Source: Actinomycetota bacterium
GTDB taxonomy: Bacteria > Actinomycetota > Actinomycetes > Actinomycetales > Microbacteriaceae
Length of the DNA: 64,000 nucleotides
Direction of reading: 5' to 3'
Assembly (NCBI GenBank): GCA_947449765.1
Contig: CANFSP010000005.1
Location: 62,001 to 126,000, forward strand
Shown: positions 1-64,000 of the stretch, piece by piece
Position numbering within the stretch: position 1 is the stretch's first letter
Layout: every line of letters starts with the position of its first letter
The notes under the pieces: model-generated
Told to the model about the DNA's origin: nothing
The model's input: only the letters and a program-made list of their open reading frames with translations
Databases searched by the model: none
Program-made: the position numbers and the translations under genes

Positions 1-41
1 CAGCGCTTTTCGCTCACGTTTCATGGCATCAGGGAAGAATC

Positions 42-836
42 ATGGCATCCAGTAACCCGGCATTTGCAGGCAAGCCCGCGTTCAAACAGAACCCCACGGC
101 AGAAGACCTTCAGAAGCTGTACGACCTTCCGTCGGCTAACCGCGCCCCCGAACGCGTGATGACCGTCGAGGACACCGTGGTGAAGTCGTTCATCACGTTC
201 GCGGTTCTTCTGGTCGGAGCAGTCATTGGCTGGATGCTCGTCGGCACAAACCCCGCACTCGGGTCCGTCGTGACAATGATCTCGGCCATCGCGGCCCTCG
301 TCTTTGCGCTCATCGCGATTTTCGCCAAGCCCAACCCGGTTTTCGTTCTGCTCTACGCCGTGACCGAGGGCGTTTTCCTCGGCGCTATCTCGCTGTTTTA
401 CGAGAGCCTCTGGAACGGCATCGTTCTGCAGGCGGTCATCGGCACGCTTGCTGTTGTCGGCGTGACTCTGGCACTGTTTGCCAGTGGCAAGATTCGTGCC
501 AGCGCGCGGGCCAACAAGATCTGGCTGATCGCGTTCGGGGCCTACTTTTTGTACTCCATCATCAACATGTTTTTGTTGCTGTTCGGCGCCATCCAGAACA
601 ACCCGTGGGGACTTGACGGCGTGCGCATCTTCGGCATTCCACTGGGCGTCATCATTGCGCCAATCGTCATCCTGCTGGGTGCTTACTCGCTTGTCATGGA
701 CTTCGACATGATCAAGCAGGGCGCCATCAATAAGGCTCCCGCAGCCTTCGCGTGGACCGGTGCGCTGAGCATCACCATTACCGTGGTGTGGCTCTACCTG
801 CAGATTCTGCGCATCCTTGCCATCGCGCGTAATTAG
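42..836 (+). CDS. Bax inhibitor-1/YccA family membrane protein
   Basis: The 264-residue product has a polar N-terminal stretch of about 50 residues followed by about seven hydrophobic helices that run almost to the C-terminus, the layout of the Bax inhibitor-1/YccA family. The ATG is preceded by AGGGAAG, a good ribosome binding site. Family members are membrane proteins linked to ion leak or to control of membrane proteases; the actinobacterial branch has no established role. The gene stands alone on the plus strand and converges with the sugar operon. The family call is firm, the function is unknown. Confidence 0.85.
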   Translation: MASSNPAFAGKPAFKQNPTAEDLQKLYDLPSANRAPERVMTVEDTVVKSFITFAVLLVGAVIGWMLVGTNPALGSVVTMISAIAALVFALIAIFAKPNPVFVLLYAVTEGVFLGAISLFYESLWNGIVLQAVIGTLAVVGVTLALFASGKIRASARANKIWLIAFGAYFLYSIINMFLLLFGAIQNNPWGLDGVRIFGIPLGVIIAPIVILLGAYSLVMDFDMIKQGAINKAPAAFAWTGALSITITVVWLYLQILRILAIARN

Positions 837-844
837 TTCGCGCC

Positions 845-1498
845 CTACGAGGGCAGAATCTCGCCGGTCTCACCAGACACCACAAGCGTGGCGTTGTGCC
901 TCGTCGCCTCAATCAGTTTCGCGTTGACACCGTCGACATCTGTCGCCCAGGCTGTCGCGTCCTCTCGGGTTCGCCCGAAGTACATGTGACGCGCGACCAG
1001 ACGCTCGATTCGCGCGTCTTCTGGTGTGGCACAGAACCACGCCTCATCGACGATTTCGCGAACCTGATCCCACGGTGCGGCATCGACCAACAGATAATTA
1101 CCCTCGACGATCACAATGCGATGGTGGTCCTCGATTGCTATTTCACCGGCGACGGGCTCGTCGACGGTTCGCTCAAAACTTGGCGCAAAGATGGTGTGGC
1201 CGCGTTCGGTTCGCACGCGCTTCAACAGGGCGACAAACCCCCATCCATCAAAAGTCTCGAGTGCACCTTTTCGATCTCTCAGGCCCAGTCGGGAAAGTGT
1301 TGAGTTGGCCAGGTGGTAGCCGTCCATCGGCAACGCAATGGCTTGACCGGCGCTCGTGCGGTTGAGCTCTTCAACTAGCCCACTTGCCAGCGTCGTTTTT
1401 CCTCCGCCCGGACTCCCCGCAATGCCGATGATGATTCGGCGGTCGCGTGAAGCCGAGTGGAGCGCTTCGATTCGCGAAATCAGATCATCAAATGGCAT
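845..1498 (-). CDS. P-loop kinase of the FrcK / uridine-kinase-like type
   Basis: This 217-residue P-loop protein has a Walker A motif GSPGGGKTT at residues 28-36 and the fold pattern of uridine and pantothenate kinases. I chose the ATG at 1498 because it overlaps the end of the preceding epimerase gene by 11 bases; the open frame further upstream is only a shadow of that gene. It is the last gene of the sugar operon. In rhizobia a protein of this type, FrcK, ends the frcBCAK fructose operon, which suggests that this one phosphorylates the imported or epimerised sugar. The substrate is inferred from context. Confidence 0.75.
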   Translation of the reverse strand: MPFDDLISRIEALHSASRDRRIIIGIAGSPGGGKTTLASGLVEELNRTSAGQAIALPMDGYHLANSTLSRLGLRDRKGALETFDGWGFVALLKRVRTERGHTIFAPSFERTVDEPVAGEIAIEDHHRIVIVEGNYLLVDAAPWDQVREIVDEAWFCATPEDARIERLVARHMYFGRTREDATAWATDVDGVNAKLIEATRHNATLVVSGETGEILPS

Positions 1499-2357
1499 GC
1501 GCGATCTCAAGTCGGTTTGCCATGAACTGTCGTGCGTGAATCGCCAGGGCAGGTCCGTCGTTCCACAGGTTCCGCCAGATGGCCAAATCGTTCGAGAGCG
1601 TCGGTGAAACCACTGCCGACGAGAACGACTCAAATGTAATCGGGCCGGAGTAGTTGATGTCGGCGAGCGCATGGAAGAACGAAGTGAAGTCGAGGTGGCC
1701 ACTACCGAGGTATCCGCGATGGTTTTCGCCAATGTGCACGTAGCCGAGGCGATCTCCCACGAGGTGCACGGGGCGCACAAAGTCATCCTCTTCAATGTTC
1801 ATGTGGTACGTGTCGAGGTGAATCACCACGTTGTCGTGACCGATGTCATCGGCTAGACGCAGCGCGTCGGCGGCGGTGTTAATCACGTTCGTTTCGTAGC
1901 GGTTGCAGATCTCGAGACCAAGGGTCATCTGCTTAGCCTGTGCTTCGACGGCCAAGTCTTTGAGAACCGACACCACATTAGCCCGACCGGTTGCAGAGAG
2001 CGCGTGGCCGTACTTGCCGAGCGCACTGTAAAGCGCACCGGTGAAGTGTGAACCGCCGAGACCGTGCGTGATCTCGAGTGAGTCGTGCAAAAGCTTGGCA
2101 CCGCGGGCGACAACTTCGGGATCTTCGCTTGAGACATCCGCACTGAAGGCGAGTCCACGCGAGCAGACGATTCCCAAACCGGCCTTGTCGAGCTCGGCTC
2201 GAGCGTGAGCCACGTCAAGACTCGGCGAGTCATGCAATGAGAGCTCGAGCACGTCGTATCCGGCTCGCTTCGTTTCAGTGATGATGTGTGTCATCTGCTC
2301 AGGGGATGTTCCGCCTGCAAATACGAGTGCGTGAACACCTAGCTTGTTGATTGTCAT
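1488..2357 (-). CDS. Ketose 3-epimerase (D-tagatose/D-psicose 3-epimerase family), copy 1
   Basis: This 289-residue TIM-barrel protein belongs to the xylose-isomerase-like sugar epimerases. The four metal ligands known from Pseudomonas cichorii D-tagatose 3-epimerase (Glu152, Asp185, His211, Glu246) match E149, D182, H208 and E243 at a constant offset of three. The substrate-binding Glu158, His188 and Arg217 match E155, H185 and R214. The segments LDTYHMNIEE and ENHRG are typical of the family. The enzyme should interconvert C3 epimers of free ketoses. It lies 14 bases downstream of a paralogue and is probably co-transcribed with the ABC transporter. Which ketose it uses cannot be read from sequence. 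Confidence 0.82.
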   Translation of the reverse strand: MTINKLGVHALVFAGGTSPEQMTHIITETKRAGYDVLELSLHDSPSLDVAHARAELDKAGLGIVCSRGLAFSADVSSEDPEVVARGAKLLHDSLEITHGLGGSHFTGALYSALGKYGHALSATGRANVVSVLKDLAVEAQAKQMTLGLEICNRYETNVINTAADALRLADDIGHDNVVIHLDTYHMNIEEDDFVRPVHLVGDRLGYVHIGENHRGYLGSGHLDFTSFFHALADINYSGPITFESFSSAVVSPTLSNDLAIWRNLWNDGPALAIHARQFMANRLEIAHAI

Positions 2358-2371
2358 GCTGATTCCTTGAG

Positions 2372-3259
2372 TTAGTGAGACACGGCACCGGAGAGCGCGG
2401 CTCTTGTGGAGAGTTGTTGGGTGAGAAAGACAAAGGATGCTTCAGCAATCTCTTGTGGATCGCTCCACTGGGTTTCCCAGAGTCCAATTTCGATTGCCTG
2501 AGCCTCCGAAATCACGTCAGGCGAGAACGTCTCCACCACGATGGGGCCGGCATAGGCCACCCGGGAAAGCGCAAAAAAGAATTCATCCCAGTTCACTGAG
2601 CCGGTGCCCAAACGACCTCGGTGGCTCTCGCTGGCATGCACGTAGCCGAGCACCCGAGCTGATTCGAGAACAGCGCGGGCAAGACTTGCTTCCTCAACAT
2701 GCGCGTGGAACGTGTCAAGATGCAGGACTGCGTTCTCCAGGCCTAGCTCGATGATGAACTGGCGGGTCTGTTCTGCCGTGTTCAGCAGGTTGGACTCATA
2801 GCGATTCACATACTCGATGCCGAGGGTGATGTTGTGCGTGGCCGCGTACGCGCCGACCCGGCGAAGCACCGCCAGGGAATGTGCGCGCGCGTCTGCTGTG
2901 GGCTTGCTCCAGTAACGGGTCATCGCCGAAAAGACGACGCCCCCGACGAACGAAGCACCTATGCCACGCGCGAAATCGACGGCATCGACGAGCCGTTTTT
3001 CGCCCGCGGCCACGCGGGTGGCATCCACCGAGTTGATGTCGGATGCCAGGTCAAGAGCCAGTGAGACACTAGCCGTCATGTCGTGTTTCACCAGAAGCTC
3101 ACGCGTGTAACGCAGAGTCTCTGGGTCAACCACGACGGCAGGTATCTCAATCAGGCTGTAGCCGGCCGCAGCCGCGCCAGAAATTGCGCGCTCGGCTGCC
3201 GTCTCAGACCAGTCGAATCCCCAAATTCCGGCGTGGATGCCGAGTGGGTTTGATGTCAT
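2372..3259 (-). CDS. Ketose 3-epimerase (D-tagatose/D-psicose 3-epimerase family), copy 2
   Basis: This 295-residue TIM-barrel protein is paralogous to its downstream neighbour and keeps the same catalytic set at the same numbers: E149, D182, H208 and E243 as metal ligands and R214 in the ESHRG loop. LDTFH and WDEFFFAL fit the tagatose/psicose 3-epimerase family. The two copies differ clearly in the loops near the active site, so they may handle different sugars or different steps. The gene follows the ATPase gene by three bases and is part of the same operon. Confidence 0.82.
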   Translation of the reverse strand: MTSNPLGIHAGIWGFDWSETAAERAISGAAAAGYSLIEIPAVVVDPETLRYTRELLVKHDMTASVSLALDLASDINSVDATRVAAGEKRLVDAVDFARGIGASFVGGVVFSAMTRYWSKPTADARAHSLAVLRRVGAYAATHNITLGIEYVNRYESNLLNTAEQTRQFIIELGLENAVLHLDTFHAHVEEASLARAVLESARVLGYVHASESHRGRLGTGSVNWDEFFFALSRVAYAGPIVVETFSPDVISEAQAIEIGLWETQWSDPQEIAEASFVFLTQQLSTRAALSGAVSH

Positions 3260-3262
3260 GAA

Positions 3263-4021
3263 TTAGCTCGCCAACGCACCGGTAATAAGCGAGACAAGTT
3301 CATCGCCACTGGTATGCGCAGTGCGACGTTCCGCTACAGCGAGACCTCCGCGCATGACCCACACGTGGTCGGCAAGGCGAAGGACCTGATCGAAGTTGTG
3401 ACTGATGAGCAGGATGGCCACGCCTTGTTCTTTGAGACGCGTGATGACAGCCTCGACACGGGCTGTCTCTTGCACTCCGAGCGCGGCGGTGGGTTCATCC
3501 ATGATGACGATCTTGCTTCCCCAGCCCGCGGCTCGGGCGATCGAGACGGCTTGACGCTGCCCACCCGAAAGTCGACGCACACGATTAGTTACCGGAGGTG
3601 CATTTACTGCGAGGTCGGCGAGAAGAACGGCCGATTCTCGTTTCATCCGACGTGAATCTAACCAGCGGATGGGACCAAATCCACGTGTCTTCTCGCGTCC
3701 CAAAAAGAAGTTTTGCCAGACGGTGAGATCTTCGACCAGAGCGAGGTTCTGGTGCACGGTTTCGATTCCCGCCTCGCGGGCCGCCAACGGGGTTGAGAAC
3801 GTCACCACCTGACCGTCGAGCGTGATGGTGCCGGAGTCCGGTTGATGAATGCCCGACAGGCAACGAACCAGGGTTGATTTGCCGGCTCCGTTGTCACCGA
3901 TGAGAGCGGTAATCTCACCTCTGCGCATCGTGAGGTTTGCTCCGCGTAGCGCATTTACGCCGCCAAACGTCTTGACGATGTCGGTGGCCGTGAGGATGTA
4001 GTCGTTGGACGGAGTTGTCAT
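3263..4021 (-). CDS. Sugar ABC transporter ATP-binding protein, single-domain (FrcA-like)
   Basis: This 252-residue ABC ATPase has Walker A GDNGAGKST at residues 42-50, signature LSGGQ at 151-155, Walker B IVIMDEP at 171-177 and the switch histidine H208. It has a single nucleotide-binding domain, whereas most ATPases of ribose-type (CUT2) importers, such as RbsA, carry two in about 500 residues. FrcA of Sinorhizobium meliloti has this short form. The start overlaps the end of the permease gene by four bases. It powers import of a monosaccharide, presumably as a homodimer. Confidence 0.9.
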   Translation of the reverse strand: MTTPSNDYILTATDIVKTFGGVNALRGANLTMRRGEITALIGDNGAGKSTLVRCLSGIHQPDSGTITLDGQVVTFSTPLAAREAGIETVHQNLALVEDLTVWQNFFLGREKTRGFGPIRWLDSRRMKRESAVLLADLAVNAPPVTNRVRRLSGGQRQAVSIARAAGWGSKIVIMDEPTAALGVQETARVEAVITRLKEQGVAILLISHNFDQVLRLADHVWVMRGGLAVAERRTAHTSGDELVSLITGALAS

Positions 4022-5022
4022 TTTTTACGGAACCTCGTGAGCAGGGCCGCGAGGACTACAACGAATCCAACGGCGAGTGGTTGGTAGAACGGCGAAACAC
4101 TCATGAGCGTGAGACCATTCGCCAGAGCGGTCAGGAGAAGGGCTCCCAAGATGGGCCCGAAAATTTTTCCTCGACCGCCGGTCAGACTCACTCCACCGAG
4201 AACTACGGCGGCAATCGAGTTGAGGAGATAGCCCGTGTTGATCGCTGGCTCAGCTGCTCCAATTCGGGCCACCAGGAGGATGGCTCCCACACCAGCCAAG
4301 AAGGCGCAGATCAGGTAAACGGCAATGCGCACTCGTCCGGCGCGGACACCGTTTGCCACCGAAGCTTCTTCGCTTCCACCGACCGCTTGCACATGAAGGC
4401 CAAAGCGCGTGCGGAACATCACGAAGGCGGCAATCGCACCCACGGCGGCAGCGATAATCACGGGGTAACCAATAAAACCGATGGTCCCCGTGGTGAGAAT
4501 GAGGAGCTCAGGGCTCGACACCACGATGGGCTTGCCGGTGGTCAGGATGAGGGCAAGACCTGTAGCGGCGGACAGCGTGCCCAGGGTAACGATAAAGTCG
4601 GTCACCTTGCCCTTGGCAATGAGCACACCATTGACCAGGCCGACGAGGCAGGCTGAGGCTAGCCCGATGATGACGGAAAGCCAGAAGTTGATGTTCGCTT
4701 GATAGGCCAGTCCAAACCCGACCGCGCCGAGCGTCATGGTGGCGGAGATGGACAGATCGATTCCGCCGGTGGTAATGACAAACGACTGTGCCACGGAAAG
4801 AATGACCAAAATTGATGCCGCGATGAGCATCGATTGGATGTTGCCCAGGGTCAAGAACACCGGGCTGAGGATGCCAAAGACGATAACGAGTGCAATGAGC
4901 CCGATGGGCGCCGCGTTTTCGGCCCAAAAGCTCAACTGACGAACTTGCCCGAGCGCGGAGCCAATTCCAGATTTTTGACGGGTGGTCACGTTGGACGTAA
5001 CGACCGGAAGTGTCTTAGGCAC
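4018..5022 (-). CDS. Sugar ABC transporter permease (RbsC/FrcC family)
   Basis: This 334-residue integral membrane protein has about ten hydrophobic helices after a 40-residue cytoplasmic N-terminus and matches the branched-chain/ribose permease family (BPD_transp_2) that includes RbsC and FrcC. It would form the homodimeric channel of the importer. It overlaps the ATPase gene by four bases, and a strong hairpin separates it from the upstream binding-protein gene, a common arrangement for producing more binding protein than permease. The substrate is inferred from the neighbours to be a pentose or hexose. Confidence 0.9.
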   Translation of the reverse strand: MPKTLPVVTSNVTTRQKSGIGSALGQVRQLSFWAENAAPIGLIALVIVFGILSPVFLTLGNIQSMLIAASILVILSVAQSFVITTGGIDLSISATMTLGAVGFGLAYQANINFWLSVIIGLASACLVGLVNGVLIAKGKVTDFIVTLGTLSAATGLALILTTGKPIVVSSPELLILTTGTIGFIGYPVIIAAAVGAIAAFVMFRTRFGLHVQAVGGSEEASVANGVRAGRVRIAVYLICAFLAGVGAILLVARIGAAEPAINTGYLLNSIAAVVLGGVSLTGGRGKIFGPILGALLLTALANGLTLMSVSPFYQPLAVGFVVVLAALLTRFRKK

Positions 5023-5061
5023 CGTTGCCTCTTTCAGTGAATGTACGAGTGAGGATAATGA

Positions 5062-5099
5062 GCCTGCACCCTCGGCACATGTGTACAGAGGGTGCAGGC
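5062..5099 (-). terminator. Intercistronic hairpin after the binding-protein gene
   Basis: There is a perfect 12-base-pair stem (GCCTGCACCCTC paired with GAGGGTGCAGGC) around a 14-base loop, eight bases after the stop codon of the binding-protein gene. No T-run follows, so it more likely stabilises the upstream mRNA or attenuates transcription than stops it completely. It would give high expression of the lipoprotein relative to the permease. Confidence 0.7.
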
Positions 5100-5106
5100 G
5101 TCAGCA

Positions 5107-6129
5107 TTACTTGAGCAGGTCGGCCAACGGGTTGGCGAACGGCTCAAAAGGCTGAGGGAATGCTGCGATGGCAGCATCAGCCTTGTCGGCGCTCACGAGC
5201 GCAGTCGGCGACACCACGTTGGCAGGCAGAGTCTTTCCTGCTGCAGCAACCTGGCAAGCCTGAACACCAAGCGAACCAACAGCGAACGGGTACTGTGCGA
5301 CAGTCGCGGTCAGTCCACCAGCCTTGACGGATTCGAGGGCATCCTTGTTACCGTCAACCGAAACGACCACGATCTGGCCGGTCTTGCCAGCGTTCTCAAC
5401 GGCCTTGACGATTCCCAAGCCCATGTCATCGTTTGCGGCGAAGAAGGCAGCAACATCAGGGTTTGCCGCGATGATGTCGGTTGCGGCGGTGAGTGCCTTT
5501 TCACGGTTCCAGTCAGCAGCAACCTCGGTTACGACCGTTCCGGCCGATCCAAGTCCAGCTTTGAAGCCGTCGATGCGTGCGGCGCTGGTCTCATTTCCCG
5601 AGATTCCCCCCACGAGTGCAACCTTGCTGCCAGCAGCAATCTTGGACGCTACGAAAACGCCAGCCTTCGAGCCGGCATCCTTGTTGTCGGTTCCAATGTA
5701 GGTGTTGACCTTGATGCCTGCTGCACTTGCAGCTGCTGCGTCGAGCGGGCTGTCAATGTTGATGATCGTCTTGTTTGCCTTGGAGATGGGAGCCAGAGCC
5801 TGGAGGAGGTTGGTACCCGTGATGGGGTTGACGATGAAGCAGCCATAATCCTGACCAGCGAGTGCCGTGAGCTTATCGGCCTGACCGGCGGTGTCATCGT
5901 TGCCGGTAGCGGCTTGAACGGTCACGGTGACGTTGTCATCTTTCGCCTGCGTCTCGATACCGAGCTGCATGGTCTGGAAGAACGAGTTGTCGAGACCCTT
6001 GATGATGGCCGCAACCTTCGATGAGGTGGCGCTTCCACCGCCAGCACAGCCTGCAAGCAGGAGCGCCGCGGCAGCGACGGGAGCGACAATGGCGATTGTG
6101 CGTCCCATGGACTTTTTATTACGGAGCAT
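5107..6129 (-). CDS. Sugar ABC transporter substrate-binding lipoprotein (RbsB/FrcB type)
   Basis: This 340-residue periplasmic-binding-protein-like protein has a lipoprotein signal peptide: positive residues at the start, a hydrophobic core, and the lipobox LLAGC with the lipidated Cys at residue 28. The rest fits the ribose-binding protein fold (Peripla_BP_4). I chose the ATG at 6129 because AAGGA sits seven bases before it; the alternative start at 6156 lacks such a site. It captures the sugar outside the membrane and hands it to the permease. It is the first gene of the operon, divergent from the ROK regulator. Specificity is unknown; a ketose or its epimer is likely given the epimerases. 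Confidence 0.9.
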   Translation of the reverse strand: MLRNKKSMGRTIAIVAPVAAAALLLAGCAGGGSATSSKVAAIIKGLDNSFFQTMQLGIETQAKDDNVTVTVQAATGNDDTAGQADKLTALAGQDYGCFIVNPITGTNLLQALAPISKANKTIINIDSPLDAAAASAAGIKVNTYIGTDNKDAGSKAGVFVASKIAAGSKVALVGGISGNETSAARIDGFKAGLGSAGTVVTEVAADWNREKALTAATDIIAANPDVAAFFAANDDMGLGIVKAVENAGKTGQIVVVSVDGNKDALESVKAGGLTATVAQYPFAVGSLGVQACQVAAAGKTLPANVVSPTALVSADKADAAIAAFPQPFEPFANPLADLLK

Positions 6130-6174
6130 GTTATTCCTTGGTGATAGGGGCACCACAATGTGCCATCAGCATTA

Positions 6175-6202
6175 AAGTTAGCCTACTTTTGATTACTGTC
6201 AA
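6175..6202 (-). promoter_or_regulatory. Promoter of the sugar ABC transporter operon
   Basis: Read on the minus strand, TTGACA (6197-6202) and TAACTT (6175-6180) are separated by 16 bases, about 45 bases upstream of the binding-protein start. The whole divergent region from 6130 to 6279 is clearly richer in A and T than its surroundings. Confidence 0.6.
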
Positions 6203-6227
6203 CACAAAACTTTATTTTCTTTTGATT
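6186..6227. promoter_or_regulatory. Candidate ROK operator: direct repeats of CTTTTGATT
   Basis: Two exact copies of CTTTTGATT lie at 6186-6194 and 6219-6227, 33 bases apart start to start, or about three helical turns. The first copy lies in the spacer between the -10 and -35 boxes of the sugar operon. The adjacent ROK protein is the obvious candidate to bind them. This is inference from position only. Confidence 0.4.
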
Positions 6228-6279
6228 GTGACAAATTGTTTAGCGCGTTGGCTTTACTTCAGAATAGGATGATAAGCCG

Positions 6280-7431
6280 ATGGATGCCTCACATGTTGCC
6301 AATAGTTCCGACAGTTCGATCCTGTCGCTGTTTCGCGCGCACGGCGAACTCAGTCGCACCGACGTCATCGAAAAGTCTGGGCTCTCACGGTCGACCATTA
6401 ATCAGCGACTGACCGAGCTCGCTGAGAGCGGGTTGATTGTTCCCACCGTCGGCGGCGAATCGACCGGAGGACGGCCGTCGAGCCGCTTCAGGTTCAATGC
6501 GGAGCGCGCGAGCATCCTCTCGGTTGATATTGGAGCGACGGCGTTCATCATTGCGGTGTGCGATCTCGACGGCACTCCTCGTCAGTCAACGCGAACACTC
6601 ATTGAAGTGTGGTCGGGGCCGGATGAAGTGCTCGCTGCCGTGGAGAAGGCAATCTCCACACTCAACCTTGACGGCGAAATATGGGCGATTTCCGTCGGCG
6701 TACCCGGGCCGGTTGAGTTTGCCGCCCGCCGGGTGGTTAAGCCGCCGATCATGACCGGCTGGGATGGATTCGACATCGTCGCGTGGTTTGGCGAGAGGTT
6801 CGATGCTCCGGTTCTCGTCGAAAACGACGCCAATGCGCGTGCCATGGCAGAAGCCCGAACCCGAGGCGTCGACAACCTGGTCAGCCTGAAACTCGGCACC
6901 GGTATTGGTGCCGGACTTGTCTTCAACGGAAGCATTATCCGTGGCGATAAGGGTGCCGCCGGCGATATCGGACACACCCGAGCACTGATATCCCAACTTG
7001 ATGGTCATGTCTGCCGTTGTGGCAATGTGGACTGTGTCGAGTCGTATGCGGGCGGCTGGGCGGTGCAACGCGATCTCGAACTCGCCGGAATCACCGTGAA
7101 ATCACTGCAGGATGTTGTCGCCCTCGTTCGCCGAGGCGACATGCACACCGTGCAGATCGTTCGCGGTGCCGGCCGCGTAATCGGCGATGCGATTGCCGAC
7201 CTGGTGAGCATTCTCAACCCCGGCACGATTGTGCTCACCGGTCAAATGGCCGACTGCGGTGAGGTTCTCATGTCGGGCATTCGCGAGCGTGTCTACCAGC
7301 ACACGGTTCCGCTGGCAACGACTGACTTACGCATCATCAACTCGGAACTCGGGGATCTCGGTGGTGTCACAGGACTGGCGATGCTGGCCGCTGACGGCTT
7401 GTTCAATCCCACAAACCCGATTAGCGTCTAG
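6280..7431 (+). CDS. ROK-family transcriptional regulator
   Basis: This 383-residue protein joins an N-terminal winged helix-turn-helix (about residues 11-56, SRSTINQRL) to a ROK sugar-kinase-like domain. The domain contains the DIGAT phosphate motif at 83-87, ENDANA at 181-186, GDIGH at 228-232 and the zinc-binding cysteines C245, C247 and C252. Proteins of this kind repress sugar operons and are released by the sugar or its phosphate. It is divergent from the ABC operon with a shared 150-base control region, so it very likely regulates that operon and itself. FrcR next to rhizobial frc genes is a precedent. Confidence 0.88.
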   Translation: MDASHVANSSDSSILSLFRAHGELSRTDVIEKSGLSRSTINQRLTELAESGLIVPTVGGESTGGRPSSRFRFNAERASILSVDIGATAFIIAVCDLDGTPRQSTRTLIEVWSGPDEVLAAVEKAISTLNLDGEIWAISVGVPGPVEFAARRVVKPPIMTGWDGFDIVAWFGERFDAPVLVENDANARAMAEARTRGVDNLVSLKLGTGIGAGLVFNGSIIRGDKGAAGDIGHTRALISQLDGHVCRCGNVDCVESYAGGWAVQRDLELAGITVKSLQDVVALVRRGDMHTVQIVRGAGRVIGDAIADLVSILNPGTIVLTGQMADCGEVLMSGIRERVYQHTVPLATTDLRIINSELGDLGGVTGLAMLAADGLFNPTNPISV

Positions 7432-7748
7432 CGCACGGCTCGCAGCGCCGCGGCTGAGGCCACACCGAAGCCGATGAGCAAGAAGGCGAAAGAGACCAGC
7501 GGGCCGGCGATGCCCGAGTTCGGAACGAACTCAAATCCGATTCCAGCGAGAATTGCCAACACGCCTCCGACGTAGGTCGCGGGCATGGCTGCTCGGTGGC
7601 CGGTTTGCCAAGCCACTTCTGAGGTGCGCAAGCTTGCCCACCGAATGCCGACGATCGGGTTGGACTTTATCCTGCCGGTGGCACACAGCGGCACGACCAC
7701 CATGAAGGCAACCGACAGCAGCATGGGCCACACAGAAAAGATGAGCAT
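7428..7748 (-). CDS. SdpI-family membrane protein
   Basis: This 106-residue protein has three hydrophobic helices and the segment GIRW...S..AW..GHRAA, which is characteristic of the SdpI family. SdpI of Bacillus subtilis confers immunity to the SdpC killing factor, but many small actinobacterial relatives occur with no toxin nearby, and none is seen here. The gene overlaps the end of the ROK gene tail to tail by four bases. Role unknown. Confidence 0.7.
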   Translation of the reverse strand: MLIFSVWPMLLSVAFMVVVPLCATGRIKSNPIVGIRWASLRTSEVAWQTGHRAAMPATYVGGVLAILAGIGFEFVPNSGIAGPLVSFAFLLIGFGVASAAALRAVR

Positions 7749-7858
7749 GCTCGAACGCTACACCCGGTCGTCGTGTGACTCGCAGAGCGCTACCGAACTG
7801 TTGACCGAGTCACTGATCTGAGTGCGGTCGCATGCGAGTGATGCCTCTGACACCGAAA

Positions 7859-8107
7859 CTAGCGATTGCCCTTAGCCCGGTTGTGGGTTTTGCAGAGCAT
7901 TTGGCAGTTGGCCACGACCGTGGCTCCGCCGGTGCTCCAGGCAGCGATGTGGTCGGCATCCATCTCGTCAAGTTTCCAGATTTTGGTTTTGTTCGTGTCG
8001 GCACCGATCGCACAGAGTGGGCAGTTTGAGATTTCAGCGGTCTGGGCTTCGGCCGTCGCCGCAGAGCGCTCGTACGCGGCCGCACAAGTTGACCACCGCG
8101 GAGCTGA
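7859..8107 (-). pseudogene. HNH endonuclease remnant (C-terminal domain only)
   Basis: On the minus strand, the frame that ends with TAG at 7859 reads a clear HNH C-terminal domain: two CxxC-like pairs (NCPLC and NCQMLC), MDADHI, WSTGGAT and THNRAKGNR. The frame is closed upstream by a TAA at 8108-8110, and the only ATG lies inside the MDADH motif, so the N-terminal part is missing. Intact relatives carry a longer N-terminal region. I read this as the decayed tail of an HNH nuclease, possibly left from a mobile element, next to a toxin-antitoxin pair. Confidence 0.65.
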
Positions 8108-8156
8108 TTAAGGCGCGGCAAGGTTTGTCACCTTTACATCGTGACTAAAAATGGGT

Positions 8157-8195
8157 TTGTCCAAGTCCAAATTTCGCTCTATATTTAGAGCGAAA
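8157..8195 (+). promoter_or_regulatory. Promoter and palindromic operator of the toxin-antitoxin pair
   Basis: A -35 box TTGTCC (8157-8162) and a -10 box TATATT (8180-8185) are 17 bases apart. A perfect 10-base inverted repeat, TTTCGCTCTA / TAGAGCGAAA with a 4-base spacer (8172-8195), covers the -10 box. This is the classic layout for autorepression by an antitoxin or toxin-antitoxin complex. Confidence 0.7.
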
Positions 8196-8204
8196 GGAAT
8201 TCTC

Positions 8205-8462
8205 ATGCTTGATCGCGTCGCCACACAACTTGCCACCACAATTAGCGAGTTCAAAAAGAACCCCAACGAAGCAGTGGCCCTTGCTCACAATGAGGCATTT
8301 GCCGTACTTACTAACAACAAGCCGTCGTTCTACGTCGTACCCCCCGCGCTCTTTGAGACACTCATCGACATGATTGATGAAATTGAACTCGCACGAATTG
8401 TCAACGAACGAAGAAATGATGGGACTCCACGCATTCGCGTGAAAATCGACGACCTTGCATGA
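8205..8462 (+). CDS. Type II antitoxin, Phd/YefM (RelB/StbD-like)
   Basis: This 85-residue protein has the Phd/YefM N-terminal DNA-binding pattern (TTISEFKKNPNEAV, FAVLTNNKPSFYVVP) and a charged C-terminal tail for binding the toxin. I chose the ATG at 8205, with AAAGGA seven to twelve bases upstream, because the earlier in-frame ATG at 8151 lies before the promoter. The stop overlaps the toxin start in an ATGA junction. It neutralises the RelE-like toxin and probably represses its own operon through the overlapping palindrome. Confidence 0.85.
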   Translation: MLDRVATQLATTISEFKKNPNEAVALAHNEAFAVLTNNKPSFYVVPPALFETLIDMIDEIELARIVNERRNDGTPRIRVKIDDLA

Positions 8463-8749
8463 CTTACGAGCTGGAATTTCACGAGTCTGCGCTCAAGGAA
8501 TGGGAATCCCTCGACAACAACGTCAGGCAACGCTTACGTAAAAAATTGAAGAGGCGCCTTTCAGACCCGAGGGTTCCCTCGTCAGAGCTACGTGGTGAGT
8601 TGGCTGGGTGTTACAAGATCAAAGATGAAGTCAGTGGCTACCGGCTGATTTACGAAATCATTGACCATGAGGTTGTCGTCATTGTTCTTTCAGTGGGCAA
8701 GCGTGACAAATTACTCGCTTACCTTGCGGCAACTCTGAGACGTCGTTAG
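8459..8749 (+). CDS. Type II toxin, RelE/StbE family mRNA interferase
   Basis: This 96-residue basic protein has RelE/ParE family features: YELEFHESALKEW at the start, the LRGELAGCYKIKDE segment, YRLIYEI, and VVIVLSVGKRDK near the C-terminus. Toxins of this group cut mRNA on the ribosome when the antitoxin is degraded. It is translationally coupled to the antitoxin by a four-base overlap. By eye the pair is less GC-rich than the flanking guaA gene, which fits acquisition by transfer. Confidence 0.87.
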   Translation: MTYELEFHESALKEWESLDNNVRQRLRKKLKRRLSDPRVPSSELRGELAGCYKIKDEVSGYRLIYEIIDHEVVVIVLSVGKRDKLLAYLAATLRRR

Positions 8750-8753
8750 CTGA

Positions 8754-10319
8754 CTACTCCCACTCGATAGTGCCCGGCGGCTTCGAGGTGACGTCGAGCA
8801 CGACGCGGTTCACGCCCGCGACCTCGTTGGTGATGCGGTTCGAGATCTTAGCGAGCAGGTCGTAGGGCAGGCGGGTCCAGTCGGCAGTCATGGCGTCTTC
8901 ACTGGAGACGGGGCGCAGCACGATCGGGTGGCCGTAGGTACGACCATCCCCCATCACACCGACCGAGCGAACATCGGCAAGCAAAACAACCGGGCACTGC
9001 CAAATCTCATCGTCGAGACCAGCAGCGGTGAGCTCCTCGCGCACAATCGCGTCGGCGTCGCGCAGCAGGTCGAGGCGTTCAGCGGTGACTTCACCCACGA
9101 TACGGATGCCGAGACCCGGCCCGGGGAACGGCTGGCGACCGACAATCTCGTGAGGCAAACCGAGCTCACGACCGATGGCGCGTACCTCATCCTTGAAGAG
9201 GGTGCGCAAGGGTTCGACCAGCTCGAACTGCAGGTCGTCGGGGAGGCCGCCCACATTGTGGTGCGACTTGATGTTCGCGGTGCCGCTTCCGCCGCCCGAC
9301 TCCACCACGTCGGGGTAGAGCGTGCCCTGCACCAGGAACTTGATCGGCTCTCCGTCGGCGGCAGCCTCGTCCATGAGGTCGCGCTCGGCCTGTTCGAAGG
9401 TGCGAATGAATTCGCGTCCGATAATCTTGCGCTTCGTCTCGGGGTCGGTCACGCCGGCGAGCGCGTTCATGAACTGCTCGCGCGCATCCACCGTGACGAG
9501 ACGGATGCCCGTGGCTGTGACGTAGTCCTCTTCGACCTGACGGCGCTCGTCTTTGCGCAGCAGACCGTGGTCGACGAACACGCACACGAGCTGATCGCCG
9601 ACGGCCTTGTGCACGAGCGCGGCGGCCACTGCCGAGTCGACTCCACCCGAGAGTCCGCAAATCACGCGCGATGAGCCGACCTGCTCGCGAATCTTGGCGA
9701 CCTGATCGTCGATCACGTTGCCGCTGTTCCAGTCGGCGGGCAGACCCGCACAGGAGTGCAGGAAGTTTTCGAGAACGCGCTGACCGAACTCCGAGTGCTT
9801 GACCTCGGGATGCCACTGCACGCCGTACATGCGGGTGGCGTCGTTGGCGAAAGCCGCGACCGGGGTGGCGTCGGTGCTCGCCACAACCTCAAAACCTGCG
9901 GGGGCGAGGGAGACCTGGTCGCCGTGACTCATCCACACGGTTTGATCGAGCGGTTGACCGGCGACAAGAGGATGCTCGGCCGCTACGTGCATCGCCGTGG
10001 CACCGTATTCGCGCCCGCCCGTGTGGGCGACTGTGCCACCGAGGGTTTGAGCCATCACCTGGAACCCATAGCAGATGCCGAAAACCGGAATGCCGAGACT
10101 CAGGATGTCGGCATCGAGCGTGGGCGAGCCGGGCTCGTAGACACTCGACGGACCGCCGCTGAGCACGATGGCGGCCGGGTTCTTGGCTCGAACGTCGGCT
10201 GCCGAAATCGAGTGCGGCACAATCTCGGAGTACACACCCGCCTCGCGCACGCGGCGTGCGATGAGTTGCGCGTACTGCGCGCCGAAGTCAACAACAAGAA
10301 CTGGCTGGGGCGCACTCAT
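8754..10319 (-). CDS. guaA: GMP synthase (glutamine-hydrolysing)
   Basis: This 521-residue enzyme converts XMP to GMP with glutamine and ATP. The N-terminal class I glutamine amidotransferase domain has nucleophile C83 (GICYG) and the partners H170 and E172 (WHPE). The ATP pyrophosphatase domain has the PP-loop SGGVDS at 224-229, and the C-terminal dimerisation domain ends with the conserved PPGTIEWE. Length is normal for the family. It completes guanine nucleotide synthesis together with guaB about 10 kb away; the two are probably separated by an inserted cassette. Confidence 0.98.
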
Positions 10320-10331
10320 AATGCGTCAATT

Positions 10332-10733
10332 CTATCCAGCGAGAAAAGCCCTGACGCGCTTGGCATAAATGCCCTCGAGCACGAACGAGAGCGCGGGGAT
10401 GATGCCACCCGACGCCAAGATGAGCAGAGTGAGGAACGACCAGCGCATGAAGGCCCAGAGTCGGAACGAGGCAATGAGGTAGACCACATACAGCCAACCG
10501 TGGATGATGAGCACCCCGGTCGATCCGTTGATTGCCGTGACTTGCTCGTGGGGCGTCAGGTGCAGAAAACCGAACGGGCCAGCGATTTCGAGGTCATAGC
10601 CAAAGCCGTAGCGCATGATCATTTCGGCGACCAGGAGGAGCAGGAACGTTCCCGTGATGAATGACATCACCACATAGAAACGCAGGGCCCCGGGAATCTT
10701 TGGGATGTCAGCTTCGCGGGGTTGCAGTGTCAT
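10332..10733 (-). CDS. DUF3817 integral membrane protein
   Basis: This 133-residue protein has about four hydrophobic helices and the GWLYVVYL and IHGW segments of the DUF3817 family (YdzA-like). It lies 12 bases upstream of guaA on the same strand. In related Micrococcales I recall this family sitting between a SURF1 gene and guaA, so its separation from SURF1 here suggests later insertion. Function unknown. Confidence 0.75.
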   Translation of the reverse strand: MTLQPREADIPKIPGALRFYVVMSFITGTFLLLLVAEMIMRYGFGYDLEIAGPFGFLHLTPHEQVTAINGSTGVLIIHGWLYVVYLIASFRLWAFMRWSFLTLLILASGGIIPALSFVLEGIYAKRVRAFLAG

Positions 10734-10737
10734 GTGA

Positions 10738-11760
10738 CTAGCCTATGCGCTGTCGCCAGTCGCGTGGAGTGACGCCAAAATGACGCCGAAACGCTCGGGT
10801 GAACGTGGTCACATCGCTGAAGCCGGTCATGAATGCCACATCCGAAATGGATGCATGCGCCGCGGAATTGCCGAGCAACTCGGCGGCACGGGTGATGCGC
10901 TCCGTGCGGATGACGTCAGCCGGCGCCTCCCCGTGCAGCTCGAAAATCTCGTAGAGCTTGCGACGAGATACGAAGTGCGCCCGGGCCACAGTCTCGGGGC
11001 TCAGCATCGGTGAACTCAGATGCGAGCGGATGAAGTTGCGCATGGCCAGGAACAATGCCTCGTTGGTGGTCGGCATGATTGGTGTCGACTCGAACGCCGA
11101 GCGCAACATCGCCGACGCTAGCGATGTGACGATGCCGGACATCTCGAGAGACGCGGGCTCTGACAGAGCCTCGGGCTGCGCCATCAGCGACGTGACGAGT
11201 GACACGTAGGCGTCGCGGGCGGGGTTCGGGCCCGACACCTGTCGTCCGGCGACATGCCGAATCATGTCATCGGAAACGCCGAGCGCCGACCTCGACGCCT
11301 GCAGCACGATGTGACGCTGGTTGGGCTCCACATAGTTGAGCGTGAATGGTCGGTGCGTCTCGGTGACGGTCAACACCCCCGGAGAAACGTCGGTTACGCG
11401 ACCGTACTGACTGACGAACCCTCGTCCGGCGGCCTGAAGAGAGATGTGAATGTCATCAGAGAGCGAAGCAGATGCGAGGCGTTCGGTGCGATTGATAACG
11501 ATGGCCTGGTCGGTTACACCCGCGATGCTCACATCGGGGCTCAACTGGCGCATGTCTAACGATGCAGTGAAGTCACGCGCCGACTGCTCGATGGAGAGCG
11601 GAACGAAACTGGCGCTGGCAATGTCGCGCCATTCGTCGGTGTTATGTGCGGTAATGGTCGACACTGTGGTCCAATCCGGCTTCTCATATCGCCCGTAACC
11701 CCAGTATCCCGGTAATTCAGTGCGCCCGAAAGTGAGGATGCACAAATCGCCGATTTGCAT
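10738..11760 (-). CDS. AraC-family transcriptional regulator of the nitrilase/aldoxime genes
   Basis: About 341 residues: an N-terminal AraC-binding-like sensor domain and a C-terminal double helix-turn-helix (roughly the last 100 residues, ending with FMTGFSDVTTFTRAFRRHFGVTP). The frame stays open beyond the divergent nitrilase start. I use the ATG at 11760; a GTG at 11829 is possible but would leave only 12 bases between the two genes. AraC-type activators such as NitR control nitrilase genes in Rhodococcus, and this gene is divergent from a nitrilase-aldoxime dehydratase pair, so it probably senses a nitrile, aldoxime or product. Confidence 0.8.
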   Translation of the reverse strand: MQIGDLCILTFGRTELPGYWGYGRYEKPDWTTVSTITAHNTDEWRDIASASFVPLSIEQSARDFTASLDMRQLSPDVSIAGVTDQAIVINRTERLASASLSDDIHISLQAAGRGFVSQYGRVTDVSPGVLTVTETHRPFTLNYVEPNQRHIVLQASRSALGVSDDMIRHVAGRQVSGPNPARDAYVSLVTSLMAQPEALSEPASLEMSGIVTSLASAMLRSAFESTPIMPTTNEALFLAMRNFIRSHLSSPMLSPETVARAHFVSRRKLYEIFELHGEAPADVIRTERITRAAELLGNSAAHASISDVAFMTGFSDVTTFTRAFRRHFGVTPRDWRQRIG

Positions 11761-11841
11761 GCAAGCAATGCCGAGAGTGGCGCGGCTCGTGAAACCTATC
11801 GTGTAAACGTCACTGATCGCAGGACTCACTGAGGAGTATCC

Positions 11842-12840
11842 ATGGGTAAGCAAATTCGCGTTGCCGCAGTTCAGGCCGAGCCAGTGTGGCTCGATCTCGA
11901 TGGCACGGTCGATAAAACAATCGACATCCTGAAAAAAGCCGCTGCCGACGGCGTGGAACTGATTGCCTTTCCCGAAACATGGATTCCCGGCTATCCCCAG
12001 TTCTTGTGGACAGTTCCCGTGCCCGAACAGATGCCCTATGTCGGCCGTTATCACGAGAACTCACTCTCGGTGGATAGTCCACAGATGATGCGCATTCGCG
12101 AGGCGGCTCGCGACAACAAGATTGCCATCGTGATGGGCTTCAGCGAGCGCGCGTTCGGCACGCTGTATATGGCGCAAACCGCGATTGGCACCTCGGGTGA
12201 AATTTTGCTGCACCGCCGCAAGCTCAAGCCGACCCACGTCGAGCGCACGCTGTTCGGCGAGGGGGACGGATCCGACATTAAGGTCGTTGACACCGAATTT
12301 GGCCGACTCGGCGCGCTCAACTGCTGGGAGCACCTGCAGCCCTTGACCAAGTACGCGATGTACGCGCAGAACGAGCAGATACACGTTTCGGGTTGGCCCA
12401 ACTTTGGCTGCTTGGACATGGTTCCCGCGCTGAGTCATGAGGCGAACGTATTTGGCGCATCCAAGGTGTATGCCCTCGAAGGAAGCTGCTTTGTGCTTGC
12501 GTCGACCCAGATGATGAGCGACGAGGGCGCCAAGGTATTCGCCCTGGCTGATGGCTCAATCTCGCCGATCTACAACGGCGGTGGCGGCTACGCGACAATC
12601 TTCGGCCCCGATTCGGCCGTCATCTCGACACCGTTGGCACCTGACGTAGAGGGGTTCGTTACCGCCGACATCGACCTGTCTGCAATCGCGTACGCCAAGA
12701 ACGCCGCCGACCCCGGCGGACACTACAGCCGTCCCGACGTCACCCAACTGATCTTCAACAATGCGTCCCAGCGCGTGGTGGTCGGCGACGGGCAGTTCGG
12801 CACTGAGGTCGCGTTTCCCGAGATGTCGGCAGCTGACTAA
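11842..12840 (+). CDS. Nitrilase (carbon-nitrogen hydrolase superfamily)
   Basis: This 332-residue enzyme has the catalytic triad of nitrilases: E45 in FPETW, a Lys in RRKLKPTHVER (K127 by position), and the nucleophile C161 in NCWEH. Length and motifs match true nitrilases (aliphatic or aryl) that hydrolyse R-CN to the carboxylic acid and ammonia, rather than amidases. GAGGAG precedes the ATG. It is followed after three bases by an aldoxime dehydratase, the enzyme that makes nitriles from aldoximes, so the two form consecutive steps. Side-chain preference cannot be told. Confidence 0.92.
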   Translation: MGKQIRVAAVQAEPVWLDLDGTVDKTIDILKKAAADGVELIAFPETWIPGYPQFLWTVPVPEQMPYVGRYHENSLSVDSPQMMRIREAARDNKIAIVMGFSERAFGTLYMAQTAIGTSGEILLHRRKLKPTHVERTLFGEGDGSDIKVVDTEFGRLGALNCWEHLQPLTKYAMYAQNEQIHVSGWPNFGCLDMVPALSHEANVFGASKVYALEGSCFVLASTQMMSDEGAKVFALADGSISPIYNGGGGYATIFGPDSAVISTPLAPDVEGFVTADIDLSAIAYAKNAADPGGHYSRPDVTQLIFNNASQRVVVGDGQFGTEVAFPEMSAAD

Positions 12841-12843
12841 CCG

Positions 12844-13896
12844 ATGAGACACAACCCTCCCTCGCGTAAACCACACGACTGGGTTCCGCCGGTTCCGGCC
12901 TTCTCCGCGAAAATTGATGGTCCCGTGACCATGGCTTACTACGGGATTCAAAACCGTGACGACGATGCTCACGCACTCCACGAGTTTCAACAGTGGGTGG
13001 CCACCATGAGCACCGGATTCGACGCGCCCGATGTCACCGAGTATGCCGACTACGTCGACGAGCACGGGAACGCCACCTGGGTGGCAATGTTCTACTGGCG
13101 GGATGCCGCTGACTCCTTCCCACGCTGGGCTAGCCGGGACGACCACGAGGCATTTTGGTTGGCGCCCGCGCGAGAAACGGGAGGCGCAGGCTATTTTCGC
13201 GAAGTCTTCCACGTGCCCAACGATCGCCTCGAGACGCTCTACTCCGACGAGAGCATGAGCGTCGGTTCGGGTGCGGGACTGGGCGTTCACGAGGGCCCCA
13301 TCCAGTCGCACAATTACTGGGGCTCGATGCGGGACCGCATCCCGTCGTCATCGACTGATGAGTTCGCCGCGACGTTTGTGCTTTCGCAGGCACCGGAAGC
13401 GCGAACGGCAGGTTTCGGTGAGCGAGTGATCGCTTCGGGCATCGACAACCTTGCGACGATTCGGTCCGGCGAACTCTACGACGGTCTCGAGGGGCGCGAA
13501 AAGGAAGTCTACGAAGCGGAGCTCGAGCCGTCGGTTCGCGAGGGGATGCGCTACCTGCGCGACAACCCCGTGGCGAGTGGATGCCTCGTGTGCCGCCACA
13601 TGGACGAGTCCACGCCGACCGGTGAGCGTATTCCTCGAGCGTTTGCCGTGGCTCACTTCGATTCGCTCACCCGGCTTGAGGACTGGTCGGAATCACACCC
13701 TACGCACCTGCGCATCTTTGGTCGCTTCATCGAGCTGGCCCAAGAACTGCAGGGGAACATCCGCCTGCGCTTGTGGCACGAGGTCATCGTGACGACTGCC
13801 GACATGCAGCACTTTGAGTACGTGAACTGTCATCCTCTGACCGGTTTTCTCCCGTACGCACCAACGCTTCACAACCTGACCCCGACCGCACGATAA
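12844..13896 (+). CDS. oxd: Aldoxime dehydratase (phenylacetaldoxime dehydratase family, heme enzyme)
   Basis: This 350-residue protein matches the heme-containing aldoxime dehydratases (OxdA, OxdB, OxdRE) along its length. Visible landmarks are the NYWGSMRDR segment (158-165) with the active-site Arg region, IRSG around S208, the ESHPTH stretch (283-288) expected to hold the proximal heme His, and WHEV with H312 as the likely catalytic His. These enzymes dehydrate aldoximes to nitriles. The gene is coupled to the upstream nitrilase, giving the route aldoxime to nitrile to acid known from Bacillus OxB-1 and Rhodococcus. The ligand assignments are by motif, not by alignment. Confidence 0.9.
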   Translation: MRHNPPSRKPHDWVPPVPAFSAKIDGPVTMAYYGIQNRDDDAHALHEFQQWVATMSTGFDAPDVTEYADYVDEHGNATWVAMFYWRDAADSFPRWASRDDHEAFWLAPARETGGAGYFREVFHVPNDRLETLYSDESMSVGSGAGLGVHEGPIQSHNYWGSMRDRIPSSSTDEFAATFVLSQAPEARTAGFGERVIASGIDNLATIRSGELYDGLEGREKEVYEAELEPSVREGMRYLRDNPVASGCLVCRHMDESTPTGERIPRAFAVAHFDSLTRLEDWSESHPTHLRIFGRFIELAQELQGNIRLRLWHEVIVTTADMQHFEYVNCHPLTGFLPYAPTLHNLTPTAR

Positions 13897-13914
13897 GAAG
13901 AAAGAAAGTTAACC

Positions 13915-15159
13915 ATGATTGATTTCGAACTCAGCCCCGAGCAGCGCAAACTGCAGCTCGACGCGCGCGCCTTCGCTGCCACACACCTTACGAATCTGCG
14001 TCAGAAAATGGCCGGCAAGGATGCTGCGGGTCGCTTCGAGGCAACCAAAGAGGCTTATGAGGCTGCCGTGAAAGCTGGATACCTCAAGTTGCAGGTGCCG
14101 CCGCCACTCGGTGGCACGATGAACTCACTGGTGGATGTAGCACTCGTCGCCGAAGAGCTCATCGCGGTGGAGTCGAGCCTGCCCCTCTCGGTGCTCTCGA
14201 CCGGTCTCGGCATCATGGGACTGCTGTTCTTCGGCACACCTGAGCAGTACGCAAAGTTCCTCCCACCGTTCGTCAGTGGCGAAGGTGCGCCGCTGGCCGG
14301 CCTCTCGTTCTCGGAACCAGAAGGAACCGCGAACTACCACAACACCGACCCGAGCAAGGGTTTCACCACCTCCGCGGTGCTCGACGGTGACGAGTGGGTC
14401 ATCAACGGTCGCAAGATCTGGACGCCGCACGCTGCCGGATGGGGCGGGCGTCACGCTGACCTGCTCGCGGTCGCAGCCCGCGTGGGCATGGACAAGCCGC
14501 CACAAGAGTCACTCTCGATGTTCTTGGTTCCCGGAAACACTCCCGGCATCACTATCGAAGAGAACATCGAGACCATTGGACAACCCGGTGCCGAAGTGTG
14601 CATCGTTCGCTACGAGAACGTGCGGGTTCCGCGTGAAAACATCCTCGGAAATGTGGGTGACGGCATCCTCATTGCAGAAACCGCCTTTACCGCAACGGCC
14701 GGTCTCGTCGGTGCGATGGCCATCGGTGTCGCCCGCAAGGCATTTGGCATCGCACTCGAGTGGGCTCGCACGCAGACGCGCGGTGGGTCGGTGCCGATCA
14801 TCCAGCACCAGAATGTCGCCACGATTCTCTCGGACATGAAGGCCAAGATTGAGGCCGCTCGCTACCTCACCTGGAAGGCCTGCTGGAACTTCGACCGCTC
14901 AATGGGTCGCAGCCAGGAGCTCAGCCTCATCAACAAGGTGTTCACGTCTGAGCTCATGATTGGTGTCATCACCGACGCAATGCGTGTTGTCGGGGTCGAG
15001 GCCTACAAGGCGCAGACCGGACTGATGGAACTGTTGCAGGATGCCATGGCCTACCCGCTCTTCGACGGCGGAAACGTGGGCGTTCGTCGCCTGCAGCTAC
15101 AGCGTGTTCTCTCTGCCGAGGGTTATGACCAGATGAGCGCTGCGGAAGGTATCTTCTAG
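13915..15159 (+). CDS. Acyl-CoA dehydrogenase-fold flavoprotein, nitroalkane oxidase-like
   Basis: This 414-residue protein has the three domains of the acyl-CoA dehydrogenase superfamily: N-terminal helices, a middle FAD-binding beta domain (LSFSEPEGT and the IWTPHAAGW segment), and a C-terminal helical bundle. At the catalytic base position acyl-CoA dehydrogenases carry Glu, but here PLFDGGNVGVRR places D384 with R391 seven residues later. That is the spacing of Asp402 and Arg409 in Fusarium nitroalkane oxidase. The natural substrate may therefore be a nitroalkane or another nitrogen compound rather than an acyl-CoA. It follows the aldoxime dehydratase by 18 bases with its own AAGAAAG-type binding site. 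Confidence 0.8.
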   Translation: MIDFELSPEQRKLQLDARAFAATHLTNLRQKMAGKDAAGRFEATKEAYEAAVKAGYLKLQVPPPLGGTMNSLVDVALVAEELIAVESSLPLSVLSTGLGIMGLLFFGTPEQYAKFLPPFVSGEGAPLAGLSFSEPEGTANYHNTDPSKGFTTSAVLDGDEWVINGRKIWTPHAAGWGGRHADLLAVAARVGMDKPPQESLSMFLVPGNTPGITIEENIETIGQPGAEVCIVRYENVRVPRENILGNVGDGILIAETAFTATAGLVGAMAIGVARKAFGIALEWARTQTRGGSVPIIQHQNVATILSDMKAKIEAARYLTWKACWNFDRSMGRSQELSLINKVFTSELMIGVITDAMRVVGVEAYKAQTGLMELLQDAMAYPLFDGGNVGVRRLQLQRVLSAEGYDQMSAAEGIF

Positions 15160-15161
15160 AG

Positions 15162-15923
15162 ATGACCACCACACTCACCCTGATTGGCGGACCGACCGCC
15201 CTCATCGACTTTGAGGGCCTTGTCGTTCTCACCGACCCGACCTTCGACGCTCCCGGGGAGTACCCCATCCCCGGTGGTGTCCTCGTCAAGCAATCTGGGC
15301 CGGCGATGAGCATGGATGCCCTCCCGCGCGTTGACCTGATCACTCTGTCGCACGCACACCATCCCGACAACTTGGATGCTGCCGGGATGCGCGTCGTCGA
15401 GTCAGCATCGCTCGTGGTTGGTGCGCCGTTCGCTCTGGATCAGGTGGGCCACTTGACCGCGCTTGACACGTGGGAGACCACCACCGTGCAGGTGAACGGC
15501 GAAGAGTTCGTGGTGACCGCTGTTCCGGCGCGACACGGGCCTGAGGGGTGCGAAGAGATCACCGGGATTGTTTCGGGGTTTGTGATCACGGCACCATCCG
15601 GGACGAACCTCTACATCAGCGGCGACAACGCAGCTCTCGAGTTGGTTAGCGAGATTGCCGCGCGGTTCGAGCACATCGACATCGCCGTGTTGTTCACGGG
15701 TGCTGCCCGAGTCGGACTCTTCGACAATGCGCCCCTCACTCTCACCGCGGAGATGGCGGCTGAGGCGGCGCAGATTCTCACGCCGAGTGTGGTGTTCCCG
15801 GTGCACTCTGAAGGATGGGCACACTTCAGCGAAGATCGCGCGCTTCTCAATGCGGCGTTCGCGGCTGCGGGCAACGCGAATATTCTCGCGCTGGTCGGCC
15901 CCGGGGAGAGCGTGCGGGTCTAG
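15162..15923 (+). CDS. MBL-fold metallo-hydrolase
   Basis: This 253-residue protein of the metallo-beta-lactamase superfamily has SHAHHPDNLD as the metal-binding motif, a later ARHGPEG histidine, SGDNA where a bridging Asp is expected, and PVHSEGW near the end. It resembles the UlaG/YtnP-like branch of cytosolic hydrolases. It starts two bases after the flavoprotein and is the last gene of the aldoxime/nitrile cassette. A lactone, amide or ester substrate is possible; nothing in the sequence decides this. Confidence 0.8.
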   Translation: MTTTLTLIGGPTALIDFEGLVVLTDPTFDAPGEYPIPGGVLVKQSGPAMSMDALPRVDLITLSHAHHPDNLDAAGMRVVESASLVVGAPFALDQVGHLTALDTWETTTVQVNGEEFVVTAVPARHGPEGCEEITGIVSGFVITAPSGTNLYISGDNAALELVSEIAARFEHIDIAVLFTGAARVGLFDNAPLTLTAEMAAEAAQILTPSVVFPVHSEGWAHFSEDRALLNAAFAAAGNANILALVGPGESVRV

Positions 15924-15940
15924 CCCCGCCGCCGCTTCCG

Positions 15941-16256
15941 CCGGCTGAGCTTCGCGTCGATGGCTGAGCCTGTCGAAGCCATCGCCGCTTGAGCTTGTCG
16001 AAGCCACGCCATCGCCGGCTGAGCTTGTCGAAATCATGCCGTCGCCGCCGGCTGAGCTTGTCGAAGCCACCGTCATCGCCGGCTGAGCTTGTCGAAGCCA
16101 CGGATGATTTCGACAGGCTCAATCAGCGATTTCGACAGGCTCAATCAGCGATTTCGACAGGCTCAATCAGCGATTTCGACGGGCTCAGCCAGCGAAGTGA
16201 AGCTCAATCAGCGATTTCGACAGGCTCAATCGGCGGAGGGGACAGGCTCAATCGGC
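15941..16256. repeat. Block of palindromic repeats in two opposed orientations, partly 22-bp tandem
   Basis: The left half carries about six copies of GGCTGAGCTTGTCGAAGCC or variants (for example at 15962, 16050 and 16081). The right half carries its reverse complement in a unit that starts GATTTCGACAGG and repeats exactly every 22 bases at 16106, 16128, 16150 and 16172, then less regularly at 16194, 16213 and 16235. The halves can pair with each other. The block lies between two convergent genes and could act as a two-way terminator. Its last unit forms the stop codon of the SURF1 gene. Confidence 0.85.
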
Positions 16257-17042
16257 GGAGAGGGCGGCGGCATCCTCTTCACGCTGTTTAGCGTCCTTGA
16301 CCAGCCGGTACCACAGATAGAAGGCCATAGCCGCAAACACCAGCCACTCGGCTCCGTAGAACACGTTCAACCAGTTGAGTGACGTGTCACTGATCGGCGG
16401 GGTCGAGACGATGGGTGTCGTTCCCGCGGGAGCATCCGACGAGACAAGGTAGCCGAAGTACGTGGGCTGGTCGAGTGCGGGCCACACGTTGATCAGCTGC
16501 GCGACCGCCATGCGCGTCATGGTTTGCGGGTCTTGCCGGGAACTCGGCTCGACCGGCGCCTCAGAGGGCATGAATCGACCCACCATCGGGGTCAACGATT
16601 GGATGACGATCTCAGATTGCATGCGCTCAACCACCGCGGTGGCTTCATCGTGCGTGGCCGTCCAGCCCAACGCAACGGGCAACACACCCGCTTCAGTGTT
16701 GGCCGCACCAATCACCCAAAAACCGGCGTTCTGGTCGTTGTAGCGACCGTCGAGAACAAGCAGCGTGTCGCGTCGCAAGAATCCGGTAACGCTGACCATG
16801 TGTCCGGCTGCCGCGTCGGTGAGGGTGTTGGCCGGAAGGGCGAGCGACTCCAGCGGAACGACCTGCTCGGTTTTGTGATCAATGACCTGCGCGTTGATGA
16901 CCGCACGTTCGAGCTGCCACTTGCCGAGCCAGGCAAAACCGCTGGCCACGGCGAGAACGGCGATCAGAGCAATAATCCAGACCGGGCGGCGGGCTACCTG
17001 ACCCCAGGTGAGCGTGGTGCGGGGCGCATCCAATTCGGTCAC
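16248..17042 (-). CDS. SURF1-family cytochrome oxidase assembly protein
   Basis: This 264-residue protein has the SURF1 layout: a helix near residues 17-37, an outside domain with GFLRRDTLLVLDGR and GYLVSS segments, and a second helix at about 229-248. SURF1 proteins help insert heme a into cytochrome c oxidase. It overlaps the end of glpD by four bases. The last codons (Ala-Asp-stop) fall inside the repeat block, so the original C-terminus may have been replaced when the repeat arrived. Confidence 0.88.
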   Translation of the reverse strand: MTELDAPRTTLTWGQVARRPVWIIALIAVLAVASGFAWLGKWQLERAVINAQVIDHKTEQVVPLESLALPANTLTDAAAGHMVSVTGFLRRDTLLVLDGRYNDQNAGFWVIGAANTEAGVLPVALGWTATHDEATAVVERMQSEIVIQSLTPMVGRFMPSEAPVEPSSRQDPQTMTRMAVAQLINVWPALDQPTYFGYLVSSDAPAGTTPIVSTPPISDTSLNWLNVFYGAEWLVFAAMAFYLWYRLVKDAKQREEDAAALSAD

Positions 17043-18769
17043 AGCTGAGTTCCCTCAGTGACGGCGTGCCAGATCGCGACTGCGGCTTCGTCGGTGGTTT
17101 GGGCGAGGGCAGCCCGATCGGCTTCAACCCGGGCGAGGTAGGCGCGCAATTCCTCGGTCACGCGTACGCGATCCCACCCGAGTTCTGCCGCCATCAGAGC
17201 GGCGACGACAGGGGCCGCCTCGACACCGGCATCGCGCGCCTCGAAGCTCATGCGCGTGCGGCGCTCGAGCACATCCTCGAGGTGCAGCGCACCCTCCACA
17301 CGTGCGGCAAAAACTACCTCGGCCTGCAGATAATCCTTCGAGCCGGGAAGCAGCTCAGCAAACGCGGGGTTCTCCGCGAGGATGGCCGCGACCTGATCAG
17401 CCGCGGCACCGTAACGGTTGAGCAGGTGCTCGACTGATTTCACCGGCAGGTTCCACGCGGCAGCCAGCTGCGCACGCTGATTCCAGCGAGCACGATAACC
17501 ATCCGCTCCCAACAACGGGACGGATTCGGTCACCGAAGCCGGCACACTCTCGGGCAGATTGGCAACCGCGGCGTCGATGACATCCTGAGCCATCACGCGA
17601 TAAGTCGTCCACTTGCCACCGGCGATGAGCACGAGTCCCGGCTCCGCCTGGGCGACAACGTGCTCGCGCGAGAGCTTCGACGTCTCATCCGAATCGCCCG
17701 CAAGTAGGGGCCGAAGTCCGGAGTACACGCCAACGATGTCGTCGCGCGTGAGGGGCTCATCAATCACCGCATTGATGTGCCCGAGGATGTAGTCCACGTC
17801 AGCCGCGGTGGCGACGGGGTGGTTGAGGTCGAGGTGCCAGTCGGTGTCCGTGGTGCCGATGATCCAGAAGCGACCCCAGGGGATGACGAACAGCACGCTC
17901 TTCTCGGTGCGAAGCAACAGGCCCATGGTCGACTTGAACCGCGAGCGCTCGACGAGGATGTGCACGCCCTTCGAGGCACGCACGCGCAGGCGACCGGCAT
18001 CCTCACCGACCATCTTTTGTGTTTCTCCAGTCCACACCCCGGTGGCATTGACGATCTGGCGTGCGCGAATTTCGTGATCGACGCCGGTCTCGTGATCGCG
18101 CGCAATGACACCGACGACCCGGGCTCCCTCTCGAATGAAATCGACCACCGAGACCCGGTTCGCCACTTTCGCGCCATACGAGGCCGCCGTGCGCACCAGG
18201 TTGACGACGTAACGCGCATCGTCGACGCTCCCGTCGAAGTAGAACATGCCCCCCACGACAGCGTCTTTGCGGATGCTTGGCGCAGCTAGCTCAATTTGCC
18301 GTTTCGACATGTGGCGGTGGTGCGGCACTCCGGGGTTGCCCACGCCGAGTCGAGCGAGCACGTCGTAGAGCACCATTCCCGCGCCGATGTAGGCGCGTTC
18401 CCACACGCGATGTGTCGTGGGATACATGAAGCGAATCGGTTTGACCAGGTGCGGCGCAAGCTTCTGAAGCAGCAGCCCCCGCTCAACGAGTGCCTCGTGC
18501 ACGAGGTGAAAGTTCAACTGTTCGAGGTAGCGAATGCCGCCGTGTACCAGCTTGGACGATTTGCTGGATGTGCCGCTCGCGTAATCCTGAGACTCAACGA
18601 GGCCGACCCGCAAGCCACGAGTCACGGCATCAAGCGCCGCACCCGCACCCACGATGCCACCGCCGATGACGAGGATGTCGAGCTCCTGGGCTGCCATGTC
18701 GGCGAGTGCCTGCGCACGCGAGGTGGCGCTGAGCGCATCCACTGCCACAGGTGTCTCGCGACGGGCCAC
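17039..18769 (-). CDS. glpD: Glycerol-3-phosphate dehydrogenase, FAD-dependent, aerobic
   Basis: The 576-residue enzyme oxidises glycerol 3-phosphate to dihydroxyacetone phosphate and passes electrons to the quinone pool. The FAD motif GGGIVGAG lies at residues 36-43, followed by SSKSSKLVHGGIRYLE, and the C-terminal half has the helical domain of this family. I chose the GTG at 18769, whose G is shared with the TAG stop of the upstream gene; an ATG at 18697 just before the FAD motif is the alternative. The open frame continues further upstream only as a shadow. It is coupled to guaB3 and SURF1. Confidence 0.93.
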   Translation of the reverse strand: MARRETPVAVDALSATSRAQALADMAAQELDILVIGGGIVGAGAALDAVTRGLRVGLVESQDYASGTSSKSSKLVHGGIRYLEQLNFHLVHEALVERGLLLQKLAPHLVKPIRFMYPTTHRVWERAYIGAGMVLYDVLARLGVGNPGVPHHRHMSKRQIELAAPSIRKDAVVGGMFYFDGSVDDARYVVNLVRTAASYGAKVANRVSVVDFIREGARVVGVIARDHETGVDHEIRARQIVNATGVWTGETQKMVGEDAGRLRVRASKGVHILVERSRFKSTMGLLLRTEKSVLFVIPWGRFWIIGTTDTDWHLDLNHPVATAADVDYILGHINAVIDEPLTRDDIVGVYSGLRPLLAGDSDETSKLSREHVVAQAEPGLVLIAGGKWTTYRVMAQDVIDAAVANLPESVPASVTESVPLLGADGYRARWNQRAQLAAAWNLPVKSVEHLLNRYGAAADQVAAILAENPAFAELLPGSKDYLQAEVVFAARVEGALHLEDVLERRTRMSFEARDAGVEAAPVVAALMAAELGWDRVRVTEELRAYLARVEADRAALAQTTDEAAVAIWHAVTEGTQL

Positions 18770-19875
18770 TAGGAAACCGCCAACTCGACCCGCTGGAACT
18801 CTTTGAGATCGGAATAACCCGTGGTCGCCATCGAACGACGAAGTGCGCCAATGATGTTTGCCGTACCGTCGGGAACGGTGGCGGGACCAAAGAGAATCTG
18901 TTCGAGGGGTGCCACCTGGCCGACGTTCACGCGGCTTCCGCGCGGCATCTCCTCGTGGTGAGCTTCGCTCCCCCAGTGCCATCCACCGCCGGGGGCATCG
19001 GTCGCCCGGGCAAGAGCCGCTCCGAGCATCACCGCATCCGCCCCACAGGCCACGGCCTTCACGACATCGCCAGCTCGGCCCAAACCGCCGTCAGCGATAA
19101 CGTGCACGTAACGCCCGCCCGACTCGTCGAGGTAGTCGCGACGCGCACCCGCGACATCGGCGATTGCCGTAGCCATCGGAACGTGGATGCCCAACGCCGC
19201 GCCCGTCGTCGAAGCGGCTCCCCCGCCGAACCCGACGAGCACCCCGGCGGCACCGGTACGCATGAGGTGGATTGCCGCCCGATAGGTTGCCGCACCACCG
19301 ACAATCACGGGAACATCCAGCTCGTAAATAAACTTCTTGAGGTTGAGCGCCTGACCCTCATTGCCGACGTGCTCCGCCGAAACAGTGGTTCCGCGAATGA
19401 CGAAGAGGTCGACGCCGGCGCCGATCACGGTCTCGTAAAACTCCTGGGTTCGCTGCGGTGAGAGTGCGGCTGCGACCGTCACACCCGCTGCGCGAATCTC
19501 CGCCAGACGAGCCGTGATGAGCTCGGCCTTGATGGGCTCGGCATAAATCTGCTGCATGCGTCGCGTCGCTTCTTCGGCGGGCAACTCGCGAATCTCCGCG
19601 AGAACCTTTTCGGGTTCTTCGTAGCGTGTCCACACGCCCTCAAGCCCGAGAACTCCCAGACCGCCGAGCTTGCCCATAGCAATCGCCGAGGCGGGTGACA
19701 TGACCGAGTCCATCGGTGCGGCAAGCACCGGAATGTCGAACGAAAACGCGTCGATGCTCCAGCTCACAGACACGTCTTTGGGGTCGCGGGTGCGTCGGCT
19801 CGGTACGACCGCGACATCGTCAAAGTTGTAGGCGCGTCGGGCTCGCTTGGCAACGCCAATCTCAATCTCAGTCAC
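18769..19875 (-). CDS. guaB3: GuaB3 family IMP dehydrogenase-related protein
   Basis: This 368-residue TIM-barrel protein is related to IMP dehydrogenase but has no CBS domains. It has the GuaB3 start (RARRAYNFDDVAVVP) and the NAD-site segment AAPMDSVMS. Where IMP dehydrogenase has the catalytic Cys in GSICTT, this protein reads GAASTT, so Ser222 occupies that place. It therefore probably does not work by the usual thioimidate chemistry. Actinobacteria regularly carry it beside guaB; its role is not settled. Confidence 0.88.
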   Translation of the reverse strand: MTEIEIGVAKRARRAYNFDDVAVVPSRRTRDPKDVSVSWSIDAFSFDIPVLAAPMDSVMSPASAIAMGKLGGLGVLGLEGVWTRYEEPEKVLAEIRELPAEEATRRMQQIYAEPIKAELITARLAEIRAAGVTVAAALSPQRTQEFYETVIGAGVDLFVIRGTTVSAEHVGNEGQALNLKKFIYELDVPVIVGGAATYRAAIHLMRTGAAGVLVGFGGGAASTTGAALGIHVPMATAIADVAGARRDYLDESGGRYVHVIADGGLGRAGDVVKAVACGADAVMLGAALARATDAPGGGWHWGSEAHHEEMPRGSRVNVGQVAPLEQILFGPATVPDGTANIIGALRRSMATTGYSDLKEFQRVELAVS

Positions 19876-19997
19876 GGCTCAAGCCTACCCGCGTGGGCAG
19901 AGGCGGGCGGAGTCTCACTGCGCTCCCCGCGGGCGGAGGCTCGTTTTGCTCACTCAAGTCACAGGCTGACCTTGTCTAGGCCGTTCGCCACCTGACC

Positions 19998-22578
<2,581 letters not shown>

Positions 22579-22617
22579 GTTTTGAGACTACCTGCTGGGG
22601 TGTTCAGAGAATGCCAG

Positions 22618-22927
22618 CTGGGGTCACGCAATGGCGTCTCCGCCCGCGTCTCCCTTCGGTCGACGACGCCCGTCCACACACGAGACGCCATTGCGGCACC
22701 CCAGCGGGGGCCCAGCCCGGCCACACCCGAGACAGCACTGAGTTATCCCAGCCGAGTTGCCCATGGCACGCCTCATCCCTCACGAGCCCGCGACATATTC
22801 GTCGTAAGCGTGCGAGCAGAGTGACGCCTGCTCGTCGGAGAAACCGGGTGAGGGCAACAGGGATGCAGGTTCCGGGTGTGGCCGGGCGTCGTCGACCGAA
22901 GGGAGACGCGGGCGGGAACCTGCATCC
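22618..22927. repeat. Structured intergenic repeat: inverted 39-bp element, each copy inside its own hairpin
   Basis: The 429-base gap between rarD and groES contains a 39-base element at 22641-22679 and its inverted copy at 22876-22914, with one mismatch. Copy 1 is enclosed by arms at 22618-22640 and 22682-22704 (two mismatches), copy 2 by perfect 13-base arms at 22861-22873 and 22915-22927. The enclosing arms differ in sequence between copies although each pair can still base-pair. A 15-base part of the element recurs at 22715-22729, and smaller inverted repeats lie between. No credible gene is seen. Confidence 0.75.
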
Positions 22928-22962
22928 GGGTTGCCCGCATCCTCATCGGTATCACTTAACGA

Positions 22963-22992
22963 GAAAGGGAGCCGATTGCTCGACTCCCTTTC
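22963..22992 (-). terminator. Terminator-like hairpin after groES
   Basis: GAAAGGGAG (22963-22971) pairs perfectly with CTCCCTTTC (22984-22992) around a 12-base loop, 15 bases past the groES stop. No T-run follows on the minus strand, so termination may be weak. Confidence 0.6.
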
Positions 22993-23007
22993 TGCAACGA
23001 ACGCTCG

Positions 23008-23301
23008 TTACGCGACGACCGCGAGAATGTCGCGTGCCGACAGGATGAGGTACTCCTCACCTGCGTACTTGACTTCGGTTCCACCGTACTTGGAGTAGAT
23101 GACCTTGTCGCCTACTGCAACGTCGAGTGGGATGCGGTTGCCGTTGTCATCGACGCGACCCGGACCGATGGCGAGTACTTCGCCCTCCTGGGGCTTCTCC
23201 TTCGCGGTGTCGGGAATCACGAGTCCCGACGCGGTGGTCTGCTCACCATCAACTGGCTTGACGACGATGCGATCTTCGAGCGGCTTAATCGAAACCGACA
23301 C
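23008..23301 (-). CDS. groES: Co-chaperonin GroES
   Basis: The 97-residue GroES subunit forms the lid of the GroEL folding chamber. It has the family landmarks [12 protein letters not shown] at the start, the mobile loop with [10 protein letters not shown], and the conserved [16 protein letters not shown]. The start codon is GTG after GAAAGAGG. No groEL follows it: the next gene is rarD, in line with many actinobacteria where a groEL copy lies elsewhere. A CIRCE operator lies about 40 bases upstream. Confidence 0.97.
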
Positions 23302-23337
23302 GTTTGACCTCTTTCATGAATCACAACTTGCGGAAAA

Positions 23338-23364
23338 TTAGCACCCGACGGGTGCGAGTGCTAA
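23338..23364. promoter_or_regulatory. CIRCE operator (HrcA binding site) of groES
   Basis: TTAGCACCC, nine bases, GAGTGCTAA. This matches the CIRCE consensus TTAGCACTC-N9-GAGTGCTAA with one mismatch in the left arm. It predicts heat-shock control by HrcA. The left arm and spacer also form a smaller palindrome, GCACCC-GAC-GGGTGC. Confidence 0.9.
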
Positions 23365-23403
23365 TTACTAGCTTACGATATCTGACGCAGTAGCGTTGAC
23401 CAC

Positions 23404-24603
23404 GTGGAGATGTCTGAACTGCGCACGCTGCTCACCCCGGAGGCGCTCGCTCTTCTCGACGAGATTCCGCCGTATGAGAGCAAGGCCGACGTCGTGAAGA
23501 TGGTCTCTTCCCTGCGGGCTGCCGGCCACGCACCCGACTTGGTGGCGGCCGTTCTTACCCAGTCGCGACTGCGCAGCCGCGCGGCGAGCAAGTTTGGCGA
23601 CTTTGCTGGGCAGATGTTTTTTACCGAGGCCGGTCTGGAGCAGGCGACGCGATTGCAGGTGGCCGCCCTGCACGCGGGACGTTTTCGCGTTGCCGGAATT
23701 GACCGGGTTGTCGACCTGGGCTGTGGAATCGGTGCGGATGCTCTCGCCCTCGCTGCCCTCGGCATCCAGGTCACCGCGGTGGAACGTGACGAGGTAACCG
23801 CCGCCATCGCCGCCTTCAACCTGGCCCCGTTTGACAACGCCGAGGTCGTGCACGCCGATGCGGTGGACGTTGTCGACGACCTGTTGGCGAGAGCATCCAT
23901 CGACGGCGTTTTTCTCGACCCGGCTAGGCGAACCGCTGGCCACGGCAACACGACCCGGGTGTCGAGTGACGACTACTCCCCCAGCCTCGACTTTGCCTTT
24001 GACCTGGCTCGTCGCGTGCCCACCGGCATCAAGCTCGGGCCGGCGCTCGATCGCGACCTCATCCCCGACGGCTGTGAGGCGCAGTGGATTTCGGTCGGCG
24101 GCGAACTGGTTGAGATGGGGTTGTGGTTTGGGCCGCTCGCCCGAGAGGGTGTCTCACGTTCGGCGCTGGTGATTTCGAGTGAGGGGATGCGCGAGATGAC
24201 GGCCTCGTCAGACGCACCCGATGAGCCGGTTGCGCCGCTCGAGCGTTTTCTCTACGAACCGAACGGTGCGGTGATTCGTGCGCGGCTCATCGGCGATCTC
24301 GCCAGAACGTTGGATGCGCATCCCATCGCTGCTGACATTGCGTACCTGTCGAGCCCGACGCTGACACTCACGGACTTTGCGCAGTGCTTCGAGATTGAGG
24401 ATGTGCTGCCGCTCGATGTCAAGACACTCGCCGCCGAGCTGAAGCGGCGCGACATCGGCACGCTGGAAATAAAAAAGCGCGGAGTCGACATCGACCCCGC
24501 GAGCTTTCGCACCAAACTCAAGCTGAGCGGATCGGGCCAGGCGGTGCTGCTGTTGACGCGCGTGGGCGAGGACCGCAAAGCAATCCTCGCCCAGCGTGCG
24601 TGA
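23404..24603 (+). CDS. Class I SAM-dependent methyltransferase with THUMP-like domain
   Basis: This 399-residue protein has a Rossmann methyltransferase domain with the SAM motif DLGCGIG at residues 104-110 and FLDPARR further on, where amino-methyltransferases have their active-site motif. The C-terminal THUMP-like domain contains KRRDIGTLEIKKRG. The target is probably an RNA, but it is not known. The GTG at 23404 or the ATG two codons later can serve as start. It is divergent from groES and close to the CIRCE site. Confidence 0.85.
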   Translation: MEMSELRTLLTPEALALLDEIPPYESKADVVKMVSSLRAAGHAPDLVAAVLTQSRLRSRAASKFGDFAGQMFFTEAGLEQATRLQVAALHAGRFRVAGIDRVVDLGCGIGADALALAALGIQVTAVERDEVTAAIAAFNLAPFDNAEVVHADAVDVVDDLLARASIDGVFLDPARRTAGHGNTTRVSSDDYSPSLDFAFDLARRVPTGIKLGPALDRDLIPDGCEAQWISVGGELVEMGLWFGPLAREGVSRSALVISSEGMREMTASSDAPDEPVAPLERFLYEPNGAVIRARLIGDLARTLDAHPIAADIAYLSSPTLTLTDFAQCFEIEDVLPLDVKTLAAELKRRDIGTLEIKKRGVDIDPASFRTKLKLSGSGQAVLLLTRVGEDRKAILAQRA

Positions 24604-24609
24604 GATGAA

Positions 24610-24903
24610 TTAGCCGACGGGAACCATCGATGAGTAGCTGGCGGCTGCGGCGAGGAGCACAATCCAGACAATGATTCCGATGACCCAACCCACCAAGCCG
24701 ATGTAACCGAGAACGAGGCCGGCAATGGCGAGGCCGCGACCCTGCTCGCCGGTTTTATTAATCTGGCTGAGCGCGATGTGACCGAGGATCACGGCGAGAA
24801 GCGAGATGAAGAACGCGGCAACGAGGGAAACGATGGCCAGAACGTTAGTGCGCTCTGACGGAGCTGGAGCTGACGACGCAGCGGGAGTTACGGGGGTTGA
24901 CAT
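24610..24903 (-). CDS. DUF4190 small membrane protein, copy 1
   Basis: The 97-residue protein has a polar Ala/Pro/Ser-rich N-terminus and two membrane helices flanking a loop with GHIALSQINKTGEQGRGLAIAG, the DUF4190 signature. I chose the ATG at 24903 because GAAAGGA precedes it. It is related to the next gene upstream. Function unknown. Confidence 0.8.
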   Translation of the reverse strand: MSTPVTPAASSAPAPSERTNVLAIVSLVAAFFISLLAVILGHIALSQINKTGEQGRGLAIAGLVLGYIGLVGWVIGIIVWIVLLAAAASYSSMVPVG

Positions 24904-25006
24904 GTGAAGTCCTTTCAATACACCAAGGGTTGTTGAGGCGGGTCCTGCATGACCCTCTCAGCCCAAAAGATAGCGCGTTCCGACGCCCGGCAACACCCCT
25001 AGTGCC

Positions 25007-25339
25007 TTAACTCACGACAAACCCGCCATTGCGATTGATCGCGGCGGCGATTGCGGCCAGAACAAACAGGATGAGGAAAACCATGCCAATAAGGGCCACA
25101 AGGGCCACTAGCCCGATCTGGATGTAACCGATGACCAAGGCGGCGATTCCGAGACCGCGCCCACCCTCGTTGGTCTTCTTGATCTGCGAAAGACCCATGT
25201 GACCCAGAATGACGCCCGGGATCGCAGTGATGAAAACAATGAAGCTCGAGAGCGACAGCACAAACCCGATGAGGGCGTAGGTGTTGGTGGTTGTGGTGTC
25301 GATTGGGTTGTGTTGGCTGGACTCAGTAGTCGCTGGCAT
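25007..25339 (-). CDS. DUF4190 small membrane protein, copy 2
   Basis: The 110-residue protein has a short polar N-terminus rich in Thr and two to three membrane helices around GHMGLSQIKKTNEGGRGLGIAA, the same signature as the neighbour 104 bases downstream. I chose the ATG at 25339 because AAGGAGAGG lies before it. The two genes look like a tandem duplication. Function unknown. Confidence 0.8.
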   Translation of the reverse strand: MPATTESSQHNPIDTTTTNTYALIGFVLSLSSFIVFITAIPGVILGHMGLSQIKKTNEGGRGLGIAALVIGYIQIGLVALVALIGMVFLILFVLAAIAAAINRNGGFVVS

Positions 25340-25463
25340 GACGGCCTCTCCTTGATGGGTCGCATGGGTGCGACATTTCGTGGTTTGCGGTGATGTGACA
25401 TAAAAGCCCCACCGCATTCCGTGATACAGCTATTATGACTGTGCAAAGGATGGGGGAAGCCGA

Positions 25464-25994
25464 ATGGCTCATTGCGTTAATTGTGGGAACATCGTGACCA
25501 GCACCGGTGTGTGTCTGAATTGCTCGAAGCCGGGGGCTGTACCACCACCACCACCACCACCTGTGACCTATGGAAGCCCGAGCTATGCGCGGTCGAATGA
25601 GAGCACGGCGGCCATGTGGTGTCAGCTGTCACTGCTACTAGGCAATCTGCTCGCCCTCGTACTCACCTCGGTCTTTATCGGCTTTGCCGTGCTCGCTCTG
25701 CTCTGGCTCCCGGCATTTCTCATCTGGAAAAAGTTCCCGCAGTCACAGCTCGTGGTCACACACGCCAAAGAAGCCATCAACTTCTATCTCTTCTGGGTGA
25801 TTGTCCAGGTCGGTTTAAGCCTATTGGCGGCACTAACCGTCGTTTTCACGTTTGGAATCACCGCGTTCATTCTCGGCGCATTCCTCGTGGTTGCCGGAGT
25901 ATTCCAAATCGTCGTCATGATTCTGGCATCGGTCGCGGGAGCGCGGAGCCAGCTCTATCGCTACCCGCTCGTGCTCTTCAGGATCGTCCGCTAG
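25464..25994 (+). CDS. DUF4870-like membrane protein with N-terminal zinc ribbon
   Basis: This 176-residue protein starts with a short zinc-ribbon-like segment whose two CxxC pairs are CVNC and CLNC (residues 4-7 and 17-20). A run of seven prolines follows, then three to four membrane helices of the DUF4870 type ([12 protein letters not shown]). It is divergent from the DUF4190 pair and overlaps the end of tsaD by four bases. Function unknown. Confidence 0.78.
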
Positions 25995-27067
25995 CTCACG
26001 CAAATCTCGGTCGCGGGCAACGTCGAGTCGGCCCCGAACGACAACGGCGAGGGCGCGGCGCCGGCCATGATGAGTTCCGCGCCAAGCGCCGCGATCATCG
26101 CGCCGTTGTCGGTGCACAGGGAAAACTCCGGAACACGCAACTCGATACCCGCCGCACCGCAGCGCTCGGCGGCGACCTCACGCAGACGGGCGTTGGCGGT
26201 GACCCCGCCGCCAAGGAGCAAGCGCGGCACTCCGAGATCGGTGCACGCAGCAATCGCCTTGGACACGAGCACGTCCACCACGGCTTCGCGAAAACTCGCG
26301 GCAACGTCCGCGAGTGGCACCGGCTCGCCCGCATCGCGCCGCACCTCAACCCAGCGCGCCACCGCAGTCTTCAGACCTGAGAAGGAGAAGTCGTAGCGGT
26401 GCGCATCCATATCTTTCGGCTGCGAAAGACCACGTGGAAACCGGATCGCTTTCGGATCACCGTCAGCTGCAGCCCGATCGATCTGGGGACCACCGGGATA
26501 CGGCAACCCGAGAATGCGCGCGACCTTGTCAAACGCTTCACCCGCGGCATCGTCCACCGTCTCACCGAGCAACTCGACATCGCTCGTGAGGTCACGAACC
26601 AGTAACAGGGATGTGTGACCGCCCGACACCAGCAACGCCACCTGTGGGTAGGCGAGCTGCCCCTCCGGGCTCAACACATCCGCACCGACGTGTCCGACAA
26701 GGTGATTCACCGCAAAGATGGGCTTGTCGAGAGCGAGCGCAAGCGCTTTAGCGGCGCCCACTCCGACCATGAGAGCTCCAGCAAGCCCGGGACCATTGGC
26801 CACCGCAACCGCGTCGATGTCGTCAAGCTCGATACCTGCCGTAGTAACGGCCTCGCGAATCGTGGGTGCCATCGCTTCGAGGTGAGCGCGAGCAGCCACC
26901 TCGGGAACGACACCGCCGTAGCGCGCGTGCTCATCCATCGAACTGGCAATGACATTGGCGAGCAGCTTTCGGCCACGCACGATACCCACACCGGTCTCAT
27001 CGCAGCTCGACTCGATGCCGAGCACGAGTGGCTCGCGGCGGTTGAGGCCATCCTCGTTAACAGCCAT
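25991..27067 (-). CDS. tsaD: tRNA threonylcarbamoyladenosine transferase TsaD
   Basis: This 358-residue protein transfers threonylcarbamoyl to A37 of ANN-decoding tRNAs to make t6A. The ASKHA fold shows [10 protein letters not shown] at the start and the metal-binding histidines in NHLVGH. The ATG at 27067 overlaps the rimI stop by one base; a GTG two codons earlier is possible. It needs TsaB and TsaE, both encoded just upstream in the same operon. Confidence 0.97.
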
Positions 27068-27663
27068 CAGCACGCCCCGTCCTGTTTGCGAATCTCTTCC
27101 CAGGTTTGTGGCTGCACGGCCTCAGCACCAACCGGGCCCACCCGCCGAACCTCGGGACCACCCGGCACTGGCTCCAGCCGCATGGTGACCGCATCCACGT
27201 TGTCGGGTTGGTAATACCCGGCACGCGTGCCAATCTCGTGAAAGCCTAGAGCGCGATACAGACCAATCGCGATGGGGTTGTCTGCCCTCACCTCGAGAAA
27301 GAGTCGGCTCGCACCACGGGATGCCGCCTCGCCTATCAAGTCCGCCATCAGCACACGCCCAACGCCGCGACCACGAACCATCGGCGACACCGCAATCGTT
27401 TGGATGTCACCCTCGCCCGAACCAACCGGACACATCAAGCCGGCACAGCCCACCAGCACGTCCGTGCCGACAAGTTCGGCGACCAGGTAGTAGCAGTGCT
27501 CGCTCAACATGTCGGCACGCATCGCCTGCTCGGGCCACGCCTCATGGCCAAAAACCGAACGCTCCAGAGACATGATGCCGTCAAGATCCGAAACGGATGC
27601 CCGACGAATCCGCACCCCGGCAGCCGACCCAGCACCCACCGCAGTTCCCGGTTGCTCACTCAC
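27067..27663 (-). CDS. rimI: Ribosomal protein S18 alanine N-acetyltransferase RimI
   Basis: This GNAT acetyltransferase has 198 residues. The core (about residues 18-165) has the acetyl-CoA loop [11 protein letters not shown] and the C-terminal [13 protein letters not shown] of RimI proteins. A low-complexity N-terminus and a tail of about 30 residues add length over the usual 150. It acetylates the N-terminal alanine of S18 in E. coli. It sits between tsaB and tsaD with overlaps on both sides, a very common arrangement. Confidence 0.92.
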
Positions 27664-28328
27664 GAGTTCACTCGTTTCACGGCGCCCGGCATCGTCACAT
27701 CGGGAGACCTCAGATACAGCGGCTCAAACGGCTCAAACTCCAGCCCGGCGTCGAGCATGCGCTGTGCGATGCGGGCAAGCAGGCCCGCCGACACCTCGGC
27801 GGCATCCCACCGCGTGACCGGCGTGCCGTTCCATTCGGGAGGCAGATCGTCGGGTTTGGACAACGAGGGTCCGGCCACGCGTTCGGGCAACCCGTGAGCA
27901 TTCAGCCCGGAATAGATTGACCAGTAAAGCTCCTTGCGGCGCGCATCCGTGACCACCAGGAGCGGCCCAGAGGCCTCATCGAGTGCCGCCAGCGCAATGG
28001 CGTCGTGACTGACCACCGGCAGAAGGGCCACCTGCCGGCCGAGCGCGAACGCACTCGCCGCGGCTAAACCCACGCGCAAGCCGGTGAAGGGGCCGGGGCC
28101 GACACCCGCGACGACACCGGTCACCGCAGACGCGTCGAGACCGCTCGCGCCGAGAACCTCGGCGATCAGCTCGCCAATGACCTCGGCGTGCGCCATGGGA
28201 TTGGTCGACGACGCTTCGGCGCTACCGCCGCCCGCTGCAGCACCGCCCTCCGAATCACCGGCAGAACTACTGGCAGACCACAGCGTCGCCACACTCGTTC
28301 CCGCTGAGGTGTCGATGGCCAGAAGCAT
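27660..28328 (-). CDS. tsaB: tRNA threonylcarbamoyladenosine biosynthesis protein TsaB
   Basis: The 222-residue TsaB partners TsaD in t6A synthesis. It has the ASKHA start LLAIDTSAGTS and the conserved GVGPGPFTGLRVGL segment. An unusual Ser/Gly/Ala-rich insert of about 20 residues (near 20-42) lies between the first strands. It overlaps rimI by four bases and follows tsaE by three. Confidence 0.95.
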   Translation of the reverse strand: MLLAIDTSAGTSVATLWSASSSAGDSEGGAAAGGGSAEASSTNPMAHAEVIGELIAEVLGASGLDASAVTGVVAGVGPGPFTGLRVGLAAASAFALGRQVALLPVVSHDAIALAALDEASGPLLVVTDARRKELYWSIYSGLNAHGLPERVAGPSLSKPDDLPPEWNGTPVTRWDAAEVSAGLLARIAQRMLDAGLEFEPFEPLYLRSPDVTMPGAVKRVNS

Positions 28329-28331
28329 GAG

Positions 28332-28805
28332 TCAATTCTCCCAGCGCGGACCGACACCGTGGATGCGCACCCGACGCTCCTCGATGAGGTCGTCATCCGC
28401 CTCGTCGACAACGGCTCCCTCGGGTCGGTCGATTTCGATGTCGAGCCAGGACTCACTTACGTCGTCGACCATGCCACGACCCCACTCCACCACGACGACC
28501 GAATTCGCGTAGTCAATGTCGAGATCATCGAGTTCAACCGGACTGCTCAGCCGGTATGCATCGACGTGCACGAGTGACGGACCCCCAGCCAGCGAGGGGT
28601 GAGTTCGCGCCAAAACGAAGGTGGGGCTCGTCACCGGGCCACGTACCCCGAGCGCTTCACCGAGACCTCGAGTGAACGTCGTTTTGCCGGCGCCGAGCAC
28701 GCCGGTGAGTATGAGCAGGTCTCCCGCGCGCAGGTCGTGCGCGACGCGCATCCCCAATTCGTGCATCGCCTGCGGGTCGGCGACGCGAAACTCACCGAAC
28801 TCCAC
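28332..28805 (-). CDS. tsaE: tRNA threonylcarbamoyladenosine biosynthesis ATPase TsaE
   Basis: This P-loop ATPase has 157 residues and a Walker A motif GVLGAGKTT at 35-43, followed by TSPTFVL and HVDAYRL, all typical of TsaE (YjeE). It drives turnover of the TsaBD complex. It lies between alr and tsaB, two to three bases from each. Confidence 0.96.
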   Translation of the reverse strand: MEFGEFRVADPQAMHELGMRVAHDLRAGDLLILTGVLGAGKTTFTRGLGEALGVRGPVTSPTFVLARTHPSLAGGPSLVHVDAYRLSSPVELDDLDIDYANSVVVVEWGRGMVDDVSESWLDIEIDRPEGAVVDEADDDLIEERRVRIHGVGPRWEN

Positions 28806-28807
28806 GG

Positions 28808-29941
28808 CTACTCCACGACAACGTGGTCGAGACGCCCACCCATGCGGGTGACGATTTCATACACGTTGGTGTCGCAGGCACGTGCCCACTCGGCAACACT
28901 CGGCACGCCCCGGGCTTGGTCGCCAAAAAGCACCACCTCATCACCCACTTCGACAGGGGTGTCGCCGGCGTCGACAACGAACTGGTCCATCGCCACGCGC
29001 CCGGCAACCGTCTTTCGCTCCCCTGCCACAAGAATCGGTCCGCAATTGGATGCTGCGCGCGGCACACCCTCGGCATACCCAAGCGGCACGAGAGCCAGTC
29101 GCGTCGCGGTGGGCGTGCGGTAGGTGTAGTCGTAGCTCACTCCAACGCCGGCAGGCACCTCGCGAACGGCGGCAACCCGAGCGCGAACCGTCATCGCCGG
29201 CCGCAGCCCGAACTCACTGGGCTCGCGATCATCGAGCGGAGACAAGCCGTAAGCGGCAATACCCACGCGCACCATCGAATAGTTGAGCTGAGGCATGGTC
29301 AGGGTGGTCAGCGAAGCGGAGAGATGAACGAGCGTGGGGTTGAGCCCGGCAGCGGTGGCCAGCTCGAGCGCGCGGTCAAACTCGGCGGCGGCAGCGGCAT
29401 CCTCTTCTTCGTGCGTGTTTGACACGTGCGAGAAAATTCCCTCGAGCACAATCTGGTTGCTGACCTCAAGCTCGGCGGCGCGCGCAAAAGCTGCCACCCA
29501 CTCGGCGGGCGCGAGACCGTTTCGACTCAGTCCGGTGTCCAGTTTGAGATGGATGCGCGCACGCCCCGCCCGCGCAGCCCGCTCCAGCTGCTCGATACTC
29601 GACACACCGATCGTGATGTCGTGCGTGATGGCGGAGTCAAAGGATTCATTCGGCGCATGTAACCAGGCGAGAATCGGCGCGGTCATCCCGGCTGCGCGAA
29701 GCTCAACCGCCTCGGCGAGGTCGGCGACGCCCAGCCACTGCGCTCCCCCGGCGAGCGCGGCCCGGGCACAGTCAATCATGCCGTGACCGTATCCATTCGC
29801 TTTGACCACCACCATGACGGCGATGTCGCCGACCCGCTCGCGGATGGTACGCACGTTGTGCGTCACCGCGGGAAGGTCAATCACCACTTCGCGAAACGGG
29901 CCACATGCGGGAAGCTCGGTCAGGTTTGTCGGTCTGCTCAC
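28808..29941 (-). CDS. alr: Alanine racemase
   Basis: This PLP enzyme of 377 residues makes D-alanine for peptidoglycan. The PLP lysine is K47 in VVKANGYGHG, and the C-terminal beta domain contains the catalytic Tyr in the SYDYTYR segment. Length is normal. It overlaps acpS by four bases and leads into tsaE, so cell-wall and tRNA-modification genes are co-transcribed. Confidence 0.96.
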   Translation of the reverse strand: MSRPTNLTELPACGPFREVVIDLPAVTHNVRTIRERVGDIAVMVVVKANGYGHGMIDCARAALAGGAQWLGVADLAEAVELRAAGMTAPILAWLHAPNESFDSAITHDITIGVSSIEQLERAARAGRARIHLKLDTGLSRNGLAPAEWVAAFARAAELEVSNQIVLEGIFSHVSNTHEEEDAAAAAEFDRALELATAAGLNPTLVHLSASLTTLTMPQLNYSMVRVGIAAYGLSPLDDREPSEFGLRPAMTVRARVAAVREVPAGVGVSYDYTYRTPTATRLALVPLGYAEGVPRAASNCGPILVAGERKTVAGRVAMDQFVVDAGDTPVEVGDEVVLFGDQARGVPSVAEWARACDTNVYEIVTRMGGRLDHVVVE

Positions 29942-30297
29942 GCCACACCTCCCTCAGCGATGACAAAGGCAATGGCGTGCCCGCCGTCGTGAGACAGGGA
30001 GAGGTGCACCGAGCTGATGCCGCGCTCGGCGACCAGCCGCGCGGCCGCGCCAGAAAGCTCGAGCCGCGGAGTCTGACCCTCCGATGCCGGCACGGTCATA
30101 TCGTGCCAGCCAAAATCATGTGAGCCACCCATCGCCTTGATGAACGCCTCTTTCGCGGCAAACCGGGCGGCTAACGAATCGACGGGAAGCTCACGCTCAC
30201 CTTCGGTAAAAAGGCGATCGCGCAAACCCGATGCATTGGCGAGTTTTGCTTCAAACCGGGCGACATCCACAATGTCGACACCTAGCCCGAGGATCAC
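29938..30297 (-). CDS. acpS: Holo-[acyl-carrier-protein] synthase
   Basis: The 119-residue AcpS moves the phosphopantetheine arm from CoA to acyl carrier protein. It has GVDIVDVARFE with metal ligand D8 and the second ligand in RFAAKEAFIKA (E50). It lies two bases after glmS. The nearby coaA, divergent from glmS, begins the CoA pathway that supplies its substrate. Confidence 0.95.
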   Translation of the reverse strand: MILGLGVDIVDVARFEAKLANASGLRDRLFTEGERELPVDSLAARFAAKEAFIKAMGGSHDFGWHDMTVPASEGQTPRLELSGAAARLVAERGISSVHLSLSHDGGHAIAFVIAEGGVA

Positions 30298-30299
30298 GG

Positions 30300-32150
30300 C
30301 TACTCGACCGTCACCGACTTGGCAAGGTTGCGAGGCTGGTCCACATCGAGACCCTTCGCATCAGCGAGCTCCATCGCAAAAATCTGCAGTGGAACGACCG
30401 CAAGAATCGGCTCAAAGAACGGACCCGCGAGTGGGATGCGAATGACTTCGTCGGCATAGGGCAGAACCGCCGCGTCGCCCGCTTCGGCGATCGCAATGAC
30501 GCGAGCTCCGCGAGCGCGAATCTCCTGAATGTTGGAGACAACCTTGGAGTGGATTTCGGCCGACTCGCGCGGGCTGGGCACCACCACGAACACGGGTTGA
30601 CCGTGATCGATGAGGGCAATCGGACCGTGCTTCAGCTCTCCGGCGGCAAAACCTTCCGCGTGAATGTAGGCGAGCTCCTTGAGCTTGAGTGCACCCTCGA
30701 GTGCGATCGGGAAACCCACGTGCCGGCCGAGGAACAGCACGGCTGGGGTGTCCGACATCCACTTGGCTAGCTGACGGATCTCTGGCCCGGTGGTGAGAAC
30801 CTCTTCGAGCTTGCCCGGTAGCGCCTGAAGCTCGGCGATGTTGCGCGCAATGGCGGTGTCATCGAGCGTGCCGCGCACCTGTGCGAACTGAAGCCCCAAC
30901 AGGTAGAGGGCGGTGATCTGGGCGACGAACGCTTTGGTGGATGCGACAGCAACCTCAGGACCCGCGTGCGTGTAGACGATGGCGTCTGACTCGCGCGGGA
31001 TGGTGGCGCCCTGCGTGTTACAAATCGACACCGTCTTGGCACCACGCTCCATCGCGTAACGCACGGCCATCAAGGTGTCCATCGTCTCGCCCGACTGACT
31101 GATCGACACGACGAGCGTCTCGGGTGTGATGACCGGGTCGCGGTAACGGAACTCGTGACTCAGCTGCACCTCGACCGGAATGCGCGCCCACTGCTCAATC
31201 GCGTAGGCGCCAACCTGGCCGGCATAGGATGCGGTGCCGCAGGCCACCAGAATGATGCGGGAGAACTTGCGGATCGCGTCTTCACCCAAACCGGAAAGCT
31301 CGGGGATTTCGACACGACCATCGACGACGCGACCACGAACGGTGTTCGCCACAGCGTCGGGGTTCTCGGTGATTTCTTTCGCCATGAACGACGGCCAGCC
31401 GCCCTTGTCGCTCGCCGACGCATCCCAGGCAATCTCGAACTCGTCGATCGGCACCGGCGTACCGGCGAAGTCGGTGACACGCACGTGCTCGGGAGTAATT
31501 TCAACCATCTGGTCTTGACCAACCGCGGCAGCGCGATGGGTGTGCTCAACGAACGCGGCGACATCGGAGCCGAGGAAGTTTTCGCCGTCACCGAAACCGA
31601 TGACCAGCGGCGAGTTGTGACGAGCGGCGAGGATGACGTTCGGCGCATCCTGATGAATCGCGAGCACGGTGAAGGCGCCCTGGAATCGGTTGACCGCCTG
31701 CGCAAATCCGGTGCGAAAATCGCCGGTCTGCTCCACGAGGTGACCGAGCAAAACCGCTCCCACCTCGGTGTCGGTTTCGCTGAGGAAGGTATGCCCGGCT
31801 TCGAGCATCTCTTCGCGAATCTCGGCAAAGTTTTCGATGATGCCGTTGTGGATCATGGCAAGCTTGCCACCGTCAACCACGTGAGGATGCGCGTTCACAT
31901 CACTCGGTGCACCGTGCGTTGCCCAACGGGTGTGCCCGATTCCCGTGTGACCGGGTGCGAGCGGGTGGGCCGTGACTTCGTCGACGAGCGCCTGCAACTT
32001 GCCAGACTTCTTGGCGGAGGCGATGAGGCCGTCTTCGGTAATTAGCGCAACACCGGCCGAGTCGTAGCCACGATACTCTTGGCGCTTGAGACCGCCGAGG
32101 AGCACATCCATCGTGGTCTTCTGACCCACGTATCCGACGATTCCACACAT
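30300..32150 (-). CDS. glmS: Glutamine-fructose-6-phosphate aminotransferase (isomerising)
   Basis: The 616-residue enzyme makes glucosamine 6-phosphate for peptidoglycan. The N-terminal glutaminase domain starts MCGIVGYVG with nucleophile Cys2. Two SIS sugar-isomerase domains follow (SQSGETMDTL in the first), and the protein ends with the conserved NLAKSVTVE. It begins the operon that runs through acpS, alr and the t6A genes. GlmM, the next enzyme of the pathway, is encoded 6 kb away. Confidence 0.98.
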   Translation of the reverse strand: MCGIVGYVGQKTTMDVLLGGLKRQEYRGYDSAGVALITEDGLIASAKKSGKLQALVDEVTAHPLAPGHTGIGHTRWATHGAPSDVNAHPHVVDGGKLAMIHNGIIENFAEIREEMLEAGHTFLSETDTEVGAVLLGHLVEQTGDFRTGFAQAVNRFQGAFTVLAIHQDAPNVILAARHNSPLVIGFGDGENFLGSDVAAFVEHTHRAAAVGQDQMVEITPEHVRVTDFAGTPVPIDEFEIAWDASASDKGGWPSFMAKEITENPDAVANTVRGRVVDGRVEIPELSGLGEDAIRKFSRIILVACGTASYAGQVGAYAIEQWARIPVEVQLSHEFRYRDPVITPETLVVSISQSGETMDTLMAVRYAMERGAKTVSICNTQGATIPRESDAIVYTHAGPEVAVASTKAFVAQITALYLLGLQFAQVRGTLDDTAIARNIAELQALPGKLEEVLTTGPEIRQLAKWMSDTPAVLFLGRHVGFPIALEGALKLKELAYIHAEGFAAGELKHGPIALIDHGQPVFVVVPSPRESAEIHSKVVSNIQEIRARGARVIAIAEAGDAAVLPYADEVIRIPLAGPFFEPILAVVPLQIFAMELADAKGLDVDQPRNLAKSVTVE

Positions 32151-32214
32151 GCCTCAATTCTAGGCGAGGCGGCACATCGTCAGAGGCAGGTCAGTTGGCT
32201 GACACAATGGAGTC

Positions 32215-33159
32215 GTGGGTTCTGTGCACAGCAACGGGCAGAGCGCGTCGACACCGTTTGTGGAGCTGTCACGCGCCGACTGGGCGGCGCTCGCACCCGA
32301 GACGACCGAGCAGTTGCCGACGAGCATCCTCGACCGGGTTCGCGGACTCGGTGATCGTCTCGACATGAGCGAAGTGCTCGACGTGTTTCAGCCACTGTCG
32401 CGACTGCTCTCGCTCTACGCCGAAGGCACACGAACACTGCATGCCACCACAAGCACGTTCTTGCACACGACGGCAGCCCGCACACCATTTGTGATTGGCG
32501 TGGCCGGCTCCGTCGCTGTGGGTAAGTCGACGGTCTCTCGTGTGCTCCAAGAGCTCCTCAGCGGATGGTCATCGACGCCTCATGTGGCACTGGTCACGAC
32601 TGACGGTTTTCTCTACCCCAACGAAGAACTCATCCGTCGGGGCCTGCTCGATCGCAAGGGTTTTCCGGAATCGTACGATCGCAAGGCACTGCTTCGTTTC
32701 GTCAGCGAGGTCAAGAGCGGCAAGCCTGAGGTGCACGCACCGGTCTACTCACACCTCAGCTACAACATCGTGCCGGATGAGTCCGTTTCGGTGCGCCAGC
32801 CGGACGTGCTCATCGTCGAAGGGCTCAACGTGTTGCAGCCTTCCACCGGCGGTCTCGCGGTCAGTGACCTCTTCGACTTTTCCATCTATGTGGATGCCCG
32901 TACCCGCGACATTGCGCACTGGTACGAGGAACGCTTCCTCAAGCTCCAACAGGGCGCCTTCGCCGACCCGGACTCGTACTTTCACCGCTATGCGGGGCTC
33001 GACGAGCAGGAGGCCCGGTCAACGGCTCGCGACATCTGGGCCCGCATCAACGGCGTGAACCTCGAAGAGAACATTCGCCCCACTCGGTCACGGGCGACGC
33101 TCATCCTTCGCAAGGACACTGACCACTCGGTGTCGTCGGTGTTGTTGCGCAAGATTTAG
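32215..33159 (+). CDS. coaA: Type I pantothenate kinase
   Basis: This 314-residue kinase phosphorylates pantothenate in the first step of CoA synthesis. The Walker A motif GSVAVGKST lies at residues 98-106, and LLIV-type EGLNVLQ plus YVDA segments match bacterial CoaA (PanK-I). The start is a GTG with a weak GGAG before it; another GTG three codons on is possible. It is divergent from glmS with a 64-base shared control region. Confidence 0.96.
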
Positions 33160-33178
33160 CGAACGACGGCGAAAGAGC

Positions 33179-34126
33179 CTAGCGTCGCGCCGAGAACCGT
33201 CGAATCGTGGCAAGCACTAATCCACCAAGAAGCAGGAGGGCTGCGCCGCCGCCAATAATGCCTACCTGGCTCGCCGACGCACCGGTGTTCGGCAAATCTC
33301 CGCCACCGCCGCCGTTATCCGACTGAGGCACAGCCGCAACCCAGTACGACTGCAGTGAGACCCCAGGAGCCTCGGTCATTCCGGCTGGGAACGTGGAAGC
33401 TGGACCGGAATACAGGTAGTCGCCCCAATAGCCCGCATAAACCTGACCCGCGGGATCGATTGAAGCCGAGCTGAGGAAATGTGTGTCCGCACCCAACGTC
33501 GTCAAATTCGAAGAGCCGTCTTCGGCACTCACCGACTTCACCGTTGAGGTTGAGCCGTCAGTGTCGTTGAAAACGAGAGTGTCATTCGTGGGGTTGTACG
33601 CCATCCAATTAATCTGAAGAAACGTGTTCGGGCTAATCGTGTACCACTCATCAGTGTCAAAGTAGACGAGTGCCTCCGGGTTAGGGCTCCCTGCCCCATT
33701 TCCGGCGAAGAATTTGCCGGCCTTGTTGATTGCGAGTCCTTCGCACTCCGAGCCGGGGGTCGGCGTCGAGGGTGCGGTGGCGTACGGGGTTGATACTCCA
33801 GTGACTAAGTCGATCTGGATAAGTTCGCAGGCGTAATCCATGGCATAGAGCTTGCCGTCTACGGGGTTGAAAGCGAGTCCCGAGGTGTTTGATAAACCAT
33901 CGGAGGGAGTCGACGGGAAGAATGCTACGTCGGGAATTTCTGGCGCCACGTCGAGACCCGACACGGCATCGATGAATCCAATGCTGCCCGAGTCATTCGG
34001 GCTAATACCAACGAGCGTCGTGGTTGTGCTCGCAACGGCGCTTGAACTCACGGTGCACGCGCCTGCGATGCCAAGTGCAATCAGGGCCAGTGTGGTGCCG
34101 AGGCGGACTGTGGAGCGTGGCGTCAT
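33179..34126 (-). CDS. Sortase-anchored (LPNTG) surface protein, propeller-like
   Basis: The 315-residue protein has a signal peptide (about residues 1-33) and a body with propeller-like repeats (GLAFNPVDGKLYAMD, AYNPTNDTLVFND, SIDPAGQVYAGYW). A glycine-rich linker follows, then a sorting signal: LPNTG at 278-282, a hydrophobic helix and RRFSARR at the end. It would be exported and linked to the cell wall by a sortase, none of which is encoded here. AAGGGA precedes the ATG. It lies downstream of the two-component genes. Binding partner unknown. Confidence 0.8.
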   Translation of the reverse strand: MTPRSTVRLGTTLALIALGIAGACTVSSSAVASTTTTLVGISPNDSGSIGFIDAVSGLDVAPEIPDVAFFPSTPSDGLSNTSGLAFNPVDGKLYAMDYACELIQIDLVTGVSTPYATAPSTPTPGSECEGLAINKAGKFFAGNGAGSPNPEALVYFDTDEWYTISPNTFLQINWMAYNPTNDTLVFNDTDGSTSTVKSVSAEDGSSNLTTLGADTHFLSSASIDPAGQVYAGYWGDYLYSGPASTFPAGMTEAPGVSLQSYWVAAVPQSDNGGGGGDLPNTGASASQVGIIGGGAALLLLGGLVLATIRRFSARR

Positions 34127-34201
34127 GATGAATTCCCTTGTGTGCAGACCAACGTTCTCACTCTAGAAATACGCCCCTACTACGGTGCACCAAAAGTTCG
34201 G

Positions 34202-36013
34202 CTACCCGAACACGTCACGGCTGACTGGCACCACAGCGCGCAATAGCGTTCCCTCGGGCAGATTTTCTAACTGCCACTCGAGGCAGACGTCATCAAACAT
34301 TCGAAGGCCAAAACCCGTAGACCCCGCAACGTAATCCCCGCCATCATTTGTCACATGAACCAACACAGCCTGGCCCTGAAGTTTTATGTCGACGTGAACG
34401 AGGGATGCTCCGCCGTGCTTGATCGCATTCGTCACACTCTCCCGGACGATTTCGAGCACACAGCGTGCCGTTCCCGGTGAAGAATCGATGGTGTCTCGAT
34501 ACCGTGGATCGATGGCTTGAGTAACCTGTGCGAGTTGGCTCCACATGCTCGCGACATTTTCGAGAGCGCTCATGAATTGCTTTTCGCTGATGACCTGTGG
34601 TCGGTTAAGCAGCTCCATCGCTTCGCTGATCCGCACGACTGCGCGTTCAAATTCCTCGTCAGGCATATCGGGATGTTCTGCCAGCCGCATCGCGAGAACT
34701 TGGAGTGAAGCTTGCACAGGTCCGTGGAGCACGGTCGCGAGGTCAGTTCGCATCACCCACAGCCGTTGCCGGAATTCAGCATTAAGACGCTCAAGCTCGT
34801 TATTCGCTGTGACAAGTGCGGCCTCCGCGTCGATCAGGCCGATTCGTGTCACACGAAATGCCATGGTGACGAGCGTCATGAAAACGAGGACGGCACAGAA
34901 CTGGATCTCTACTGAAAGTGGAATATCCGGTCTCAGCATGAGCCCGTAAGTAGCACCCAGCAGACCGAGACCGGCGTACACAGCAATCACTACGCCCACG
35001 GCCGATCGAAGCGGGTGGGGACGCCCGGTGTCGAAACGGTTGAGCAGCGCACCGCAACCCCAAATCAAGGCCGTCACAGGAAAGATGAGCAGTGTTACGG
35101 TCTGTAGACCGTACGCCATGAGGCCGGGAATGAACGCACAATACAGCGTGAGAAGAGCAATCCCTCCTGGGGCGTTGACTGACCTGAGAGAGACTTGTCG
35201 AGGAAGAGTGAAACGCTGGCGCGGTGGTATATCAACTCGCTCGCTCCACGAGGGAGTTGGGGGCGTGCCAACAAGATTGTCTGAGAGTGGGCGCACAACC
35301 TGATCAATCGTGGAGCGCAATCCGCCAACGACCTCAGTCGAAATGTAGCGCGACGAGGGAGACCGGGAAGAGGACCCACGATCAACGGCGCCAAGCCACT
35401 CAAGAGTGGGTGCGAGCGCCTGATTGATGTGGTCGCGTAACGAGCCAGCGTGTTGCGCGATCTCATCGTGAAGCGTTTCGTATCTCACCTGTAGCTCGGC
35501 TCGCTGAGCGAGAAGTCGACGAATAGCACGCCTGTGTGCCGTCGCACCATCCACCAAGGCAGCAATGATGGTCAGCCAAACAATGACGTTCACCGGGGTG
35601 ACGAGCACGCGTAACCACACCTCGTCCGCAGGAACCAACTGAACGCTGGTCCCGAGAGTCGCAAGCACCGTCGCGCGGCATGCGGCGGCCACCAGATAGA
35701 CAGCCACCGTGACGGCCACTCGGGCGCCAGACTTGCTCTGCGTTTTATGTGGCGGAGAACCCGGCTTGAGGTGTGGATTTTTTACCGGTGGAAGAACCGT
35801 GTATCGAGCAACGATGAGTGGCGCAATCGTCGCGCAGTACAGGGCACACGAAAACCCGAGCCAGAGCCAGGGATCGCCTCCCAGGTGTGTTCGGTCAAAA
35901 AAGAAGTTGACCCAGAAAGACGGCAGTGCGTAGAGCAGGAGTGTTGGCCAGGTGACGGCTTCGGCGCCACCCACAGGAATACTGGCGCGCGCACGAGTCC
36001 ACCATCCGGTCAT
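34202..36013 (-). CDS. Sensor histidine kinase with two membrane blocks (NarL-type)
   Basis: This 603-residue kinase has four helices at about 22-155, a cytoplasmic helical stretch (160-250), a second set of four helices at about 283-388, a coiled segment, and the kinase core. The core has the phosphate-accepting H430 in VLHGPVQASL and the ATPase N-box ESVTNAIKHGG at 525-535. The His region is of the dimerisation type that pairs with LuxR-family regulators. It overlaps its regulator gene by four bases. The helical stretch between the membrane blocks has a second His-rich motif (LHDEIAQH) that may be a degenerate kinase dimerisation helix. Confidence 0.85.
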   Translation of the reverse strand: MTGWWTRARASIPVGGAEAVTWPTLLLYALPSFWVNFFFDRTHLGGDPWLWLGFSCALYCATIAPLIVARYTVLPPVKNPHLKPGSPPHKTQSKSGARVAVTVAVYLVAAACRATVLATLGTSVQLVPADEVWLRVLVTPVNVIVWLTIIAALVDGATAHRRAIRRLLAQRAELQVRYETLHDEIAQHAGSLRDHINQALAPTLEWLGAVDRGSSSRSPSSRYISTEVVGGLRSTIDQVVRPLSDNLVGTPPTPSWSERVDIPPRQRFTLPRQVSLRSVNAPGGIALLTLYCAFIPGLMAYGLQTVTLLIFPVTALIWGCGALLNRFDTGRPHPLRSAVGVVIAVYAGLGLLGATYGLMLRPDIPLSVEIQFCAVLVFMTLVTMAFRVTRIGLIDAEAALVTANNELERLNAEFRQRLWVMRTDLATVLHGPVQASLQVLAMRLAEHPDMPDEEFERAVVRISEAMELLNRPQVISEKQFMSALENVASMWSQLAQVTQAIDPRYRDTIDSSPGTARCVLEIVRESVTNAIKHGGASLVHVDIKLQGQAVLVHVTNDGGDYVAGSTGFGLRMFDDVCLEWQLENLPEGTLLRAVVPVSRDVFG

Positions 36014-36678
36014 GAGGAAGCCTGGCCGGTTGCTTCAAAATATGCTCGGGCGGCTTCAACACGCGGGTTACCCTCAGTGGACGGGTCGATGCCCAGAAGC
36101 GAAAAGATTCGACTGATGACCGCCTCGACAGCGCGAACAGATGTGCCACGCGCCTCGGCAATTTGAGAGTTTGACTTACCCCGGGCGACAAGTGTGAGCA
36201 CGTGAATTTGCGTGGACGAGAGCTTCGCGAGAGGTCGTGAACCCAGAAGATCATGACGAAAATCAGATCCGATTTGATCGCGTAGCACCGCGTCGAGCGC
36301 GTCCACCAAATCGGTCGACGCGATGAGTTGACTCTTGCGCAGGTAGGCCGATCGCGGGTTCATCGCGTCTGCACCTCCCGCGACAAATCGGGGATCTGGC
36401 AGATTAGTGAGGAACACTATTCCGCGTTCTGGGTTTTCCGCTCGCACCATGTTGGCAAGGTCAAAACCGTTGGGACCGAGACCCAAATCGATGTCAAGCA
36501 CGAGCGCATCAGGGTCGGTGGTGGCGATGAGGCGTTGAGCATCAACGGCGTTGTGAGCGGTCAGTACTGAGAATCGATGCTGTTCAAGCATTCGAGCGAT
36601 GAGGTCACACAGAAGCACATCATTTTCGACGACAATGACGCGCTTGGTAAACACCTGCTGTGCTGACTCACTCGACAT
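36010..36678 (-). CDS. LuxR/NarL-type response regulator
   Basis: The 222-residue protein has a receiver domain with phosphate-accepting D62 in LVLDIDLG, acidic residues E18 and D20 upstream, and the switch Lys in LRKSQ. The C-terminal LuxR helix-turn-helix reads LTLVARGKSNSQIAEARGTSVRAVEAVI. It is the partner of the kinase it overlaps. The close surface-protein gene is a plausible target, though only from position. Confidence 0.88.
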   Translation of the reverse strand: MSSESAQQVFTKRVIVVENDVLLCDLIARMLEQHRFSVLTAHNAVDAQRLIATTDPDALVLDIDLGLGPNGFDLANMVRAENPERGIVFLTNLPDPRFVAGGADAMNPRSAYLRKSQLIASTDLVDALDAVLRDQIGSDFRHDLLGSRPLAKLSSTQIHVLTLVARGKSNSQIAEARGTSVRAVEAVISRIFSLLGIDPSTEGNPRVEAARAYFEATGQASS

Positions 36679-36754
36679 GCGTTAAGACTGGCGCAAAAGC
36701 TAGACCTGAGCCCGCGGGGCATTCGGTTAACCGCATGTTTTCACGCGACGCGCC

Positions 36755-38116
36755 TTAGAGTGCCAGCTCTGCCCGCACCACGTCGGCAAGCTGGTGTGCC
36801 AGCCGGTCCGCCGTGTTTTGGTCTGCGGCCTCGACCATAACGCGCACCATCGGCTCCGTGCCCGAGGGGCGAAGCAGCACGCGACCAGTGTCACCCAGTT
36901 CGGTCTCGGCGGAGACCACCGCATCGGCGATGACCGCATTTGTCGCGAGGGCCTGGTGATTCACCCCGCGCACGTTGACGAGAATCTGCGGAAAAATCGT
37001 CATCTGCGCGGCGAGTTCTGCCAAGGTTTTTCCGGAACGAGCAATTTCGGCCGCGAGGTGCAAGCCGGTGAGGATGCCGTCACCCGTCGTGGCGTACTCC
37101 GTCATGATGACGTGACCCGACTGCTCTCCCCCGAGCGAGTGTTTTCCGGCGGCGAGTCCCTCAAGCACATAGCGATCGCCCACCGCGGTTTGTTCAACGC
37201 GAATGCCGTGCTCGGCCATCGCTTTGTGCAAACCGAGGTTACTCATCACGGTTGCCACCAGTGTGTCGTTGGCCAACTTGCCGCGTTGCTTCATCGAAAT
37301 CGCCAGGATGGCCATGATCTGGTCGCCATCGACGATGTTTCCTTCGGAATCGACGGCAAGGCACCGGTCAGCGTCACCATCGTGGGCGATACCCAGATCC
37401 GCACCGACGGCGACCACCGTCTGCTGAAGGACATCGAGGTGGGTGGAACCAACGCCGTCATTGATGTTGAGTCCGTCGGGGTCGTTGCCGATGACGGTGA
37501 CTTTGGCACCCGCATCGGTAAAGGCATCGGGCGAGACTCCTGCAGCGGCACCGTGCGCACAGTCGAGAACGATGTGAAGGCCGTCGAGGCGTGCGGGCAA
37601 GGTGCTCAACAGGTGCAACACATAGCGGTCCTCGGCATCGGCGAATCGTGTGATGCGACCAACATCGCCGCCGACCGGCAACAATTTTTCGATGCCCAAG
37701 TGCTCCTCGATGCGATCTTCGACCTCATCGGGCAGCTTGACACCGCCAACCGCGAAAAACTTGATGCCGTTGTCGGGCGCGGCGTTGTGTGAGGCGGAAA
37801 TCATCACACCAAAGTCGGCGTGGATGTCCGCCACCAAAAACGCCGCAGCCGGCGTGGGTAGCACTCCCGCGTCGAGCACATCTATGCCAGAGCTCGCCAG
37901 TCCCGCCGAAACGGCGGCGGTGAGAAACTCGCCGGAGATACGCGGGTCACGAGCAACCACACCGATGGGTCGACGCCCCTCGGCGCGACGCGCATCCGCA
38001 TACCGACCGCTGGTGAGCACCACCGCAGCAGACTGCGCGAGACCCAGGGCAAGGTCGGCCGTGAGATCACGGTTTGCCAAGCCCCGGACCCCGTCCGTGC
38101 CGAAAAGGCGAGCCAT
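36755..38116 (-). CDS. glmM: Phosphoglucosamine mutase
   Basis: The 453-residue enzyme converts glucosamine 6-phosphate to glucosamine 1-phosphate for UDP-GlcNAc. The start [11 protein letters not shown], the phosphoserine loop ISASHN (S109), the metal loop DGDADR and the C-terminal [14 protein letters not shown] are all present. The residue after SASHN is Ala where many relatives have Pro. It follows rpsI by 21 bases and is probably read from the ribosomal promoter as well. Confidence 0.97.
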
Positions 38117-38137
38117 CGCTCTAACCCCGGGTGAGGA

Positions 38138-38629
38138 TTAGCGCTTCGAGAACTGAGGAGCCTTGCGGGCCTTCTTGAGACCAGCCTTCTTGCGCTCCTT
38201 GACGCGCGCGTCGCGGCTGAGGAAGCCAGCCTTCTTGAGCGTCGGGCGGTTGTTTTCTTGGTCAATCAGGTTCAGTGCACGGGCAATCCCGAGGCGAAGT
38301 GCACCAGCCTGACCCGAAGGACCGCCACCGGTGATGGTCGCGACGACGTCGTAGGCGCCACGCAGGTCAAGAACCGTGAACGGGTCGTTGATGAGCTGCT
38401 GGTGCAACTTGTTGGGGAAGTAATCGGCAATGTCACGCTTGTTGACTGTGATTTGGCCGGAACCGGGAACCAGGCGAACACGAGCAATGGCCTGCTTGCG
38501 ACGACCTACGGCTGCACCGGGAACGTTCAGAACGGCACGAGGTGCCTTGGGTGCCACAGCGGCGGGCGATTCGGTCGAGTACTCGGTGACCTCTGCGGTC
38601 TCGTCTGCGGTCTCGTCGATGTTAGTCAC
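38138..38629 (-). CDS. rpsI: 30S ribosomal protein S9
   Basis: At 163 residues it is longer than the 130 of E. coli S9 because of a 40-residue acidic N-terminal extension. The core begins at [12 protein letters not shown], and the C-terminus ends in the invariant KAPQFSKR that reaches the P-site tRNA. It follows rplM by 30 bases, the usual pair. Confidence 0.97.
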
Positions 38630-38659
38630 GAAAATAATCCTTTTGTCTTGGTGTGGCTG

Positions 38660-39106
38660 CTACTGAGCGACCTGGTCGAGTACGAACGGCTTGGGCTGCT
38701 GTGCAGCGTGCGGGTGTTCCGCACCACGGTAGACCTTGAGCTTGCGCATTTGAGCGCGGCCCAGCGAGGTCTTGGGGAGCATTCCACGAACGGCCTTTTC
38801 AACGGCACGCTCGGGGTTCTTGGCGATGAGGTCGGTGTACGAGGTCGTCGTCAAACCACCCGGCTGACCCGAGTGACGGTATGCCTTCTTGTCACGCAGT
38901 TTGTTACCGGTGAGGGCAACCTTGTCAGCGTTGATGATGATGACGAAGTCACCCATGTCCATGTGGGGGGTGAATGTCGCCTTGTTCTTTCCACGCAGGA
39001 TCGAAGCGGTGTGGGTGGCGAGGCGACCGAGTACTACGTCGGTGGCGTCGATGATGACCCATTCGCGCTTTTGATCAGCGGGCTTGGGCGTGAATGTACG
39101 CGTCAC
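38660..39106 (-). CDS. rplM: 50S ribosomal protein L13
   Basis: The 148-residue L13 has the start codon GTG and the conserved [22 protein letters not shown] and RGMLPK segments. It is the first gene of the rplM-rpsI pair; its promoter should lie in the 169-base gap before it, where I see no convincing hexamers. Confidence 0.97.
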
Positions 39107-39275
39107 AGTAAAACTGCCTTCTTTGTCGAAATGAGTGGTTCGTGAATCCCGCTCGGTCGTGACGTTCGAATCGCGGGGATACGCACGAAGCGTTCACTCA
39201 CTCGTCGAACCCCACAGTGGAGGGCTCAGTTCGGCGGCTTCGCTTCGGATGAAGCAGTGGCACCAAGGTTCAAGA

Positions 39276-40100
39276 CTACTCCATGGCTTGGATGGCAGCC
39301 AAATCCCTTCGGGCCCTGGTCTGCTCGGCACGGGCTGCAAGCTCGTGCTCGGGCGGGTAGATGACCTCAACGAGGTTCAATCCGTGCGGTGGCATGACCG
39401 CGATGTGCGCGGTGCGTTCGCGCGCATCCCGAAGGTCAGCCAGTTTGTCGAGGTCGAACTTGTGCGAGCCGATGGCGACACACGCCCCGACCAGCGCGCG
39501 CACCATGGAGTGGCAAAAGGCGTCGGCTTGCAGATTGGCGGTGAGGTGACCCGCGTCGTCGCGAACCCAGACAAACTCCTGCAGCTCGCGAATGGTGGTC
39601 GCGCCCTCACGAGGACGACAGAACGTCGCAAAGTCACGAAGACCGAGGAGCAGTGTTGCCGCCTCGTTCATTGCATCCTCGTCCAGTGCACGCGGATGTA
39701 GGACGACAAAATTGCGCTCGAGCGGATTGAGCGCGCTCGGATCATCAACGAGTCGATACTCGTAGCGACGCGCCACTGGCGAGAAACGCGCGTCAAAACC
39801 AGGCAACGCTTCGCTCAGGCGGCGAATGCGCACATCGGGATTTCGGACAAGGATGCTCGACAGCCGCCGGTGAAACGAGGCGGCATCCCCCGGGTCATCG
39901 ACGTCGACGTGCGCGACCTGACCGGTAGCGTGTACCCCCGCGTCAGTTCGTCCGGCCACGGTGAGGCGCAGGATATCTGGCGACTGGGTAATCGTCATCA
40001 ACGCATCTTCGATGGTTCCCTGAACCGTCCGCAAGCCTGGCTGAGTTCCCCAGCCAGAGAAATTCGTGCCGTCGTAGCTGATATCGAGGCGCAGACGCAT
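39276..40100 (-). CDS. truA: tRNA pseudouridine(38-40) synthase TruA
   Basis: This 274-residue enzyme makes pseudouridine in the tRNA anticodon arm. The catalytic aspartate is D53 in AGRTDAGVHA. I chose the ATG at 40100 (MRLRLDISYDGTNFSGW), which matches the family start; twelve more codons are open upstream, but they run into the terminator hairpin of the alpha operon. Gene position after rplQ is common. Confidence 0.96.
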   Translation of the reverse strand: MRLRLDISYDGTNFSGWGTQPGLRTVQGTIEDALMTITQSPDILRLTVAGRTDAGVHATGQVAHVDVDDPGDAASFHRRLSSILVRNPDVRIRRLSEALPGFDARFSPVARRYEYRLVDDPSALNPLERNFVVLHPRALDEDAMNEAATLLLGLRDFATFCRPREGATTIRELQEFVWVRDDAGHLTANLQADAFCHSMVRALVGACVAIGSHKFDLDKLADLRDARERTAHIAVMPPHGLNLVEVIYPPEHELAARAEQTRARRDLAAIQAME

Positions 40101-40117
40101 GCTGACTATCTTAAACG

Positions 40118-40152
40118 CACGAAGCGCCCACCACACAGGTGAGCGCTTCGTG
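40118..40152 (-). terminator. Terminator hairpin after rplQ
   Basis: A 14-base-pair stem with one mismatch: CACGAAGCGC and CACC pair with GGTG and GCGCTTCGTG around a 5-base loop. CGTTTAAG follows on the minus strand. It should end most transcripts of the ribosomal superoperon before truA. Confidence 0.7.
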
Positions 40153-40166
40153 ACGAGATGAGTGGA

Positions 40167-40808
40167 CTACTCGGCGGCCTTTTCGGCGTCAGTTGCCTCT
40201 TCGGTTGCGGCTTCGTCAGCAGCAGCTTCTTCGGTTGCAGCATCGTCAGCAGCAACTTCTTCAACGGCAGCTTCTGCAACAACCTCAGCGGGTGCTGCAT
40301 CCACGACAACTTCGTCAACGGCTACTTCTTCGACAGAAGTCTCGTCTGCGACAACCTCGGTCGCAACCGGAGCCGCTGCAGGTGGAGCAGTCTGCGTAGC
40401 CTTCGGAGCTGCGGCAGCGGTAGCCTTCTTAGCCGAAGGGGTCTTCGTTACCGGCTCAAGCACGAGCTCGATCTGCGCCATGGGTGCGTTGTCACCCTTG
40501 CGGAAACCAAGCTTCGTGATGCGGGTATATCCGCCCTCACGCTCGGCAAGCAATGGTGCAATCTCCGTGAAGAGAATGTGCACTGCTTCCTTGTTGCCAA
40601 GGGCCGAGAGCACCCGACGACGCGCGTGCAAATCTCCGCGCTTGGCGAAGGTCACCATACGCTCGGCAAGCGGACGCATGCGCTTCGCTTTGGTCTCAGT
40701 GGTTTTGATGGACTTGTGCGTGAACAGCGCGGACACCAGGTTCGCGAGCAACAGACGCTCGTGTGCGGGACCGCCGCCGAGACGAGGACCTTTAGTGGGC
40801 TTAGGCAT
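40167..40808 (-). CDS. rplQ: 50S ribosomal protein L17 with long acidic C-terminal tail
   Basis: The first 120 residues are a normal L17 ([23 protein letters not shown] at the start, split here by its usual RLG motif). A further 93 residues form a low-complexity tail, first Ala/Pro/Lys and from about residue 150 almost only Ala, Glu, Asp, Val and Thr. E. coli L17 has 127 residues. The tail should be disordered and strongly negative, and its role is unknown. It is the last gene of the alpha operon, followed by a terminator. Confidence 0.95.
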
Positions 40809-40851
40809 TTTTCGTTATCTCCAGTAATAAAAATCTCAAGACGTCGACGGA

Positions 40852-41844
40852 CTAAGCCGTTTCGTCGTCCTCGTAGCCGTAGAAGTGAGCTCCATCGAAG
40901 CCAGGGATGGAATCCTTGAGTGACAGACCCATCTCGATGAGCTTGTCGCGCACCTCATCCACCGACTTCTGACCAAAGTTGCGGATGTTCATGAGCTGGT
41001 GCTCCGAAAGCGCAACGAGTTCGCTGACCGTGTTGATGCCTTCACGCTTGAGGCAGTTGTAGGAGCGAACCGAAAGGTCCATGTCCTCGATCGGAATCGA
41101 CAACTCGCTGTTGAGCACCACATCAACCGGAGCGGGTCCGATTTCCACACCTTCGGCGGCCGTGTTGAGCTCGCGAGCCAGACCGAAGAGCTCGGTCAGC
41201 GTGCGACCCGCTGAAGCCATCGCGTCACGCGGGGTGATTGCCGGCTTGGTCTCGACATCGACAACCAGACGGTCGAAGTCGGTGCGCTCACCGGCACGAG
41301 TTGCCTCGACGCGGTAGGTAACCTTGAGCACTGGCGAGTAAATCGAGTCGATCGGAATCTGACCGGCTTCGCTGAACTCGTTGCGGTTCAGAACCGAAGA
41401 GACGTATCCACGACCACGCTCAATGGTGAGCTCAAGCTCGAACTTTGCCTTGTCATTGAGTGTTGCGATGACGAGCTCCGGGTTGTGAATTTCGACACCA
41501 GCTGGTGCAGAAATGTCCGCAGCGGTCACTACGCCAGCACCTGACTTGCGCAGGTAGGCCGTGATCGGCTCGTCGTGCTCGCTCGAGACGACCAGCGTCT
41601 TGAGGTTCAAGATGATTTCGGTGACGTCTTCGGTGACACCGGGAATGGTGCTGAACTCGTGCAAAACGCCGTCGAGGCGGATGCTGGTAACCGCTGCGCC
41701 CGGAATGGACGACAGCAGGGTACGGCGAAGCGAGTTTCCGAGGGTGTATCCGAAGCCAGGCTCGAGAGGCTCGATGCTGAAGCTCGAACGAATTCCTTCT
41801 TCAATGACCTTTTCGGAGAGCGTGGGGCGTTGTGCAATGAGCAC
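40852..41844 (-). CDS. rpoA: DNA-directed RNA polymerase subunit alpha
   Basis: The 330-residue alpha subunit has the N-terminal assembly domain ([19 protein letters not shown]), an acidic linker, and the C-terminal domain that binds UP elements and activators ([14 protein letters not shown]). It lies between rpsK and rplQ, with no rpsD in front of it. Confidence 0.98.
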
Positions 41845-41961
41845 TATGGGTGTCCTTTCGGCTAAGAGTCCGCTATATGACCCTTGCGTGTGTGGTGTAT
41901 TGAGTTGTGGTGAATCGAACGAGGATGCCGGTTACCCGGCAACCCTCGCACACGAATGAAA

Positions 41962-42360
41962 CTAGACGCGGCGGCGCTTGGGCGGACGGCATCCGTTGTG
42001 AGCCTGAGGCGTCACGTCAGAGATTGATCCGACTTCGAGACCTGCGGCTTGCAGCGAACGGATGGCGGTTTCGCGACCCGATCCGGGTCCCTTCACGAAA
42101 ACGTCAACCTTCTTCATGCCGTGCTCTTGAGCCTGACGCGCTGCGGACTCCGCGGCCATCTGTGCGGCATACGGGGTCGACTTACGCGAACCCTTGAATC
42201 CAACGCCACCGGACGATGCCCAGCTGATTACGGCACCGGTCGTGTCGGTGATGGACACGATGGTGTTGTTGAATGTGCTCTTGATGTGAGCCTGACCCAC
42301 AACCACGTTCTTTTTGTCTTTTTTGCGGGGCTTACGAGCCGCCGACTTAGGTGCTGCCAT
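41962..42360 (-). CDS. rpsK: 30S ribosomal protein S11
   Basis: The 132-residue S11 has a basic N-terminus, [29 protein letters not shown] and the C-terminal end [12 protein letters not shown], all conserved. It sits on the 30S platform at the mRNA exit. It is separated from rpsM by 44 bases. Confidence 0.98.
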
Positions 42361-42404
42361 TTAACTTCTCCTCAAACCTGTTCGTGTGAAGGCGTAGCCG
42401 CGGG

Positions 42405-42779
42405 CTACTTAGCCTTCTTCTTTCCGGCGACGGTACGCTTTGGTCCCTTGCGGGTACGTGCGTTGGTCTTCGTGCGCTGACCACGAACGGGCAGACCCTT
42501 GCGGTGACGCAGACCTTCGTAGCTTCCAATTTCGACCTTGCGGCGAATGTCAGCGGCAACTTCACGACGTAGGTCACCCTCGACGCGGAAGTTCGCTTCG
42601 ATGTAGTCGCGCAGTGCGACGAGCTGGTCGTCGGTGAGGTCTTTGACGCGAATGTTCTTGTCGATGCCGGTGTCGGTGAGGACTTTGACAGAGCGGGTGC
42701 GACCCACACCGTAGATGTATGTAAGAGCGATTTCCACGCGCTTTTCGCGCGGAATGTCTACTCCAGCAAGACGTGCCAT
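42405..42779 (-). CDS. rpsM: 30S ribosomal protein S13
   Basis: The 124-residue S13 has [20 protein letters not shown] at its start (split by the invariant GVDIP), the [22 protein letters not shown] segment and a basic tail. It contacts tRNA and the 50S subunit in the head of the 30S. The 211-base gap to rpmJ holds no gene I can recognise. Confidence 0.98.
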
Positions 42780-42990
42780 GGTGGCTTCTCCTGTTGTTTT
42801 GTGAGAGGTATGGTGCGCATCCGGTGCCTGGGCCTCTCGCCCAAGGTGTCAGTCGTGTGGTGGTTCAGACCGTGGTCTTCACCCTCAACGAAATCGTGGA
42901 TTCGCTCGTGTTATTCAGTTATGAGATTGTGGGGCAGAGTCAGCATTTCGACTACTCTGCGTTGGTGAAGCTCAGCTGCTTCGGTGCGGA

Positions 42991-43104
42991 CTAGCCCTGA
43001 CGCTGCTTGTGGCGCGGGTTTTCGCAGATCACCATCACGTTGCCGTGACGACGGATGACCTTGCACTTGTCGCAAATCTTTTTAACGCTGGGGTTTACCT
43101 TCAT
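42991..43104 (-). CDS. rpmJ: 50S ribosomal protein L36
   Basis: The 37-residue L36 starts [14 protein letters not shown] and ends HKQRQG. It keeps the zinc ligands: Cys at 11, 14 and 27 and His at 32, so this is the zinc-binding form. It lies between infA and rpsM, its standard place. Confidence 0.96.
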
Positions 43105-43227
43105 GGTGTTTCTCTTTCGCTGTCTTCGGTCCACGTGAGCCATCGCACCGGTGTAGCCGGTGCTGGCTGACCCTTGTGGTCGTTACTTCTCAGTGCCCGA
43201 GAAATAGTGCTGGCGATGAAGCCGTTC

Positions 43228-43449
43228 CTATTTGTATCGGTACACGATGCGACCGCGGGTCAGGTCGTAGGGGCTCAGCTCTACGATCACGCGGTCTTCA
43301 GGAAGAATGCGGATGTAGTGCTGGCGCATCTTGCCCGAGATGTGGGCAAGCACCTTGTGACCGTTGGTGAGTTCGACACGAAACATGGCATTAGGAAGCG
43401 CTTCGACAACCGATCCCTCGATTTCGATTACGCCGTCTTTTTTTGCCAT
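43228..43449 (-). CDS. infA: Translation initiation factor IF-1
   Basis: The 73-residue IF-1 has a single OB-fold ([37 protein letters not shown]). The ATG at 43449 is the family start; the frame is open further upstream but without similarity. A 242-base gap to map precedes it, longer than most gaps in the cluster and probably carrying its own promoter. Confidence 0.97.
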
Positions 43450-43691
43450 AGCCTCACTGTCGCTTACTCGTACTGTCGCTCGTGGTGAGTTGTCGACACG
43501 ACAAAACGTCGGTTCGTCAACCCGTGCACTGGTCGTGCGGATTTGGGATTTCGGTTGCGTTAACACGACAAAGACGTGGCAACACACACCAAAAGTCAAG
43601 TCTATGTGGTATTGGCGCTTTTCACCAATTCGGGTGAGCGTTGGGGTGGGCTCGTAGCGAGGCGGACGAGCCGCGGCGGGCTGCGATCCCG

Positions 43692-44540
43692 TTAGGGCAC
43701 GGGAACGGGAGTGACGCCAAACGCGGCAAGCCCCGCAGCACCGCCATCCGGCGCCGTGGTTACCCAAATGCCATCGGCATGAACCACAACGGTGTGTTCC
43801 CAGTGGCTCGCACTTGATCCGTCATTCGTTGCCACTGTCCAGTCGTCGCCGAGAACGTGTGTTTCGGGCGAACCAACGACAACCATCGGCTCGATTGCGA
43901 GGCACAGGCCCGGTTTGATCTCGACACCTTTTTGTGCCACCCGGTAGTTGAAAACTGCGGGGTCTTCGTGCATCGACGTTCCTATACCGTGACCCACGTA
44001 CTCCGTGAGGATACCGAAGCGGTGCCGAATCTTGTCGCCTTCGTTTTCGATGAAGCCCTCAATGGCGGCACCGACTTGGTTCAGATGCTTGGCGGTCATG
44101 AGGGAGGCAATCCCGGCCCACAACGACCCCTCGGTGATGCGGCTCAACTGTTCGCGCTCGGCGACCAATTCGGGGCGAGACGGGTCGGGAAGCACCACGG
44201 TGATTGCCGAATCTCCGTTGTACTCATTGAGGATGGCGCCACAGTCAATCGACACAATGTCGCCCGGCGCGAGAACCCGCGAGCCAGGGATGCCGTGCAC
44301 CACTTCGTCATTGACCGACGCACAAATGGTGTGTCGGTAACCCGGGACCAGCTTGAAGTTCGAGGCTCCACCGGCAGCGATGATGGCCCGCTCAGCCGCG
44401 AGGTCAATCTGCTCGGTCGTATTTCCCGCAACAATGAGCGTACGGGCGGCTTCGAGTCCGGCGAAAGTCGCGAGCCCGGGAGCCACCATCCGACGCAACT
44501 GCTGTGGCGTTTTGTAGATGCCAGAACGAAACAAACCCAT
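43692..44540 (-). CDS. map: Type I methionine aminopeptidase
   Basis: This 282-residue metalloprotease removes the first Met from nascent proteins. The metal site residues are visible in [28 protein letters not shown] and EPMV. It lies between adk and infA as in many Gram-positive spc operons. Confidence 0.96.
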
Positions 44541-44551
44541 GTTGCGCTCAG

Positions 44552-45133
44552 TTAGGCGGTGATGCCGCGTGACGCGAGCGACTCACGGATGCGCTCGGTT
44601 ACGACCGAAACCTCACCAAGACCATCGACGCTCAAGACGAGGTCGCGCTTCTGGTACACGTCGATGAGCGGCGCCGTTTGTTCGGCGTACAAGTGCATAC
44701 GATGACGAATCACGTCTTCCGTGTCGTCGGTGCGACCCTGTTCGCGGGCACGCTTGAGTAGACGGGAAACAACTTCTTCGGTGTCAGCCACGATCTGAAC
44801 CACGGCGTCGAGCGCCGTGCCATCCTCGGCAAGCACGCGATCGAGCTCGTTGACCTGGTCGAGTGTGCGGGGATACCCGTCGAGCAGGAACCCACCAGCG
44901 GCATCGGCCTCGCGCAACCGGTCGGCCACAATGGCGTTCGTCAGATCATCGGGAACGAACTCACCGGCATCCATAATGGCTTTTACCTTGAGACCGAGCT
45001 CGGTCTGGTTAGCGACGTTGGCTCGAAAAATATCTCCGGTCGAAATCGCCGGGATTCCGAAGGTCTCTGCCAGGATCGTTGCCTGCGTGCCCTTGCCCGC
45101 CCCGGGAGGACCGATGAGCAACAGCCGGGTCAT
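44552..45133 (-). CDS. adk: Adenylate kinase
   Basis: This 193-residue adenylate kinase has a Walker A motif GPPGAGKGT at residues 8-16 and LLDGYPRT. The lid is the short form without the four zinc-binding residues, as in many actinobacteria, which explains the length below the 214 of E. coli. It overlaps secY by four bases. Confidence 0.97.
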
Positions 45134-46452
45134 CGCAATAGACCTTCGTAGTGACGCTGCTGAAGCTGAGCATCGATCTGCTTGACGGTCTCGAGTCCAA
45201 CACCGATGACAATCAGAATCGACGTTCCACCGAAGGGGAACTGACTGTTCGCACCGACGAGCCCCAGCGCAATCAGCGGGATGAGGGCGACGAGTCCGAG
45301 GTAGAGCGAACCCGGCAGGGTGATCCGGGTGAGCACGTAGTCGAGATACTCCGCGGTGGGTCGACCGGCACGGATACCCGGGATGAAGCCACCGTAGTTC
45401 TTCATGTTCTCGGCAACCTCTTCAGGGTTGAAGGTGATGGCCACATAGAAGTAGGTGAAGCCCACGATGAGCAGGAAGAAAAACGCCATGTAGATTGGGT
45501 GGTCACCGCGAGTCAGGTAATTCTGAATCCAGGTCACCCAGGCTGCCGGAGCTTGACCGGCGGGTGGCTGGTTGAACTGCGCGATCAGCGCAGGCAAGTA
45601 GAGCAAGGACGACGCGAAGATAACCGGGACCACACCAGCCATGTTGACCTTGATGGGGATGTAGGTGTTGTTGCCACCGTATGTTCGGCGCCCCACTATT
45701 CGTTTCGCGTATTGCACGGGGATGCGCCGCTGAGACTGCTCAACGAACACGATGAGAGCCATGATGATCAGACCCACCGCGAGAACGATGAAGAAGGTGT
45801 TTGGTCCCTTGGCTGACCAGATCGAACCCATGGAGTTCGGGAAGGCGGCGGCAATCGAGGTAAAGATCAGCAGGGACATGCCGTTTCCGATACCGCGCTC
45901 GGTGATGAGCTCCGCCATCCACATGATGAGACCCGTACCTGCGGTCATGGTGATGACCATGAGCATGATGGCGTACCACGCGTCATTGGTGAGCAGCTGC
46001 GAACACTCGGGGGCGTTCGAGCCGCTGAAGAGTGCGCCGGATCGAGCAACCGTGATGAGCGTGGTCGACTGAAGGATACCGAGAGCAATGGTGAGGTAAC
46101 GCGTGTACTGGGTCAGCTTGGTTTGACCAGCCTGACCCTCTTTGTGCAGCGCCTCAAAGTGGGGAATAACCACGCGGAGCAACTGGATGATGATCGACGC
46201 CGTAATGTACGGCATGATTCCCAGCGCGAAAATGGAGAGCTGAAGTAGAGCTCCACCGCTGAAGAGGTTGACGAGTTCGTAAAGGCCGGAGGCGTTTTGG
46301 TTGGCAGCCAGACAGGTTTGCACGTTCTGGAAGTCAACGAACGGACCCGGGATGAATGATCCCAAACGGTACAGGGCGATGATGAATAGCGTGAAGCCAA
46401 TCTTGCGGCGAAGATCGGGGGTGCGGACGATGCGTCCGATTGCGCTGAACAA
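45130..46452 (-). CDS. secY: Protein translocase subunit SecY
   Basis: The 440-residue SecY has ten membrane helices, the plug and pore-ring region near [19 protein letters not shown] (split at the conserved [10 protein letters not shown]) and the cytoplasmic loop with IVGRRTYGG. It is the channel of the Sec pathway and follows rplO. Confidence 0.98.
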
Positions 46453-46556
46453 AGTCTGAGTCTCCTGTTTACCGTGATGTAAAGTCGCTGGCTCGCTTAT
46501 TCAGAGAGCCAGCGACTCTCACATCGTTGGGAATGTCGGTAGTAACCGCTAATCGG

Positions 46557-47312
46557 CTACTTAATCGAACCGCCAGCTGCCACGATCTTCTGCTCAGCCG
46601 AGCTGGAGACCTTGTCAACGGACACGTTCAGCTTAACGGCAATGTCACCGTTTCCGAGAACCTTGACCTTCTCGTTCTTGCGAACAGCTCCCTTGGCAAC
46701 CAAGTCACTGATGGTGACGTCGCCACCGCTCGGGTAGAGCTCCGCAAGCTTCTCGAGGTTGACAACCTGGTACTCGACCCGGAACGGGTTCTTGAATCCA
46801 CGAAGCTTCGGTGAACGCATGTGCAGAGGCATTTGACCACCCTCGAAACCGGCCTTGACCTGGTAACGAGCCTTGGTTCCCTTGGTTCCACGACCTGCGG
46901 TCTTACCCTTTGAACCTTCACCACGACCGACACGCGTGCGTGCCTTCTTGGATCCGGCTGCCGGGCGCAGGTGGTGCACCTTGAGGAGCTGGACCTTGTC
47001 GCCGGCTTCGGCAGCCTTAGCCTTGGGTGCAGCTTTTACCGTGGCCTTGGGTGCGTCTGCCGCAGCGGTTGCCTTTTCTGCAGCTGGTTTCTCAGCAGCA
47101 GCGGCTTTGGGAGCGGCAGCCTTGGGCGCAGCGGCCTTCTCAGCCGTAGCTTTGGGAGCAGCAGCCTTGGGCGCAGCAGCCTTCTCAGCAGCGGGCTTTG
47201 CCGTTGCGGGCTTCGCTGTTGCCGGCTTTGCCGCAGCAGCCTTAGGCGCAGCAGCTTTAGGGGCAGCAGCCTTTGCTGCCGGCTTCTTGTCGGCGTCGTT
47301 GTTCTCAGCCAT
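46557..47312 (-). CDS. rplO: 50S ribosomal protein L15 with long basic N-terminal extension
   Basis: The normal L15 core starts near residue 106 ([22 protein letters not shown]). Before it come about 105 residues of Ala/Lys/Pro repeats of the type [11 protein letters not shown], much like histone H1 tails. The ATG shares its A with the rpmD stop, and no internal start with a clear binding site is seen, so the extension is probably translated. E. coli L15 has 144 residues. The tail is positive and likely disordered; its role is unknown. Confidence 0.93.
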
Positions 47313-47497
47313 TAGTCGATCTCCTCAACTTTTACGAGGTGCGCCACGGCGCGAACATACCCACGGGTAACGGGGCTGTCCTCTTTGACGACGATGTCGC
47401 CAATGCGCTTGAGGCCCAGGCTACGAAGTGTGTCGCGCTGGTTCTGCTTCTCGCTAATTACGGACTTTATCTGGGTGACTTTGAGGCGAGCAGCCAT
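47312..47497 (-). CDS. rpmD: 50S ribosomal protein L30
   Basis: The 61-residue L30 has [10 protein letters not shown], the [18 protein letters not shown] motif and a normal length. It overlaps rplO by one base (TAATG) and rpsE by one base. Confidence 0.97.
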
Positions 47498-48192
47498 TAC
47501 GCACCTGCCTTTGCATCGGCTTCAGCCCGCACGAGGCGTGCTGGAGCAACCTGATCAAAGTCCAGACCACGACGAGCAGCTACTGCACGCGGCTCTTCGA
47601 GCTGCTTGAGTGCGGCGACCGTGGCGTGAACGATGTTGATGGTGTTGGACGAACCGAGCGACTTGCTCAATACGTCGTGGATACCGGCACACTCGAGGAC
47701 GGCGCGAACCGGACCACCTGCGATAACTCCGGTACCGGCAGCTGCCGGACGAAGCAAAACCACACCAGCGGCTGCTTCTCCCTGGACAGGGTGAGGAATG
47801 GTCGCACCAACGCGGGGTACGCGGAAGAAGTTCTTCTTAGCGTCTTCGACACCCTTTGAGATGGCGAGCGGAACTTCTTTAGCCTTGCCGTAGCCGACAC
47901 CGACGTTACCGTTGCCGTCACCGACCACAACGAGTGCGGTGAAGCTGAAGCGGCGACCACCCTTGACGACCTTTGAAACGCGGTTGATGGTTACGACGCG
48001 CTCGAGGAACTGACTCTTGTCAGCATCCCGGTCGCGCGAACCACGGTCGCGATTGGGGTTACGCTCACGGCTGCCGCGGCGTGCCTCACGGGGCTCGTTC
48101 GCAGCATCGGTGGCTGTCGAAACCTCAACGGTCTCGGTGGCCTGTTCGGCGACTTCTGCAGACACTTCGGTCTCCTTAATTTCTTCGCTCAC
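47497..48192 (-). CDS. rpsE: 30S ribosomal protein S5
   Basis: The 231-residue S5 has an extra N-terminal region of about 57 residues, acidic first and then Arg-rich ([19 protein letters not shown]). The core starts at [20 protein letters not shown], with its conserved GGRRFSF. The decoding-centre loop is present. E. coli S5 has 167 residues. It overlaps rplR by four bases. Confidence 0.96.
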
Positions 48193-48560
48193 AGGCTCAA
48201 TCCACCCTCTCGTGCTCCATCGGCGATCGCTGCGACACGACCGGCGTACTTGTTTCCGCCACGGTCGAACACGACCTCGGTGATTCCCGCCTTCTTGGCA
48301 CGCTCGGCGATGAGAGCGCCGACCTTGTGTGCCTTGTCGGCCTTTGCGCCCTTGTCGGCGCGCAGCTCTGCCTCGAGAGTCGACGCCGAGACAAGGGTGT
48401 GACCCTGTGAATCGTCGACGAGCTGCACGAAGACGTGACGCGCTGAACGGGTGACGACGAGACGCGGACGAGCGCTCGTGCCTTCAATCTTCTTGCGAAG
48501 TCGTGCGTGCCTACGATCGCGGGCTGCGGACTTGCTCTTTCCTCGGGTTCCGAGTGCCAT
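48189..48560 (-). CDS. rplR: 50S ribosomal protein L18
   Basis: The 123-residue L18 binds 5S rRNA. Conserved segments are [32 protein letters not shown] and [12 protein letters not shown]. It is placed between rplF and rpsE in the usual order. Confidence 0.97.
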
Positions 48561-48562
48561 GG

Positions 48563-49099
48563 CTACTTACCAGCCTTTCCGGCCTTGCGGCGAACAACTT
48601 CGCCGGCGTAGCGCACACCTTTACCCTTGTAGGGCTCTGGCTTGCGCAGTTTACGAATGTTTGCAGCAACTTCACCAACGGCTTGCTTGTCAATGCCGCT
48701 CACGGTGAGCTTGTTGTTGCCTTCAACGGTGAAGGTGATTCCGGCCGGAGGAGCAACGGTAATCGGGTGTGAGTAACCGAGTGCGAACACCACGGACGAA
48801 CCCTCTGCGGCAACACGGTAACCCGTCCCGACAACTTCAAGACCTTTGGAGTAACCCTGGGTTACACCGGTGATCTGGTTGCTGATGAGAGTGCGAGTGA
48901 GACCGTGCAACGAGCGCGAGTTGCGTTCGTCATCGGGTCGCGTGACGAGAACCTGGTTCTCTTCAATGGCGACCGTGATCGGTGCGGCGACAACGAGTGA
49001 CAGTTCACCCTTGGGGCCAGTGACGGTTACTTTCTGACCGTCGATGACGACAGTTACGCCGCCAGGAATATCAATGGGGAGTCGACCAATACGTGACAT
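48563..49099 (-). CDS. rplF: 50S ribosomal protein L6
   Basis: The 178-residue L6 shows [12 protein letters not shown] at the start, VTGPKGEL, and the C-terminal [14 protein letters not shown]. It lies near the factor-binding site of the 50S. The start follows the rpsH stop by six bases. Confidence 0.98.
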
Positions 49100-49105
49100 G
49101 TTCTG

Positions 49106-49504
49106 CTACCACACGTAGGCGAGTACTTCTCCGCCCACGCCCTTCTTCTCGGCCTGACGGTCGGTGAGAAGACCGCTGGAGGTGGACAGAATGGCAACGC
49201 CGAGACCACCAAGCACCTTGGGGATTTCGTTCGACTTTGCGTAGACACGAAGTCCCGGCTTGGAAACACGCTTGATACCGGCAATGGACGGTTCGCGGTT
49301 TGGGCCGAACTTGAGCGTCAGCGTGAGGGTTTTTCCGACCCGAGCGTCTGCGACCTCGAAACCGGCGATGTATCCCTCTGCCTTGAGGATTTCAGCAAGT
49401 CCTGATTTGAGCTTGCTGTGCGGCATCGACACGCTTTCGTGGTGCGCCGAGTTCGCGTTGCGCAGTCTGGTCAGCATATCTGCGACCGGATCTGTCATCG
49501 TCAT
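49106..49504 (-). CDS. rpsH: 30S ribosomal protein S8
   Basis: The 132-residue S8 has [16 protein letters not shown] at the start and [12 protein letters not shown] near the end, where it binds 16S rRNA. AAGGA lies shortly before the ATG. In E. coli, S8 also represses translation of the spc operon by binding a hairpin at the rplE start; here a hairpin precedes rpsH itself. Confidence 0.97.
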
Positions 49505-49520
49505 ATTTTTTTCCTTTGTT

Positions 49521-49563
49521 CACCAGGTTTCGACAGCCGTTACACGAGTGTCGACCTGTGGTG
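49521..49563 (-). promoter_or_regulatory. Hairpin between rplE and rpsH
   Basis: On the minus strand CAGGT-CGACA pairs with TGTCG-AA-ACCTG, a ten-pair stem with a two-base bulge, with CCACCA/TGGTG pairing possible further out. It ends just before the rpsH ribosome binding site. It may be an mRNA signal such as a ribosomal-protein binding site or a processing point; it lacks a T-run suited to termination. Confidence 0.5.
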
Positions 49564-49604
49564 GTTCCTGATGGCAGCGAGCCAACAGAATTCTGTGTGG
49601 AGAA

Positions 49605-50189
49605 CTAGCTAGCAGCTTCGTTCGACTTGAACGGGAAGCCGAGCGCACGCAAGAGCGCGCGTCCTTCTTCGTCGTTGCGGGCGGTGGTGACAACCGTGAT
49701 GTCCATACCGCGCGGGCGGTCGATCTTGTCTTGGTTGATTTCGTGGAACATCGTCTGCTCGGTCAGACCGAACGTGTAGTTGCCGTTTCCATCGAACTGA
49801 CGATCGGAGAGGCCGCGGAAGTCACGGATACGTGGCAGAGCAAGCGCCAGCAATCGGTCGAGGAATTCCCACATGCGGTCGCCACGAAGAGTGACGTGAG
49901 CACCAATGGGCTGTCCCTCACGCAACTTGAACTGCGCGATTGATTTACGAGCCTTGGTCACCATCGGCTTCTGGCCGGTGATGAGCGTGAGATCGGCGAT
50001 GGCACCCTCGATAACTTTGCTATCGCGGGCCGCTTCACCAACACCCATGTTGACCACAATCTTGGTCAGACCCGGGATTTGGTGCACGTTTGAAAGTCCG
50101 AGCTCTTTACCCAGGGCTGCCTGGAGTTCGGCACGGTACTTCAGCTTGAGGCGGGGCTGGATTTTGCCAGCCACTGCAGCGTTTGTCAT
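49605..50189 (-). CDS. rplE: 50S ribosomal protein L5
   Basis: The 194-residue L5 binds 5S rRNA and the P-site tRNA. Visible segments are [28 protein letters not shown] and the [13 protein letters not shown] near the C-terminus. Its ATG overlaps the rplX stop by one base. No rpsN follows it; the next gene is rpsH after 100 bases. Confidence 0.98.
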
Positions 50190-50548
50190 TACAGGTCCTT
50201 ACCTGACTTCTTGGCGTAACGGACACGGGTCGTCTTGGTGACGCCGTTTTTCGTTACCTGTTCGGTGCGGAAACCAACGCGTGTCGGCTTCTTGGTGGTG
50301 GGGTCAACGATGGCAACGTTCGACACGTGGATCGGCGACTCTACGGTCTCGATGCCGCCTGTCTTGGTTCCGCGGTCGGACTGACCGACGCGAACGTGCT
50401 TGGTCACGTAGTTGATGCCCTCGACGATGACACGGTTCTGGTCAACGAGAACCTCGATGACCTTGCCCTGCTTGCCGCGGTCTCCACCACGAGCCTGCGA
50501 GCGACCGCTGATGACCTGAACGAGGTCACCCTTTTTGATGTTCGCCAT
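50189..50548 (-). CDS. rplX: 50S ribosomal protein L24
   Basis: The 119-residue L24 has the KOW motif in [12 protein letters not shown] with [11 protein letters not shown], and [19 protein letters not shown]. It starts 50S assembly near the 5' end of 23S rRNA. It lies two bases after rplN. Confidence 0.97.
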
Positions 50549-50550
50549 GA

Positions 50551-50919
50551 TTAGATAACCTCCGGTGCGAGGGACACGATCTTCATGAACTTCTTGTCGC
50601 GAAGTTCACGGCCAACCGGTCCGAAGATGCGCGTACCACGGGGGTCGCCATCGTTTTTGAGGATGACGGCCGCATTTTCATCAAACTTGATGTACGAGCC
50701 GTCAGGACGACGGGTGTTCTTCTTGACGCGCACGACGACGGCCTTGACGACATCACCCTTCTTGACGTTTCCGCCCGGGATGGCGTCCTTGACCGTGGCG
50801 ACGATCACGTCACCGAGACCGGCGTAGCGACGACCGGAACCACCGAGAACACGAATCGTCAGCAGCTCCTTGGCGCCGGTGTTGTCGGCGACCTTGAGGC
50901 GGGATTCTTGCTGTAGCAC
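50551..50919 (-). CDS. rplN: 50S ribosomal protein L14
   Basis: The 122-residue L14 starts [18 protein letters not shown] and ends IVSLAPEVI, of exactly the usual length. It forms part of the subunit interface. The small gap to rpsQ (34 bases) marks the classic S10-spc boundary, but I see no terminator there. Confidence 0.98.
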
Positions 50920-50953
50920 TTGAGTACTCCTTTACGAAAGCAAGCGAAAACGC

Positions 50954-51250
50954 TTACTTTGCCTTCTCGACGATTTCGACCAGGCGCCAGCGCTTCGTAG
51001 CGCTCAACGGACGGGTCTCCGAAATGAGAACGAGGTCGCCAATGCCCGCGGTGTTGAGCTCGTCGTGAGCCTTCACCTTGGAGCTGCGACGGATGACCTT
51101 GCCGTAAAGCGGGTGCTTCACGCGGTCTTCAACCTCGACGACGATGGTCTTGTCCATCTTGTCGCTGACGACGTATCCACGACGTACCTTGCGGTAACCG
51201 CGAACGACTGCCTCAGCCGCATCGGCTTTCTTTGCTTGTGCGGTAGCCAT
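50954..51250 (-). CDS. rpsQ: 30S ribosomal protein S17
   Basis: The 98-residue S17 has [25 protein letters not shown], with YGK as the conserved turn, and [20 protein letters not shown]. It overlaps rpmC by one base. The short extra N-terminus is rich in Ala. Confidence 0.97.
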
Positions 51251-51570
51251 TAGTTGGTCTCCTCAGCGGTAGTCTCGGACGCCGTCGCCTCAGGGGCGGC
51301 CGCGGCCTTGGTCTTCTTTTCAGCGGCCTTGGGGGCAGCTGCAACGGGCGTAGCGCGGATACCGAGCTCGCGTTCGCGAATCACGGTGTAGATGCGCGCA
51401 ATGTCGCGCTTGACGGCACGAATTCGACCATGGCTGTCGAGCTGACCCGTAGCGGACTGGAAGCGCAGGTTGAACAGCTCTTCCTTGGCCTTACGGAGTT
51501 CGTCAACGAGACGGTCCGAATCGATGGTGTCGAGGTTGGAAGGAGTGAGCTCCTTGGATCCGATCGCCAT
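51250..51570 (-). CDS. rpmC: 50S ribosomal protein L29 with Ala-rich C-terminal tail
   Basis: The L29 core (about residues 1-70, with [16 protein letters not shown]) is followed by about 35 residues rich in Ala, Lys, Glu and Thr. E. coli L29 has 63 residues, so the total of 106 is long. L29 lies at the tunnel exit, where the tail could reach chaperones or the translocon; this is inference. It overlaps rplP by one base. Confidence 0.95.
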
Positions 51571-51989
51571 TATGCGTCACCTTCTTCGCGCTTGATGATG
51601 CGTGCCTTGAGGGGCAGCTTGTGGATGGCACGGGTAAGTGCTTCACGAGCAATGGTCTCGTTGACACCGCTGAGCTCGAAGAGCACGCGACCCGGCTTGA
51701 CGTTGGCTACCCACCACTCGACGGAACCCTTACCGGAACCCATGCGGGTTTCGGCAGGCTTCTTGGTTAGCGGACGGTCGGGGTAGATGTTGATCCACAC
51801 CTTTCCACCACGCTTGATGTGACGGGTCATGGCGATACGAGCGGACTCGATCTGACGGTTGGTGACGTACGCAGGCGTCAGAGCCTGGATACCGAATTCA
51901 CCGAACGACACCTTGGTGCCACCGGTTGCCGCACCAGCACGACCGGGGTGGTGCTGCTTGCGGTGCTTTACACGACGTGGAATCAACAT
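51570..51989 (-). CDS. rplP: 50S ribosomal protein L16
   Basis: The 139-residue L16 has [17 protein letters not shown], the [25 protein letters not shown] region with its ITNRQI-type motif, and [12 protein letters not shown]. It contacts the A-site tRNA elbow. Two bases separate it from rpsC. Confidence 0.98.
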
Positions 51990-51991
51990 GG

Positions 51992-52753
51992 TTAGCCCTC
52001 AGCTCCTGCGGTGACCGGAGCTGCCTCGGTAGCCCTAGGGGCACGAGGACCACGACGGTCGTTACGGTCATTACGAACGGGCTTCATGTTGGCCTGTTCG
52101 CGTGCGAGTTCTTTATTGGTGATCTCGCCTTTGTAAATCCACACCTTCACACCAATGCGACCGAAGGTGGTCTTGGCTTCGTAGAAGCCGTAGTCGATGT
52201 TCGCGCGAAGCGTGTGCAGTGGCACGCGTCCCTCGCGGTAGAACTCCGAGCGGCTCATTTCAGCGCCGCCGAGACGACCCGAAACCTGAATACGAACACC
52301 CTTGGCGCCGGCGCGCTGGGCTCCTTGCAGACCTTTACGCATCGCGCGGCGGAACGCCACACGAGCGGAAAGCTGCTCAGCGATACCCTGTGCAACCAGC
52401 TGCGCCTCGTTTTCGGGGTTCTTGACCTCGAGAATGTTGAGCTGAATCTGCTTGCCGGTGAGCTTTTCAAGGTCAGCACGGATGAGTTCTGCCTCAGCAC
52501 CACGGCGACCGATCACGATGCCCGGGCGGGCGGTGTGAATGTCGACGCGGACGCGGTCGCGGGTGCGCTCGATTTCGATGCGCGCAACGCCCGCACGGTC
52601 GAGACGCTCAGCGAGCATCTTGCGGATACGTACGTCTTCGGCGACGAAGTCAGCGTAGCGCTGACCCTTCTTCGTGCTGTCTGAGAACCAACGCGACACG
52701 TGGTCGGTGGTGATACCCAGGCGGAAACCGTACGGGTTTACTTTCTGGCCCAT
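51992..52753 (-). CDS. rpsC: 30S ribosomal protein S3
   Basis: The 253-residue S3 has the KH domain with [10 protein letters not shown] and the C-terminal [20 protein letters not shown] region with GRLGGAEM. It ends in a variable tail of about 30 residues rich in Arg and Ala. It helps to form the mRNA entry tunnel. It overlaps rplV by one base. Confidence 0.98.
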
Positions 52754-53145
52754 TACTTGGCCTCCTTCTTCGAAGCCTTGGCAGCCTGAACGACGTCAGG
52801 GGTGGCCAGAACAACTGTGATGTGGCTGGTGCGCTTGAGGATCTTGAATGCACGACCCTGAGCACGCGGCTGGAAACGCTTGAGGGTGGTTCCCTCATCG
52901 ACGAACGCCTGAGCAATGTAGAGGTCCTGTTCGTCGAGGAACTGGTTCTCTTTGTCTGCCTTGACGCGTGCGTTTGCCATTGCCGAAGCAACGAGCTTGT
53001 AGATCGGCTCGCTGGCACCCTGCGGAGCGAACTTCAGGATGGCGAGAGCCTCCTGAGCCTGCTTTCCGCGGATCATGTCCACGACACGACGGGCCTTCTG
53101 GGGGGTCACGCGGATTCCGCGCAGGCGAGCTACTGACTCAACCAT
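52753..53145 (-). CDS. rplV: 50S ribosomal protein L22
   Basis: The 130-residue L22 shows [17 protein letters not shown] and [18 protein letters not shown], whose hairpin lines the peptide exit tunnel. The usual macrolide-contact loop is intact in length. A short Lys/Ala tail follows the core. Confidence 0.97.
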
Positions 53146-53172
53146 TTCTTTCCTCCTTCACGTCGACCGCGA

Positions 53173-53454
53173 TTAGCGGCGACGACCCTTCTTGTCGTCC
53201 TTCACGTGTCCACGGAAGGTGCGGGTCGGTGCAAATTCACCGAGCTTGTGTCCGACCATGGTTTCGGTCACAAACACGGGGATGTGCTTGCGTCCGTCGT
53301 GCACGGCGATGGTGTGTCCCAGCATGGCGGGGATGATCATCGACCGGCGTGACCAGGTCTTGATGACGTTTTTGGTGTTGGCCTCGTTCTGCGTAACCAC
53401 CTTGCGAAGCAGGTGCTCGTCGACGAAGGGGCCTTTCTTAAGACTGCGTGGCAT
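53173..53454 (-). CDS. rpsS: 30S ribosomal protein S19
   Basis: The 93-residue S19 starts [15 protein letters not shown] and contains [23 protein letters not shown], with the invariant RRSMI. It sits in the 30S head with S13. Order rplB - rpsS - rplV is standard. Confidence 0.98.
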
Positions 53455-53466
53455 CTTCTCTTACTC

Positions 53467-54306
53467 CTACTTGCGCTTCTTGCCGGCGGTGCGGCGACGA
53501 ACGATGAGCTTGTCGCTTTCCTTGTTTGGGTGACGTGTGCGGCCCTCTTTCTGACCCCACGGGCTGACCGGGTGACGACCACCCGAGGTCTTACCCTCAC
53601 CACCACCGTGTGGGTGGTCGACTGGGTTCATCGCAACACCACGCACGGTTGGGCGAACGCCCTTCCAACGCAGACGGCCTGCTTTACCCCAGTTGATGTT
53701 CGACTGCTCGGCGTTGCCGACCTCGCCAATAGTGGCGCGGCAGCGAGCATCCACGTTGCGGATTTCACCCGAGGGCAGACGAAGCTGCGCGTAGGGGCCG
53801 TCTTTAGCCACGAGTCGAACCGAAGCTCCTGCCGAGCGAGCCATCTTGGCTCCCCCACCGGGCTTGAGTTCAATAGCGTGGATCACGGTACCGGTTGGGA
53901 TGTTGCGCAAGGGCAGGTTGTTTCCGGGCTTGATGTCAGCACCGGGACCCGACTCGACGATGTCGCCCTGGCTGAGCTTGTTCGGGGCCAAGATGTAGCG
54001 CTTGGTTCCGTCAGCGAAGTGCAGCAGTGCGATGCGCGCGGTACGGTTCGGGTCGTACTCGATGTGAGCGACCTTGGCGTCGATACCGTCTTTGTCGTTG
54101 CGACGGAAGTCAATCACGCGGTACTGGCGCTTGTGTCCACCACCGATGTGACGCGTCGTGATGCGACCCTGGTTGTTACGACCGCCGGTTTTCGACAGCG
54201 GGCGAAGCAACGACTTCTCGGGGGTCGAACGCGTGATTTCTGCAAAGTCAGAAACCGACGAGCCACGACGACCTGGCGTTGTGGGCTTGTATTTACGAAT
54301 AGCCAT
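53467..54306 (-). CDS. rplB: 50S ribosomal protein L2
   Basis: The 279-residue L2 is close to the peptidyl transferase centre. It shows [25 protein letters not shown] and the C-terminal [15 protein letters not shown] that contains the conserved histidine. Length matches the family. Confidence 0.98.
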
Positions 54307-54332
54307 GATGTTCTCCTGTTTACCCGTCTCGC

Positions 54333-54632
54333 CTAGCCGACCGACGTAAAGATGTCGATGGTGCCGGACTTGAGAGTGACGATGGCGCGCTTGGTGTCCT
54401 TGCGACGCCCCAAACCGAAGCGGGTGCGCTGCACCTTGCCCTTACGGTTTGCCGTGTTGATGGATGCCACCTCGACACCAAAAATCTTCTCGATGGCGAG
54501 CTTGATCTCGGTCTTGTTGGAGCGCGGGTCAACGAGGAAGGTGTATTTGCCTTCGTCGATGAGGCCGTAGCTCTTTTCAGAGACGACAGGCGCGAGGATG
54601 ATGTCGCGCGGGTCTTTGTTGATCTCGGTCAT
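54333..54632 (-). CDS. rplW: 50S ribosomal protein L23
   Basis: The 99-residue L23 has [15 protein letters not shown] and [14 protein letters not shown]. It lies at the tunnel exit and docks trigger factor and the signal recognition particle. It starts two bases after rplD. Confidence 0.97.
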
Positions 54633-54634
54633 GG

Positions 54635-55285
54635 TTATGCCTCAACTTTCTGGGCAGACTTGCTGTCCACGAATGCAGCGAGTGCCTCACTGGTGAAGAC
54701 CACGTTGTCGCTGACGAGCACGTCGTACGCGTTCAGCTGATCGGCGTGGAGCACGTGAACCGAGGCGATGTTACGAACCGACTGAACCGAGGCGGACTCG
54801 TTGCGACCTGCGACGACAAGCATGTGCTTGTTGTCGCCGATAGCGGCGAGCAGGTTGCTGGCGACCTTGGTTGACGGCGTCTCACCCGCAAAAGCAGTGA
54901 CCACGTGCACGCGACCGGCGCGAGCGCGGTCGGAGAGTGCGCCGAGGAGTGCTGCGGCGATCATCTTCTTGGGGGTGCGCTGCGCGTAGGAACGGGGCAC
55001 GGGACCGTGCACGATTCCACCACCGGTCATTTGAGGAGCACGGATCGAACCCTGACGGGCGCGACCGGTACCCTTCTGCTTGAACGGCTTGCGTCCGGCA
55101 CCGGACACCTCACCACGCGTCTTGGTCTTGTGCGTGCCCTGACGAGCAGCGGCAAGCTGAGCCACGACGACCTGGTGGATGAGCGGAACGTTGACGTCTA
55201 CGTCGAACAGGTTGGCGGGAAGTTCGGCCGAACCGGTCTTCTTGCCGTTGAGGTCGAGTACGTCGACCGTGGTTGCGTTAGCCAT
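54635..55285 (-). CDS. rplD: 50S ribosomal protein L4
   Basis: The 216-residue L4 has the long loop with [17 protein letters not shown] that reaches into the exit tunnel. In E. coli L4 represses the S10 operon through the leader; no E. coli-like leader could be recognised here. It follows rplC by three bases. Confidence 0.97.
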
Positions 55286-55288
55286 GGA

Positions 55289-55942
55289 CTACGCCCCCTT
55301 CACTGCGTTGCGAACGAATACGAGGCGGCCGCGAGCTCCGGGAACAGCACCCTTGACGAGGAGCAGACCCTTCTCGGCGTCAACCGCGTGAACCTTGAGG
55401 TTCAGCACGGTGACACGGTCGCCACCCATGCGACCGGCCATACGCATTCCACGGAATACGCGACCGGGCGTCGACGACCCACCGATGGAGCCGGGCTTGC
55501 GGTGGTTACGGTGTGAACCGTGCGATGCCGAAACACCGGCGAAGTTGTGGCGCTTCATGACACCGGCGAAACCCTTACCCTTGCTGGTTCCGACAACGTC
55601 GACCTTCTCACCGGCAGCGAAAACGCCATCCACAGTGAGCTCTTGGCCGATTTGGTAGTTAGCGGCGTCTGCGGTGCGTACCTCGGTGAGGTGACGACGA
55701 GGAGTAACTCCAGCGGCGGCAAAGTGACCCGAAGCAGGCTTGTTCACCTTGCGGGGGTCGATGCCACCAGCAGCGATTTGCACGGCCGTGTAGCCGTCTT
55801 TCTCGGCGGTGCGCAACTGCGTCACAACATTCGGAGCAATTTCAATCACGGTAACGGGAACAAGCTTGTTGTTCTCGTCCCAGACCTGGGTCATACCGAG
55901 CTTGGTGCCCAGGAGACCTTTCACGTTTTTTTCAATAGCCAC
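55289..55942 (-). CDS. rplC: 50S ribosomal protein L3
   Basis: The 217-residue L3 has [29 protein letters not shown] and [15 protein letters not shown], with the glutamine-containing turn replaced by the usual actinobacterial sequence. It is needed for peptidyl transferase centre assembly. Confidence 0.98.
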
Positions 55943-55950
55943 GACGTCTC

Positions 55951-56259
55951 CTAGAGCTTGATCTCAATGTTGACGTCAGCCGGAAGGTCGAGGCGCATCA
56001 GCGAGTCGACAGCCTTAGGTGTCGGGTCGATGATGTCAATCAGACGCTTGTGCGTGCGCATCTCGAAGTGCTCACGGCTGTCTTTGTATTTGTGTGGCGA
56101 ACGGATGACACACACCACGTTCTTTTCCGTCGGAAGCGGCACCGGACCGACCACACTGGCACCCGCGCGGGTAACCGTGTCGACAATCTTGCGTGCCGAA
56201 GTGTCGATGACTTCGTGGTCATACGACTTAAGCCGAATGCGGATTTTTTGTCCCGCCAT
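55951..56259 (-). CDS. rpsJ: 30S ribosomal protein S10
   Basis: The 102-residue S10 starts [19 protein letters not shown] and has [24 protein letters not shown] with the NusB/NusG-contact loop. It opens the S10 operon. The 513-base gap upstream should contain the promoter of the whole superoperon. Confidence 0.98.
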
Positions 56260-56772
56260 ATTCTGACTCTCTCTCTTCGTTAGTGCGTCTTACGGCTTCC
56301 GACCGCATTGGACGCAAAGTGCTTTTCTGTTTGCACAGGCATTTTCTGTCGTTGTGACGACATGGATGCGCACCGCTGTTTATCTGTCAAATCCCTTCAG
56401 GCTCTCGCCTGCCCAAACCACACAGCGCGCATAAGCGTGCGTGCGATCTCGGCAAGCGTGACCTGCGGGGACCAATCGCACGAGGCTCTTCAGCCTCGCC
56501 GCACCCCTCGATGAGCGCACCAGCACGAAACGCGCGAAGCGCGTGCGTGACAACAAGCTCACCAAGGCTCTGCGATGAGCAATTGGTTGATGCTGTCTAC
56601 CCGCGGCCTAACATTCGCAACAGTGGCGGTGGTTATGCACGGAAGGGCAGTGATTCGCGTGCCTGCGCAGCGCGAAATTTACAACTTCCCTAGTCTGCCA
56701 CACGGTATTGACTTGATGCAACCCGGGCGTGTCGCGCATGACGTGGTTCGCGTGCGAAGGACCAGACCCGCG
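56260..56772. other. 513-base intergenic region upstream of rpsJ
   Basis: No convincing gene is present on either strand. On the minus strand a TTGACA hexamer lies at 56385-56390, about 125 bases before the rpsJ ATG, but the expected -10 position (56362-56367, ATCCAT) matches poorly. A stop-free plus-strand stretch at 56462-56578 ends in a basic peptide (RAKRVRDNKLTKALR) and lacks a start codon. I found no hairpin resembling the E. coli S10 leader. Confidence 0.5.
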
Positions 56773-58773
56773 CTACCAACCTGGAATTTTTGTGGACAGT
56801 GATTGGTCAATAACCGGTGCGAGCCACAGCGAACCCGCCCAGGAAATATGGTGCGCGTCTCGCCACAGCAGAACATTATTGACAATGACCGGACAGGCAT
56901 CTGGCGCGCAGAACCACGGGGCGGAATCGATAAATTTCACCCCGGCACGATGAGCCGCTCGGGACAAGTTAATTCTGGCGAGCCCCGCAACGGCATCTGC
57001 GCGACTGGTCAGGCAGGACGTGACATCGTTATGATGCGCTTCGAGGCACTGAGCGGGTCTCACGCTCATCCCAGGATTGTCACCGATGAAGATGACGGTG
57101 GGTGCGATGCCAGCCCACTGCGAGAGTCCGGATACGAGACCGGCTTCGGTGGGTATCTCGTCTGCGAAGCTACCGATGATGACCGCATCAGGATGGGCTG
57201 CCCGAGCGAGCTCACGCATCCGCTCTTGCCAGGGCGGACATGCGGGGTACCACCCAAACCGAGAACCCGGGTTTTGGGTCGTGGCACCTATCGAGCAACC
57301 CGCCTTCGTTCGGACCACGAGTTTCCAGTGGTGTGCCAGGGCGAGCTCGTTGAGGGCCGGAAACCACTGTGCCGCGTGTGAGTCACCCAGCAGCCACACG
57401 GTGTGTGTGCTCGATAAGTCTCCGTACTCACACGGCGGCATCGGAGCATCCTCGGCGGTTTGGCGACACCCGTTTCGATAGATCTCGGGCCACGTCGATT
57501 CATCATTGATGGTTCGCAGAGCCGGCACAAGATCATCGGGTACGCGCTGGATGAGGGCTCCCCGTTGAAGTTCGTTTGTGAGGTTTGCTGGGTCGAGCCG
57601 CGGGATTTTCCCCTCGGTGATGCCCCCACCGACCGGCAATACAATCGCCACCACGGCAAGACCCGCCACAACTGCGGTAAGGGTTCCGGCCAGAGCAAAC
57701 TTTCGGGCGGGTTTCCACTCCCGCTGTCGCAGGGGATTCTCGATGAACCGATAGGTCAACCAGGCAAGAAACGTCGCACCGACCATGAGGGCGAGACCCA
57801 TTCGCCAGGAAAGAGCTCGCCCGAGAAGAAGTGTGGCAAACACAAGAATCGGCCAGTGCCACAAATAGAGCGAATAAGACCATCGACCTAGTGCGAGACC
57901 GACGGGATTGCTGATCGCCCGGGTTAGGGGCGACGCCGAATTCGCCACGATGACAAGGGCGGTTGCGAGGACGGGTGCCACCGCCGCAATTCCCGGGAAC
58001 GGGACGCTTTCGTTCAGGAGTGCGGCCGACGCGAGGATTCCAGCAATTCCAGCCACGAACAGCACTGTTCTTAACCACTCGAACCGAGGAGTCAACTGAG
58101 GGAGCAGAAAGAGGAGACCGCCGACGCCAAGTTCCCACGCGCGGGTAGGTAGCAAAAAGAATGCGGCAGGTTGGTTGAGCGGCGTGAGCCAGATACTCAG
58201 CGCGAGCGAGGCGACGGTGAGTGTCACGAGAGCAATGACAAGGCGGCTACGAAACAGTCCAAGCGTTCGACGTGACAGGAGCAACACGAGGGCAATGAGC
58301 GCCGGCCACAACAGATAAAACTGTGTCTCAACCGCAAGTGACCACATGTGCAGGAACGGATTCGCGCGCTCGTCGCCAACAAAATACTGCGTCGCGTTAA
58401 ATGCGAATCGAAAATTCGAGATGTCACAGGCCGAAAAGAGACCATCCCAGCCGGTAGCGGCCCGATCAAGCGGGTTTACCCACAGAAGCGTGGCGAGAAG
58501 AGTCACGGCAAGGACGAGTGACGACGCCGGAATGAGACGCATAAACCGGCGACTGTAGAAGAGGGCAAAATTCACGCGTCTCGATTTTTCGGCCCCACGC
58601 ACGATAAGTCCCGTAATGAAAAATCCCGAAAGGACAAAAAAGACGTCAACACCAATAAACCCGCCGGGCACAAAGGGAATGCCCGCGTGAAACAAGACGA
58701 CACACACGACGGCTATCGCCCGAATACCCTGTAGATCCAGTCGAAAGTGACTGGTCGGAGGCTGAGTGGACAC
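56773..58773 (-). CDS. Acyltransferase 3 / SGNH hydrolase fusion (OafA-like O-acetyltransferase)
   Basis: This 666-residue protein has an N-terminal acyltransferase-3 domain with about ten helices up to residue 385 and the conserved H29 (FHAG). The C-terminal SGNH domain lies outside the membrane, with GDSHA at 463-467 as its nucleophile block and DAHH (D639, H642) near the end. Such fusions O-acetylate cell-surface glycans or peptidoglycan. The start is GTG. It is placed between tuf and rpsJ, an unusual site for a surface-modification gene, and follows the cytochrome-b-like gene by nine bases. Confidence 0.9.
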   Translation of the reverse strand: MSTQPPTSHFRLDLQGIRAIAVVCVVLFHAGIPFVPGGFIGVDVFFVLSGFFITGLIVRGAEKSRRVNFALFYSRRFMRLIPASSLVLAVTLLATLLWVNPLDRAATGWDGLFSACDISNFRFAFNATQYFVGDERANPFLHMWSLAVETQFYLLWPALIALVLLLSRRTLGLFRSRLVIALVTLTVASLALSIWLTPLNQPAAFFLLPTRAWELGVGGLLFLLPQLTPRFEWLRTVLFVAGIAGILASAALLNESVPFPGIAAVAPVLATALVIVANSASPLTRAISNPVGLALGRWSYSLYLWHWPILVFATLLLGRALSWRMGLALMVGATFLAWLTYRFIENPLRQREWKPARKFALAGTLTAVVAGLAVVAIVLPVGGGITEGKIPRLDPANLTNELQRGALIQRVPDDLVPALRTINDESTWPEIYRNGCRQTAEDAPMPPCEYGDLSSTHTVWLLGDSHAAQWFPALNELALAHHWKLVVRTKAGCSIGATTQNPGSRFGWYPACPPWQERMRELARAAHPDAVIIGSFADEIPTEAGLVSGLSQWAGIAPTVIFIGDNPGMSVRPAQCLEAHHNDVTSCLTSRADAVAGLARINLSRAAHRAGVKFIDSAPWFCAPDACPVIVNNVLLWRDAHHISWAGSLWLAPVIDQSLSTKIPGW

Positions 58774-58782
58774 GGTCGGAGG

Positions 58783-59688
58783 CTACTGAACTTTGCCGAA
58801 GAGGCGCGCGATTCGCGAGACCACCTGTGGGGTGAGGAGCATCCAGACGGCCATGACGAGATCGAGTGCGAGGAACGCGAGGATGAGGCCGACCCATCCC
58901 TCGCCGTCGTTTCCGGCAAACATCATGTTGAGATTGCGCAGGATTCCCGTGCTCACCACGAGGAAGACGTGGAAGACGACAAACACGAGAAAGTACACCA
59001 GAGTCGCGTTGTGCACCCAGCGCACCGGGCGCTCGGGTACGGCGCGAATCCAGCTCTCTCGTGCCGGCCAGGCGTTCGAGAGACGCACTCCCGTCAGTAT
59101 CGCAATTGGCGCGGCAACGAACACGGTGACGAAATAGGCGAGCAGCTGGATGCTGTTATACGTAACCCACGCGTTCTCCGTGGGCCAGTCGAGTGCGAGG
59201 TACTGGAGAGCGGCGCTCGCAGCGTTCGGCAGAACATCCCACGATGTCGGCACGATGCGCAACCACTGCCCCGTGGTAAACAACAGCACGATATAGAGGA
59301 TGCCGTTGAGCACCCACAGCACATCGACGCTCAAGTGAGTCCACACGTGGATGCTCATGCGGCGCGGTAGGTTGCTCGTGCGAATCAGGCCCGTGTTGCG
59401 CCGCGTGAAGAAAAACGGCGGTCGCTTCTTGGAACGAATCGAGAGGGCGGTTCGCACGATGAGCGCGAGAAACATGATGTTGAGAAAATGTTGCCAATTG
59501 AGCCACGCCGGAAAGCCGGTTGGTGCGTTGGCGACGCGGACCACGCCGGGATAGGTCGCGACAAAGTCGACGACGGCCGGAAGGGTGATCACCCACCGGG
59601 CGATGAGAATTAACGCTCCAAGGCCGACGAGTGAGCCGATGAGAATCAGCATGCGTCGACGAGTTATCACCCTGACGAGACTACCCAA
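58783..59688 (-). CDS. Cytochrome b/b6-like membrane protein
   Basis: This 301-residue protein has about six membrane helices. Histidines in WQHFLN, SIHVWTHL, WVHN and VFHVFLV have the spacing of heme ligands of cytochrome b561 / hydrogenase cytochrome b subunits. Family members often serve molybdopterin oxidoreductases, but no such partner is near. The start is a TTG at 59688; a later ATG at 59652 is possible. It probably forms a transcription unit with the acyltransferase, inserted between the str and S10 operons. Confidence 0.75.
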   Translation of the reverse strand: MGSLVRVITRRRMLILIGSLVGLGALILIARWVITLPAVVDFVATYPGVVRVANAPTGFPAWLNWQHFLNIMFLALIVRTALSIRSKKRPPFFFTRRNTGLIRTSNLPRRMSIHVWTHLSVDVLWVLNGILYIVLLFTTGQWLRIVPTSWDVLPNAASAALQYLALDWPTENAWVTYNSIQLLAYFVTVFVAAPIAILTGVRLSNAWPARESWIRAVPERPVRWVHNATLVYFLVFVVFHVFLVVSTGILRNLNMMFAGNDGEGWVGLILAFLALDLVMAVWMLLTPQVVSRIARLFGKVQ

Positions 59689-59740
59689 ACATCACCCCTA
59701 GGCGTGCGTTGCATCGAGTGTCTCGTGTGGGTTAACGACG

Positions 59741-59768
59741 AAGGGGCCGGGCTTTCGCCCGACCCCTT
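59741..59768 (-). terminator. Terminator hairpin after tuf
   Basis: Read on the minus strand: AAGGGGTCGGGC, tetraloop GAAA, GCCCGGCCCCTT. This is a 12-pair stem with one G-U pair, 17 bases past the tuf stop. It should close the str operon and separate it from the two inserted genes. Confidence 0.75.
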
Positions 59769-59785
59769 GCGACAAGTAACCGAAA

Positions 59786-60979
59786 TTACTTGATGATCTT
59801 GGTAACCGTTCCGGCACCCACGGTGCGTCCACCCTCACGGATGGCGAAGCCGAGGCCCTCTTCCATGGCGATGGGCTGGATCAGCTCAACGGTCATGTCA
59901 GTGGTGTCGCCGGGCATAACCATCTCCTTGCCAGCAGGCAGGGTGATGACGCCGGTGACGTCGGTGGTGCGGAAGTAGAACTGCGGACGGTAGTTGCCGT
60001 AGAACGGGTTGTGACGTCCACCTTCTTCTTTGGAAAGGATGTAGGCGGTGCCTTCGAAGTTGGTGTGCGGGGTAACCGAACCAGGCTTCACGACAACCTG
60101 TCCACGCTCAACGTCTTCACGCTTGGTACCGCGGAGCAGCAGACCACAGTTCTCGCCGGCCCATGCCTCGTCGAGCTGCTTGTGGAACATCTCGATACCG
60201 GTAACGGTGGTCTTCTGGGTCGGGCGAATTCCGACGATCTCAACTTCGGAGTTGATGGCCAGGGTGCCACGCTCGGCGCGACCGGTAACAACCGTTCCAC
60301 GACCGGTGATGGTGAACACGTCCTCGATCGGCATGAGGAACGGCTTGTCCTTGTCACGCACGGGGTCGGGAACGGAGTTGTCGACAGCGTCCATGAGGTC
60401 GAGGATGGACTGCGTCCACTTCTCGTCACCCTCAAGAGCCTTGAGGCCCGAAACGCGAACGACCGGAGCGTTGTCGCCGTCGAAGCCCTGGCTCGAGAGG
60501 AGCTCACGAACTTCGAGCTCAACGAGCTCGAGGATTTCTTCGTCGTCAACCATGTCGGACTTGTTCAACGCGACAAGGAGGTAAGGAACACCAACCTGCT
60601 TGGCGAGAAGAACGTGCTCGCGGGTCTGAGCCATCGGGCCGTCAGTTGCGGCAACCACGAGGATTGCGCCGTCCATCTGAGCAGCACCGGTGATCATGTT
60701 CTTGATGTAGTCGGCGTGGCCGGGAGCGTCAACGTGTGCGTAGTGACGCTTGGGGGTCTCGTACTCAACGTGCGAGATGTTGATGGTAATACCGCGCTGA
60801 CGCTCTTCGGGAGCCGAGTCGATCGACGCGAAGTCGCGCTGAACGTTGGTTGCCGAAGGGTACTTGTCAGCGAGAACCTTCGAGATGGCGGCGGTAAGAG
60901 TGGTCTTACCGTGGTCAACGTGACCGATGGTTCCGATGTTTACGTGCGGTTTTGACCGCTCGAATTTGGCCTTAGCCAC
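59786..60979 (-). CDS. tuf: Elongation factor Tu
   Basis: The 397-residue EF-Tu carries aminoacyl-tRNA to the ribosome. GTPase motifs [16 protein letters not shown] and NKSD are present, as well as the ECtRNA-binding domains 2 and 3. The start is GTG after AGGAGG. It follows fusA by 82 bases and ends in a strong hairpin. Confidence 0.99.
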
Positions 60980-61061
60980 TTGGTCCTCCTAGGACATTCG
61001 AGTAATTGCCGGCTGGCAACTACAGGGGTGGATTTATTTTATGTGACTCACAAGGAGCGAA

Positions 61062-63179
61062 TTACTCGCCCTTGTTTTTCTGGACGATCTCGTCGGCGAC
61101 AGCCTTCGGGACCTCGGCGTAGCTGTCGAAGGTCATCGAGTACACCGCGCGACCTGAGGTCTTCGACCGCAGATCACCGACGTATCCGAACATTTCCGAC
61201 AGCGGCACCAGGGCGCGAACAACTTTCACGCCCGTTGCATCTTCCATGGACTGAATTTGTCCACGGCGAGAGTTGAGGTCACCGATAACGTCACCCATGT
61301 ACTCCTCGGGAGTACGAACTTCAACGGCCATGAGTGGCTCGAGAAGAACGGGGTCAGCCTTTCGGGCCGCCTCCTTGAAGGCCATAGAGCCTGCAAGCTT
61401 GAACGCCATTTCTGACGAGTCAACATCGTGGTACGCGCCATCGAGCAGGATGCCCTTGACGCCCACCATCGGGTAACCGGCGAGAATACCGACTGCCATA
61501 GCAGCCTGCATACCAGCGTCAACCGAAGGAATGTATTCGCGGGGAACGCGACCACCGGTGACTTTGTTCTCGAATTCGTAGGTCTTGTCTGCCGTCACCT
61601 GGAGCGGCTCAAGCGAGATCTGCACCTTGGCGAACTGACCGGATCCACCGGTCTGCTTCTTGTGGGTGTAGTCGTGCTTGTCGACGATGCGACGGATGGT
61701 CTCACGGTAGGCAACCTGCGGCTTACCCACGTTGGCCTCAACGTTGAATTCACGACGCATGCGGTCAACGAGGATGTCGAGGTGAAGCTCACCCATTCCC
61801 GAAATGACGGTTTGACCGGTCTCCTGATCTTGCTCAACCCGGAATGTCGGGTCTTCTTCAGCGAGCTTCTGAATCGCGGTACCGAGCTTCTCTTGGTCGG
61901 CCTTGGTCTTGGGCTCAATGGCGACCGAGATAACCGGCTCGGGGAACGTCATCGACTCGAGCACAACCTGGTTGTCGAGGTCGCAGAGCGTGTCACCCGT
62001 GGTGGTGTCTTTGAGACCGATCACCGCGTAGATGTGACCCGCGGTCATGTTCTCAACCGGGTTCTCTTTGTTGGCGTGCATCTGGAAAATCTTTCCGATG
62101 CGCTCCTTCTTGCCCTTGGTTGCGTTGGCGACCTGCGCACCCGAGTCAACCTGACCGGAGTACACGCGCACGTAGGTCAGACGACCGAAGAACGGGTGAA
62201 CCGCAATCTTGAACGCGAGACCGGAGAAGGGGTCGGTTGCCACGGGGTGACGCTCGATGACCTTTTCTTCGTCGCGGATGTCGTGACCCTGCGTGGCAGG
62301 AACATCGAGCGGGCTGGGGAGGTAGTCCACAACGGCGTCAAGCATCGGCTGAACGCCGCGGTTCTTGAAGGCTGAACCACACAGGACGGGGTAAATCTCC
62401 GAGGCGATGGTCATCTTGCGAATGGCCTTCTTGATCTCGTCGACCGAGAACTGGTCGTCACCCTCGAGGTAGCGCTCGAGCAGCTCGTCGTCACCTTCGG
62501 CAACGGTTTCGATCAGCTTGGCACGGTACTCGTTGGCCTTGTCGACGAGGTCAGCCGGGATCTCTTCGATCTCGTACTTGGCACCCATCTGCACGTCACC
62601 CTTGGAGTCTCCACGCCAGGTCAATGCACGCATCTCCACGAGGTCAACAACACCCTCAAAGGTGTTCTCGAATCCGATGGGAAGCTGGATGACCAGCGGA
62701 CGAGCACCCAGACGATTGATGATCGTGTCTACCGTGAAGTAGAAGTCCGCGCCGAGCTTGTCCATCTTGTTGACGAAGCAGATGCGAGGAACGTCGTACT
62801 TGTCGGCCTGACGCCATACAGTCTCCGACTGTGGCTCAACACCCTCTTTACCGTCGAACACAGCGACAGCACCATCAAGAACGCGGAGCGAGCGCTCCAC
62901 CTCAACGGTGAAGTCAACGTGACCGGGGGTGTCGATGATGTTGATCTGGTTCTTGTTCCAGAAGCAGGTGGTAGCAGCGGAGGTAATGGTGATACCGCGC
63001 TCCTGCTCCTGCGCCATCCAGTCCATCGTGGCAGCGCCATCGTGAACCTCACCGATCTTGTGCGTGATACCTGTGTAGAACAGGATGCGCTCGGTGGTGG
63101 TGGTCTTACCGGCATCGATGTGCGCCATGATGCCGATGTTGCGGACCTTCTTGAGGTCAGTCAACACGTCTTGTGCCAC
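61062..63179 (-). CDS. fusA: Elongation factor G
   Basis: The 705-residue EF-G has G1 [10 protein letters not shown]3 DTPGHVDF and G4 NKMD, then domains II-V with the domain IV segment that enters the A site. It drives translocation and, with RRF, ribosome recycling. The start is GTG. It follows rpsG by 55 bases. Confidence 0.99.
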
Positions 63180-63234
63180 GAGTAGTCCTTAGGTTTCGAA
63201 TGCGAAATTGAGTATTGAGTTGGGATGCTCGTGA

Positions 63235-63705
63235 CTACCAGCGGTAGTGAGCGAAGGCCTTGTTAGACTCGGCCATCTTGTGGGTGTCTTCACGACGCTT
63301 AACTGCAGCGCCGAGACCGTTCGAGGCGTCGAGGATTTCGTTCATGAGACGCTCGGTCATCGTCTTTTCGCGACGAGCCTTTGCGTAGCTGGTCAGCCAA
63401 CGCAGAGCGAGCGTGTTCGCACGACCCGGCTTGACCTCAACGGGAACCTGGTAGGTCGAACCACCGACACGACGTGAACGCACCTCAAGGGTGGGGCGCA
63501 CGTTGTCGAGCGCCTTCTTGAGCGTGACAACAGCGTCGGAACCGGTCTTAGCCGTGACACCTTCGAGCGCGCCGTAAACAATGCGCTCTGCGAGGCCTTT
63601 TTTGCCGTCGAGGAGGATCTTGTTCACCAGCTGGGTGACAATCGGGGCGCCGTATACCGGGTCGGCAACAACGGGGCGCTTGGGAGCTGGGCCTTTACGT
63701 GGCAT
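63235..63705 (-). CDS. rpsG: 30S ribosomal protein S7
   Basis: The 156-residue S7 starts with the actinobacterial [16 protein letters not shown] and ends [13 protein letters not shown]. It nucleates the 30S head. Its ATG shares a base with the rpsL stop. Confidence 0.98.
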
Positions 63706-64000
63706 TACTTCTTCTCCATCTTCGCTCCGTAGCGGCTACGAGCCTGCTTACGGTTTTTGACGGCCTGAGTGTCGAGTGCGCCACGGATGATCTTGTAGCG
63801 AACACCGGGGAGGTCTTTCACACGACCACCGCGAACGAGAACCATCGAGTGCTCCTGGAGGTTGTGGCCTTCACCGGGGATGTAGGCGGTAACTTCGGTG
63901 CCGTTGCTGAGCTTGACACGAGCAACCTTGCGAAGAGCCGAGTTCGGCTTCTTGGGGGTAGTGGTGTACACACGGGTGCACACGCCACGCTGCTGAGGGT
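63705..64000 (-). CDS. rpsL: 30S ribosomal protein S12 (N-terminus beyond the window)
   Basis: The gene runs off the right edge; the last part of the window still reads [25 protein letters not shown] in frame, around the known PKKPNSA motif. The decoding-centre residues are intact: Lys in TPKKPN and Lys/Pro in [11 protein letters not shown], both wild type for streptomycin response in the visible part. About 99 of roughly 124 residues are present. Confidence 0.97.

Follow-up and report, generated by a model that had tools for sequence, protein, structure and literature searches.

A 64,000-nucleotide stretch of DNA (hereafter the window) carries a compact cassette in which an aldoxime-nitrile core, made up of a divergent AraC-family regulator, a nitrilase and an aldoxime dehydratase (oxd), is joined by a homologue of nitroalkane oxidase (NAO) and an MBL-fold metallo-hydrolase. 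We document the gene content and order of this cassette, its conservation and the homology of its products, and on balance we lean toward reading it as a joint inducible five-gene system that degrades or detoxifies plant- or arthropod-derived aldoximes, nitriles and primary nitroalkanes. The four enzyme genes are co-directional at 11842-15923, with intergenic spacings of 3 bp (nit-oxd), 18 bp (oxd-NAO) and 2 bp (NAO-MBL), and an ORF check of the window found all five reading frames uninterrupted. Together with the Pfam matches, these frames bear out the identities that an earlier sequence-only reading had given to the five genes.

10332..10733, minus strand: DUF3817 membrane protein (PF12823, 59.8 bits)
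10738..11664, minus strand: AraC-family regulator, 308 aa from the more likely start GTG 11664 (AraC_binding_2 and HTH_18; start candidates; homologues)
11740..11753, plus strand: conserved box GCACAAANNGCCGA in the divergent araC-nit gap, candidate regulator site (gap alignment)
11842..12840, plus strand: nitrilase, 332 aa (CN_hydrolase, 161.6 bits; PDB 8uxu, 346.6 bits)
12844..13896, plus strand: aldoxime dehydratase oxd, 350 aa (PF13816, Dehydratase_hem, 266.3 bits; PDB 3a15, 207.3 bits)
13915..15159, plus strand: NAO homologue, 414 aa (PDB 2c0u, 309.5 bits; residues; Foldseek; tree)
15162..15923, plus strand: MBL-fold metallo-hydrolase, 253 aa (Lactamase_B_2, 52.3 bits; kept behind NAO in G002, G531 and G720)

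With oxd, a nitrilase and an AraC-type regulator, the locus has the gene set of an aldoxime-nitrile pathway cluster. Aligned with the nitrilase of PDB 8uxu, the cassette nitrilase keeps FPE, KLKPTHVER and LNCWEH, motifs that we take to supply the nitrilase Glu-Lys-Cys triad. Oxd retains all four haem-ligand or catalytic residues in the alignment with the aldoxime dehydratase of PDB 3a15 (locus L142 left out); these are, in the roles and numbering we assume, the proximal His299, the catalytic His320, Ser219 and Arg178.

The flavoprotein encoded behind oxd carries the N, M and C domains of acyl-CoA dehydrogenases (Pfam), and its relatives are annotated "acyl-CoA dehydrogenase family protein". 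The sequence-only reading had called it NAO-like, and scores, fold and tree all agree. The protein matches PDB 2c0u (NAO) with 309.5 bits versus 140.2 bits for the best acyl-CoA dehydrogenase, and a Foldseek search with its structure model (pLDDT 88.9) returned NAOs at all of ranks 1-10. In the tree, 23 NAO-like proteins separate from 12 acyl-CoA dehydrogenases with support of 100/100; the Fusarium NAO and the cassette proteins share one 13-row clade (97/94), which also holds Glu-type proteins and in which the Fusarium branch is long. Duplicate or partial loci and four A. vitis loci close to L106 were left out of the tree, and of 76 loci at ≤200 bits the best 12 were used and 64 left out. The structure alignment (A1) holds nine of the 18 sequences initially tried.

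The catalytic pair of NAO claimed in the same reading is present: in the alignment with the Fusarium NAO, Asp384 and Arg391 occupy the places of Asp402 and Arg409, the two residues that PDB titles single out as studied for the NAO reaction. At the 409 place, all 12 aligned acyl-CoA dehydrogenases also have Arg or Lys; since this residue is common to both groups, the telling features are the Asp, which is Glu in acyl-CoA dehydrogenases, and the overall match. The catalytic Glu at the 402 place and the EGT motif of acyl-CoA dehydrogenases are replaced by Asp in a DGGN motif, and the Tyr398 equivalent is retained. The two serines of NAO, Ser276 and Ser171, which we take to be secondary and not defining for the enzyme, are both substituted, and other bacterial members vary there too. 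Thr at the 276 place retains the hydroxyl; the place of Ser171, presumably near the flavin, is Pro (in Trp-Thr-Pro-His) in 5/5 cassette proteins covering the position and in 0/19 other NAO-like proteins compared. Because of the Thr and Pro, we name the protein a NAO homologue and not a proven NAO. The catalytic places also vary within the NAO-like clade, with Glu for Asp402 in 5/23 and Gln for Arg409 in 3/23, and therefore membership of the clade does not fix activity. Through the cassette, NAO-type enzymes from bacteria become available in which the flavin pocket is changed.

The MBL protein matches Lactamase_B_2 and Lactamase_B_3 (Pfam). Its motif, SHAHHPDNLD, is one residue longer than the HxHxDH type and has Asn for the final His; near relatives share the DN. 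A single-sequence structure model (pLDDT 41.8) was too poor for use. An MBL gene near NAO in locus L007 was considered as a counterpart and rejected: the match is 29%, and we read the protein as NAPE-PLD-like, of another subfamily. No MBL relatives were found in the viral contigs scanned.

AraC_binding_2 and HTH_18 lie at residues 12-187 and 227-306 of the 308-aa regulator (Pfam). Alignments make GTG 11664 its more likely start: three of the four from the second genus begin at this position. For G002 and L131 the alignment starts further upstream, at residues 27 and 34 of a 371-aa frame. Identity to G002 climbs from 76.7% over 344 residues to 83.2% over 304 once the upstream part is removed, which indicates that this part is poorly conserved. 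A still longer frame (10738-12054) overlaps the nitrilase and is unlikely. In the divergent gap, the box GCACAAANNGCCGA is present in 7/7 aligned araC-nit gaps and has a single exact match genome-wide; a looser second copy, spotted by eye, lies 21 bp further on at 11761-11774. We claim no regulon for the box, since the genome contains 17 matches at ≤1 mismatch, only one of them exact, versus 23 for a reversed control pattern. The regulator scores about equally against NAO-type and oxd-type regulators (best 110 and 105 bits), which allows descent from either. The DUF3817 gene adjoins araC in all six other loci extending that far (L096, L128-L132); its membrane protein probably stands outside the pathway.

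A second species and a second genus share the four-enzyme order, at the same chromosomal site. The genomes sharing it differ at silent sites with a dS of about 1 to 2, and the order kept over this divergence is therefore more than chance; conservation of order, site and spacing rules out a chance packing of the five genes. dN to G002 is 0.024 for the nitrilase, 0.061 for NAO and 0.050 for guaA (guaB was left out of the comparison). Judged by these values, NAO evolves nearly as slowly as guaA, and strong constraint acts on NAO as well as on the nitrilase. The expectation that other genomes would keep the extra pair together with oxd and nitrilase thus holds in two genera. The proposed co-occurrence of the four enzyme genes stands there and does not extend further as a rule: a third genus (G520) has araC-nit-oxd at the site without the NAO-MBL pair, and outside the two cassette genera NAO-oxd linkage is rare, being seen on one Agrobacterium plasmid only. 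Another genome of the window's genus (G001) has neither NAO nor oxd.

Elsewhere, NAO mostly adjoins its own regulator, of AraC type or Rrf2 type, and not oxd. Oxd is also present in 3/9 NAO genomes outside the cassette genera, a non-random draw from several phyla, and in 4/396 genomes from the phylum of the window, a count that includes the genome carrying the window. We infer this phylum to be Actinomycetota: in a plasmid collection the two best matches to guaA are actinobacterial (Tsukamurella, 71%; Nonomuraea, 69%), followed by one at 59%. The 3/9 count excludes G495 and G496, whose loci are ordinary acyl-CoA dehydrogenases and in which a search for oxd found none. A Shinella NAO-like gene of Asp/Arg type adjoins an aldehyde dehydrogenase and lies ~6 kb from nirBD, neighbours that match the prediction from aldehyde and nitrite as products; three NAO-like genes in all lie near an aldehyde dehydrogenase, and two of these are variant catalytic types.

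In the pathway we propose, the AraC protein would sense a pathway compound and act at the araC-nit box. Oxd, a haem enzyme, would dehydrate R-CH=NOH to R-CN, and the nitrilase would convert R-CN to R-COOH and NH3. From the matching primary nitroalkane, R-CH2-NO2, Asp384 of the flavoprotein would take the alpha proton, and the resulting anion would be oxidised via FAD to R-CHO, nitrite and H2O2. A host aldehyde dehydrogenase would then bring R-CHO to the same acid; the host, a bacterium with a small genome, has 15 aldehyde-dehydrogenase matches. Nitrite would be left without evident use, because searches across the host genome found no NIR_SIR (nitrite/sulfite reductase) domain and no FocA/NirC-type transporter. 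As a guess, the MBL hydrolase may act on a conjugate, lactone or amide entering or leaving the route. The idea of a joint pathway for N-O compounds, already raised from the sequence, gains from the gene identities, the NAO affinity and the conservation of the pair, and loses from the Pro at the Ser171 place, the variable catalytic places of the clade, the genome search that found no nitrite/sulfite reductase domain, the rarity of the linkage, the core without the pair in the third genus and the lack of both NAO and oxd in G001. A bolder form of it, which we offer tentatively and regard as rather doubtful, is a dedicated joint pathway taking the aldoxime, nitrile and nitroalkane of one plant skeleton to one acid, with the Trp-Thr-Pro-His pocket marking a new substrate class of the NAO clade and the metallo-hydrolase opening a conjugate.

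Alternatively, the flavoprotein may still form carbanions as a flavin oxidase of the NAO clade but have shifted to another pathway compound, for example the alpha carbon of the nitrile, aldoxime or acid, and have lost nitroalkane turnover. We consider this unlikely, while noting that the fixed Pro and neighbouring His are confined to cassette proteins, that the gene lies directly behind oxd, that the genome search found no nitrite reductase domain and that catalytic residues vary across the clade. Against it, the Asp402, Arg409 and Tyr398 equivalents and the hydroxyl at 276 are kept, and the Fusarium NAO lies in the same clade, with the caveats given above on its Glu-type members and long Fusarium branch. 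The flavoprotein could also be an ordinary acyl-CoA dehydrogenase acting on the CoA ester of the nitrilase-made acid, as its superfamily and the annotation of its relatives would allow. This is very improbable: the bit scores, the Asp motif, the fold and the tree position within the NAO-like group lead us to reject such an identity, and neither an acyl-CoA ligase family nor an enoyl-CoA hydratase family was matched by any of the six proteins scanned at the site.

It is also conceivable, and in our view quite improbable, that the aldoxime-nitrile core serves one function and the NAO-MBL pair another, and that they share a promoter at one site in this family by happenstance. The usual place of NAO beside its own regulator, MBL relatives with neither NAO nor oxd nearby in three annotated stretches, the core alone in G520 and the split arrangement of NAO and oxd on the Agrobacterium plasmid (see below) all fit such a history. 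That two genera diverged to this dS have retained both gene order and close packing argues against it, as do the strong constraint on both nitrilase and NAO and the greater frequency of oxd in NAO genomes than in the phylum at large, within the limits of nine non-randomly drawn genomes from several phyla.

Under the joint reading that we prefer, the gene block suggests one shared route for several plant-emitted nitrogen-oxygen compounds. Plants produce oximes, nitriles and nitroalkanes alongside one another; for one plant, Plumeria, joint emission of phenylacetaldoxime, benzyl nitrile and 2-phenylnitroethane is listed (PMC11469922, in the part available), which is compatible with such a pathway. 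The accessible text of one paper, about a bacterium that degrades nitrotoxins, describes many of the participating enzymes as orphans (PMC9552603). Our literature search found no paper on an aldoxime-nitrile cassette combined with a NAO homologue and an MBL hydrolase; the cassette joins two enzyme groups treated separately in the literature searched. As a conserved operon, it offers a direct test of whether bacteria handle oximes, nitriles and nitroalkanes as one substrate family.

The NAOs of Fusarium oxysporum (2c0u) and Podospora anserina (3mkh) are homologous to the flavoprotein over their full length, with a query TM of 0.93 for both and 40% identity in the structure alignment; the cassette protein lies in a bacterial operon and, while sharing Asp402 and Arg409 with the Fusarium enzyme, differs in Ser171 to Pro and Ser276 to Thr. 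The cassette MBL belongs to the same subfamily as plasmid MBL hydrolases of Streptomyces, Embleya and Arthrobacter (42-49% identity), and four aligned relatives also have DNLD in place of DHLD. In three annotated stretches these relatives have neither NAO nor oxd nearby, whereas the cassette MBL adjoins NAO. On the Agrobacterium tumefaciens plasmid pAtAF1_95 (NZ_CP124965), a NAO homologue (45%) and oxd share a strand and are 2.3 kb apart. Unlike in the cassette, two opposite-strand regulators intervene, so that NAO and oxd do not form one operon; oxd is followed by a nitrile hydratase and an amidase, and the 19 kb annotation lists neither an MBL protein nor a nitrilase. Closest in its core is the arrangement in Bacillus OxB-1 and Bradyrhizobium LTSPM299, described as clusters of nit, oxd and the AraC-family regulator NitR (PMC8955678). 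An adjacent AraC-family regulator, nitrilase and oxd are common to these clusters and the cassette. The available portion of that source names no flavoprotein or metallo-hydrolase in them, whereas the cassette has both after oxd, in the same operon.

The cassette comprises four tightly packed plus-strand genes and a divergent regulator, and the ORF list and Pfam scan bear out all five gene identities proposed in the sequence-only reading:

GTG start favoured at 11664, minus strand, AraC-family regulator (araC)
11842-12840, plus strand, nitrilase (nit)
12844-13896, plus strand, aldoxime dehydratase (oxd)
13915-15159, plus strand, acyl-CoA-dehydrogenase-fold flavoprotein, homologous to nitroalkane oxidase (NAO)
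15162-15923, plus strand, MBL-fold hydrolase (MBL)

On the plus strand, successive genes are separated by 3, 18 and 2 bp. A longer araC frame overlaps the nitrilase gene, and domain fit together with homologues point to GTG 11664 as the probable start.

We examined a sample of 349 family genomes, the window's own counted, and found oxd in nine and NAO in six. NAO lies directly 3' of oxd in five of the six NAO genomes, the sixth (G756) having no oxd; an earlier search of 99 relatives found NAO only in G000 and G002. The order araC-nit-oxd-NAO-MBL is complete in G002, from the window's genus, and in G531, from a second genus. G720 has all cassette genes, split across two contigs by a break within oxd, and in G638 and G682 the contig end falls within NAO. 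Two compared loci (L096 and L128) share the site order guaA, DUF3817, cassette, SURF1-like, glpD, guaB3 and guaB (names guaA, SURF1, glpD and guaB assigned from inspection of the frames). Two genera thus keep the combination as a conserved operon, so the sequence-only observation is right and stronger than the sequence alone could show. The check it proposed, co-occurrence of the four enzyme genes in other genomes, comes out positive in these two genera, but G520, from a third genus, has at the same site only the araC-nit-oxd core, with oxd abutting the SURF1-like gene and no NAO or MBL. Searches found neither oxd nor NAO in G001, from the window's own genus, or in G014, from the second genus (82% complete).

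Between MBL and the SURF1-like gene, the second genus has an extra CN_hydrolase gene that faces the cassette (160.9 bits; 36% identity with the nitrilase of the cassette; L128:5080-6075 and the end of L120). No such gene was found there in the window, and 30/31-bp and 22-bp tandem repeats (15978-16257) take up much of the window's MBL to SURF1-like gap.

The flavoprotein might be a nitroalkane oxidase or an acyl-CoA dehydrogenase, and the comparisons place it with the former. A PDB sequence search puts seven distinct nitroalkane oxidase chains at the top (309.5 to 292.6 bits), and the first other match is an acyl-CoA dehydrogenase at 140.2 bits. For a structure model built from nine aligned proteins (pLDDT 88.9), Foldseek ranks 1-10 are all NAO structures (query TM 0.92-0.94), and acyl-CoA dehydrogenases begin at rank 11. 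In a tree of 35 proteins, 23 NAO-like proteins and 12 acyl-CoA dehydrogenases split at 100/100, and the window protein falls with Fusarium NAO, whose branch is long, in one 13-row group (97/94). Asp384 and Arg391 align with Asp402 and Arg409 of Fusarium NAO, which PDB titles name, with Ser276, as residues studied in that enzyme; the 402 place is Glu in all 12 aligned acyl-CoA dehydrogenases. The window protein has Tyr at the Tyr398 place and Thr at the Ser276 place.

At the 402/409 places, the 23 NAO-like proteins have Asp and Arg (15), Glu and Arg (5) or Asp and Gln (3). The Trp-Pro-Ser-Asn of NAO is replaced by Trp-Thr-Pro-His in all four cassette proteins of full length. The partial protein of G638 likewise has Pro in place of Ser171, the residue at the flavin N5, and none of the 19 remaining NAO-like proteins does; the G682 fragment stops short of this place and is outside the count. 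Given this variation and the Pro substitution, the cassette enzyme may act on another substrate than Fusarium NAO, or at another rate. The Glu-type branch (loci L005, L006, L095, L123 and L145) has EGSN or EGGN, not DGGN, and at L095 an aldehyde dehydrogenase gene adjoins. The branch with Gln for Arg409 comprises L098, L103 and L104; at the latter two, on plasmids, an Rrf2-type regulator adjoins, with another gene of the acyl-CoA dehydrogenase family nearby.

Compared with G002, the window has dN values of 0.024 for nit, 0.061 for NAO, 0.160 for oxd, 0.264 for MBL, 0.130 for araC and 0.050 for guaA (dS about 1 to 2); for G531 the values are 0.079, 0.109, 0.373, 0.298, 0.314 and 0.076. Constraint on NAO and nitrilase is nearly as tight as on guaA, and that on oxd and MBL is looser. 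The box GCACAAANNGCCGA, found in all seven aligned araC-nit gaps and matched exactly once in the entire genome, is a candidate operator. Only this exact, conserved copy counts, since two-mismatch matches in the window are near shuffle level (13 versus 8.9 expected; 12 of 100 shuffles reach 13).

In wider samples, oxd occurs in four and NAO in two of 396 genomes of the window's phylum (its own counted), and NAO in three of 369 genomes of the phylum of the gammaproteobacterial G494, including G494 itself, picked for having NAO. NAO counts may be low because only four or five candidates were scored per acyl-CoA-dehydrogenase-rich genome. Of nine genomes that have NAO but lie outside the cassette genera, three carry oxd: on the NAO contig in G490 (about 250 kb away) and G1115 (about 210 kb away), and on a separate contig in G491. 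It was not found in G492, G493, G494, G756, G283 or G812. A nitrilase lies within about 2 kb of oxd in G490, G320 (one of three oxd places read at length), G373 and both G651 loci, stretches from which NAO and MBL are absent; the oxd stretches of G560 and G491 have neither nitrilase nor NAO.

Among 72,556 plasmids, NAO occurs in 15 (E 1e-60) and oxd in 34 (1e-20). Five records have both, two being the same A. vitis strain F2/5; in one of the five, A. tumefaciens pAtAF1_95, 2.3 kb separates the genes, and two regulators on the opposite strand lie in between. Nitrile hydratase and amidase genes accompany oxd at all three loci read among those of A. vitis, Rhizobium and other plasmids. Phenylacetaldoxime dehydratase family annotations also occur on E. 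coli (NZ_CP021881.1) and Klebsiella pneumoniae (NZ_CP020902.1) plasmids. An aldehyde dehydrogenase gene adjoins the NAO-like genes of Shinella (Asp/Arg type; nirBD about 6 kb off) and Rhodococcus USK13 (Glu type) and lies one gene off in Sulfitobacter (Asp/Gln type). Genes for two regulators and for a molybdopterin oxidoreductase follow NAO on the five plasmids read from A. vitis or Allorhizobium; the Bradyrhizobium, Rhizobium and R. erythropolis NAO stretches have neither oxd nor aldehyde dehydrogenase, and the Rhodococcus JS3073 record is unannotated. The cassette's MBL subfamily occurs in 43 plasmid records, 30 from Streptomyces, with neither NAO nor oxd nearby in three annotated stretches read; a fourth record is unannotated at this place.

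The window's genome has 15 aldehyde dehydrogenase matches. It has no match to a NIR_SIR domain (control positive in 11 of 14 genomes) or a FocA/NirC-type transporter (3 of 14), so nitrite from the NAO step (mechanism: PMC3509576) would be a waste product. The step would then more likely serve detoxification or the use of carbon than the acquisition of nitrogen.

The suggestion that the combination may be undescribed stands for the literature searched, but most subscription papers lie outside it. There, no paper pairs 'nitroalkane oxidase' with 'aldoxime dehydratase' or 'aldoxime', or 'phenylacetaldoxime dehydratase' with 'acyl-CoA dehydrogenase'. Four papers do combine 'nitroalkane oxidase' with 'nitrilase', among them PMC4767706, where the former stands in a reference title. 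In the portions available, the oxd review PMC8955678 has no occurrence of 'acyl-CoA', 'dehydrogenase' or 'lactamase', and the oxd review PMC11568032 none of 'acyl-CoA', 'nitroalkane', 'dehydrogenase' or 'flavin', but the latter cites a 2024 review that, by its title, deals with plant and arthropod enzymes for aldoximes, nitriles and nitro compounds.

The best reading of the cassette is a joint pathway with putative aldoxime, nitrile and nitroalkane substrates, the main cautions being the altered flavin pocket and the lack of a nitrite reductase. A paper on a bacterium that degrades a nitrotoxin (PMC9552603) describes many of the enzymes taking part as orphans. In the part of a review available (PMC11469922), Plumeria volatiles include phenylacetaldoxime, benzyl nitrile and 2-phenylnitroethane, and phenylacetonitrile, 2-nitroethylbenzene and phenylacetaldoxime are linked to defence.
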